Below are positions 1-35,521 of a stretch of DNA of 35,521 nucleotides, piece after piece. The translations under genes and the position numbers were made by a program. Numbering within the stretch: position 1 is the stretch's first letter; each line of letters opens with the position of its first letter. The DNA comes from an uncultured Bacilli bacterium (GTDB lineage: Bacteria; Bacillota_I; Bacilli_A; RF39; UBA660). The stretch spans positions 1-35,521 of the forward strand of contig CANQAS010000007.1 of assembly GCA_947589535.1 (NCBI GenBank), in the 5' to 3' direction. The notes under the pieces are model-generated. The model was given only the letters and a program-made list of their open reading frames with translations, had not been told where the DNA came from and ran no database searches.

Positions 1-129
1 GAATTTTTTACTTTCATAATAAAATCTAATATTCTTTCATTACTTAATTTTCTTCTATCTATTTTTATAGAACATAGTTCATCTACATAATTATAACATG
101 TTTTAGAATATATATATCTTTTTAATAAT

Positions 130-151
130 AAAAAAACAGAATTTCTCCTGT
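130..151 (-). terminator. Intrinsic terminator after the lepB-distal small ORF
   Basis: Minus strand ACAGGA-GAAA-TTCTGT (6-bp stem including one G.U, GNRA-like loop) followed by TTTTTTT. Confidence 0.6.
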
Positions 152-175
152 CTTAATAGATTAAATGTACCTATT

Positions 176-481
176 TTATATTATTAAATAATTATTACTC
201 TTCTTTTTTTCTGCAAAATGTAAACTAGATTCTTTTAATACTTCAATAGCATCATATACATCTTTACCATCTTCTATAATTCTTCTACATTCTCCAGGAT
301 TGGAATCAGTAAAAAAGTCCCAAGCGGTAACTAATTTATCAACTTTTTTTATTTTATTATTAATCATAAACTTTTCATATTTTGATTTATCATCTTTTCC
401 ACTTAATATAATAACTACGTTATATTCATTCGTCATTATTTCAGCATTAGTTATATGATTTTCAACTCCTATTTGAACCAA
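176..481 (-). CDS. Hypothetical protein downstream of lepB; TTG start as given, true start uncertain
   Basis: 101-aa ORF; the same frame stays open upstream to the end of lepB without an ATG. Confidence 0.5.
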   Translation of the reverse strand: MVQIGVENHITNAEIMTNEYNVVIILSGKDDKSKYEKFMINNKIKKVDKLVTAWDFFTDSNPGECRRIIEDGKDVYDAIEVLKESSLHFAEKKKSNNYLII

Positions 482-579
482 TCCATCATTTATAAATAAA
501 TTACCAAAAATTTTTAATAATTCTTTAATATATTCGTTTGATATATTATCAATATAATATACGTCTTTATGAAATTTCT

Positions 580-1113
580 CTATTTTACTATTTTTATCTT
601 ATTTATTGGAAAAATCCTAAGGTTTACTTTTCCTAAAATATCTTTTTTATCAACTAAACCAACCTGCATTCTAGAGTCATTTGAGTGTGGTCTATTATCA
701 CCAACAACAAAATATTTATCTCCGCCTATGTTTTTATAACCAATTTCTTCTAATTTGAAATCAGCGGTATCCGCATGAGTGAAATCTTCTATTTCTAAAA
801 TACCATTAATATATAAATTATTATTCTTATATTCAATGTGTTCACCAGGAAGTCCTATTACTCTTTTTACTATTTTTTCTCCATTCCAATCAACTACTAT
901 AATATCATTTCTTTTAATATCAGTTAATTTCAAACTTAATTTGTTTAACAAAATAATATCATTATCATATAAGGTTGGTTCCATAGACTCACCATTAACA
1001 ATAGCTGGAGTTATTATGAAACTTCTTAATAATATTACAACTATTATAACTATTATATATGGGCAAACATCCTTTAAAATCTTTTTTATTCTTTCCTTAT
1101 TCATATATATCAC
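580..1113 (-). CDS. lepB: Signal peptidase I
   Basis: N-terminal TM, NGESMEPTL (Ser) and KRVIGLPGE (Lys) motifs, GDNRPHSNDSR box; next to rplS. Confidence 0.93.
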   Translation of the reverse strand: MIYMNKERIKKILKDVCPYIIVIIVVILLRSFIITPAIVNGESMEPTLYDNDIILLNKLSLKLTDIKRNDIIVVDWNGEKIVKRVIGLPGEHIEYKNNNLYINGILEIEDFTHADTADFKLEEIGYKNIGGDKYFVVGDNRPHSNDSRMQVGLVDKKDILGKVNLRIFPINKIKIVK

Positions 1114-1118
1114 CTAAT

Positions 1119-1146
1119 AAAAAATAAGGCATAAATAGCCTTATTA
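1119..1146 (-). terminator. Intrinsic terminator/attenuator between rplS and lepB
   Basis: Minus strand AATAAGGC-tatttat-GCCTTATT followed by a T-run; touches the rplS stop. Confidence 0.75.
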
Positions 1147-1482
1147 ATTTCTTTCTTTTAATTTCCATTGGCCAACTATATTTCTAGCGTAATATAACTT
1201 AGCACGTCTTGCTTTACCTTTTCTAGTAACTTCGATTGAATCAAGTTTTGGAGAATGTACTGGGAATATTCTTTCAACACCAACACCACTAGACATTTTA
1301 CGTACTGTAAATGTTTCAGATACTCCATACCCCTTACGTGAAATTACAACACCTTCAAAAGCTTGTACTCTTTCTTTTTTACCTTCGATAATTTTAACAC
1401 CAACTTTAACTGTATCACCAACTCTAAATTCAGGAACTTCTGGATTTAATTGAGTATTTGTGATTTTTTCAATTTTGTTCAT
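1144..1482 (-). CDS. rplS: Ribosomal protein bL19 (start at [11 protein letters not shown] rather than the upstream M)
   Basis: [33 protein letters not shown]...[21 protein letters not shown] is typical L19; SD just upstream of MNKIEK. Confidence 0.95.
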
Positions 1483-1499
1483 GCTCTTCGTCTCCTTCC

Positions 1500-1555
1500 T
1501 AAAATATATATCCAGCAATCATGCAAAATACATGCGGCGGATTGCCTTCTTTTTT
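1500..1555 (-). promoter_or_regulatory. Putative L19 leader RNA hairpin
   Basis: Minus strand GGCAATC-cgccg-CATG-tattttg-CATG-ATTGCTG structured hairpin directly 5' of rplS. Confidence 0.55.
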
Positions 1556-1566
1556 TAACAAAGATA

Positions 1567-1595
1567 ATTTTATCATAATATTAATAATTATGCAA
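1567..1595 (-). promoter_or_regulatory. Sigma-A-type promoter for rplS leader
   Basis: Minus strand TTGCAT - 17 nt - TAAAAT upstream of the L19 leader hairpin. Confidence 0.5.
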
Positions 1596-1625
1596 GCCTT
1601 ATTAAAACTATGTATTTAATATTAA

Positions 1626-2846
1626 TTATAATCTTCTCCTATGTCCTGAGGAATCATCATCATCCTCTTCATTTTTTTCCATTCTACTTAACATCGCGTT
1701 TTGCATTGTTCTCGTTCTTACAAAATCACTTGTTATTTGATTAATATTTTTGATAATATTATCTAAATTTTCTTTTCCTAAATATCTAGAATAATCATTT
1801 ATAACAATTTGTTTTAATAACTCTGATTCCCCAAGAACCCTACCGGTTACTGCATCATCAGCATCATTTAATGCCATACCAAAACGATAAGTTAATATAT
1901 CTATTTTTTTTCTTACGTTTTTCATTGCAATTTTAGTAGCAAAATCTGGTTTAGCAATTAATATTTTAGTTAATTCATTATTCTTAGTCTTACCTTTTAA
2001 TTTATAGCCCGTAATATATTTTGGATTAAGAGTTGTTACAGCTTTAGTATTATCATCTTTTGATAATATATATTTGCCAGTTTTTATAACATCTTTTATC
2101 TCTGTTACCTTTATATTTTTTATATCATCTATGTTTATTTTTCTTTTTACTTTATTAATTCCCTCTTTTTTTAGCGTCATTTTATTCTTTAATAAGTCAG
2201 GCCTTTTTAAAGCGGTAACTTTTACTCTTTCATCATTTCGCCATTTATCTATTTTTTTATGATCTCCTGATAGAAGTACTTCGGGAACTTCCATACCTTT
2301 ATAATTTCTAGGTTTAGTATATGTTGGATAATCTAGCAGATTATCATTAAATGACTCTTTCAAATGTGATTCTTCTTCTATAACACCAGGAATTAATCTT
2401 ACTATCGAATCAGTAATTACCATACTTGGTAATTCACCACCTGTTAAAACGTAATCTCCAATTGATATTTCCTCATCACATATCGTTTTAATTCTTTCAT
2501 CAAAACCTTCATAATGGCCACATATAAATATCAAATGTTCCTCCTTAGATAGCTCATATGCTTTTTTTTGAGTATATTTTTCTCCTTGAGGTGATAATAA
2601 TATCACTTTTGAATTTTCTTTTTTTAGACTTTCTATCGCATCAAAAATAGGTTGACACATAAGTACCATACCATTACCACCACCGTATGGTGTATCATCT
2701 ACTTTTTTATGTTTATTATCTGCAAAATCCCTAAAGTTGCATGTATTTATTTCAACTTTATTATTATCAATCGCCCTTTTTATAATTGATTCACTTTTAA
2801 AACCTTCAAACATATCTGGAAACAATGTTAAAATATCTATTTTCAT
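1626..2846 (-). CDS. trmD: tRNA (guanine-N1)-methyltransferase TrmD with about 185-aa C-terminal extension
   Basis: [41 protein letters not shown] motifs; 406 aa versus about 240 typical. Confidence 0.95.
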
Positions 2847-3328
2847 GATAACAACCCTTTCACGTTTTCAACAATAACTTCTTTTTTTTCCATATTAACT
2901 TCTTTAATAAAAGCTTTAACATATGGTATCATAACATTATTATCTAAAACTAAAACTTCATTTGCAGGAGTGTCAATTACATCTTTAATGATTCCTACAA
3001 AATTGTTATCTATTATAACATTAAATCCTATTAAATCAAAAGATAAATATGTATTTTTATCTAATTTTAGATCTTCTTTATTTATGTATACCATTGATCC
3101 TTTTAAATGTTCAACTAAATTAATATCATGTATTCCTTCAAATACAACCATATCAAAGTTTTTGTGTTTCCTATATGATTCTACAATGTATTCTTTTTTT
3201 TCTCTTCCTACGTAAAACCTCATATTTTTAATAAACACTTTATCTTTATATCTAAAATTAGAAAGTAATCTAACTTCACCTTTTATCCCATGAGTATTAA
3301 CAAGTTTCCCAATATATAAATATTCCAT
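2843..3328 (-). CDS. rimM: 16S rRNA processing protein RimM (start [14 protein letters not shown])
   Basis: [16 protein letters not shown] motif and PRC-barrel C-terminus; ATGA overlap with trmD. Confidence 0.92.
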
Positions 3329-3329
3329 A

Positions 3330-4055
3330 TTATTCTCCTTTTTGTAATTCATACATTATAATTGAAGCTGCAACTGCAACATTAAGACTTTCGCAATTAC
3401 TATTCATAGGAATGTAGATGTTAGTATCTGCATATTCTTTTATTTTACTAGATACACCTTGACCTTCATTTCCCATAACAATGATTATTTTATCTTCTTC
3501 TTTAACCGTGTTAATCATCTTGCCATCATTTACATCCGTTACGCATATTTTATAATTTTCTTCTTTTGCTTCTTTTATAAATTCTATTAAATTTTTAGTA
3601 ATGACGTTAGTTTTAAATAGCATACCTTGTGATGATCTAATTAATTTTTCATTATATTTATTAACCGAATTATCACTTAAAACTACAGTATCAAAATTAA
3701 ATGCATTGGCACTCCTAATTATTGTTCCAATGTTACCAGGATCTTGTAAGTTATCTAACACAATAACTTTTTTTCCAATTTCTTTTTCTACGATAAATTT
3801 ACATATTCCAATAACATTACTACTAGAAGGTAATAAACTTATGTAATTCATTATGTTTTTTGTAACCAAGACATTAGGCACACCATAATTAACTTCTTTT
3901 ACTGATATGGTTTCTAACAAAATACCAGCATTATATGCTTCTTCTATTAAATGAGTACCTTCTACTATAAACTTGTGTTCTTCATTCATGAATTTATTAT
4001 TTCTTAATTTATTTATATATTTTATTTTTTTATTTTCTTTTGATTCAATTACCAT
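3330..4055 (-). CDS. TrmH/SpoU-family rRNA methyltransferase
   Basis: LDNLQDPGNIGTIIRSANAF and VMGNEGQGVS, SLNVAVAASIIMYE SPOUT motifs. Confidence 0.92.
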   Translation of the reverse strand: MVIESKENKKIKYINKLRNNKFMNEEHKFIVEGTHLIEEAYNAGILLETISVKEVNYGVPNVLVTKNIMNYISLLPSSSNVIGICKFIVEKEIGKKVIVLDNLQDPGNIGTIIRSANAFNFDTVVLSDNSVNKYNEKLIRSSQGMLFKTNVITKNLIEFIKEAKEENYKICVTDVNDGKMINTVKEEDKIIIVMGNEGQGVSSKIKEYADTNIYIPMNSNCESLNVAVAASIIMYELQKGE

Positions 4056-4057
4056 AA

Positions 4058-4696
4058 TTACTCCTTTAGCTCTTTTCTTACGTTCTTATATTCAGGACAA
4101 TATTTAAAAACGGTATCCCAAAATTCTTTACTATGATCAAAATGTACAAAATGAGATAATTCATGGACTATAACATAGTTTAAATATTTTGGATCTTTTT
4201 TTATTAGTTCTAGATTAAGAGTAATAGAATTATCTTTTTTATTACATACACCCCATCTTGTTTTCATACTCCTAACTTTTAACTTAGGATAAGGAATTTT
4301 TTCTTCAAATACATAATATGCTTCATCCAAGTATTTCAAAAATTCTTCCAAAGCAATTTTCCTATACCATTTATTAAGCATATTATCATCTTTAATAATC
4401 AAAGTTGTACCATCAAAAGATGCTTTTTTAACGTCTTTATAACAAATATTAATATTCTTTCCAAGTAATTTATTTTCTTCTTTTAATTTAGTTTTATTTT
4501 GCTTTTTTTTAATATCTATCATTCTTTTGATTGATTTAGTATTTTCATATATAATTTTAGTTATCATATGTTTAGTGTAAAGATATGGACAAGTAACTTT
4601 TATTTTAAAATCATCAGATACTCTTATATATAAATTTTTATTATGTTTTTTTTCTATGATAACTTCATATGTTTTATCATCAAGTACTAGTTCCAT
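4058..4696 (-). CDS. YgjP-like/DUF45 M48-type metallopeptidase
   Basis: VIVHELSHFVHFDHSKEFW (HExxH...H) and MKTRWGVCNKKDNSITLNLELI; likely start MELVLDD. Confidence 0.88.
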   Translation of the reverse strand: MELVLDDKTYEVIIEKKHNKNLYIRVSDDFKIKVTCPYLYTKHMITKIIYENTKSIKRMIDIKKKQNKTKLKEENKLLGKNINICYKDVKKASFDGTTLIIKDDNMLNKWYRKIALEEFLKYLDEAYYVFEEKIPYPKLKVRSMKTRWGVCNKKDNSITLNLELIKKDPKYLNYVIVHELSHFVHFDHSKEFWDTVFKYCPEYKNVRKELKE

Positions 4697-4752
4697 ATAA
4701 ATCACCTTAAATATTATATCATTTATTATAAATCTTATAAAGCTTTTGAACA

Positions 4753-4781
4753 AAACAAAAAACAGAAAAATAATTTCTGTT
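4753..4781 (-). terminator. Intrinsic terminator downstream of the unknown three-gene operon and its decayed paralogue
   Basis: Minus strand AACAGAAA-ttatt-TTTCTGTT followed by TTTTGTTTTG. Confidence 0.6.
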
Positions 4782-4844
4782 TTATATATTTTTAGGATAT
4801 TAATTACTTTTAAATAAACATCATTATACATCAACCTTTATTAA

Positions 4845-5166
4845 GAATATTGCTTTTCTTTAAAACCAGGTAAATACATACTAGAATTTTGAAAAATAAA
4901 CCACTATCTTTCTTTATTTGTTCTAATATTAATTCTAAATCTAAATTAACATCGATTTGCTTTACTTAATCTAAAATATTAAGTAAGAAGTTTTATCATA
5001 ATAATTTTTAAGTTTACTAATTAAGTTATAAATAGCTTTATAAAAATTTGTTAATAAGACATTAATAAATCACAAAGTATATTTAAATCTTCTTCACTAT
5101 AAGTTTTTTAATAATTATAAATAAGATTCTGAATATATGTAATTTACCATTTTCAATTTTCTTTTA
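4845..5166 (-). pseudogene. Decayed, frameshifted partial paralogue of the adjacent gene at 5167-6225
   Basis: Frame-broken minus-strand reading gives, in colinear order, KIENGKLHIFRILFIIIKKLI, YSEEDLNILCDLLMSY, NFYKAIYNLISKLKNYYDKTS and DLELILEQIKKDSGLFF/QNSSMYLPGFKEKQYS. These match KLTNGNLLARFIIKKILKNI, SFKELINGLCDIEHYF, NNFKYPLDLICRKLIKINNKYKK and EMVAEQIKTSNDATIMEYINSPMTCLPGEKEVD of the neighbour. Confidence 0.65.
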
Positions 5167-6225
5167 TTATTTTTTTATCGCTATTAAAGAATTTATCATT
5201 TCTTTATACTTATCTTTGTCAGTAAACTTTAAATCTTCTATTACCGCACTAACTATTAAATTAAAAGTATCTTTATCTACTTCTTTTTCTCCAGGAAGGC
5301 AAGTCATTGGACTATTTATATATTCCATAATGGTTGCATCATTAGAAGTTTTTATTTGTTCTGCTACCATTTCAAACCACATTTTCGATTCTAAATCCAT
5401 CTGATTTATTAATATGTTTAAATTTTCTTCTATTTTATCTTTTTCATGTTGTTCTAATCTTTCTTGTCTTGTACCATATTTATATAATGGTTCAACTTCG
5501 TTTGACCTTTGTTTTCCATCATAATCTTTTACTATAATTCTAAAATAAATATTAAGTTCATTAGTTTCCTTAAAAGAAAGTTCCTCATTTTTTCTTAATA
5601 ATGCTGAATATTCTTCTACTAAACCTTTGTATTTATTAGGATCATCATTAATATCTAAACCATCTAATAAAGATACTAATTTTATCATTTTTTTGTACTT
5701 ATTATTTATTTTAATTAGCTTTCTACATATTAAATCAAGTGGATATTTAAAATTATTATAGTAAGACATTATTATAGCTTTTAACGTATTTTCACTCATG
5801 TTAAATTCTTTTTTTATAAATGTATTATTACTATTTTTGGCAATGTTTATTTTCGAAAAATAATGTTCAATATCACATAATCCATTTATAAGTTCTTTAA
5901 ATGATTGATAATCATTAAAATGTTTGCCAGTCATATTAATATTTTTTAATATTTTTTTTATTATAAAACGTGCCAATAAATTTCCGTTAGTAAGCTTAAT
6001 ACAATATAATTTTAAATCTTCTTTGGTATATCTAGAAATTAAAAATCTACCACCATCATACTTTTCAAGTATATCAATTAAATCGTTAAGTTTATTAATA
6101 TCATACACTGTATTGTTTGAAAAAGTTTCATTTATCTTACTAATACCATTATTAATAATATTAATGTCTTTTTCATATACATTTCTTTTAGTTTCAAGCA
6201 AACTAATAACATCATTTATTTCCAT
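5167..6225 (-). CDS. Uncharacterised helical protein (cluster gene 3), start MEINDVISLLE
   Basis: Long ORF; SD AAAGAAAGGCG upstream of MEIND; no recognised domain. Confidence 0.85.
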   Translation of the reverse strand: MEINDVISLLETKRNVYEKDINIINNGISKINETFSNNTVYDINKLNDLIDILEKYDGGRFLISRYTKEDLKLYCIKLTNGNLLARFIIKKILKNINMTGKHFNDYQSFKELINGLCDIEHYFSKINIAKNSNNTFIKKEFNMSENTLKAIIMSYYNNFKYPLDLICRKLIKINNKYKKMIKLVSLLDGLDINDDPNKYKGLVEEYSALLRKNEELSFKETNELNIYFRIIVKDYDGKQRSNEVEPLYKYGTRQERLEQHEKDKIEENLNILINQMDLESKMWFEMVAEQIKTSNDATIMEYINSPMTCLPGEKEVDKDTFNLIVSAVIEDLKFTDKDKYKEMINSLIAIKK

Positions 6226-6241
6226 AATATCGCCTTTCTTT

Positions 6242-6257
6242 AACGTTACGTAACGTT
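6242..6257. repeat. 16-bp perfect palindrome AACGTTACGTAACGTT
   Basis: Sequence equals its own reverse complement; lies in the leader of cluster gene 3. Confidence 0.9.
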
Positions 6258-6259
6258 TG

Positions 6260-6283
6260 AATGTTTTTTTAATAAAAAACATT
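6260..6283. repeat. Inverted repeat AATGTTTTTT-taat-AAAAAACATT
   Basis: 10-bp arms, directly downstream of the cluster gene 2 stop. Confidence 0.75.
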
Positions 6284-8300
6284 ATTTTCTTTTTTTACTT
6301 TGTTCTATTTTGTCAAGTATTTCTTTTGCAACAACCCCATCATAATACATACCTGTTTTTTCTTGAATATAGTCTGAGCAATCGTTCATAAGTTCAATAA
6401 GATCCTTTATGTATTTAACTTCTTTACCTGTATAATAAATAACATCGCCAGCATCATAATAAGATTCTTTATTAGCTTCTTCACATTCTACTTCCAGGAA
6501 GTAGTTTAGTAATAAAAGTATATCATTATAATCTTCTTTATTTTTAATGATTTCATTTATCTTACTATTTAGTTTCTTAGTTGCTACTTCATAACCATCC
6601 TTTTTCAAAGATTTTATAATCCATATTTTAGTTATAGTAGCGCCTTTTTTAGTATTTTTAAGCTTTTGTAATTCTAGTGTAACTTCATCAGGTGTAAAAA
6701 TTACATAAGAAGGTTGAGCTTCAGCTTCTTCTGCTTTATTAAGTTTATTACTTACTTTTATATCATCAATAGTTTCATTGTTAGTTTTATCTTTTATTTC
6801 TTCCTTTGTAATATTCGAAAAGGATGATTGTTTTTGATTAATATCGTCTTCATTTGTTTTAGTAGTTGTAGAAACTTTACTTCTTTTTTTATTCTTTTTA
6901 GGTGATTTTTCTTTTGGGGTATCGTCAGTTATACCTCTTTTTATTCTTCTTATTAAATCATTTTGAGTATAAGCATATGAAATCATATTAGAAATAATTG
7001 TTCTAATGTCGTCTTTAAGCTCTTCAGGAGCATTTAAATTAAACTTTACGAATCTTTCTTCTTTTACAAAATTAATTTTATTTCCATATTTAAGGCCTTT
7101 AATAAACCTTTCAAAGTTCTTTATACTTATATCATAATCTTCAACCATTGTTTTGGTTTTATCTAAAACAAAAACCATACAATTTACTAAATTATTAAGC
7201 ACGTTTTTAACAACGGTAGAACTTAAATCACCGACTTTTGATAATTCAATGTATACACTTAGTATTTCCACTACCGAATCAAAATCCCCTTTATCAGCTA
7301 ATTCGCTAATAAATACCGTTTTGTCAACTGATTTAAGGCTAAGAGTTGGGCTTATTATTTTTATAAAATTAGGATGTTTTGCATTGCCGTCCATAAATAA
7401 AGTCATAAAATCTTTTATAACTTCTTTATTATTTTTATTATCATTAATTGTTAATATATAATTATATAAACTACGTTTTACTAGATTTGAATTATTTATA
7501 TTATTACACATTTTTTTATACATAGATAATAAATTTCTATACTTATAAGATTTTTTCTTTATGGTTTCTAAGGCACTTTCATATTCATGTATCATATTAT
7601 TTAATGATATTTCTTCAGATAATTTTGGTTTGTTATTATCATTTTTTTCTAACTTTTTATTATAATTATAAAACTTCTTGATTACATTATTTTTTTCGCC
7701 TTCTGTTAAATATTTTTCAATAACTTTTGTTTCTTCTTCAGAAAAAATTATACTACAATTATTAATAATAGATTTTTTCATCTTATCAATAACTTCTATA
7801 CATAGACTCATATCGTCATCGAAAATTAATAAATCACTATAGCAACTTGCTATAGATTTTGCTATTTCAATAGCAAGATCAGTCATCTCATTTTTTTTCG
7901 AAGTATATTTACTTAAAATAGCATTTGCAATTATTTTATATAAGCGTCTAATAGAATTATAAATTTCTGTAGCTGTTATTTCTGCTGTATTTGTGAACTT
8001 TTTTTCTAAAAAAGAATCTTTAATAGCTATATTAAAATTTTCTATAAACTTTTCATTTTCTATAGCTATATTTAACACATTCGTAATAGCTGAATTTGGA
8101 GTATCCGATTTCAAAAGCATTTCAAAATCTTCCATGTTTACAAAAACAGAACCTTCCATACTTTTATCAACTTTACAAAATAAACTAAATGGTTCCATTT
8201 TTAATTTATTACTTTTACTTTTAGCAGTTATTTCTTCTAATATTTTGTCTAATGATCTAACAATTGCAGTTTGTTTACTGTTTAATTTAATATTATCCAT
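6282..8300 (-). CDS. Uncharacterised large helical protein with a central charged low-complexity linker (cluster gene 2), start MDNIKLNSKQ
   Basis: Long ORF; SD AAGGGGTG upstream of MDNIK; linker KEKSPKKNKKRSKVSTTTKTNEDD...; no TM or signal peptide evident. Confidence 0.85.
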   Translation of the reverse strand: MDNIKLNSKQTAIVRSLDKILEEITAKSKSNKLKMEPFSLFCKVDKSMEGSVFVNMEDFEMLLKSDTPNSAITNVLNIAIENEKFIENFNIAIKDSFLEKKFTNTAEITATEIYNSIRRLYKIIANAILSKYTSKKNEMTDLAIEIAKSIASCYSDLLIFDDDMSLCIEVIDKMKKSIINNCSIIFSEEETKVIEKYLTEGEKNNVIKKFYNYNKKLEKNDNNKPKLSEEISLNNMIHEYESALETIKKKSYKYRNLLSMYKKMCNNINNSNLVKRSLYNYILTINDNKNNKEVIKDFMTLFMDGNAKHPNFIKIISPTLSLKSVDKTVFISELADKGDFDSVVEILSVYIELSKVGDLSSTVVKNVLNNLVNCMVFVLDKTKTMVEDYDISIKNFERFIKGLKYGNKINFVKEERFVKFNLNAPEELKDDIRTIISNMISYAYTQNDLIRRIKRGITDDTPKEKSPKKNKKRSKVSTTTKTNEDDINQKQSSFSNITKEEIKDKTNNETIDDIKVSNKLNKAEEAEAQPSYVIFTPDEVTLELQKLKNTKKGATITKIWIIKSLKKDGYEVATKKLNSKINEIIKNKEDYNDILLLLNYFLEVECEEANKESYYDAGDVIYYTGKEVKYIKDLIELMNDCSDYIQEKTGMYYDGVVAKEILDKIEQSKKRK

Positions 8301-8359
8301 ACTAAAAACACCCCTTTTGTTTTTATGGTCAGCTATAATATCAAAAAAGAATAATTTTG

Positions 8360-9439
8360 TCAAATTGTTTTTTTCAAAGCATTAATTGATTTTATACTTT
8401 TAACTTTTGTAGCCTTATTAATATCAGTTGAATTTTGTATTTTTATTATTAATTTTTCTAATATTTCTTTATAATGTGTCCCTTGTACATAAGATAAATA
8501 ATTAGCTGTTTTATTTTCAAAATCCTCTATTTTTATCGTGCCATTAGCAAGATTTGTTACTATTTCTAAATATAATTCTAAGCAAACCATATCTTCTTCT
8601 GTTAATTTAACACTAGCTTCTTCAAATACGGTTTCTTCTAATTGATTATTTTTTTCTTCTCTTTGCAACAACAATTCATTAATTTTTTCTTGTTGTAAAC
8701 TTTTTGATTTTCTTATATTCTCATTATACTTGTCAATTATTTCTTTACTTAGTGTTTTTTTAATATTAACGTCTATTGGTATATCTATTTTTAAAATATT
8801 TTCTATTAAGATAAAATCTATTTCTTCTCTATTATTAATTAATTTTAAAATATTTTTAAATAATTTTTTAAGCCTAGAATATTTATCTAATTTTTCATCA
8901 CTTAAAAATTTTGAATTTTTTATATATGAACAATAATGATCTAATATATCAACTGCTTGTTTTTTTGAAATTGTGCTAGAAGAATTATACCAATTACATA
9001 AAGTTGCATACAAATCACCTACATTATTGCATTCATATATTTGTTTACATAGCCAAATATTTTTAACCTCTATACATAAATTTTTATCAATAATTTCTTT
9101 TGCCATATCTTTTAGTTTTTCTAATGTTTTAACACATTTAAGCTTCGCAAGTTTAATATTTTCTCCTGGTATTAATTCATTTATCACCAAACCTTGAACT
9201 TCTTCGCTTGATTTAATCGTAATATAGAAAAAAAACTCAAAATCACGTTCTGTTAAGATAATATTTTGCAAATTATTTTTAGCTCTTTTAAGCTTCATCT
9301 CTAAAAATTCAATATCTTTTTTATCTTTTTTTAAATTAAAATGAGACTTTTTGGATGCATTTAAAAGATCATTAATTAATTTTTTTAAGCTATCTTCTTC
9401 AATGTCGCTACGATTATTATAATATACTTTTATATTCAT
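8360..9439 (-). CDS. Uncharacterised helical protein (cluster gene 1)
   Basis: 359-aa ORF with ATG and SD GAAAGGAG; lies downstream of a promoter; no recognised domain. Confidence 0.87.
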   Translation of the reverse strand: MNIKVYYNNRSDIEEDSLKKLINDLLNASKKSHFNLKKDKKDIEFLEMKLKRAKNNLQNIILTERDFEFFFYITIKSSEEVQGLVINELIPGENIKLAKLKCVKTLEKLKDMAKEIIDKNLCIEVKNIWLCKQIYECNNVGDLYATLCNWYNSSSTISKKQAVDILDHYCSYIKNSKFLSDEKLDKYSRLKKLFKNILKLINNREEIDFILIENILKIDIPIDVNIKKTLSKEIIDKYNENIRKSKSLQQEKINELLLQREEKNNQLEETVFEEASVKLTEEDMVCLELYLEIVTNLANGTIKIEDFENKTANYLSYVQGTHYKEILEKLIIKIQNSTDINKATKVKSIKSINALKKTI

Positions 9440-9466
9440 GTTTTTCTCCTTTCAAAGTATTATGAT

Positions 9467-9494
9467 ATTATACTTATAATAATTAGAAAATCAA
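9467..9494 (-). promoter_or_regulatory. Promoter for the unknown three-gene operon
   Basis: Minus strand TTGATT - 16 nt - TATAAT, about 27 bp before the gene 1 ATG. Confidence 0.55.
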
Positions 9495-9524
9495 GTCAGT
9501 TTAGAAAAGACTTAACTGACTTGA
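9491..9524. terminator. polC terminator-like hairpin overlapping the end of the CDS
   Basis: Perfect 11-bp inverted repeat TCAAGTCAGTT / AACTGACTTGA, 12-nt loop; weak T-run on the minus strand (TTTTCTAATT). Confidence 0.6.
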
Positions 9525-12500
9525 CTCCGGAAGTTCTTCAAAAATACCCATTATTTTCATTTTATCGGTAAGTGTTTGAGATACTTTACCTCTTACCTGC
9601 ACATCTTCAATTGATATGTATTTTCCTTTTTCTCTTTCTTCTACGATTTTTTTAGCAACGGTATCACCTAGACCATCTATTGCGTTAAATGGTGCAACAA
9701 TAGTATTATCATCTCTAACTTTCCAAACTGTTGCGTTACTTTCATATAATTTTGGTACTAAGAATTTTATTCCTCTTGCAGTTGCTTCTAGACATACTTT
9801 TAAACTTTCTAAAACTCCTAATTCCTTATTTGAAGCATCAAAACCTTTGTTTTGAATTTCAATTATCTTAGCTTTTATTGCATCATAACCCTTTGACATT
9901 ATTTCAATATCAACGTCTGTTGCTTTTGAAGTAAGCCAAGAAGCATAGAAATATACTGGCATATGAACTTTATACCAAGCAATTCTAAACGCCGATATAA
10001 CGTATGCTGCTGCGTGGGCCTTAGGGAACATGTACTTAATCTTCTCACATGAGTCAATAAACCATTCTGGTATATTAGCTTCTTCCATAGTTTTTTTATG
10101 TTCCTTCCAAGTTTCTGGATCTTTAGAAGCTCTTCCTTTACGAACAAATTCCATTATCTTAAATGCTTTTATTGGTTTTACACCATTATACATAAGATAT
10201 ACCATTATATCATCACGACATCCTATAACTTCTTTAAATGGAACTATATTGTTTTTAATTAGGTCTTGAGCGTTTCCTAACCAAACGTCAGTACCATGCG
10301 ACAACCCAGATATTTTAATTAATTCCGCAAAAGTTTTAGGTTTTGTTTCACTAACCATTCCGATTGTAAATGGTGTACCAAACTCTGGTATTCCAAGGGT
10401 ACCTGTTTTATTAAGTATTTGTTCATTAGTAACACCAAGAGCCTTTGTTGATGTAAATATACTCATGGTATCTTTATCATCTAATGGTACTTTTGTAATA
10501 TCAGTACCGGTTAAATCTTGAATCATACGTAATTGGGTTGGGTCTGAATGTCCTAAAATATCTAGTTTAAGTACACATTCATCTATCGCATGATAATCAA
10601 AGTGTGTTGTTCTCCAAGGACTTGATGCATCTTCTGCTGGAAATTGAAAAGGTGTAAAATCAAATACCTTCATATAATCTGGTATAACAACTATACCACC
10701 TGGGTGCTGACCTGTTGTTCTTTTAACACCTGTACATCCAGCAGCTAATCTTTCAATTTCAGCAGGCCTTTTATTTATTCCTTTTTCTTCTAAATATCCT
10801 TTTACAAATCCATATGCGGTTTTTTCAGCAACCGTACCAATGGTACCTGCTCTAAATACGTTGTCAGGTCCAAATAAAACTTTTGTATATGCATGAGCAG
10901 ATGCTTGGTTTAAATCACTAAAGTTAAGGTCGATGTCAGGAACCTTATCAGCATTGAATCCTAAAAAAGTCGCAAATGGCATATCTTGACCATCTTTATA
11001 CATATAATTACCACATTTTGGACACTTCTTATCAGGAAGATCAAAACCACTAGAATACTGACTACCAAGTGCTTCCCCATTATCAAACTCAAATATACTA
11101 TGTTGACAGTTAGTACATCTGTAATGGGCTGGAAGTGGATTTACTTCTGTTATACCCATCATTGTAGCAACAAACGATGATCCAACAGAACCACGGGATC
11201 CTACTAGGTATCCTTCATCATTAGAATGTTTAACAAGTCTTTGCGAAATTAAATATATTGGATCAAATCCTCCACCGATAATTCCACCAAGTTCCTTTGA
11301 CACTTTCTTATCTAAAGCATCATCATCAAGTTCGCCTTCTTCTTCATCCAAATTATTTTTAAAATACGTTCTAAGTAAGTCTTTAACCGCATCAAATCCT
11401 TTTAATATAACATCATGTAGATTAGCAAATGTCTTGTTTTTTAATTCTTCTTCACTAATATTAGGATTATCTTTTTTTATGTTTTCCTCACATATTTTAT
11501 ATACAACGTTGCCATAAAGTTCCATTGCAATACGTTCTTCTATGTTATATGGTAATGGATCTCCATACCATTCTTTAGCCTTATTATAAACTAAATCGGT
11601 TACAACTCTTGGACAATCTAGATAACTTTTTCCATCATCTGATTTTACTCTTGGTGAAAATGGTATACCATGCGTATCAATAATAACTTCTATTTCTTCT
11701 ACCATGTCAAGTATTTTATTAGTGTTAGTAACAACTATTTCGTAAGCTAAATCTTCACCTAAAAACGCAAAATTTTCTAGCATTTCATTAGTAGTTCTAA
11801 AATGTTGAGAAGGTATTTCTTTAATATCCTTCTTTGCAAGTGGGTGTCTTCCTCCACCAGGTACTTTTTGGTTAATTATTATTTCACGATATATTTTATC
11901 TTCTTTCTTAAAATGATGTACGTCACCTGTTGCAACAATCATCTTTCCAGCTTCTTTTGTTGATTCTACAACTTTTTTAATATGGGCTTTTAACTCATCT
12001 TCATTTTTAAAGTCTCCTAATTGTAATAAATGGTTATACACTTCAGGTGGCTGAACTTCTACGTAATCATAAAAATTAATTATGTTAGTAAGTTCTTGTC
12101 CTTCCTTACTTCTAGCTAAAGTAAATACTTCTGATTCATAACATCCACTACCAATTAATACTCCTTGTCTTAAACGTTCTACCTCACTTCTAAGTATTCT
12201 AGGAGTTTTATATATGTAAACTGTATTAGCCAGTGATATCATTTCAAATATGTTTTTTAAACCTTGTTTATTAACGGCTATAGCGTTAAAATGATACGTT
12301 CTACCAAACTTATGTATTTCATCTTTAGATACTAATCTATCTAAATCACTTATTTTTTCAAAATTTTGAGAATCTAATTTTAGAAGCATTTTATGAAATA
12401 CGTGTGCTGTTCCTTCAGCATCATAATCAGCTCTATGGTGGGCATCTTCTTCCCAAGGAATATTATATCTTTTAACAAGAACAGATAAGCTGTGCCTTGC

Positions 12501-14099
12501 ATAACCTTGATCTAACGTTCTAGATAACTCTAATGTATCAATTACGGTGTTTTTAAATTCGCCAAGATTATATTTTTTCATAGCCATACTAATAAAAGAA
12601 ATATCAAACTTAGCATTGTGCGCTACCATAGGTAGGTCTCCAGCCCACTTTAAAAATCTTTTAGTGACAGCTTCTTCATCATCACAACCAGATACCATTG
12701 CGTCTGTTATTTGTGTTAATTCTGTTATTTTGTCTGGAATGTGTCTTTTTGGATCGATTAATTCATCAAATCTATCAATAATATCACCATTAGATATTTT
12801 AACAGCACCTATTTCAATCATTTGATCGCCACCAGCTGCATTAAAACCAGTTGTTTCCGTGTCAAATACAACGTAAGTGCTATCCATTAAAGAATCATCA
12901 GTTGGTCTTACTACGATATTAACAGTATCATCAACTAAAGTTAACTCAACTCCATATAATCCTTTAAAATGTTGTGATGGATCTTCTATTTTTTTATTAT
13001 GTCCTTTAATAATTCCGTAAGCTACTGGAAAGGCTTGGCAGCCATTATGATCGGTTATCGCAACACCACGATATCCCATGTTAATAGCATTTGTAACAAG
13101 TTCACAGGTATGTTTACCTAAGTCCAATCTTGTTAATCCATCCATCTGACTCATCATCGTATGAGCATGAAGTTCTACCCTTTTTACTTTTGCATCATCA
13201 GTTACAACAACATCTTTTGAAGGTATTTTCATAACGTTCCTAATATTTAAAACTAAATCGTTTGCAAATGTATCTTGCTTAACATACCCATTTATCCTAA
13301 ACCAACCTGATTTCATAGCTTTTGATACTTTTTTAAACGAATCAGCATCTTTAGTAAAATACTTAGCATATATACTATCGGTATTATCACTTATTTTAAA
13401 CGTAAGAATCTTAAAAGAACTTTTACTTGATTCAAACTCTTCAACACCAAACACGTAAGCTTCAACGGTAACATTTCCTTCTTCGGCAATTATATCATTT
13501 ATCCTAGTGATATTACCTTCCTTTATTTCATCACCAACAATTATTGGATTATCTTTTTTAGGAACATCAGATACCTCTTTTTTTATAGCTTCTTCTAATT
13601 CTTTTTTAACCGTAATTGCATTTTCTTCATTTACCAAAATCTCTATTTTAACATCACTATACCCTATTTGATTATAATATTTTATTATGCTGGTGATATT
13701 ATTTTTTAGAATGTTCTCCTCAGCAATGTTGTCTACCTCAATAACTATCTTTTTACCTTCAGATGTAACTTTCTTTTCTTTAAATAACTCTTTCATAGGT
13801 TTCGTTAAAGTACTGTTTTCAATTGCTTTATCATAATAATTTGTTATATTATCATAACTAATATTATTAACTACAAACTCTGCTTTAATTGAGTTCATAT
13901 CAGGAAAACCATCTTTTATATTTTCATTTATAAAGGATAAAACATCATCATTAAGAATATTTTCTATTTGAATTACAAAAACACCGTTTTTTCTAGATGA
14001 GTCCATTTTTAATTTTAAAATTTTACCATTATTAAAATATTTATAATATTCCAAAGGAAGTTTAATTCTTTCTAAAAAAAGTTTTAATTTATCATGCAT
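9501..14099 (-). CDS. polC: DNA polymerase III PolC-type alpha subunit
   Basis: 1532 aa; OB and PHP (ELHAHTMMSQMDG), inserted DnaQ-like exonuclease (VVFDTETTGF), zinc-finger (CPKCGNYM), PDIDLNFS; C-terminal clamp motif QLSLF. Confidence 0.98.
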   Translation of the reverse strand: MHDKLKLFLERIKLPLEYYKYFNNGKILKLKMDSSRKNGVFVIQIENILNDDVLSFINENIKDGFPDMNSIKAEFVVNNISYDNITNYYDKAIENSTLTKPMKELFKEKKVTSEGKKIVIEVDNIAEENILKNNITSIIKYYNQIGYSDVKIEILVNEENAITVKKELEEAIKKEVSDVPKKDNPIIVGDEIKEGNITRINDIIAEEGNVTVEAYVFGVEEFESSKSSFKILTFKISDNTDSIYAKYFTKDADSFKKVSKAMKSGWFRINGYVKQDTFANDLVLNIRNVMKIPSKDVVVTDDAKVKRVELHAHTMMSQMDGLTRLDLGKHTCELVTNAINMGYRGVAITDHNGCQAFPVAYGIIKGHNKKIEDPSQHFKGLYGVELTLVDDTVNIVVRPTDDSLMDSTYVVFDTETTGFNAAGGDQMIEIGAVKISNGDIIDRFDELIDPKRHIPDKITELTQITDAMVSGCDDEEAVTKRFLKWAGDLPMVAHNAKFDISFISMAMKKYNLGEFKNTVIDTLELSRTLDQGYARHSLSVLVKRYNIPWEEDAHHRADYDAEGTAHVFHKMLLKLDSQNFEKISDLDRLVSKDEIHKFGRTYHFNAIAVNKQGLKNIFEMISLANTVYIYKTPRILRSEVERLRQGVLIGSGCYESEVFTLARSKEGQELTNIINFYDYVEVQPPEVYNHLLQLGDFKNEDELKAHIKKVVESTKEAGKMIVATGDVHHFKKEDKIYREIIINQKVPGGGRHPLAKKDIKEIPSQHFRTTNEMLENFAFLGEDLAYEIVVTNTNKILDMVEEIEVIIDTHGIPFSPRVKSDDGKSYLDCPRVVTDLVYNKAKEWYGDPLPYNIEERIAMELYGNVVYKICEENIKKDNPNISEEELKNKTFANLHDVILKGFDAVKDLLRTYFKNNLDEEEGELDDDALDKKVSKELGGIIGGGFDPIYLISQRLVKHSNDEGYLVGSRGSVGSSFVATMMGITEVNPLPAHYRCTNCQHSIFEFDNGEALGSQYSSGFDLPDKKCPKCGNYMYKDGQDMPFATFLGFNADKVPDIDLNFSDLNQASAHAYTKVLFGPDNVFRAGTIGTVAEKTAYGFVKGYLEEKGINKRPAEIERLAAGCTGVKRTTGQHPGGIVVIPDYMKVFDFTPFQFPAEDASSPWRTTHFDYHAIDECVLKLDILGHSDPTQLRMIQDLTGTDITKVPLDDKDTMSIFTSTKALGVTNEQILNKTGTLGIPEFGTPFTIGMVSETKPKTFAELIKISGLSHGTDVWLGNAQDLIKNNIVPFKEVIGCRDDIMVYLMYNGVKPIKAFKIMEFVRKGRASKDPETWKEHKKTMEEANIPEWFIDSCEKIKYMFPKAHAAAYVISAFRIAWYKVHMPVYFYASWLTSKATDVDIEIMSKGYDAIKAKIIEIQNKGFDASNKELGVLESLKVCLEATARGIKFLVPKLYESNATVWKVRDDNTIVAPFNAIDGLGDTVAKKIVEEREKGKYISIEDVQVRGKVSQTLTDKMKIMGIFEELPESSQLSLF

Positions 14100-14126
14100 A
14101 ATATCACCTTACTTCAAACAATTTAT

Positions 14127-14155
14127 ATTATAACATTTTATTGTTTTATAATAAA
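14127..14155 (-). promoter_or_regulatory. polC promoter (weak -35)
   Basis: Minus strand TATAAT with TTTATT 17 nt upstream. Confidence 0.35.
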
Positions 14156-14157
14156 GA

Positions 14158-14185
14158 AAAAAAACAACTTTATAAGTTGCTTTTT
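14158..14185 (-). terminator. Intrinsic terminator upstream of polC
   Basis: Minus strand GCAACTTATAAAGTTGTTTTTTTTT. Confidence 0.7.
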
Positions 14186-14289
14186 AGATATTATTTTTAA
14201 TAAACATTGCTAAAGTATAAGTATATTCTTTACTTTTTACCAAAAGTTTCTAAACTTGTTACATTATAATAATATTTAGCAAAATCCAA

Positions 14290-15132
14290 TTATTCTATAA
14301 TTAATTCTGATAAGCCTTTTAATTCATATCCTTTCCTAGTAATAGAATTTATAATAATATTAAATTCATTAATATCAAATGTATTAAGATTATATGAAAT
14401 TATACTACCATTTTCTAAACTACTTTTTAACTTAGAGATACTAGGATTATTTATAGTAGGAATTAACGAATACATTCTTTTTTTATCGCATACTTTCTTA
14501 TAATCAGTATTTTTATTTTCATTAAGACAAAATAAAGAATCTTTTAAAGTGATACTCTCAATTAAATTATTTGTAATATTTATAGTATCTTTTTTATATT
14601 TACCATCATAACCTAAATTATAAATTTCAGAATCTAAGTTATTTATGGCAAAACCAATATCTATATTTTCTTCTAAAAATTTACCATCAACAAAAAAATT
14701 AACTACTGTATTATTAGAAGCAATTAAAGATAATAAACCATCTAAATTATCATTACTGTCTAATTTAAATATCAAATACACGTATTTATTTTTATTATTA
14801 CCTTTCTTAATATAATAATCAAATGAATTTGTTATACTAGTGTTTGGTAATGTCTTGTCATATTCAATTTTATCTTTATCAAACACATTTTCATCTTTCA
14901 TATTTTTATAAGATCGATTCTCGTTTACTTCCAGTCCAGAAATTCCAAGTATTATTTCATCATCATTTATAATCGGTTCTATTGGATTTACCCTGTTTTT
15001 TTCTTTATACTTAATAATTTCTTTCATTACTGGATTACTTTTTTTAGCTTCACTAAATACTTTATCAGTGTAAATGAAACTAAGGACTAATAAAAATAAT
15101 ATAGATAATAACTTACCTAGTGTTTTAAACAT
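14290..15132 (-). CDS. NodB/polysaccharide-deacetylase-like extracytoplasmic protein, apparently lacking catalytic residues
   Basis: Signal/TM N-terminus; GLEVNENRSYKNMK, VVNFFVDGKFLEEN (cf. ATFFVVGKxLEKN); DDGP and HxxxH positions degenerate. Confidence 0.65.
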   Translation of the reverse strand: MFKTLGKLLSILFLLVLSFIYTDKVFSEAKKSNPVMKEIIKYKEKNRVNPIEPIINDDEIILGISGLEVNENRSYKNMKDENVFDKDKIEYDKTLPNTSITNSFDYYIKKGNNKNKYVYLIFKLDSNDNLDGLLSLIASNNTVVNFFVDGKFLEENIDIGFAINNLDSEIYNLGYDGKYKKDTINITNNLIESITLKDSLFCLNENKNTDYKKVCDKKRMYSLIPTINNPSISKLKSSLENGSIISYNLNTFDINEFNIIINSITRKGYELKGLSELIIE

Positions 15133-15188
15133 TTTATCACCTAATAAATGATATGTTTAACCATTTAATAACATACCATTATTTTATG

Positions 15189-15215
15189 CAATAAAAGAAA
15201 CCAATAAGGTTTCTA
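15189..15215. terminator. Terminator overlapping the stop of the upstream gene
   Basis: Stem AGAAACC-aataa-GGTTTCT; the TAG stop is part of the stem. Confidence 0.6.
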
Positions 15216-16133
15216 ATTATTTTTATATGCCGCCTCTGGCTTTAAAAGATAAGTATTAGAAATATATGTATTATCTTCACTTATGCTCCAATTTTCCAAC
15301 TTATAATGTTCAATGTTATCTGCGTATATTTTAAAAGTAACACTTGAAATTTTACTTAAATTAGGAATGGTTATTTTTCCTTCTTCATCTATTTTTATAT
15401 CTTTTAGTTTTATTATCTTGTTTAAATCAGTATAACTAACTTTTACATTTATTTTTATAGGAGTATTGATTATAAAAGTTCTAGGATCATCCTTATTAGT
15501 ATTAATTATAATCTTCTCATTTTTGTTCTTAGCATTTTTTAATTCATCATTTGATATAGGGCTATAATATCCCTTTACGGTAAATATTTTATAAGCATAC
15601 TTAGATGAGGAATCTTCAGAATCCATAAATTTCCAAGTTGCTGGAGCAAATGATTTTTGAATTTTAGAACTATTTATAATCTGTATTTTTATTTTCCATG
15701 TAACGTTTTTATTGCATACGGATTTTATATTTACCTTAAACGATTTAGTACCTTTCTTAATGGTTTTGCTTTTTTCTTCTATCCATTCATTATCTATCAA
15801 TTTATATATTGTATATTTATAACTTCCTTGATAACTTTCTACCAAAGAAGAAGGCTTTATTTCCAATACGTAATCACTTTTATCATAATACTCGTTAACA
15901 TAAAATCCATTCTTGTTTTCTATTGCTCCAAATATTTTTTCAAAGGTAGCAGAATAAAGAAGTTTCAAAGGAGATTCACCTTTTATTACACCAACGAAAG
16001 AAATGGAAAGTATTATACAAATAGCAAAGCAAACGCATATTGAAATCCTAGCTTTATTTAATATACTATTATCAGCAAGTTTTGGTCTTCCTACCTTATT
16101 CTTACCCTCATCACTTAATAACCATTCTTTCAT
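15213..16133 (-). CDS. Single-pass membrane protein with N-terminal GRPKLAD motif
   Basis: MKEWLLSDEGKNKVGRPKLADNSILNKARISICVCFAICIILSISFVGVI then a beta-rich extracytoplasmic region. Confidence 0.8.
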   Translation of the reverse strand: MKEWLLSDEGKNKVGRPKLADNSILNKARISICVCFAICIILSISFVGVIKGESPLKLLYSATFEKIFGAIENKNGFYVNEYYDKSDYVLEIKPSSLVESYQGSYKYTIYKLIDNEWIEEKSKTIKKGTKSFKVNIKSVCNKNVTWKIKIQIINSSKIQKSFAPATWKFMDSEDSSSKYAYKIFTVKGYYSPISNDELKNAKNKNEKIIINTNKDDPRTFIINTPIKINVKVSYTDLNKIIKLKDIKIDEEGKITIPNLSKISSVTFKIYADNIEHYKLENWSISEDNTYISNTYLLKPEAAYKNN

Positions 16134-16145
16134 GTTAACACCTTC

Positions 16146-17855
16146 TTATTTTTTGTAATCAAGTATCTTCTTATGTATTCCAGGTTCAACCATATCAAGG
16201 GTTGAAATACTAAGTTCTAAGGATTTTTTATACTCACCCTTAAAAAATAGTTTTTCTGCTTTTACAAGTCCATCATTTATTACCATCTTAGACGATCTAT
16301 ACCTATTTCCATACACTATTGCATACTCAGATAATAATGCAGCTTTTACCATTTCAGCAGTTGTATTATGTAGTTTAAACACAAGGTCTCTTGCCGTATC
16401 AACACGTACGTTTAAAGTATCTATATCAAGTGGCTTTTTTGATAATTCCTTTTGTATTTCTTTTATCGCATCAGAAGCTTCGGATAACTCAGTATAATAA
16501 ATATCTGGTATTATAGGTAATCTATTTTTTCTTATTTGATACTTAGATTGCTTTAATAACACCTTAATATCTTCTAGTTGTCCTTTAGCTCGTTCTTCAT
16601 CATCTTTTAAATTACTTACCTTCTGTAAAAATCCATTTAATCTTTCGTGCATTTTAGTTAGTTTAAGCATTATAATTTCAAGTTCAGCATTTAATTTAGA
16701 AAAAGGAAAACTATGATTTTTCTCTAAGTTTTTAAGTTTATCATAATCTTTTTCTATTTCATAAAATTCTTTTTTTAAAAGCCTAATATTATCAAGTGTT
16801 TCATCCGTTAAATTATAACGTTTCTTCATCTCTGGTAGTTTAGTTTCAATAGCGTCTAACACTTTAATAACATGATTTTTCTTTTTATCGAAACTAACTA
16901 ATCCTTCTTCATAATATTTTCTAGTTAATTTTTCAGTTTCAAAATCATTAAACAGCGAATCATAATATTCTAATATAGTTTTTAATTCAAAAGATACATC
17001 TTCTAAATTAAGAACCCTAACACGGTCAAATATAGCATTTACTTTCTTTTCAGTTTCAACGATGTTATACTCAACGTTTAAATAGTCAAGTTGATACCCT
17101 TCTCTAGTAAGCTTTATATATTCTGATGATACATCTTCTGTTCTTTTTGGAATAAGATTTTTACCCATAAGCATGATTTCGGGAATTTCATCAATTATTA
17201 TCGTCATATGATCTAACATTTCAGTTAAACCTTTAACAACATATATAACTTCTTCATAATCTTTTTTTTCCATTACTTGTTCAAACTCTTCAAAACGTTT
17301 TTCTATAGTTTCAAATTGTAATTCTATAGTCTTAACAGTCTCCTCATAATCTGGTTTTGTATCTATGAATTTTTTCTTTAATTTTCTATATAACGATTTA
17401 AGCTTTATAACGGTAGACCGATTCCTCTCCTCACTTAAAGTTATTTCTTTTATTTCTGATATTATTCCTTTTATCTTCGTTCTTATTTCATATAATTTTA
17501 TTTCTACTTCTGATATTTTTGAATATACCTCTTTTGACTTACTCTTATCTATTAAAAAGTCTACTTCAATTATCATATCGTTAATGTAAGGTATTGTCTC
17601 ATTTTCAATTATTTCAAACTTTAACTTCCAGGTTTTATAACGTTCTTCTAATTTTGAATTATTTTTAACAAGTGCTTCAACTTTTGATAACTCATTTAAT
17701 ACTGGTACGTTAATAAGTAAGTTTTTTTCTTTTTCTAATTTATCTAGCTCATTAATTAATCTTTTTTTTCTCTTACTTTTAATGATAAATATTATCAAAA
17801 AAATAATAATCACTAATATTACAATAACTGTTCCAATATATAATCCCTTTGTCAT
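16146..17855 (-). CDS. ezrA: EzrA septation ring regulator
   Basis: 569 aa; N-terminal TM then long coiled coils (spectrin-like), typical EzrA size and layout. Confidence 0.85.
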   Translation of the reverse strand: MTKGLYIGTVIVILVIIIFLIIFIIKSKRKKRLINELDKLEKEKNLLINVPVLNELSKVEALVKNNSKLEERYKTWKLKFEIIENETIPYINDMIIEVDFLIDKSKSKEVYSKISEVEIKLYEIRTKIKGIISEIKEITLSEERNRSTVIKLKSLYRKLKKKFIDTKPDYEETVKTIELQFETIEKRFEEFEQVMEKKDYEEVIYVVKGLTEMLDHMTIIIDEIPEIMLMGKNLIPKRTEDVSSEYIKLTREGYQLDYLNVEYNIVETEKKVNAIFDRVRVLNLEDVSFELKTILEYYDSLFNDFETEKLTRKYYEEGLVSFDKKKNHVIKVLDAIETKLPEMKKRYNLTDETLDNIRLLKKEFYEIEKDYDKLKNLEKNHSFPFSKLNAELEIIMLKLTKMHERLNGFLQKVSNLKDDEERAKGQLEDIKVLLKQSKYQIRKNRLPIIPDIYYTELSEASDAIKEIQKELSKKPLDIDTLNVRVDTARDLVFKLHNTTAEMVKAALLSEYAIVYGNRYRSSKMVINDGLVKAEKLFFKGEYKKSLELSISTLDMVEPGIHKKILDYKK

Positions 17856-18045
17856 AACTTCCTCCTATGACCTACTATATGAATATTTTATCACAATTTA
17901 TCGTAAATTGCACTTAAAAATCATAAAAATAAAAGAATGAATAAAATAACTTCATTCGCCTTATTTTTATTTAAAATTAATAGTTTAGTTAATGATAGCT
18001 GTTTTATAATAAAAAATATAATTATCAGGTATTTAAGCCATTTTC

Positions 18046-18074
18046 TTGACTTATTGCATATAATTAGTTATAAT
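18046..18074 (+). promoter_or_regulatory. rpsD promoter
   Basis: TTGACT - 17 nt - TATAAT just upstream of the S4 leader. Confidence 0.8.
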
Positions 18075-18080
18075 TACTAG

Positions 18081-18225
18081 CGTGTAAACTTTAAAGCAGC
18101 ACTTTTTTGAATTTAATAACGTGTTTGTTTGCATTTGTTATATTAGTAATCTTTATTAGCTGCAAAGACGAACATATTAAAACAAACTCCCTATTAAATG
18201 GCAATAAGTCCTTTAGTTTACAAAA
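18081..18225 (+). promoter_or_regulatory. Ribosomal protein S4 leader (autoregulatory)
   Basis: Long-range stem TGTAAACTttAAAG (about 18083) with CTTTAGTTTACA (18211-18222) and nested GCAGC/GCTGC (18159-18163), immediately 5' of rpsD. Confidence 0.7.
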
Positions 18226-18245
18226 ACAAAAAGGAGGAATGAATT

Positions 18246-18851
18246 ATGTCAAGATATACAGGTCCAATGTATAAAAAAAGTCGTCACTTAGGCTTCTCAT
18301 TACTTGAAACTGGAAAAGAACTTGTTAAAAGACCATATGGTCCAGGACAACACGGAAATGATAAAAGACGTGGTAAAGCTTCTGAATACAAGCTTCAATT
18401 AATGGAAAAACAAAAAGTTAGATTAATGTATGGTGTTAATGAAAAACAATTTAGATTAACATTTGAAAAAGCAGCTAAAATGAAAGGTATTCAAGGTGAA
18501 AACTTTCTAAAATTGTTAGAAAGTAGATTAGATAATGTTGTTTACCGTATGGGAATTGCTTCTACTAGAAGAGCTGCTAGACAAGTAGTTAACCATGGTC
18601 ATATTACTGTTAATGGTACTAAAGTTGACATTCCATCATACCAAGTTAAACCTGGTGATGTAATTGCAGTTAAAGAATCTTCAAAAGATCATAAGGCTAT
18701 TTTAGAATCTTTAGAAAAAGTTACTAAAACAGTTGAATACGTTGAATTTGATAAAAAGAAATTATCTGGTACTTACGTACGTATGCCTGAAAGAAGCGAA
18801 TTATCAGCTGATATTAAAGAATCAATGATTGTTGAATTCTACAATAAATAA
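18246..18851 (+). CDS. rpsD: Ribosomal protein uS4
   Basis: [26 protein letters not shown]...[20 protein letters not shown]; strong SD AAGGAGG. Confidence 0.99.
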
Positions 18852-18877
18852 GACCTTAAGGTCTTATTTTTATTTTT
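18850..18877 (+). terminator. rpsD terminator
   Basis: AAGACCTTAAGGTCTT followed by ATTTTTATTTTTT. Confidence 0.85.
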
Positions 18878-18880
18878 TCA

Positions 18881-18913
18881 AAAAAATCAAGAGTATTTCT
18901 CTTGATCTTTTTT
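18881..18913 (-). terminator. Terminator of the convergent TPR gene
   Basis: AAAAAATCAAGAG-tattt-CTCTTGATCTTTTTT, usable on the minus strand. Confidence 0.75.
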
Positions 18914-18915
18914 AA

Positions 18916-20292
18916 TTATCTTCTAAGTTTATTAATTAAATTATTATATTTAAGTAACGATATTAATGATACAAAGCCTATAAATATAAGTATAAATATA
19001 ATTGGCATTTGTATAATACCATATGTAAATGAAACAGTATCAACTAAAGCAGAATAAACAAGGTCATATACTAACGTTGTATTAAATATTGTTAATATTA
19101 AACTATCATTAAGCGTATCAGTATAAGATGAATGTTTTCCAGTATTAATATTATATATCAAAGTACTAATAACACCTGTTATAATGGCTATGTTAAAACT
19201 TGTCTTATTAATTAAGGAAAAATTATTTAAAATAATTATAAGACTAAGAATACTAATAATTAATAAAACAAGCATTAATATACAATGATGTGGCTTTATT
19301 TGCTTAATTACTAATATTTCATTTTGATTACTCTTCTTATTTTCTTTTTTATTATTAATAAGTTCATTTAACGTTGAAGTACCCTCTTTTTCTTTATCCA
19401 ACGTTTTTAATACTTCATCAGATTTTAAATTTGTATTTTTACTAACTAAATATGTGAAAGCAGCTATATTATTAGAATTTAAATTACTTATTATATTTTC
19501 AGCTATTTTTTCTTCATTATCAGCTATTATATCAGTAATATTATTGTTAAAATCTTTTGGAATTTTTAAAATATTATCTTTTTTCTTAAGTTTAAAAGAT
19601 TCTATAGACATCTTTTTATTTTCAATTTCTTTTTTTAACTCTTTTATTTTAGTATATGATTTTATAACATTTTTCTTAAATATTATTTTTTCAGATAATA
19701 ATTTTTCTTTTTTTAAGAAATTCATACTGATAAAAGAATATATAACTATAAGACCATAAATACCAAAAGGAATTGTTATTAATAAAAGATAATTTTTAAA
19801 TATTAAATTATATATTAAACAAAATAGAAGAAATACTCCTTTAATAAAATCGTAGGTGTTTGTTATTCTTTTACCACTTAAGTTATACTTTTTAGATGAT
19901 GCTATACTACTATTTATACTCGTAATTATATTGTTATATATCTTTATAAGAAGTTCATTTGAAACTATATCTTTTTTTAGCTTCTTTAAGTTTTCAACTT
20001 CATAGCAATCATCTAAATAACGTTCGAAATTATTTTTTAGTTTATCTTTTTCAGATTTATTTGATAAAGCATATGCTTTATCAAATATCTCTTTTAGTTT
20101 CTTTATATCACTATCAGATAAATATTTCTTATAATAATTAGTTTTAGATTCGATTATCCCAATATATCCAAGTTTATTTTTTGGATAGCTCTTGACCATT
20201 TCAGTATATATATCAAGTGCCGAGAGATAATCTTCCTCCTCCAATTTTAATTTAGCTTCTTCATTTAAAAACTTTAAAGTTCTTTTTTTCAT
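18916..20292 (-). CDS. TPR-like N-terminus plus multi-TM membrane protein, uncharacterised
   Basis: N-terminal AKLKLEEEDYLSALDIYTEMVKSYPKNKLGYIGI resembles a TPR; several hydrophobic segments. Confidence 0.8.
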   Translation of the reverse strand: MKKRTLKFLNEEAKLKLEEEDYLSALDIYTEMVKSYPKNKLGYIGIIESKTNYYKKYLSDSDIKKLKEIFDKAYALSNKSEKDKLKNNFERYLDDCYEVENLKKLKKDIVSNELLIKIYNNIITSINSSIASSKKYNLSGKRITNTYDFIKGVFLLFCLIYNLIFKNYLLLITIPFGIYGLIVIYSFISMNFLKKEKLLSEKIIFKKNVIKSYTKIKELKKEIENKKMSIESFKLKKKDNILKIPKDFNNNITDIIADNEEKIAENIISNLNSNNIAAFTYLVSKNTNLKSDEVLKTLDKEKEGTSTLNELINNKKENKKSNQNEILVIKQIKPHHCILMLVLLIISILSLIIILNNFSLINKTSFNIAIITGVISTLIYNINTGKHSSYTDTLNDSLILTIFNTTLVYDLVYSALVDTVSFTYGIIQMPIIFILIFIGFVSLISLLKYNNLINKLRR

Positions 20293-20303
20293 ACTTCTCT
20301 TCC

Positions 20304-21671
20304 TTAAAATTCTATTTCTTTTTTAACATATGCAATAACTTCTGATACTGGTAATGTAATTTGTTCCATTGTATCTCTATTTCTTATTGTAACAGTTCCG
20401 TTATTTATTGTTTCATCATCTATTGTTACACAAAAAGGTGTTCCAATAACGTCTTGTCTTCTATATCTTTTACCTATTGAACCTGTTTCATCATAGGTAG
20501 TCATAAAGTTTTTAGCAAATAATTTGTATAATTCTTCTGCTTTTTGTTTATGATACTTCTTAACTAATGGAAGTACTGCAACTTTGTAAGGTGCTATTGC
20601 TGGGTGAAAATGCATAACTTCTCTAGTATCATTTTCTAATTTTTCTTCCTCGTATGCCTCACATAAAAGTGCAAGTGTTAGTCTATCTGCACCTATCGAA
20701 TATTCAATTACATTTGGAATGAATTTTTCATTAGTTTCAGGGTCTTGATACTCTAATTTTTTACCAGAAAATTCACTATGTCTTGATAAATCCCAAGTGC
20801 CTCTGTGATGAATACCATTTAACTCTTCCCATCCAATTGGAAATTTATATTGAATATCACATGCTGCTTTAGCATAATGAGCTAATTTGTCATGGTCATG
20901 AAATCTTAACTTATTTTTATCTAAACCTAAATCTATTATAAATTCAAGTGCTTTTTTCTTATAATCATCAAAGAAAGTCATACCATCTTTTTCGTGACAG
21001 AATTTTTGCAATTCCATCTGCTCAAATTCTATTGTTCTAAATAAGAAATTACCTGGTGTTATTTCATTTCTAAATGACTTACCTATTTGTGCAATTGCAA
21101 AAGGTACTTTTGCACGAGATGTTCTAAGTACGTTTGCATAGTTTACGTACTCTCCTTGACAAGTTTCTGGTCTTAAGTAAACCGCATCTTTATTACCTTC
21201 TACAGTACCACGAGATGTTTCAAACATTAATTTAAATTGCTTTATTTCTGACCATTCAAAACCTCCGCAGTTAGGACATACAATATGATTATCACTAATG
21301 TATTTTTCCATTTCCTCATTTGAAAAAGCTTCTGCTGCAACTTCTCCATTAGAATATTCTTCAATTAAGTTATCTGCCCTAAATCTTTGTTTACATTTTT
21401 TACAATCCATTTTAGGATCACTAAAAGATTGAACGTGACCTGAAGCTTCCCAAACTCTTGGATTCATAAGGATTGCGGCATCAACACCATAAGTATTCAT
21501 ATCTTCTTGAACGAATCTCTTCCACCAAGCTTTTTTAATATTATTTTTAAGTTCAACACCTACTGGGCCAAAGTCCCACGTATTTGCAAATCCATCATAT
21601 ATTTCACTTCCTGGAAATACAAATCCATATTGTTTGCATAAATTAACTATTTTTTCCATACTATTATTCAT
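20304..21671 (-). CDS. glyS: Glycyl-tRNA synthetase (single-chain type), start MNNSMEKIV
   Basis: KIVNLCKQYGFVFPGSEIYDGFANTWDFGPVGVELKNN; TRGTVEGNKDAVYLRPETCQGEYVN. Confidence 0.97.
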   Translation of the reverse strand: MNNSMEKIVNLCKQYGFVFPGSEIYDGFANTWDFGPVGVELKNNIKKAWWKRFVQEDMNTYGVDAAILMNPRVWEASGHVQSFSDPKMDCKKCKQRFRADNLIEEYSNGEVAAEAFSNEEMEKYISDNHIVCPNCGGFEWSEIKQFKLMFETSRGTVEGNKDAVYLRPETCQGEYVNYANVLRTSRAKVPFAIAQIGKSFRNEITPGNFLFRTIEFEQMELQKFCHEKDGMTFFDDYKKKALEFIIDLGLDKNKLRFHDHDKLAHYAKAACDIQYKFPIGWEELNGIHHRGTWDLSRHSEFSGKKLEYQDPETNEKFIPNVIEYSIGADRLTLALLCEAYEEEKLENDTREVMHFHPAIAPYKVAVLPLVKKYHKQKAEELYKLFAKNFMTTYDETGSIGKRYRRQDVIGTPFCVTIDDETINNGTVTIRNRDTMEQITLPVSEVIAYVKKEIEF

Positions 21672-21685
21672 TTTATTCCTCCTTA

Positions 21686-21812
21686 ATAAAAAACTCCTAG
21701 AAAAATATAGGGGTGATACTAAGTACCACGGTTCCACCCTATTTATTCCTAGAAGAATCGCTTCGTTTTATACTGCTGATGGGTTTCCAAGCCCGTCATC
21801 ACACCTTTATAT
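21686..21812 (-). promoter_or_regulatory. Glycine T-box riboswitch, compact
   Basis: Minus strand AGGGTGGAACCGTG (21727-21740); competing terminator CTAGGAATAAATAGGG/CCCCTATATTTTTCTAG + T-run; upstream of glyS. Confidence 0.9.
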
Positions 21813-21818
21813 ATGAGT

Positions 21819-21848
21819 ATTATATCATAAATTATCTAAACTTTTCAA
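21819..21848 (-). promoter_or_regulatory. glyS T-box promoter overlapping the recO 3' end
   Basis: Minus strand TTGAAA - 18 nt - TATAAT. Confidence 0.65.
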
Positions 21849-22556
21849 AAAATTTTTACTTTTTAAATAAAGCCCTGTATACCTATCATAATAATCATCT
21901 AAAAAAGTATTTATTTCTCTTTTAACAGTACTTGATACATCTAACTTTGATATTTTAGATATATCAACGTATTCTAATAATCTTATTAATTTTATTGTCT
22001 TCTCACTTACAATATATTCATTCAAAGAGTGATCTTTACATAAAAAGCCACCTTTATAAGCTGATACTGTAACAACATTTTCCTTACCACAGACAACGCA
22101 CCCATTAAGTTTAGGAGAAACACCTAAGAAAGATAAATATTTAAGTTCCAATATGTTTGTTATAACAGCTGGATCGAAACCATCTTCTATCTTTAAAATC
22201 GCACTTAAATATATATCATATATCCTATTATCATCACTTTGCTTTATAATACCACTAGTTAGCTCAGACAAAAAGTTTAAATACGATACTTTTTTTATGT
22301 CCTTTTTTATATTTCTTAATGGATTTATAACGTCTGCACCTATTAAAATAGATATTTTGTCTTCTTTGTAACTAATATTAAAATTAGCATAGCAAAACCT
22401 TTCCGAAACACTTCTAAGAGGGCTTTTTAGCCTTTTTGCACCTTTAGATAATACTCCTATTAAACCTTTATCCTTTGTTATAATATTAAGTATTTTACTA
22501 GTTTCGCCATAAGGCTTTTCATCAATTATTATTCCTTCAACTTCTATTATCTCCAA
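21825..22556 (-). CDS. recO: DNA repair protein RecO (TTG start)
   Basis: VEGIIIDEKPYGETSKILNIITKDKGLIGVLSKGAKR; CxxC...C zinc motif; located between glyS and era. Confidence 0.94.
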   Translation of the reverse strand: MEIIEVEGIIIDEKPYGETSKILNIITKDKGLIGVLSKGAKRLKSPLRSVSERFCYANFNISYKEDKISILIGADVINPLRNIKKDIKKVSYLNFLSELTSGIIKQSDDNRIYDIYLSAILKIEDGFDPAVITNILELKYLSFLGVSPKLNGCVVCGKENVVTVSAYKGGFLCKDHSLNEYIVSEKTIKLIRLLEYVDISKISKLDVSSTVKREINTFLDDYYDRYTGLYLKSKNFLKSLDNL

Positions 22557-22653
22557 GGGTATCAGTCTTCCCTTCTAACATTTCTTTATATTTTAAATAA
22601 TATTCTAACTTTCCAGTTTGTTTAAACAAGTTCCATATATCTTTTATATTCAT
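22537..22653 (-). CDS. yqzL: YqzL-family small protein (not in ORF track)
   Basis: My translation MNIKDIWNLFKQTGKLEYYLKYKEMLEGKTDTLGDNRS*; WxxFxQTGxxxxYLxxKE signature and era-yqzL-recO synteny; SD AAGGTGAT. Confidence 0.8.
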   Translation of the reverse strand: MNIKDIWNLFKQTGKLEYYLKYKEMLEGKTDTLGDNRS

Positions 22654-22696
22654 ATCAATCACCTTCTAATTATATATTGGTGATGATATTTATTTT

Positions 22697-23584
22697 TTAT
22701 TCATTTAAATCATAAAAACCTAATTCTCTTAAATACTTTTCTTTATTTCTCCAGTTTTTAATAGTTTTAACATATAGTTCTAAAAATATTTTTTTACCAA
22801 TCATATCTTCAATATCACTTCTTGCTTTAGAACCAATTTCTTTAAGCATGGCACCTTGTTTTCCAATTATAATACTTTTTAAAGAATCTCTTTCTACTAT
22901 TATAGTAGCATTAATTATTACTTTATCTTTTTTATCAACGTATTTTTCAACCACACACGTAACAGCGTGTGGAACTTCTTCTTTAGTTAATCTTAAAACT
23001 TTTTCCCTAATTAATTCTGCTATTCTAAATTCAAGCGTGGTATTAGTTAAATCTTCGTCAGGAAAATATTTTACATTATCAGGCAAATATCCTTTTAAAG
23101 CTTTGATAAGTTCACCTATATTTTTTTCTTTTAAAGCTGATAATGGAATTATTTCTTTAAAATCATATAAATCCTTATATTCCATTATTAGTTTTATAAG
23201 AGCCTCATTATTTATCTTATCTACTTTATTTAAAATTAAAAAGGTAGGTTTATTGGCTTCCTTAATCTTTTCTAATACGAAATTATCTCCCTTACCAAAA
23301 GGCATAGTTACATCCATTAAAAATAGTATTATATCAACATCATCTATTGAATAATATGCTTCTTCATTTAGTCTCTGCCCAAGTTTATGCTTAGGTTTAT
23401 GAATCCCCGGAGTATCTACAAATACTATTTGAGTATCTTCGTCATTATATATTCCTTGAATCATATTTCTTGTCGTTTGAGCTTTATTAGATGTAATAGC
23501 TATCTTATGTCCAACAAGCGAATTTATTAATGTTGATTTACCTACGTTTGGTCTTCCTACTAAACTTACAAATCCTGACTTCAT
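22697..23584 (-). CDS. era: GTPase Era
   Basis: GRPNVGKSTLINSLVG, DTPGIHKPKHKLGQ, NKVDK, C-terminal KH domain. Confidence 0.98.
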   Translation of the reverse strand: MKSGFVSLVGRPNVGKSTLINSLVGHKIAITSNKAQTTRNMIQGIYNDEDTQIVFVDTPGIHKPKHKLGQRLNEEAYYSIDDVDIILFLMDVTMPFGKGDNFVLEKIKEANKPTFLILNKVDKINNEALIKLIMEYKDLYDFKEIIPLSALKEKNIGELIKALKGYLPDNVKYFPDEDLTNTTLEFRIAELIREKVLRLTKEEVPHAVTCVVEKYVDKKDKVIINATIIVERDSLKSIIIGKQGAMLKEIGSKARSDIEDMIGKKIFLELYVKTIKNWRNKEKYLRELGFYDLNE

Positions 23585-23615
23585 AATAATCTCCTCAACT
23601 TAAGTAATTATATCA

Positions 23616-23643
23616 TAAAAAAGGACTATTTTATGATAGTTCC
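23616..23643 (-). terminator. pyrH terminator containing the stop codon
   Basis: Minus strand GGAACTAT-cataaa-ATAGTCC-TTTTTT (one bulge). Confidence 0.7.
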
Positions 23644-24330
23644 TTTATTTTTTCCCTCTAATACTTGTTTTAAATCATTTTCACTGTTTATATTTACTAC
23701 GATTATTGGAATGTTATTATCCATACACATCGTAGTAGATGTTGAATCCATTACTTTTAATTTTTGATTTAATACATCTAAATATGATATTTCATCATAT
23801 TTTTTAGCATCATTATACTTATTAGGATCTTTATCATATACGCCATCCACGTTAGTTGCTTTTATAAGTGCATCAGCATGTATTTCAGCCGCTCTTAAGG
23901 CAGCTGCTGTATCAGTTGAGAAAAATGGCGATCCTGTTCCACAACCAAATATTACTATTCTATCTTTATCTAAATGTTTATAAGTTCTACCTTTTATATA
24001 AAATTCAGCAATTTGTCTCATTTCAATAGCGGTTAACACCCTTGATTCTACTCCTAATTGTCTAAATGTATCATTAATTGTAAGTGCATTCATACTAGTT
24101 GCAAGCATACCTATGTAATCTGCGGTAACACGGTCAAATTCCTCGTTTTGTCTTCCTCTCCAAAAGTTACCTCCACCTACTACTATTCCTATTTGAATAC
24201 CCATATCATGGACTTCTTTAATTTTTTTGCAAATGTCTAAAACAGTGTCATAACATACACCTGTTTTTTTAGAACCAGCAAGTGCTTCTCCACTTAATTT
24301 AATTAATACTCTTTTGTATTTTAATTTCAT
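23626..24330 (-). CDS. pyrH: UMP kinase
   Basis: YKRVLIKLSGEALAG, GIVVGGGNFWRGR, DADALIKATNVDGVYDKDP. Confidence 0.98.
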   Translation of the reverse strand: MKLKYKRVLIKLSGEALAGSKKTGVCYDTVLDICKKIKEVHDMGIQIGIVVGGGNFWRGRQNEEFDRVTADYIGMLATSMNALTINDTFRQLGVESRVLTAIEMRQIAEFYIKGRTYKHLDKDRIVIFGCGTGSPFFSTDTAAALRAAEIHADALIKATNVDGVYDKDPNKYNDAKKYDEISYLDVLNQKLKVMDSTSTTMCMDNNIPIIVVNINSENDLKQVLEGKNKGTIIK

Positions 24331-24363
24331 AAAACCTCCTATTTTATATAAAAAGATATGTTT

Positions 24364-25761
24364 TTAATCATCTATCTTTTCAATTCTAATTACTTTTTTG
24401 CTTTCTAAATACTGCAAAACAGTCTTTTTATCATTGTATGGAATCCTTTTATTATCCTTTACAATCATAACTTCTTCGTGACCTTTACCTAAAATAAGCA
24501 AAATATCACCTGCGTTTAGCATATTTATTCCCATTATAATTGCCTTTTTTCGATCTAGTTCAATCGTATAGTTATTGTTTGCAGCGCCAGGTATCATATC
24601 AGCGACTATCTGATTAGGATCTTCATTATGAACATCATCACACGTAACTATTGTATAATCACATGAACTAGTTACCTTCCTCATCATTATTGGTCTTTTT
24701 GTTCTATCACGATCTCCAGTACATCCAAATACGGTATATATTTTTCCATCACAAACTTCTTTAACCGTTGTAATAACATTTTCAACCGCATCAGGAGTAT
24801 GAGCATAATCAACTATGATACGACTATTTTTGTATTCTATCATATCCATTCTACCAGCAGGAGAAGAAATATGAGTTAAAACTTCTGAAATAGAATAATA
24901 AGTAAAACCTAATTCGTATAAAATAATAATCGTTACTAAAACATTATATATATTATATTTACCAATTAATGGCACTTTAATATTTTGCTTAACATCATCT
25001 GAAACAAATGTAAAACTAGTACCTAATATACTCATTTGATAGTCAGTTGCTCTATAATCGCCACCTGTAAAACCATATGTAATATTAGTATTATATGGAA
25101 GCATAAACATCTCTTTATTTGGATCATCGTAATTAATGATTGCCTTGCCTCCTGGCCTTATCATATTAAATAACATTTGTTTACATTTAGCATAACTTTC
25201 CATAGTACCATGGATGTTTAAATGATCTTGAGTTAAATTTGTAAAAATAGCATATAAAAATGGTACATTTTGTAATCTTTTATGAAGAAGTCCTTCACTT
25301 GAAGCCTCTATTACAGCATATCTATAACCTTCATCATAAGCATTAATTAGCATATCATAAATCTCAGTTACTTCTGGAGTAGTATTAGGCATATCAAACA
25401 CTTTTTTATCAGTAAAGTAACCTACCGTACCTATATAGCAACATTTCTTTTCTAATTTATTTAATGCATCATAAATAAGGTATGCTGCTGTTGATTTACC
25501 ATTAGTACCAGTAATACCAATAATTGTCATTTCATCTAAATATTTATTATAATTTTCTTTTAAATAATTATTTAAATATTCTCTAGAATTAGGGACTATT
25601 TCATATGGTACGTTATACTCTCCTTCTTCGGCGATTATCTTACTTGCACCATTTTCTATTGCTTTTGGTATAAAGTCATGACCATCACCAACAATACCAC
25701 GAAGTGCAACAAATATATCCCCTGGTTTAACTTTTCTTGAGTCTGTTTTTATATTAATCAT
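24364..25761 (-). CDS. murE: UDP-N-acetylmuramyl-tripeptide synthetase MurE
   Basis: DSRKVKPGDIFVALRG, GITGTNGKSTAAYLIY, TNLTQDHLNIHGTMESYAKCK, DYAHTPDAVENV. Confidence 0.96.
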   Translation of the reverse strand: MINIKTDSRKVKPGDIFVALRGIVGDGHDFIPKAIENGASKIIAEEGEYNVPYEIVPNSREYLNNYLKENYNKYLDEMTIIGITGTNGKSTAAYLIYDALNKLEKKCCYIGTVGYFTDKKVFDMPNTTPEVTEIYDMLINAYDEGYRYAVIEASSEGLLHKRLQNVPFLYAIFTNLTQDHLNIHGTMESYAKCKQMLFNMIRPGGKAIINYDDPNKEMFMLPYNTNITYGFTGGDYRATDYQMSILGTSFTFVSDDVKQNIKVPLIGKYNIYNVLVTIIILYELGFTYYSISEVLTHISSPAGRMDMIEYKNSRIIVDYAHTPDAVENVITTVKEVCDGKIYTVFGCTGDRDRTKRPIMMRKVTSSCDYTIVTCDDVHNEDPNQIVADMIPGAANNNYTIELDRKKAIIMGINMLNAGDILLILGKGHEEVMIVKDNKRIPYNDKKTVLQYLESKKVIRIEKIDD

Positions 25762-25851
25762 TTGTAATCACCATTTTTCTAATCTATTAACATTATATAA
25801 TATATTTGAAAAACCATCAATAATCATTTATAATTAAATTGGTGATTTTAC

Positions 25852-26415
25852 ATGTATACAATAAAAGAAAACATAAATAACGAAATAATAATTAATAAAT
25901 CTAGATTTATTACGTATATTTATAAAATAGATAGTGAAGAAGAAGTAAAAAGTATATTAAGTAACATAAAAAAAGAATATAAAGATGCTACACACTATTG
26001 TTATTCGTATACACTTGGAAATATAAAACGCTTTGATGACGATGGTGAGCCCTCTCATACCGCTGGTATGCCAATCTTAAACGTTTTAGAAAATAAAAAA
26101 TTAGACAATGTTCTAGCAGTTGTAATAAGGTATTTTGGTGGTATTAAATTAGGTGCTGGAGGTCTTGTTAGAGCCTATTCTAATGCTGTTAGTGAAGCAA
26201 TAAATAAAAGCACTATAATACCTATTTTAAAAGAATATAAAGTTAGAATTGAATTTAATTATACCGATATTGATAATATTAATTATTATCTAAAAAATTA
26301 TAAAATAACATATAAAGAATTTGATTACAATGTAATTTATGAATTCATATATGAAGAAAATAACTACCCTAACGACATTGATTCATTTATAATAAAAAAG
26401 AAACTAATAACATAA
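25852..26415 (+). CDS. YigZ/IMPACT family protein
   Basis: ATHYCYSYTLGNIKRFDDDGEPSHTAGMPIL...VVIRYFGGIKLGAGGLVRAYSNAV. Confidence 0.95.
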   Translation: MYTIKENINNEIIINKSRFITYIYKIDSEEEVKSILSNIKKEYKDATHYCYSYTLGNIKRFDDDGEPSHTAGMPILNVLENKKLDNVLAVVIRYFGGIKLGAGGLVRAYSNAVSEAINKSTIIPILKEYKVRIEFNYTDIDNINYYLKNYKITYKEFDYNVIYEFIYEENNYPNDIDSFIIKKKLIT

Positions 26416-26428
26416 TAAAATTAGTTTC
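26400..26428. terminator. Bidirectional terminator shared by YigZ (+) and the pilin gene (-)
   Basis: GAAACTAAT-11 nt-ATTAGTTTC with A-run before and T-run after; both gene ends lie in it. Confidence 0.8.
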
Positions 26429-26903
26429 CTTTTTTTGGATTTAAATATTCTTTTATGTAATAATCTGCATCATAGGGAGAATCTTTTCCTACACAAAGTT
26501 TTTTTGCCTTATCTTTGGAAGCTTCTTGTAGGTCACATCCACAGTCATTATATTCAACATTATTTAATTCTATATAAAATTTTCGTTTAATATTATCATT
26601 ATCACATTTAGTATATTTGATTTTGGTCTCTTCGCCATAAGTATATTTATCATAAGTATCAATTTCGGTATACCCTCCGGTTACTAAATCTTTTAGTTTT
26701 ACATCTTGTGCCATTTCATCAGGGTTCTCTGTTTCATACCTTTTTGCACCTGTTAAAATACCGTTTATCTCATTTCTAAAATTATTAACATCTTGCTGTT
26801 TCTTTACGTTAATTACTGCTATTGCAGTTATCGATGACAATATACCTAATATTATAACAACTGCTAGTAGTTCTACTAAAGTATAACCTCTTTTATTTTT
26901 CAT
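26421..26903 (-). CDS. Type IV prepilin/pseudopilin-like protein
   Basis: MKNKRGYTLVELLAVVIILGILSSITAIAV: class III signal peptide with Glu5. Confidence 0.88.
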   Translation of the reverse strand: MKNKRGYTLVELLAVVIILGILSSITAIAVINVKKQQDVNNFRNEINGILTGAKRYETENPDEMAQDVKLKDLVTGGYTEIDTYDKYTYGEETKIKYTKCDNDNIKRKFYIELNNVEYNDCGCDLQEASKDKAKKLCVGKDSPYDADYYIKEYLNPKKGN

Positions 26904-26913
26904 AATATCCCTC

Positions 26914-27609
26914 CTATTTTTTCTTTCTAGTGCCTAATAATTTATTATTTTCTTCTAAGGTTTCAATAATTTCTTTAGATACTAAATTTGTATCTAGCAT
27001 ATTTTCTACTATATCTTTATTTACTTTTTTATAACCTTTATTAGTGTTATCCTTTTTGTTAATTCTATTAATGATATAAGTTTGATTGTTATATAAATTT
27101 CTATTAGCTTTTGATAAAATAGGCGTTTTAGTCATAACCATGTTAGATATTTTTGAATCAAATAAAATTTTTAGGTTAAGAAATGGTATTAATAATATTA
27201 AAATAGCATTAAAAACAAGTGTAAAAACTAAAGGAACAGAAAAAATAGAACCAAACACCTTACCTATAATACTAACATTTATCATGCTATCAGTTATCTT
27301 TTCTTTTATTTTAAACTTTACGGATAAACTTTCAATAAGCGTTAAAATAATTGCAAAAATAAGTATGTATAAAATTATTTTCCAAACTATTATGTTTACT
27401 GACTTTAAACCTTCTGTCTTTCCAGAAAAATTAAAGAAAGGTAAAAATTTATATAGTACACCAAACATAATGTCACTTAGTTTTCCGGCAATTAATGTTG
27501 TTATTAATAATACTATAAAATTACTAATCATCTTTAAAAAGCCACTTTGCCACCCGGAATATATTCCATAAATAAAAAATAAAATTATAATTAAATCTAT
27601 TACTCCCAT
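26914..27609 (-). CDS. CvpA family membrane protein
   Basis: MGVIDLIIILFFIYGIYSGWQSGFLKMI plus four TM segments. Confidence 0.8.
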   Translation of the reverse strand: MGVIDLIIILFFIYGIYSGWQSGFLKMISNFIVLLITTLIAGKLSDIMFGVLYKFLPFFNFSGKTEGLKSVNIIVWKIILYILIFAIILTLIESLSVKFKIKEKITDSMINVSIIGKVFGSIFSVPLVFTLVFNAILILLIPFLNLKILFDSKISNMVMTKTPILSKANRNLYNNQTYIINRINKKDNTNKGYKKVNKDIVENMLDTNLVSKEIIETLEENNKLLGTRKKK

Positions 27610-27748
27610 ATTTATTCTCCTTACTGTTTTTATTATATAATATTTTTCATTAAAAATATACATATCAATTTACTATTTACATTTAGTTGTCTATGTTATT
27701 TTAAATGAAATATTTTTATGTTAAAATAAGTAAAAAGGAAGTGAATTT

Positions 27749-28696
27749 ATGGTAGTAGTATTTAAAGTAAGTGACAATACAAAAGATGAAATGATTAAGT
27801 ATTATGAAGATAAAAAAAGAGATAAAACTCCACCATATGCTATATTTCAAGCAGAAGAAGGCGGAACAATAATTACCCTTTACGAATCAAGGAAAGTTAT
27901 GTTTCAAGGAATTAGTGCTGACGTTGATGCAAACATGTGGCGAGATATGGAGATGCATCTAAATGGTAAAGCTCCCGAAGAATCCAAAAAGAAAGAAAAA
28001 GAAAAAAAGAATGATAAGGAACTTTATGAAGAAAGAAAAAAATACTATTATATTAATTCAATTGGGTCTGATGAAGTTGGTACTGGAGATTACTTTGGAC
28101 CGGTAGTAGTAACTGCTACGTTTGTTTCAAAAGACAACATTGATTTTTTAGAAGAACTTGGTGTTAGAGATTCTAAAAAACTAACCGATACTAAGATATT
28201 AGAAATAGTACCAAAAATAATAAAAAAAATACCTTATGAAACTTTGGTATATACAAACGAAGAATATAATAAATATCCAGAATATAACATGAATAAAATA
28301 AAAGCAATCTTGCATAATAAAGCGTTACTTTCTCTAATGAAGAAAGATAATTATAATTATGATAAAGTTGTAGTGGATCAGTTTTGTTATCCTAAAAATT
28401 ACTTCGGATATTTAAAAGGATCAAATAATGTATTTAGAAAGATAGATTTCACAACCAAAGCTGAAGATAAATGTTTATCAGTTGCATGTGGCTCATTAAT
28501 TAGTAGATATATATTTATAAAAGAAATGGAAAAAATATCAAATATGGTTGGAAAACAAGTACCTAAAGGTGCAGGAGTTTTGGTTGATGAATTTGGTAAA
28601 ACTTTAGTTAAAGAAAAAGGTAAAGATATATTAAATAAAATAGCTAAACTTAACTTTAAAAACACGGAAAAGATATTAAAAGAGGAAACTATATAA
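27749..28696 (+). CDS. rnhC: Ribonuclease HIII
   Basis: SIGSDEVGTGDYFGPVVVTA catalytic motif and N-terminal TBP-like domain. Confidence 0.96.
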   Translation: MVVVFKVSDNTKDEMIKYYEDKKRDKTPPYAIFQAEEGGTIITLYESRKVMFQGISADVDANMWRDMEMHLNGKAPEESKKKEKEKKNDKELYEERKKYYYINSIGSDEVGTGDYFGPVVVTATFVSKDNIDFLEELGVRDSKKLTDTKILEIVPKIIKKIPYETLVYTNEEYNKYPEYNMNKIKAILHNKALLSLMKKDNYNYDKVVVDQFCYPKNYFGYLKGSNNVFRKIDFTTKAEDKCLSVACGSLISRYIFIKEMEKISNMVGKQVPKGAGVLVDEFGKTLVKEKGKDILNKIAKLNFKNTEKILKEETI

Positions 28697-28706
28697 GTTC
28701 CCTTTT
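28684..28706 (+). terminator. rnhC terminator overlapping its stop codon
   Basis: GGAAACT-atata-AGTTCCC-TTTTTT with TAA at the loop edge. Confidence 0.6.
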
Positions 28707-29933
28707 TTAATTACCATGATTAACCCTCGTCCATTTTACTTCTTTAGAGGTTAAGGCTTTAATTGCACAAGGAACATAGCTGATCATAAATATAGGATTT
28801 ATAATCATAGCTTTTATCCTAGACTTAAAGCTTAAATCTATTTTTTTACCTTCTATCATAAGAATAACAAAAGTCATAACCACCATCGTTAGATATATAA
28901 TTAATAAGAAAACAATAAGTTCTAAAAGATAGAATTTCCAAGCTTTATCATTAATAAAAAAATAATATGATGTAAAAAACACTAAAGATAAAAACCAAGT
29001 AACAAGGCCTACAACCATAAATATAAATGGTATTATTCCAATTGATTCATCTATTTTAGAACCATTGTTAAGATTATTTTTATCCAAGGATTTAAGAATC
29101 TTTTTTGTATACATTTTTCTTACATCAAAATAACCTCTTATCCATCTTATTCTTTGATTTATAGTATCCTTAAATCTAAGTGGTTGTTCATCATAAAAAA
29201 CTGAATCTATATTATAATAAGTAGTTAAATTTTTTAAAGTAGCATATGAACTTAGTTCATAATCTTCAGTTAAAGAATGAAATGGATAACCTTGCCATTT
29301 TTCTATTAAATCGCCCCTTATGTAAAAACCTGTTCCAGAAAATGTTATGTTTTTTGTTTTCTTATTTTTTTTATCATTAAACACCGTATTTACAAGTGAA
29401 AAAGTAAGTGCAGAACAAGCTGCTATGACACTTTTATTTCCGTTTTTACAATTTCTATAACCAGAAGCCAAATCATAACCTTTATCATATACTGGTAACA
29501 TATTTTTTAAATAATTTTTATCTAAAACGTTATCAGCATCAAAGATAAAGTATGCATCGTAGTGTTTATTTTTACTTAAAATAAATTTAACCGCTTCATC
29601 TAGTGCATACCCTTTTCTTTGTAGTTCTAAATACCTTCTTATAACAACTGTTGCGCCATACCTTTTACATATATTAACTGTTTCATCATTCTTTGATTCA
29701 ACTATTACATATACATCTTTCATATTTACCATAATCGTTTGATTTTTTATACTTACAAGTAGGTCTTCAATTACCTTAGATTCATACCTCGCCGGAATAA
29801 GAAAACAAAAATTATGATTATTATTGTTTTCCCTAGGAAAATTATTGTTTTTTCTTGAAATAAACTTTGTTATTAAAAGCATTATAAGACCTATAAATAT
29901 AAATCCCAAACTAATAATTCTAAATACTATCAT
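28707..29933 (-). CDS. Family 2 glycosyltransferase, membrane
   Basis: CFLIPARYESKVIEDLLVSI, IFDADNVLDKNYL, QRIRWIRGY (Q/RxxRW), TM segments. Confidence 0.92.
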   Translation of the reverse strand: MIVFRIISLGFIFIGLIMLLITKFISRKNNNFPRENNNNHNFCFLIPARYESKVIEDLLVSIKNQTIMVNMKDVYVIVESKNDETVNICKRYGATVVIRRYLELQRKGYALDEAVKFILSKNKHYDAYFIFDADNVLDKNYLKNMLPVYDKGYDLASGYRNCKNGNKSVIAACSALTFSLVNTVFNDKKNKKTKNITFSGTGFYIRGDLIEKWQGYPFHSLTEDYELSSYATLKNLTTYYNIDSVFYDEQPLRFKDTINQRIRWIRGYFDVRKMYTKKILKSLDKNNLNNGSKIDESIGIIPFIFMVVGLVTWFLSLVFFTSYYFFINDKAWKFYLLELIVFLLIIYLTMVVMTFVILMIEGKKIDLSFKSRIKAMIINPIFMISYVPCAIKALTSKEVKWTRVNHGN

Positions 29934-29946
29934 AAATCATTTCCCT

Positions 29947-31080
29947 CTACATAAAATACGCTAAAATGGTAAGAACCACAATTAATATAACCGCCGCAAT
30001 AAAGCCATTTACCTTTTCAAACCTAGATGATTTATACTTTATCCCAAGTGCATTTGATATTATTATACCACCAATTAATCCACCAATATGTGCATATATA
30101 TTAATCGCAGGTATCATAAAACTAAAAACTAAATTTATGATTATTACTGGCAATATTTCTCTTTTTAATGCTTCTCCCATATATGTCCTTTGATTCAAAG
30201 AAAAATATAAAATTGCACCCATAAGTCCAAATATAGCACCAGATGCTCCAGCGGAAATCGTTTTTTCGTCCATAAGTATTACCGAAAGTAAATTTCCAAC
30301 AATACCGCTAAAAATAAAAATTATAAATGTTTTTAAATGTCCATAAAAATTTTCCGTTTGTTTTCCTAATATTGAAAGTGAATATATATTCATTATTAAA
30401 TGAATAAATCCAATATGCAAAAACATACTGCTTATTATTCTTAAGAAAGACCCATCTTTAACTAACCCACCAAATTTAAATAATGTGTAGGTATCAGTTG
30501 AGCCATTTCCCATTACACTCATAAGTATAAATATAAATATCATTATCCAAATTAGCGCATTAGTAACAATTGGTTTTTTTTCGCGAAATAAATCATTTAT
30601 TTTTTCAGTCTGATCTAAGTTTTTTCTTAATATATCACTATTTATTTTTTCATATAACTTAGCGCCTTGCTCCGTGAATACTAATTTTTTATCAATATCC
30701 GGAAAAAATTTTTTTAAATCTTTATTTTCTTTAATGTAATCTTCAGAATTAGCATTAACCATAAAATTATTTTTAGTACTTTCTAATTCTATATCCTCAT
30801 TAATATCTAAATATAAAGTCATAACTTTCATTTTTAAAGTAAAAGTCTTTAATTTGATTTGCCTTGTCATTCTCTCTACTTTAAAATTATCAAAGTCTAA
30901 TTGTTCTTTATTATGTATATATCCCAAAACCAATCTTACTATTCTATACTCACTATCCATGTTTTCTAACCATATTTCATTTTGAATACCATGAACAATA
31001 ACCGGATTATAATTTTTTTCAGTTATAAAATAATGTAAAAATTTCATAACCAATAAATCTCGTTTTTCACTAGTTACCAT
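29947..31080 (-). CDS. Rhomboid family intramembrane serine protease
   Basis: FLHIGFIHLIMNIYSL, SAGASGAIFGLMG, AHIGGLIGGII motifs. Confidence 0.94.
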   Translation of the reverse strand: MVTSEKRDLLVMKFLHYFITEKNYNPVIVHGIQNEIWLENMDSEYRIVRLVLGYIHNKEQLDFDNFKVERMTRQIKLKTFTLKMKVMTLYLDINEDIELESTKNNFMVNANSEDYIKENKDLKKFFPDIDKKLVFTEQGAKLYEKINSDILRKNLDQTEKINDLFREKKPIVTNALIWIMIFIFILMSVMGNGSTDTYTLFKFGGLVKDGSFLRIISSMFLHIGFIHLIMNIYSLSILGKQTENFYGHLKTFIIFIFSGIVGNLLSVILMDEKTISAGASGAIFGLMGAILYFSLNQRTYMGEALKREILPVIIINLVFSFMIPAINIYAHIGGLIGGIIISNALGIKYKSSRFEKVNGFIAAVILIVVLTILAYFM

Positions 31081-31118
31081 ATAACCCTCCTATTAATTTT
31101 ATATCATACCCATTATAA

Positions 31119-31148
31119 CAAAAAAGCTAGCATTTTCAAATACTAGCC
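31119..31148 (-). terminator. rluD-like gene terminator
   Basis: Minus strand GGCTAGTATTTGAAAATGCTAGCTTTTTTG. Confidence 0.8.
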
Positions 31149-31152
31149 TAAT

Positions 31153-32055
31153 TTATTTTTCATTTCTATACATTTCTACTATATCATTAAATTCTTTAGG
31201 AGGTTCACACTTAAAAGACATACTTTTACCAGTTGAAGGATGAATAAATCCTATTTCTTTTGCGTGTAACATCTGCCCAAAATCAGTTGTCTTTCTCTTA
31301 TATCCATATACTGGATCATTTACTATTGGGTGATTTATATAATTCATATGAACTCTTATTTGGTGTGTTCTACCAGTTTCTAATTTACATTCTATTAAAG
31401 TGGCATTATTAAATCTTTCTAAAACTCTAAAATGAGTAATAGCTTCTTTGCCATTTTCATCTGTAACACACATTTTTTTTCGATCATTAAAATCCCTGCC
31501 GATTGGTGCATCAATAGTTCCTGTATCATGATTAATTTTACCATGAACGAGCGCTATATATATTCTAGATAAGGTCTTATCTTTTAATTGCATTGCAAGT
31601 TTTTCATGTGCTTTATTGTTTTTTGCAACAACAATCAGCCCTGATGTATCCTTATCTATTCTGTGTACTATTCCAGGTCTTATATCTCCGTTAGTTGTAC
31701 TTAAACTATTTGTATATGCAAGCAAGCCATTTACAAGTGTACCACTAAAATGCCCACTAGACGGATGAACAACAACACCAGATGATTTATTAATGACCAT
31801 TAAATCATCATCTTCATATACTATGTCCAAATCCATTTTTTCAGGTAAGGCATCAGTTTCTTCCTTTAATTTTCCAACTATCTCTATTGTATCGTTTAAT
31901 CTTAGCACATAACTATTTTTAGTTATCTTATCATTTACTAAAACAAGTCCTTGTTTAATCATTTCTTGAACCTTGCTTCTAGATAAGTCTAATTTACCAA
32001 TTAAAAATTTATCAATTCTAATTAAATCTTTTTCTTCTGTTATTTCCTGTTTCAT
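31153..32055 (-). CDS. RluD-type 23S rRNA pseudouridine synthase
   Basis: S4 domain; GIVHRIDKDTSGLIVVAKN; TGRTHQIRVHM. Confidence 0.95.
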   Translation of the reverse strand: MKQEITEEKDLIRIDKFLIGKLDLSRSKVQEMIKQGLVLVNDKITKNSYVLRLNDTIEIVGKLKEETDALPEKMDLDIVYEDDDLMVINKSSGVVVHPSSGHFSGTLVNGLLAYTNSLSTTNGDIRPGIVHRIDKDTSGLIVVAKNNKAHEKLAMQLKDKTLSRIYIALVHGKINHDTGTIDAPIGRDFNDRKKMCVTDENGKEAITHFRVLERFNNATLIECKLETGRTHQIRVHMNYINHPIVNDPVYGYKRKTTDFGQMLHAKEIGFIHPSTGKSMSFKCEPPKEFNDIVEMYRNEK

Positions 32056-32103
32056 CTTTATCCCTCTTCACTTGTAATATTATAACATACTTACAAAAAA
32101 ATA

Positions 32104-32127
32104 AAAAAGCATATCAATTATGCTTTT
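32104..32127. terminator. lspA terminator with stop codon in the loop
   Basis: AAAAGCATA-tcaat-TATGCTTTT, 9-bp stem; TGA stop in the loop; T-run on the minus strand. Confidence 0.75.
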
Positions 32128-32578
32128 CGTCTTCTTTTAATGCTTTAATAATTATTAATATTACACCAAAAGTAATAAATAAATCAGCTAAATTAAAAAT
32201 TGGAAAATGATAACCAAATATATTAAGAGAAATATAATCTATTACCACTCCTCTTACTATTCTATCAATTAAATTACCAAGTATACCACCAAATAATAGC
32301 CCGTAGCTCAAAATAATTAGTTTGGAACTTCGATTTGATTTAATGTTTTCTTTTTTTAAAACCTGAATCAAAACTCCTAAAAGTATAATGGTTATTAATA
32401 TTATAAATATTCTGTTTCCAGATAGCATACTAAAAGCTACTCCATTATTTTCAGCGTAAGTCAAAGACAAAAAATTAGGAATAACCGTAATACTAGTTAA
32501 ATAAACTGATATAATTATCTTTATTAGTTGATCTAAAATTAAAGCTAATGAAGATATTACTAGAATTTTCTTTTTCAT
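32114..32578 (-). CDS. lspA: Lipoprotein signal peptidase
   Basis: NNGVAFSML, GGILGNLIDRIVRGVVIDY, FNLADLFI. Confidence 0.96.
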   Translation of the reverse strand: MKKKILVISSLALILDQLIKIIISVYLTSITVIPNFLSLTYAENNGVAFSMLSGNRIFIILITIILLGVLIQVLKKENIKSNRSSKLIILSYGLLFGGILGNLIDRIVRGVVIDYISLNIFGYHFPIFNLADLFITFGVILIIIKALKEDEKHN

Positions 32579-32588
32579 TATAAACTCC

Positions 32589-33563
32589 TTATATATATAG
32601 TAACAAAATTAAAATTGCTGCTAAAAAGTTTTGAAGAAAGTGCATACCTATTGAAACAAAAATATTTTTAGAATCATAATATGCTTTAGCCAAGCATATT
32701 CCTAATGCAGAATACTGAAAAATATATAATAAATCATTAAATGATGTAAATTTATCTATCATATGAAGTATACCAAATAAAAATCCACTTATTATAATAA
32801 ATAATGTTTTGTTTTTTATTACCTTTGATAATGATAGTCTAAATACATTTTCTTCAACAAATGGAGCATATATTGTAGATAGCACAAGGGATGCTAAAGG
32901 TAGTTTTTGAAACATATTATTTAACATTTGTTGATTTGAAGATACTGCTCCTTTATTCAAAAAGACTATTGGAAGTGCTACTATTACCATAATACTTAGC
33001 ATTATAAAATACCTTTTTATGACAAAAGGTAGATATAGTTTAAAATTACTAACGAATAATTTTAAATCGTTTTTTAAACGTCCAAAGTTTAGCATTATTA
33101 CTAGTAAAAATATTACTATGTATATAAAATACGCAGGTATGTGTTTTGAGAAGTTAAATAATGGAAAAACAAACATTATTATAATGAATGAAAAAATAAG
33201 AAAAATAGAGTTTAATACATCACCTTTTTTATTAAAGTATTCATTTTCTGGTAAAACCCTATGTTTTTTATCAGATATACTAGTTAAAAATAATAGACCT
33301 AGTATTCCTGGAATTATTGAATTCATCAATAACCAGATAGAACAAAATAACGTAATCATCTTATTTTTTTTTAATAATAAAACTTCCTTTTTAGACTCTC
33401 TAAAGAGAATAAATGCTACTATTAAATTCATAAATGAAAAAAATAAATTTGCAATAATTTCATCATTTGGTTTGTTTGATAATAAATAATATATAACGTT
33501 TATTACTACGTAAATTATTTCTAATAATGATGCTATTTTAAGTAAGTTTCTTTTATTTTCCAT
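32589..33563 (-). CDS. CPBP family intramembrane metalloprotease
   Basis: APFVEENVFR (EExxxR), SGFLFGILHM, GMHFLQNFL. Confidence 0.88.
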   Translation of the reverse strand: MENKRNLLKIASLLEIIYVVINVIYYLLSNKPNDEIIANLFFSFMNLIVAFILFRESKKEVLLLKKNKMITLFCSIWLLMNSIIPGILGLLFLTSISDKKHRVLPENEYFNKKGDVLNSIFLIFSFIIIMFVFPLFNFSKHIPAYFIYIVIFLLVIMLNFGRLKNDLKLFVSNFKLYLPFVIKRYFIMLSIMVIVALPIVFLNKGAVSSNQQMLNNMFQKLPLASLVLSTIYAPFVEENVFRLSLSKVIKNKTLFIIISGFLFGILHMIDKFTSFNDLLYIFQYSALGICLAKAYYDSKNIFVSIGMHFLQNFLAAILILLLYI

Positions 33564-33580
33564 ATTTCCTCCGTTAATAT

Positions 33581-33603
33581 AAAAAGGCTTGTTTAGGCCT
33601 ACG
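33581..33603 (-). terminator. ylmC/ymxH-like gene terminator
   Basis: Minus strand AGGC-ctaaacaa-GCCT-TTTTA. Confidence 0.5.
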
Positions 33604-33625
33604 TTTCTAAAATAAGTATAACATA

Positions 33626-33862
33626 TTATTTTAAGTTTTTAGTTACTAAAATAACATCGGATCCTATTTTTGTAATCTGTTGCCATAATATAGTTTCCTC
33701 TTCTTTTGAAAGATTCCAAAATCCTTTCTTACCATATATATAAATTTTTTCTATCTTACCTTCATTGGATATTTCAATGTCTGTAATTGATCCAAGTTTA
33801 ACTCCTGTTGAAACATCTACTACATCCTTATTTTGTAAATCTGACAAACGCATATTAATCAC
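33626..33862 (-). CDS. YlmC/YmxH family PRC-barrel protein
   Basis: MRLSDLQNKDVVDVSTGVKLGSITDIEIS. Confidence 0.9.
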   Translation of the reverse strand: MINMRLSDLQNKDVVDVSTGVKLGSITDIEISNEGKIEKIYIYGKKGFWNLSKEEETILWQQITKIGSDVILVTKNLK

Positions 33863-33926
33863 CTATTAAATTATATGTTTTTTTTGCATAAAAAAACAAA
33901 ATATCATCCATTACAAAAATGAAAGG

Positions 33927-34712
33927 ATGATTATTATAGCAAAATATAAAGTAGAAATAATAGGAATAAACACGAATGATATAAAAATATTATCAGATAA
34001 GGAAAAAGAAGTATTATTTAAAAGATTAAAAAACGGAGATAAAAAAGCCAGAGATGAACTAGCTGAAGGAAATCTAAAATTAGTTTTATCAATTTTAAAG
34101 AGGTATCAAAATAGATGTGATAACATGGATGATTTATTTCAAATTGGTTGCGTTGGTCTAATGAAAGCAATTGATAACTTTGATTTAAATCACGGAGTTA
34201 AGTTTTCTACCTATGCAGTTCCTTTAATTTTGGGAGAAATAAGAAGATATTTAAGAGATAATAGCAACCTTAGAATATCACGTAGTATAAAAGACTTAGC
34301 ATATAAAATATTAAAGGCTAAAGAAGAATACTTTATGATTCATGGAAAAGAAATGACTAATAAAGAAGTAGCCGACAAATTAGGAGTAGAAGAAATAGAT
34401 GTTATAATTGCAATAGATGCTATGAAAGACCCAATAAGTATGTTTGAACCAATTTATGATAATGGTGGAGATACAATTTTTTTAGAGGATCAAATAGAAT
34501 CAAAAAAAGATAAAGCATCAAACTGGGATATGTTAATATCACTTACTTCTGCTGTAAAAAACCTAAAAGAAAAAGAAAGAAAAATCGTTACCGAAAGATT
34601 TTTAGTTGGTAAGACCCAAATGGAAATTGCCGAAGAAATTGGAATATCTCAAGCTCAAGTATCAAGACTTGAAAAAGCTGGTATTGATGAACTTAAAAGA
34701 AAAATAATGTAA
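33927..34712 (+). CDS. sigG: Sporulation sigma factor SigG
   Basis: KVEIIGINTNDIKIL, DDLFQIGCVGLMKAIDNFDLNHGVKFSTYAVPLILGEIRRYLRDN, GKTQMEIAEEIGISQAQVSRLEKAGI. Confidence 0.93.
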   Translation: MIIIAKYKVEIIGINTNDIKILSDKEKEVLFKRLKNGDKKARDELAEGNLKLVLSILKRYQNRCDNMDDLFQIGCVGLMKAIDNFDLNHGVKFSTYAVPLILGEIRRYLRDNSNLRISRSIKDLAYKILKAKEEYFMIHGKEMTNKEVADKLGVEEIDVIIAIDAMKDPISMFEPIYDNGGDTIFLEDQIESKKDKASNWDMLISLTSAVKNLKEKERKIVTERFLVGKTQMEIAEEIGISQAQVSRLEKAGIDELKRKIM

Positions 34713-34802
34713 AAAAAACTTCTATGGTTTCTTTTTTAGTTTATATATAGTTAGCACAATCATTATTTTTCTACTATTTTATTATAAATGGTAATTAATA
34801 TA

Positions 34803-34834
34803 TAAAAAAAGACTTATCAATAAAATGATAAGTC
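34803..34834 (-). terminator. rpsU terminator
   Basis: GACTTATCA-ataaaa-TGATAAGTC, perfect 9-bp stem, T-run on the minus strand. Confidence 0.85.
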
Positions 34835-34859
34835 CATTTATACTATGAGCAAAGAAAAA

Positions 34860-35060
34860 CTAAGAATCTCTTCTTTCACGTTTAGCTGCCTTACGACTGT
34901 TTTTGATAGCTTCTTTCTTAGCGTTTCTTCTTTGAATTCCAGGTTTATCATATTGTTGTTTTTTCTTTACTTCAGAAGGGAGACCGCTTTTAGCTACTCT
35001 TTGTTTAAACTTTTTTAATGCTGCATCAACGTTTCCATTTTTAACTTGAACAGATATCAT
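34860..35060 (-). CDS. rpsU: Ribosomal protein bS21
   Basis: VQVKNGNVDAALKKFKQRVAKSGLPSEVKKKQQYDKPGIQRRNAKKEAIKNSRK; strong purine-rich SD. Confidence 0.95.
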   Translation of the reverse strand: MISVQVKNGNVDAALKKFKQRVAKSGLPSEVKKKQQYDKPGIQRRNAKKEAIKNSRKAAKRERRDS

Positions 35061-35097
35061 ATTTTCCTTTCCCCCCTCTCTTTTTTTACTACTAATG

Positions 35098-35126
35098 ATT
35101 ATAACACCTTAAAAAAGTTATTACAA
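35098..35126 (-). promoter_or_regulatory. rpsU promoter
   Basis: Minus strand TTGTAA - 17 nt - TATAAT. Confidence 0.6.
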
Positions 35127-35176
35127 TATTTTTTTGGTATTTTATCAAAAAAACTTATATTTTATCTAAAAAATGA

Positions 35177-35326
35177 TTATAAACTCATTATTATCCTAAC
35201 TACAGTACCCACTATCCTACCCAATTGTAAAATGAAATTTGTTAGATAATATATCAAATTACATATTATGGGTAAAGTAAGAATAATTAAAATTATTTTT
35301 GAAATTTTTTTTATTTTAACGGACAC
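35177..35326 (-). CDS. Small hydrophobic basic peptide, putative immunity-like partner (GTG start; not in ORF track)
   Basis: My translation M(V)SVKIKKISKIILIILTLPIICNLIYYLTNFILQLGRIVGTVVRIIMSL*; 16-nt overlap with the upstream peptide gene; GGTGAG 9 nt upstream of GTG. Confidence 0.65.
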   Translation of the reverse strand: MSVKIKKISKIILIILTLPIICNLIYYLTNFILQLGRIVGTVVRIIMSL

Positions 35327-35478
35327 GTATTACCACTCACCATTCTTCTTATGCTACTTCCTAAATATCTGCCTATATCTAAAAAGCTATTAATACCTTT
35401 AATAAGCGAATTTATTAAGGTAGCACTTATTGTTGCACCTGCCTTTATATTTTTTAACTCCGTATTTGATAATTTCAT
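35311..35478 (-). CDS. Putative bacteriocin/pheromone precursor peptide with double-glycine-like leader (not in ORF track)
   Basis: My translation MKLSNTELKNIKAGATISATLINSLIKGINSFLDIGRYLGSSIRRMVSGNTCPLK*; ATG with strong SD AAAGGAGA at good spacing. Confidence 0.75.
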   Translation of the reverse strand: MKLSNTELKNIKAGATISATLINSLIKGINSFLDIGRYLGSSIRRMVSGNTCPLK

Positions 35479-35521
35479 ATTGTCTCCTTTCCTAATTACA
35501 CTTAAATGGGCGTGCTATGCC

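Follow-up and report, generated by a model that had tools for sequence, protein, structure and literature searches.

What are three adjacent genes that resemble no described family doing between polC and a ygjP-like metallopeptidase gene, and why should their relatives vary so strongly when both neighbours are conserved? The locus lies in a window (the whole stretch of DNA analyzed, 35,521 nt) from an uncultured bacterium of RF39, a group whose members are mostly walled and include sporulating and non-sporulating species (PMC10868615). A first-pass annotation, made from the sequence, had described three same-direction open reading frames after polC, the second with a charged linker and none with transmembrane segments, and all of this was borne out. 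We refer to the interval between the two flanking genes as the slot, to the family of gene B as F1, and to the family of gene C, which includes gene A only doubtfully, as F2. The features are:

4058-4699, minus strand: ygjP-like metallopeptidase gene, right flank of the slot (Pfam YgjP-like, E 2e-40)
4835-5166, minus strand: non-coding stretch between gene C and ygjP, 332 bp (22-210 bp in congener slots)
5167-6225, minus strand: gene C, 352 aa from its ATG, F2 family member
6282-8300, minus strand: gene B, 672 aa from its ATG, enlarged F1 member, consisting of an N-terminal part without family, a charged linker and an F1-type C-terminus
8334-8366, minus strand: predicted gene B promoter element, its -35 TTGACA overlapping the stop codon of A, with a TGN-extended -10
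8360-9439, minus strand: gene A, 359 aa, an ORFan with a doubtful F2 relative through a G012 gene, called from its open reading frame and codon-position GC
9494-9467, minus strand: gene A promoter-like site, weaker than that of B, from a consensus scan and not above shuffles
9493-9522, minus strand: predicted polC terminator hairpin (folding energy -11.5 kcal/mol, z -3.5), which overlaps the -35-like box of A (9494-9489)
9501-14099, minus strand: polC, left flank of the slot, present in 39 of the 39 genomes searched

Gene A begins 61 nt downstream of polC, and A, B and C follow head to tail on the minus strand with an RBS-like sequence before each start. In all three, GC content falls from codon position 1 to 2 to 3, in the same order as in the neighboring housekeeping genes, and the A-B-C stretch is AT-rich (22.7% GC vs 26.0% for the window). 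The linker of B, at about residues 475-560, reads as charged and low-complexity. For the slot proteins, the maximum hydropathy over 19 residues was 0.94-1.34, making a transmembrane segment unlikely, and inspection of their sequences revealed no signal peptide or sortase motif; they are probably cytosolic. No Rfam family was detected in the region. Three more predicted proteins without a Pfam match (280, 306 and 458 aa) are encoded in the window at 14290-16133 and 18916-20292, the first two between polC and ezrA.

The description of the proteins as unrecognized was upheld by the database searches. Pfam, NCBIfam, PHROGs and PADLOC returned only weak sub-cutoff matches scattered across unrelated families, PADLOC, queried with A, B, C and three relatives, gave no defence family at E up to 0.1, and a PDB sequence search with the F1 and F2 profiles yielded nothing credible. 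Membership of B in F1 is carried by its C-terminus: residues 561-666 scored 54.7 against the F1b profile in the HH comparison, against a control maximum of 29.8, and the N-terminal part scored 19.4, which is not above controls. An F1 profile search recovered B at E 4e-64 with a profile that itself contains B. Five of 17 congeners carry relatives of C (23-33% identity), and the match to the F2 protein of G006 was full-length (30% identity, E 6e-47). The second slot gene of G012 is clearly F2-like though divergent (HH score 45.8, control maximum 25.0 among 217 unrelated proteins), and A matches it collinearly (BLASTP E 0.002). On its own, A scored 22.3 against the F2 profile, within the control range; its relation to F2 through the G012 gene is doubtful.

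Two further homologies were considered but not supported. A tandem F1 duplication within B did not hold, as its N-terminal half lies in the noise and the first BLASTP match there was partly translated promoter DNA. By eye, the stretch at 4835-5166 contains frame-broken F2-like motifs suggestive of a decayed F2 copy, but tblastn with F1 and F2 scored no higher there than in shuffled sequence.

Across the genus, F1 was found in 14 of 18 congeners and F2 in 6-7, and A in none of 59 other genomes. Among 386 family genomes sampled (150 genera), no F1 relative was found in any other genus, and the four short F2 matches outside the genus (E 1e-4 to 9e-4) were judged to be chance; the polC neighborhoods of other genera likewise held no F1 or F2 relatives with convincing scores. 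The phyletic check proposed at first pass thus places neither F1 nor F2 convincingly outside the genus.

AlphaFold2 models built on shallow alignments were mainly helical both for C (pLDDT 83.8, pTM 0.58) and for the F1 protein of G005, a relative of B (pLDDT 87.2, pTM 0.73), so that for these two the models agree with the earlier statement that all three proteins are mainly helical. Each model opens with a long helix, followed by several short ones, a small hairpin, another helix of about 50 residues and a helical C-terminus. This similar helix order suggests a common fold; a common ancestry of F1 and F2 is possible at most, the direct profile comparison being near noise (27.6 vs F1/F2 control maxima of 24-25). 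Foldseek against the PDB, a search that had been proposed from the outset, found no match at E<=0.001 for C or the G005 F1 protein, nor did Foldseek against BFVD at the same threshold for the latter.

An own promoter had been claimed for the three genes together with a common downstream terminator. A consensus promoter scan was uninformative by itself (94 sites vs 95 in shuffled DNA), and the site before A does not rise above this background. The site before B is of a different kind: it belongs to a 33-nt element, AATTTGACAA N9 TTTTTG N TA NN ATA with a GGGG-rich leader, which lies directly 5' of F1 genes in congeners and also 5' of three further orphan genes in this genome (on contigs C9, C13 and C34), and for which a reversed-pattern control gave 0 hits. 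The promoter claim is supported for B, with a weaker promoter-like site before A. In its full form the element is combined with a terminator hairpin (up to -14.9 kcal/mol, z -6.4) whose loop contains the -35 box, so that the terminator of the upstream gene and the promoter of the next one overlap; before B this hairpin is lost (z +0.69). The element immediately follows polC in several congeners, which suggests that A was inserted later, between polC and the F1 promoter. Transcription of A, B and C as a single operon is possible, with B probably also served by its own strong promoter. For the common terminator, a minus-strand scan from C to ygjP revealed no terminator-like site.

Comparison with the congeners, all of which are MAGs, showed that the three genes occupy a polymorphic, genus-restricted slot between polC and ygjP. 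In most congeners F1, or F1 followed by F2, lies immediately 5' of ygjP, and in many cases right behind polC. The slot is empty in G001 and G003, where 22-63 bp separate polC from ygjP. G004, G014, G015 and G017 carry F1 without F2, the F1 gene of G002 is broken, and a transposase gene adjoins F2 in G005. In G007, F2 has a different set of neighbors, and F1 is present only in part, on the polC contig; beside F2 (L081) an mTERF-repeat protein (Pfam mTERF, E 2e-27) is encoded beside a metallophosphoesterase gene and the F2 gene. The linkage to polC noted at first pass is seen in many congeners, but in G011 and G014 slot genes lie directly before ygjP with polC on another contig. As to the proposed check for co-conservation, no fixed trio exists: A is nearly private to this genome, F1 and F2 differ in their occurrence, and alleles are swapped.

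The swapping is most evident in two pairs of close relatives, in which whole alleles have been replaced with sharp borders between near-identical flanks. G005 and G006 share 98% amino acid identity in polC and 81% in ygjP, and their DNA is 90.6% identical as far as polC extends and 80.4% identical downstream of F2, whereas their slot proteins are only 31% (F1) and 22% (F2) identical. For the G005 alleles the closest counterparts are in G009, a more distant relative, at 40% each for F1 and F2. G002 and G009 are likewise close (polC 96%, ygjP 95% identity); their DNA is 91% identical as far as the promoter and 96% identical once the last slot gene has ended, with almost no similarity in between. 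The borders of replacement fall at gene ends and promoters. Such replacement sets the polC slot apart, for G005 and G006 share 79% identity in a different orphan gene, that of the pyruvate:ferredoxin oxidoreductase slot. That gene (220-251 aa) lies between pyruvate:ferredoxin oxidoreductase and a trmA/rlmD-like gene in four congeners (L216, L218, L214 and L197).

F1 also recombines internally: in the G005 protein, residues 1-245 resemble G009 (45%) and residues 148-338 resemble G006 (40.5%). Among close relatives F1 is under purifying selection. In the trio G012, G015 and G017, which groups together in both the polC and the F1 trees, F1 dN/dS was 0.16-0.26 vs 0.08-0.11 for polC and ygjP, at dS values of about 1-1.6 that are partly saturated; the F1 values indicate that the proteins are maintained. 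The extreme divergence within the slot appears to come mostly from the exchange of old alleles and not from continuous fast change.

Conflict and defence systems typically feature cytosolic proteins whose alleles are exchangeable and strongly divergent. For this reason the reading that we prefer, at a probability of a little under four in ten, is a lineage-specific, allele-swapping cytosolic module that would most likely serve as an anti-phage or other conflict system. The allele replacements in the two pairs, the F1 mosaic, the empty slots, the broken F1, the purifying selection and the promoter all point in this direction. No effector or catalytic motif was found in the slot proteins, and no link of the locus to known defence genes, which counts against it. 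On this preferred reading, the slot would hold one or two ORFan helical proteins expressed from a strong promoter just after the upstream gene, and presence/absence, allele swapping and decay would reflect an intracellular conflict function under diversifying or frequency-dependent selection. The variable N-terminal part of F1 might recognize a changing target, and its C-terminal part, together with F2 where present, might transmit the effect; in this genome the slot would have been enlarged to three genes through the gain of A and the enlargement of B. A strict two-part mechanism is doubtful, given the four congeners with F1 and no F2 and the G007 F2 with only a partial F1. The bolder proposal that F1 and F2 constitute a new kind of intracellular anti-phage or conflict system, with an unseen helical fold, cassette exchange by recombination in polC and ygjP, and specificity swaps through F1 halves, we consider unlikely as a whole.

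The main rival, which we regard as possible, is that these are ordinary lineage-specific orphan genes in a tolerated insertion slot by ygjP, under weak constraint, with occasional exchange through homologous recombination. ORFan families of this sort are common across uncultivated taxa (PMC10849945). Within the genus, many orphan genes lie between housekeeping genes behind the same type of promoter, and the dN/dS of F1 among close relatives exceeds the polC and ygjP values by a factor of only about 1.5-3. As orphan genes in other slots are common in the genus, a special explanation may be needless. Weak constraint, however, predicts neither that very different alleles are kept in pairs with polC 96-98% identical nor that a strong conserved promoter is combined with purifying selection, and the other orphan slot diverges in an ordinary way between G005 and G006.

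That the genes are cargo of a phage or other mobile element landing repeatedly in the slot is improbable. The transposase gene beside F2 in G005 and the presence/absence pattern would fit such cargo, but tblastn against 50,697 phage records gave no relatives for A or B, a single-protein scan found none of B or C in IMG/VR viral contigs, and there was no PHROG match of note. The slot contains no phage structural or integration genes, the neighbors in the window are polC, ygjP, rlmB, rimM and trmD, and replacement borders at gene ends and promoters are as expected of recombination in the flanks.

Exposed proteins typically show allelic polymorphism and a mosaic structure, and the slot displays both. 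Surface, secreted or host-interaction proteins undergoing antigenic-type variation are nevertheless a poor fit, since the sequences read as having no transmembrane segment, signal peptide or sortase motif, and export would have to follow an unrecognized route. Least probable are accessory factors of PolC or YgjP, co-located for a role in replication or proteolysis, as their stable position by ygjP and often polC is offset by their absence from G001 and G003, where both neighbors are present, by the variability of the slot next to conserved neighbors and by the location of F2 elsewhere in G007.

Similarities to several known systems bear on the preferred reading of a conflict module. Defence hotspots and islands are conserved chromosomal sites that may be empty or filled and whose content is replaced wholesale between close relatives. 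The polC-ygjP slot resembles them in its conserved flanks, its empty and filled sites and its wholesale replacement, but it contains no known defence gene, comprises 1-3 genes only and mostly lacks mobility genes. Moreover, the same two families return to it as divergent alleles, whereas defence hotspots take up unrelated systems. In HsdS-type variable specificity subunits with two domains, the protein halves can be exchanged independently, and the G005 F1 mosaic is reminiscent of this by analogy only, as F1 has no HsdS domain and no methylase or nuclease partner. The Klebsiella capsule locus is described as highly exchangeable between genetic backgrounds (PMC13043062), and to that extent the slot is like capsule or serotype loci; unlike these, it consists of two or three genes, none for biosynthesis or the surface, with products that look cytosolic. 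The FESNov families, novel families of uncultivated taxa without homologues in reference libraries, were centered on conserved context and sequence (PMC10849945). F1 and F2 are similarly restricted to an uncultivated lineage and without reference-library homologues, but here the locus is conserved while the alleles are replaced.

If the conflict reading is true, a gut bacterium with a small genome devotes scarce coding space to a swappable two-family module without known relatives, and a candidate immune or conflict system would be added together with folds that have no PDB match. It would also offer a search route that does without domain hits, namely ORFan slots with a replaced interior between near-identical flanks. 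Even with a mundane function, the locus provides a clear-cut example of allelic cassettes being exchanged in uncultured Bacilli.

Beyond this locus, the strong promoter, often within a terminator hairpin, recurs genus-wide before mostly orphan genes (L187, L188, L189 and congener loci L200-L223), which sit between housekeeping genes, after polC, pyruvate:ferredoxin oxidoreductase, pyrH and others. A second orphan block, encoding proteins of 594, 97, 598, 624 and 198 aa, lies downstream of ftsH on contig C9 (positions 1-9000, L195). The same promoter element precedes its 594-aa gene, and the C-terminal part of the 624-aa protein gave a weak sub-cutoff match to ParE-like toxins.

Follow-up and report, generated by a model that had tools for sequence, protein, structure and literature searches.

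A vertically inherited two-peptide double-glycine operon in a family of uncultured gut Bacilli

The right-hand end of a 35,521-nucleotide stretch of DNA from an uncultured Bacilli bacterium, referred to here as the window, carries on its minus strand the gene of peptide B, a 55-aa precursor of the double-glycine (GG) type. Peptide B is a real gene, it is under purifying selection, and it belongs to an operon that is inherited vertically. With a probability of slightly over one half (about 0.55), the features of the sequences point to a two-peptide, class-IIb-like bacteriocin system, in which peptides A and B form the pair and peptide C is a candidate immunity protein. The two-peptide GG system described here is a near-universal trait of uncultured gut bacteria with genomes of about 1 Mb. 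Kept in a family that has shed much else, it must earn its keep, and its presence in almost all of these reduced genomes argues for a core role, possibly one other than killing. Since ordinary gene calling passes over genes as small as those of the peptides, such a core trait is easily missed. For RF39, the order of the literature to which this family probably corresponds, Field and co-workers predict thin walls, small genomes and, in part, sporulation (PMC10868615).

Peptide B, the split operon and its transporter

The initial annotation had placed a 55-aa ORF with a strong Shine-Dalgarno sequence at 35311..35478 of the minus strand, and had read in its translation a double-glycine leader ending in AG rather than GG, a GxxxG motif and a single Cys near the C-terminus. 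Each of these elements is recovered when the window is read and its relatives are aligned. The coordinates and the sequence are as it gave them, and the Shine-Dalgarno sequence is AAAGGAGA, upstream of peptide B at 35483..35490 on the same strand. The 14-aa leader, MKLSNTELKNIKAG, has I at position -4 and L at -7 and -12 before the terminal AG, and it is too short to have a position -15, while the core is ATISATLINSLIKGINSFLDIGRYLGSSIRRMVSGNTCPLK. PCAT transporters recognise hydrophobic leader residues at -4, -7 and -12 (and -15) (PMC7018657), and the consensus of the A and B leaders agrees with these recognition positions: among 78 B leaders, position -4 is I or V in 75, position -7 is L in 63, and position -12 is L or I in 70. 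The AG ending is an ordinary variant in the family, occurring in 11 of the 78 B leaders (the other 67 end in GG) and in 8 of 77 A leaders (the remainder GG), mainly in the window's genus.

The core is equally well conserved. GxxxG is kept in 78/78 B cores and in 76/77 A cores, compared with means of 25 and 36, respectively, in shuffled cores; the Cys of peptide B is invariant in its relatives, and nearly all A and B cores have a single Cys, which lies near their C-terminal end. B peptides are cationic, with a mean net charge of +3.2, and structure prediction models the B core as one helix spanning residues 14-48 at moderate confidence (mean pLDDT about 70). Among the window ORFs of 30-90 aa, peptide B alone matched a pattern for GG leaders, and nothing matched in 60 versions of the window randomised with an order-2 Markov model, although this comparison is a weak test because the pattern was written after peptide B had been seen.

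In the relatives, the operon runs from a C39 ABC transporter (PCAT) through peptide A, which has about 46 aa and a GG leader, to peptide B and, often, an overlapping peptide C, and where no contig edge interrupts the locus, the transporter-A-B order is nearly always found. The window ends where its contig, C7, ends, and its last 30 bases (35492..35521, minus strand) encode the end of peptide A, namely the last 9 codons, GIARPFKCN, and the stop codon. A second contig of the same genome, C53, ends with the transporter gene and, after it, the N-terminal part of peptide A, MKNLNTKELKHIKAGAISGWLIAGIIAG, which was also picked up independently by a profile (E 5e-5). The ends of C7 and C53 do not overlap, and about 8-9 codons of gene A, as estimated from relatives, are unseen. 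Because two matching halves of gene A end the two contigs, the operon of this genome is very probably intact and split only by the assembly gap.

Downstream, rpsU (ribosomal protein S21; 34860..35060, minus strand), which lies outside the system, adjoins the operon in 49 of 80 loci. Between the transporter and A, space for an extra ORF is present in 51/85 loci and absent in the window's genus; the four such ORFs that were read encode 144-151 aa with a membrane-type N-terminus, and these four gave no family matches. On C53 (G000:C53, L033), broken IS30-like transposase ORFs lie directly upstream of the transporter at 2870-3735, with an rve match below the cut-off, and positions 835-2781 encode a surface-type protein of 648 aa that weakly matches the List_Bact repeat and whose C-terminus, NPNTS plus a hydrophobic tail, resembles a sortase-type sorting signal.

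The transporter on C53 combines a C39 domain with membrane and ATPase domains. Among solved structures, PCAT1 and ComA are nearest to it, and the catalytic residues Q8, C14, H89 and D105 are unchanged in 95/95 aligned transporters. It thus shares its domains and intact catalytic residues with PCAT transporters such as Clostridium thermocellum PCAT1, pneumococcal ComA and the mycoplasma family NF045998, but it falls under the curated cut-offs of NF045998 (196 versus 500 bits) and TIGR01193 (159 versus 524 bits). No other full C39 transporter was found in the genome, and this one is tied to peptide B through the split gene A. The initial annotation had treated the lack of any such exporter as fatal to its proposal; the genome encodes one, on a contig that ends inside gene A, and in relatives the transporter directly adjoins the peptide genes. 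A candidate second exporter on contig C64 was rejected, its C39-like match (22.8 bits) lying in a 276-aa protein whose ORF has no transporter domains.

Peptide and transporter also occur together across genomes. Among 117 genomes, 112 have both B and PCAT, 4 have neither and 1 has PCAT only (Fisher p 7e-7, a value that overstates independence because the genomes are related). In the sole genome with PCAT and without B (G082), the transporter is cut by a contig edge, as it is in a genome outside the 117-genome set (G600), and one of the four with neither (G083) shows only a weak C39-like match inside an unrelated long ORF. Judged from the sequences, the A and B precursors are very likely exported and cleaved by the PCAT. 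In one genome (G032), B and C lie without an adjoining A or transporter, the transporter being on another contig, and peptidoglycan-binding and holin-like ORFs are found near this locus (G032:C5, L105, 3268-3590), whose state suggests rearrangement or prophage insertion.

Conservation, selection and inheritance

Homologs of the small ORF are widespread. A single peptide B query recovered relatives in 87 of 146 related genomes, and the B profile (A1) matches in 281 of the 292 genomes of the same GTDB family (96 %) that are rated at least 90 % complete. B is present in 118 of the 121 genera of the family, nearly always in single copy. Across 18 members of the genus, median dN/dS values are 0.22 (B), 0.15 (A), 0.37 (C) and 0.09 (rpsU), and the shifted frames of B, with pN/pS of 1.1 and 2.2, are under no such constraint. 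Neither an absence of homologous small ORFs nor a near-neutral substitution ratio, both of which the initial annotation had named as results that would overturn it, was encountered.

Vertical inheritance is evident from a tree of 95 transporter rows, obtained by a quick search and used solely for the question of genus grouping, in which all eight genera with several genomes stay together. Searches of plasmids, phages and viral contigs found no peptide B. On these two grounds, a mobile bacteriocin cassette was rejected. Named records with B are MAGs of uncultured Bacilli, Tenericutes or Mollicutes, together with Candidatus Aphodocola, Onthousia, Pelethosoma and Faecisoma, as retrieved with a narrower pattern (A3) that captures only the motif GR[SY]LG[ST][AS]IRR. 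One locus (G062:C2, L133) contains two tandem B-like matches, neither of them strong, a possible duplication.

Proposed function and competing explanations

If the system works as a class-IIb-like bacteriocin, the PCAT encoded on C53 would bind the A and B leaders via the hydrophobic residues at -4, -7 and -12, its C39 domain would cut after (G/A)G, and both cores would be exported. The A core would form a hydrophobic, Gly-rich helix and the B core a cationic amphipathic helix, each with a conserved GxxxG, and the two would act as a pair in the membrane, as class IIb two-peptide bacteriocins do. Where C is present, its membrane-anchored B-like tail would compete for A or for the target and so shield the producing cell. 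Of this scheme, we infer the cleavage, the secretion, the pairing of the cores, their activity in the membrane and the immunity.

Class IIb systems, represented by the TIGR03949 family, lactococcin G and carnobacteriocin XY with CbnZ, likewise have two adjacent GG precursors with GxxxG cores. The likeness extends to the C39 ABC exporter, to the additional ORF that in many loci separates the exporter from the peptides, to a small hydrophobic ORF after the structural genes, and to some A peptides that pass TIGR03949. The plan of five genes, the GxxxG helices and these A peptides together speak for a class-IIb-like pair. Against the TIGR03949 (lactobin A/cerein 7B) cut-off of 21.5 bits, four of five selected A peptides, taken from other genera and read singly, scored above it (32.8, 29.9, 23.6 and 22.3), with the family-model signal of A coming partly from the leader; one B that was tested reached 16.7 bits, under the cut-off, and the window's B gave no match. 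Family-wide Pfam and NCBIfam scans of B yielded only weak matches of the leader type, and B passed no family cut-off.

Several features set the present system apart from class IIb, including its near-universal presence and vertical inheritance, the one invariant Cys per core, which does not count among the hallmarks of class IIb, a candidate immunity protein whose end resembles a copy of the B core, and an extra ORF that matches no known accessory family. Bacteriocin gene sets are usually patchy and variable, and two-peptide GG systems are known from lactic acid bacteria as patchily distributed accessory weapons; a bacteriocin carried once by almost every genome would be out of the ordinary. 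With ComC/BlpC pheromones, the system has the GG leader and PCAT export in common, but it differs from them in having two peptides and only weak leader matches to ComC/BlpC models. Of the exporter and the two-component system that the initial annotation had suggested seeking, the exporter was found, and no histidine kinase or response regulator was noticed beside the operon when up to three upstream genes were inspected by eye at 15 loci. For a ComC-type pheromone, two peptides with no sensor kinase next to them, as in the loci inspected, would be an unusual arrangement.

Peptide C is encoded by a small ORF of 49 aa with a GTG start (35177..35326, minus strand), which overlaps the end of B by 16 nt. 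Its N-terminus is basic, it contains a hydrophobic segment and ends in a B-like tail, LQLGRIVGTVVRIIM, and it lacks a GG leader. The last 25 aa of C score a mean of 12 bits against the B-core profile, where the 99th percentile of shuffled sequences is 4.3, and the first 30 aa do not score well above shuffles against the same profile; because the C sequences were collected with a profile seeded from the B-like tail and are interrelated, this likeness counts as one observation, not 41. Known small immunity proteins are of similar length, with 42 aa in CbnZ, 53 in BrcI and 55 in AbpIM (PMC6957408), and C resembles them in size and in its single hydrophobic segment. By this analogy, peptide C is hypothesized to be an immunity protein, and its copy-like B core would suggest a simple, testable mechanism of protection. 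The window is one of the 47 loci, out of 101, in which C was detected; it was not detected in the remaining ones, so that immunity in about half of the loci would be provided otherwise or be absent. Elsewhere in the window, at 32589-33563 on the minus strand, a 324-aa membrane protein ORF, which we take to be CPBP-like, lies beside lspA and rluD homologs, and nothing ties it to the operon. CPBP-like proteins can act as bacteriocin immunity proteins in other settings.

An alternative, possible though less probable than a class-IIb-like pair, is that the system provides a conserved secreted signal or serves some other core function, such as kin recognition, envelope maintenance or communication. 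A and B would then act on the producer's own kind, with export and cleavage unchanged and C serving as a membrane partner instead of an immunity protein. Such a role accords with a peptide B that is nearly universal and under purifying selection in a genome-reduced family, with a transporter tree that is true to genus and with the lack of any plasmid, phage or viral-contig trace, and the GG proteins of the mollicute family f4, discussed below, likewise occupy fixed chromosomal places and co-occur with C39. It is at odds with the survey of the 15 loci, where the sensor or regulator of a signalling system was not noticed by eye beside the operon, and with the tandem of two different helical GxxxG peptides, which is a bacteriocin layout.

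A sporulation-linked secreted pair, active in cannibalism or forespore signalling, is improbable. The idea arises from the window's genus, in which YqfC/YqfD lie downstream of the operon and, as judged by eye, SpoIIIAH- and GerM-like genes lie upstream, and from SpoIVA, which has matches in 102 of the 117 family genomes and is weakly associated with B (Fisher p 0.015). However, B is retained in 12 of the 15 genomes that lack a SpoIVA match, among them an 800-kb genome rated 98 % complete, which weakens a sporulation role even if a gene missing from a draft is not proof of asporogeny. Unrelated housekeeping genes adjoin the operon in other genera, as seen by eye. Finally, a chance ORF or a decayed remnant without function, which the small size, missing annotation and contig-edge position of the gene might suggest, is ruled out by the presence of B in nearly all family genomes, its dN/dS and the conserved operon.

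Similar GG-leader proteins in mollicutes

The B profile also matches small proteins in two mollicute families of the same class, f4 and f15, whose genes carry in-frame TGA, as in the mycoplasma code. These GG-leader proteins (L134-L144) are 78-130 aa long, single and not beside a transporter, and they lie between rsmI and rplU in f4 and beside rpmE or lspA in f15. Their leader and the start of their core (ISGxLxxGI) resemble B, but the likeness past the leader is modest; for this reason, and because it was the B profile that retrieved them, common descent with B is put forward as a suggestion.

The JCVI-syn3A study identified no GG substrate for its own or other mycoplasmas' C39 transporters, and another function was tentatively assigned to its gene 0401, a C39 transporter (PMC6609329). 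GG proteins of the f4 type could be candidate substrates of these orphan mycoplasma C39 transporters in the wider group. A broader and rather doubtful proposal is that PCAT and small GG proteins constitute an ancient core secretion system of genome-reduced Bacilli, with a basic cell-cell or envelope function instead of sporadic killing. If true, this system would be represented by the A/B pair in the present family and by longer single proteins in mollicutes, and it would supply substrates for orphan mycoplasma C39s, including that of the minimal cell.

In f15, PCAT is above the cut-off in 34 of 39 genomes, and the GG protein was found by profile in 8. Among 60 f4 genomes, the GG protein is present in 51 and C39 in 50, with both in 49, neither in 8 and 3 discordant (Fisher p 2e-7). 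Within genus g126, where presence varies, 7 genomes have both, 6 have neither and 1 is discordant; one of those counted as having both (G706) carries a broken C39 fragment.

What the first reader, a model, noticed from the sequence alone, without database searches (positions are those of the whole stretch)
35177..35326. Overlapping partner gene sharing the GRxxG[ST]xxR motif: candidate peptide/immunity pair
A second small minus-strand ORF overlaps the precursor by 16 nt and starts at GTG: VSVKIKKISKIILIILTLPIICNLIYYLTNFILQLGRIVGTVVRIIMSL. It is a basic N-terminus plus a membrane span. Its C-terminus FILQLGRIVGTVVRIIMS aligns gap-free with SFLDIGRYLGSSIRRMVS of the precursor (both [LI]GRxx G[ST]xxR). 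Overlap implies translational coupling. Class II bacteriocins often have a small membrane immunity protein, and a motif shared between toxin and partner would be unusual (mimicry, heteromer, or a two-peptide system).
Basis: partly seen in the sequence, partly recalled or inferred. Interest (0 to 1): 0.88.

Follow-up and report, generated by a model that had tools for sequence, protein, structure and literature searches.

The report
Immunity-like protein copying its toxin's helix
In a whole family of tiny-genome gut bacteria, a two-peptide toxin-like cassette often carries a small membrane protein, probably for self-protection, whose end copies the toxin's own helix, which hints that cells disarm the toxin by imitating it.

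Summary
The 49-aa GTG ORF (35177-35326, -) overlaps the precursor by 16 nt and shares its [LI]GRxxG[ST]xxR motif. It is a real gene. In relatives it is under purifying selection (pN/pS 0.52; 0.96 and 1.45 in shifted frames). Its start sits at one fixed place, across the precursor's invariant Cys codon, usually behind a ribosome-binding-like site inside the precursor. The shared motif is the most conserved part of both families. The precursor profile recovers the partner at >=10 bits in 49/75 cases, against 0/6000 shuffles. Relatives show C39 transporter - peptide 1 - peptide 2 - partner - S21. Peptide 2 occurs in about 93% of sampled genomes of this family (RF39/UBA660-type gut Bacilli) and nowhere else sampled. 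Best reading: a class IIb-like two-peptide bacteriocin whose single-span immunity protein (CbnZ-like in size) mimics peptide 2's GxxxG helix and blocks toxin assembly, as proposed from models for gallocin A's GIP. Main argument against: about 46% of cassettes keep both peptides but lack the partner. Activity is untested.

The parts
35177..35326 (-). Partner gene: 49-aa single-span membrane protein, GTG start, candidate immunity protein; no leader
   Evidence: pN/pS 0.52 against 0.96/1.45 in shifted frames; AlphaFold2 predicts one long helix, residues 3-48, mean pLDDT 91.7
35195..35221 (-). Partner copy of the shared motif GRIVGTVVR (residues 36-44)
   Evidence: Both glycines invariant in 44 partners, R44 in 90% or more; G...G 75/75, G...G...R 70/75
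35311..35478 (-). Peptide 2 precursor: 55 aa, double-glycine-type (here AG) leader, mature part about 41 aa with GxxxG and one Cys
   Evidence: found in 18/18 genus genomes and 270/291 family genomes
35344..35373 (-). Peptide 2 copy of the shared motif GRYLGSSIRR (residues 36-45)
   Evidence: G36, G40, R45 and C52 near-invariant in 146 sequences
35330..35344 (-). Ribosome-binding-like stretch inside peptide 2, before the nested GTG (AATGGTGAGTGGTAA)
   Evidence: Duplex energy -7.4 kcal/mol; mean -4.7 in partner loci against -1.75 in loci without, p 8e-10, not corrected for phylogeny
35311..35326 (-). 16-nt overlap; the partner start codon is formed across the invariant Cys codon of peptide 2
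   Evidence: Overlaps of 16/13/7 nt in 68/75 partner loci, all the same frame and the same Cys-nested position
35492..35521 (-). 3' end of peptide 1 (GIARPFKCN stop); the rest and the C39 transporter lie beyond the contig end
   Evidence: Translation; the same kind of tail (DGxxRPFKCR) ends peptide 1 in relatives
34860..35060 (-). rpsU (ribosomal protein S21), common downstream flank of the cassette; not part of the system
   Evidence: Pfam PF01165 9.4e-15; S21 within 1.2 kb downstream in 93/134 loci

Best explanation
The window holds the 3' half of a chromosomal two-peptide, class IIb-like bacteriocin cassette (peptide 1 - peptide 2 - partner) of an RF39/UBA660-type gut bacterium. A C39-peptidase ABC transporter trims the leaders and exports peptides 1 and 2. 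Outside the cell the two helices pair through GxxxG faces and insert in membranes. The partner is a single-span immunity protein, N-terminus inside, translated by coupling from within peptide 2. Its C-terminal helix is a sequence mimic of the C-terminal half of peptide 2, so it can pair with peptide 1 (or cap peptide 2) in the producer's membrane and block the active complex. Shown here: the gene is real, the motif is shared and conserved, the cassette anatomy, the family-wide occurrence. Inferred: toxicity, immunity, topology, and pairing by mimicry.
For: Cassette order transporter - peptide 1 - peptide 2 - partner - S21 in relatives; C39 peptidase domain 2.3e-31 plus ABC domains. GxxxG in 122/123 mature peptide 1, 145/146 peptide 2, 75/75 partners. 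Motif similarity beyond all controls. Partner under purifying selection. Fixed Cys-nested start and ribosome-binding-like site. Partner C-terminus covaries with peptide 2 C-terminus beyond the transporter tree (partial Mantel r 0.18, p 0.004) but not with peptide 1 (p 0.14). Basic N-terminus (mean charge +2.7) before a near-neutral span fits N-in/C-out. Precedents: CbnZ, 42 aa, one span, N-in/C-out, directly after cbnXY, gives 250-fold resistance (PMC6957408); gallocin A GIP, third gene of its operon, necessary and sufficient for immunity, models resemble the toxin peptides and interference was proposed (PMC10100652).
Against: About 46% of cassettes with peptide 2 lack the partner, it is not elsewhere in the 33 such genomes searched, and presence/absence needs at least 8 changes on well-supported branches of the transporter tree: odd for a sole immunity gene. 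The partner is no more similar to its own peptide 2 than to others' (p 0.67). Near-universal retention of the peptides (about 93% of genomes) is unlike ordinary bacteriocins. No activity data exist, and I know of no cultured member.
Confidence: 0.5

Rival explanations
1. The partner is a third, membrane-anchored working component: a GxxxG helix that joins peptides 1 and 2 (for example in a producer-attached killing or signalling complex) rather than blocking them.
For: Same kind of motif in all three proteins; covariation with peptide 2; some loci carry an extra double-glycine peptide between peptide 2 and the partner (L185, L191).
Against: A leader is found in 0/75 partners, so it is not exported by the C39 route; it is dispensable in about 46% of cassettes.
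Confidence: 0.12
2. The shared motif is convergence or common ancestry without mimicry: both helices use GRxxG[ST]xxR to sit at the same membrane interface or bind the same receptor, and the partner protects by occupying the receptor.
For: LagC of lactococcin G is thought to interact with both bacteriocin and receptor (PMC6957408, PMC8538875); partners are not closer to their own peptide 2 than to others'.
Against: The similarity extends past the motif to the C-terminal Cys in many partners, and the partner covaries with peptide 2.
Confidence: 0.15
3. The cassette is not a weapon but a core secreted peptide pair with a housekeeping or developmental role (signal, envelope or sporulation related) in RF39-type bacteria, and the partner tunes it.
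For: Present in 269/288 order genomes and 97/102 genera, essentially absent outside the family, mostly beside S21; the partner can be lost without loss of the peptides.
Against: Leader, C39 transporter, GxxxG pairs and an overlapping small membrane gene are the usual class IIb anatomy.
Confidence: 0.2
4. The partner is a spurious or decaying ORF.
For: Missing or shortened in many relatives (L047, L048, L096).
Against: pN/pS 0.52 in the genus against 0.96 and 1.45 in shifted frames; conserved length, motif, start site and ribosome-binding-like site.
Confidence: 0.03

Closest known systems
GIP, immunity peptide of gallocin A (Streptococcus gallolyticus)
   Same: Third gene of a two-peptide operon; small; immunity proposed to act by imitating and intercalating between the toxin peptides (PMC10100652).
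   Different: Mimicry there rests on low-confidence structure models; here it is a sequence match conserved across many genera. Gallocin peptides have two Cys each; here usually one Cys each. The partner here is modelled as one long helix, not a hairpin.
CbnZ, immunity protein of carnobacteriocin XY (also BrcI, EnkIaz, AbpIM)
   Same: Very small (42-55 aa), one span for CbnZ, N-in/C-out, CbnZ directly downstream of the two peptide genes (PMC6957408).
   Different: No toxin-like motif is described in the part of that paper read; here the C-terminus copies peptide 2 and the start lies inside peptide 2.
Class IIb (two-peptide) bacteriocins, e.g. lactococcin G
   Same: Two adjacent double-glycine peptides, GxxxG motifs, C39 ABC transporter, adjacent membrane immunity-like gene.
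   Different: Near-core and family-restricted; a conserved single C-terminal Cys in each peptide; the window peptide and partner match no Pfam or NCBIfam family above cut-off, other members only weakly.
CdzC/CdzD-CdzI of Caulobacter
   Same: Two glycine-zipper proteins with a small membrane immunity protein (PMC5380434).
   Different: RTX-type secretion signals and a predicted three-span CdzI; Gram-negative; no motif sharing noted in the passages read.

Membership tests
Class IIb two-peptide bacteriocin | Two adjacent small genes with double-glycine leaders | tested here: met
   Peptide 1 found by pattern before peptide 2 in 123/143 evaluable loci, and by eye in more than half of the remaining 20; its tail is in the window
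Class IIb two-peptide bacteriocin | GxxxG or GxxxG-like motif in both mature peptides | tested here: met
   122/123 peptide 1 and 145/146 peptide 2
Class IIb two-peptide bacteriocin | Dedicated ABC transporter with C39 leader peptidase | tested here: met
   PF03412 2.3e-31 in L155; same-size ORF upstream in nearly all long loci; it lies beyond the contig end in the window genome
Class IIb two-peptide bacteriocin | Adjacent membrane immunity gene | tested here: inconclusive
   Candidate present in about 54% of cassettes (78/144), absent from the rest
Class IIb two-peptide bacteriocin | Both peptides together permeabilise membranes and kill | not testable with these tools
   No activity data
Named families (lactobin A/cerein 7B TIGR03949, Bacteriocin_IIc PF10439) | Score above the curated cut-off | tested here: not met
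   The window peptide has no match; other members only weak matches, best E 0.001 and 6e-4 (cut-offs not shown for them)
CbnZ-type small immunity protein | About 40-55 aa, one span, N-in/C-out, protects a sensitive host | tested here: inconclusive
   Partner size 42-70, median 53; one helix predicted; basic N-terminus; protection not testable
GIP-type immunity by mimicry | Immunity protein resembles the toxin peptides | tested here: met
   Sequence resemblance
GIP-type immunity by mimicry | Immunity protein binds the peptides, blocks their pairing and protects | not testable with these tools
   No complex prediction or assay available

The most novel reading that the evidence does not exclude
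A family-wide, near-core two-peptide bacteriocin in which immunity works by sequence mimicry: a membrane protein that carries a copy of one toxin peptide's GxxxG helix and blocks toxin assembly, translated from a start codon nested in the toxin's invariant Cys codon.
Probability: 0.4. Interest if true: 0.8.

Novelty: new variant of a known kind. Interest (0 to 1): 0.62.

Why it matters
How immunity proteins of two-peptide bacteriocins work is largely unknown (PMC8538875). Here the immunity candidate carries a recognisable copy of the toxin's helix, conserved over many genera, so immunity by mimicry can be tested with point changes in two glycines. It would also give a near-universal secreted peptide system to an order of uncultured, genome-reduced gut bacteria whose ecology is obscure, and a natural comparison between cassettes with and without the partner.

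Tried and rejected
Pfam, NCBIfam and PDB sequence searches: nothing useful for either protein. Plasmid and phage records and viral contigs: no relatives, so no sign of a mobile element. Fold search with the partner model: no match, as expected of a single helix. A link between partner presence and Gly28 of peptide 1 (Fisher p about 1e-6) vanished when phylogeny was controlled (median p 0.6); a link to Ser38 inside the peptide 2 motif stayed borderline (median p 0.06) and, after scanning about 100 positions, is only a lead. Concerted evolution of the partner with its own peptide 2 (gene conversion) found no support (p 0.67). The partner elsewhere in partner-less genomes: not found.

Full report
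What is there. The ORF reported at 35177-35326 (-) is as described: GTG start, 49 codons, 16 nt overlap with the 55-aa precursor at 35311-35478. The window is a whole 35.5-kb contig of a 1.13-Mb draft genome. Its last 30 nt encode GIARPFKCN-stop, which relatives show to be the tail of a second double-glycine peptide.

Who carries it. The precursor (peptide 2) is in 18/18 genomes of the genus, 270/291 of the family covering 146/150 genera at a loose cut-off of E <= 1, and by profile at E <= 0.001 in 269/288 of the order. Outside the family, samples of the class and phylum gave only weak matches confined to the leader side. One relative of the same genus is named Candidatus Aphodocola. I place this lineage in RF39/UBA660 from my own knowledge of GTDB, not from a tool result; RF39/UBA660 are described as uncultured, genome-reduced Bacilli (PMC13155120). 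No relatives were found in plasmid, phage or viral collections.

Cassette anatomy. In relatives the order is: C39-peptidase ABC transporter (PF03412 2.3e-31); in most other genera a roughly 140-aa one-span accessory protein; peptide 1 (mature about 31 aa, ending FLIGVIDGxxRPxxC); peptide 2 (mature about 41 aa, ending in GRxxG[ST]xxRR...C); the partner; and often S21 (93/134). Peptide 1 and peptide 2 carry GxxxG in 122/123 and 145/146 cases, and usually exactly one cysteine each (111/123 and 135/146).

The partner is a gene. Of 146 distinct cassettes, 75 have the partner at one place and 3 more slightly displaced, that is 78 of 144 with enough sequence. In 68 of the 75 the start codon overlaps the peptide 2 stop by 7, 13 or 16 nt. 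These are one and the same site, with xTG formed across the invariant Cys codon. In partner-bearing loci the stretch before this start pairs with the 16S tail better than in loci without the partner (-4.7 against -1.75 kcal/mol, p 8e-10; phylogeny not controlled). Within the genus pN/pS is 0.52, against 0.96 and 1.45 in the shifted frames.

The shared motif. Invariant positions of 44 partners are Met1 and the two glycines, with the motif Arg at 90% or more. The same glycines and arginines are near-invariant in peptide 2. Profile comparison gives E 3.4e-9. A peptide 2 core HMM recovers partners at >=10 bits in 49/75 cases, but no shuffle or reversal. The partner HMM in turn recovers peptide 2, and does so from whole genomes that lack the partner. 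In many genera the likeness continues to a C-terminal Cys. Partner and peptide 2 C-termini covary beyond the transporter tree (r 0.18, p 0.004), partner and peptide 1 do not. The effect is small and rests on one tree.

How it most likely works. The anatomy is that of a class IIb bacteriocin, and small single-span immunity proteins directly downstream are known (CbnZ, PMC6957408). For gallocin A, immunity by imitation of the toxin peptides was proposed from models (PMC10100652). Here the imitation is visible in sequence. I infer that the partner sits in the producer's membrane with a peptide 2-like helix and blocks peptide 1-peptide 2 pairing. AlphaFold2 models the partner as one helix (residues 3-48, pLDDT 91.7) and peptide 2 as a less certain helix (pLDDT 71.7). 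These models do not test pairing.

What does not fit. The partner is missing from about 46% of cassettes. On the transporter tree its presence needs 18 changes at least, of which well-supported branches force 8, and it is not elsewhere in the 33 partner-less genomes searched. Either another immunity exists, or the peptides are harmless to their makers, or the system is not a weapon. The near-core distribution supports taking the last option seriously.

Verdict. It is a new variant of a known kind (two-peptide bacteriocin with a small immunity protein), with sequence-level mimicry and a near-core distribution as the unusual features.

Noticed in passing
32589-33563 (-): A membrane protein that looks like a CPBP/Abi-type intramembrane protease (by eye only, EE and H motifs), beyond S21 and next to lspA; Abi proteins are known immunity proteins of some plantaricins, so it could be an alternative immunity gene.
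   Followed up: no
L185 and L191, downstream of peptide 2; L113 upstream: Extra double-glycine-leader peptides inside the cassette, in L185 and L191 between peptide 2 and the partner, which suggests occasional three-peptide versions.
   Followed up: partly
L148, L122 and most loci outside the genus, upstream of peptide 1: A roughly 140-aa one-span protein between transporter and peptide 1 with no convincing Pfam match, absent in this genus; perhaps a shortened HlyD-like export adaptor.
   Followed up: partly
peptide 1 and peptide 2 of nearly all relatives: One conserved C-terminal cysteine in each secreted peptide, which would allow a disulfide-linked heterodimer; not described for class IIb bacteriocins as far as I know.
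   Followed up: partly
33927-34712 (+): A sporulation-type sigma factor gene (SigG/SigF-like by eye) stands next to the cassette in a bacterium with a 1.1-Mb genome.
   Followed up: no
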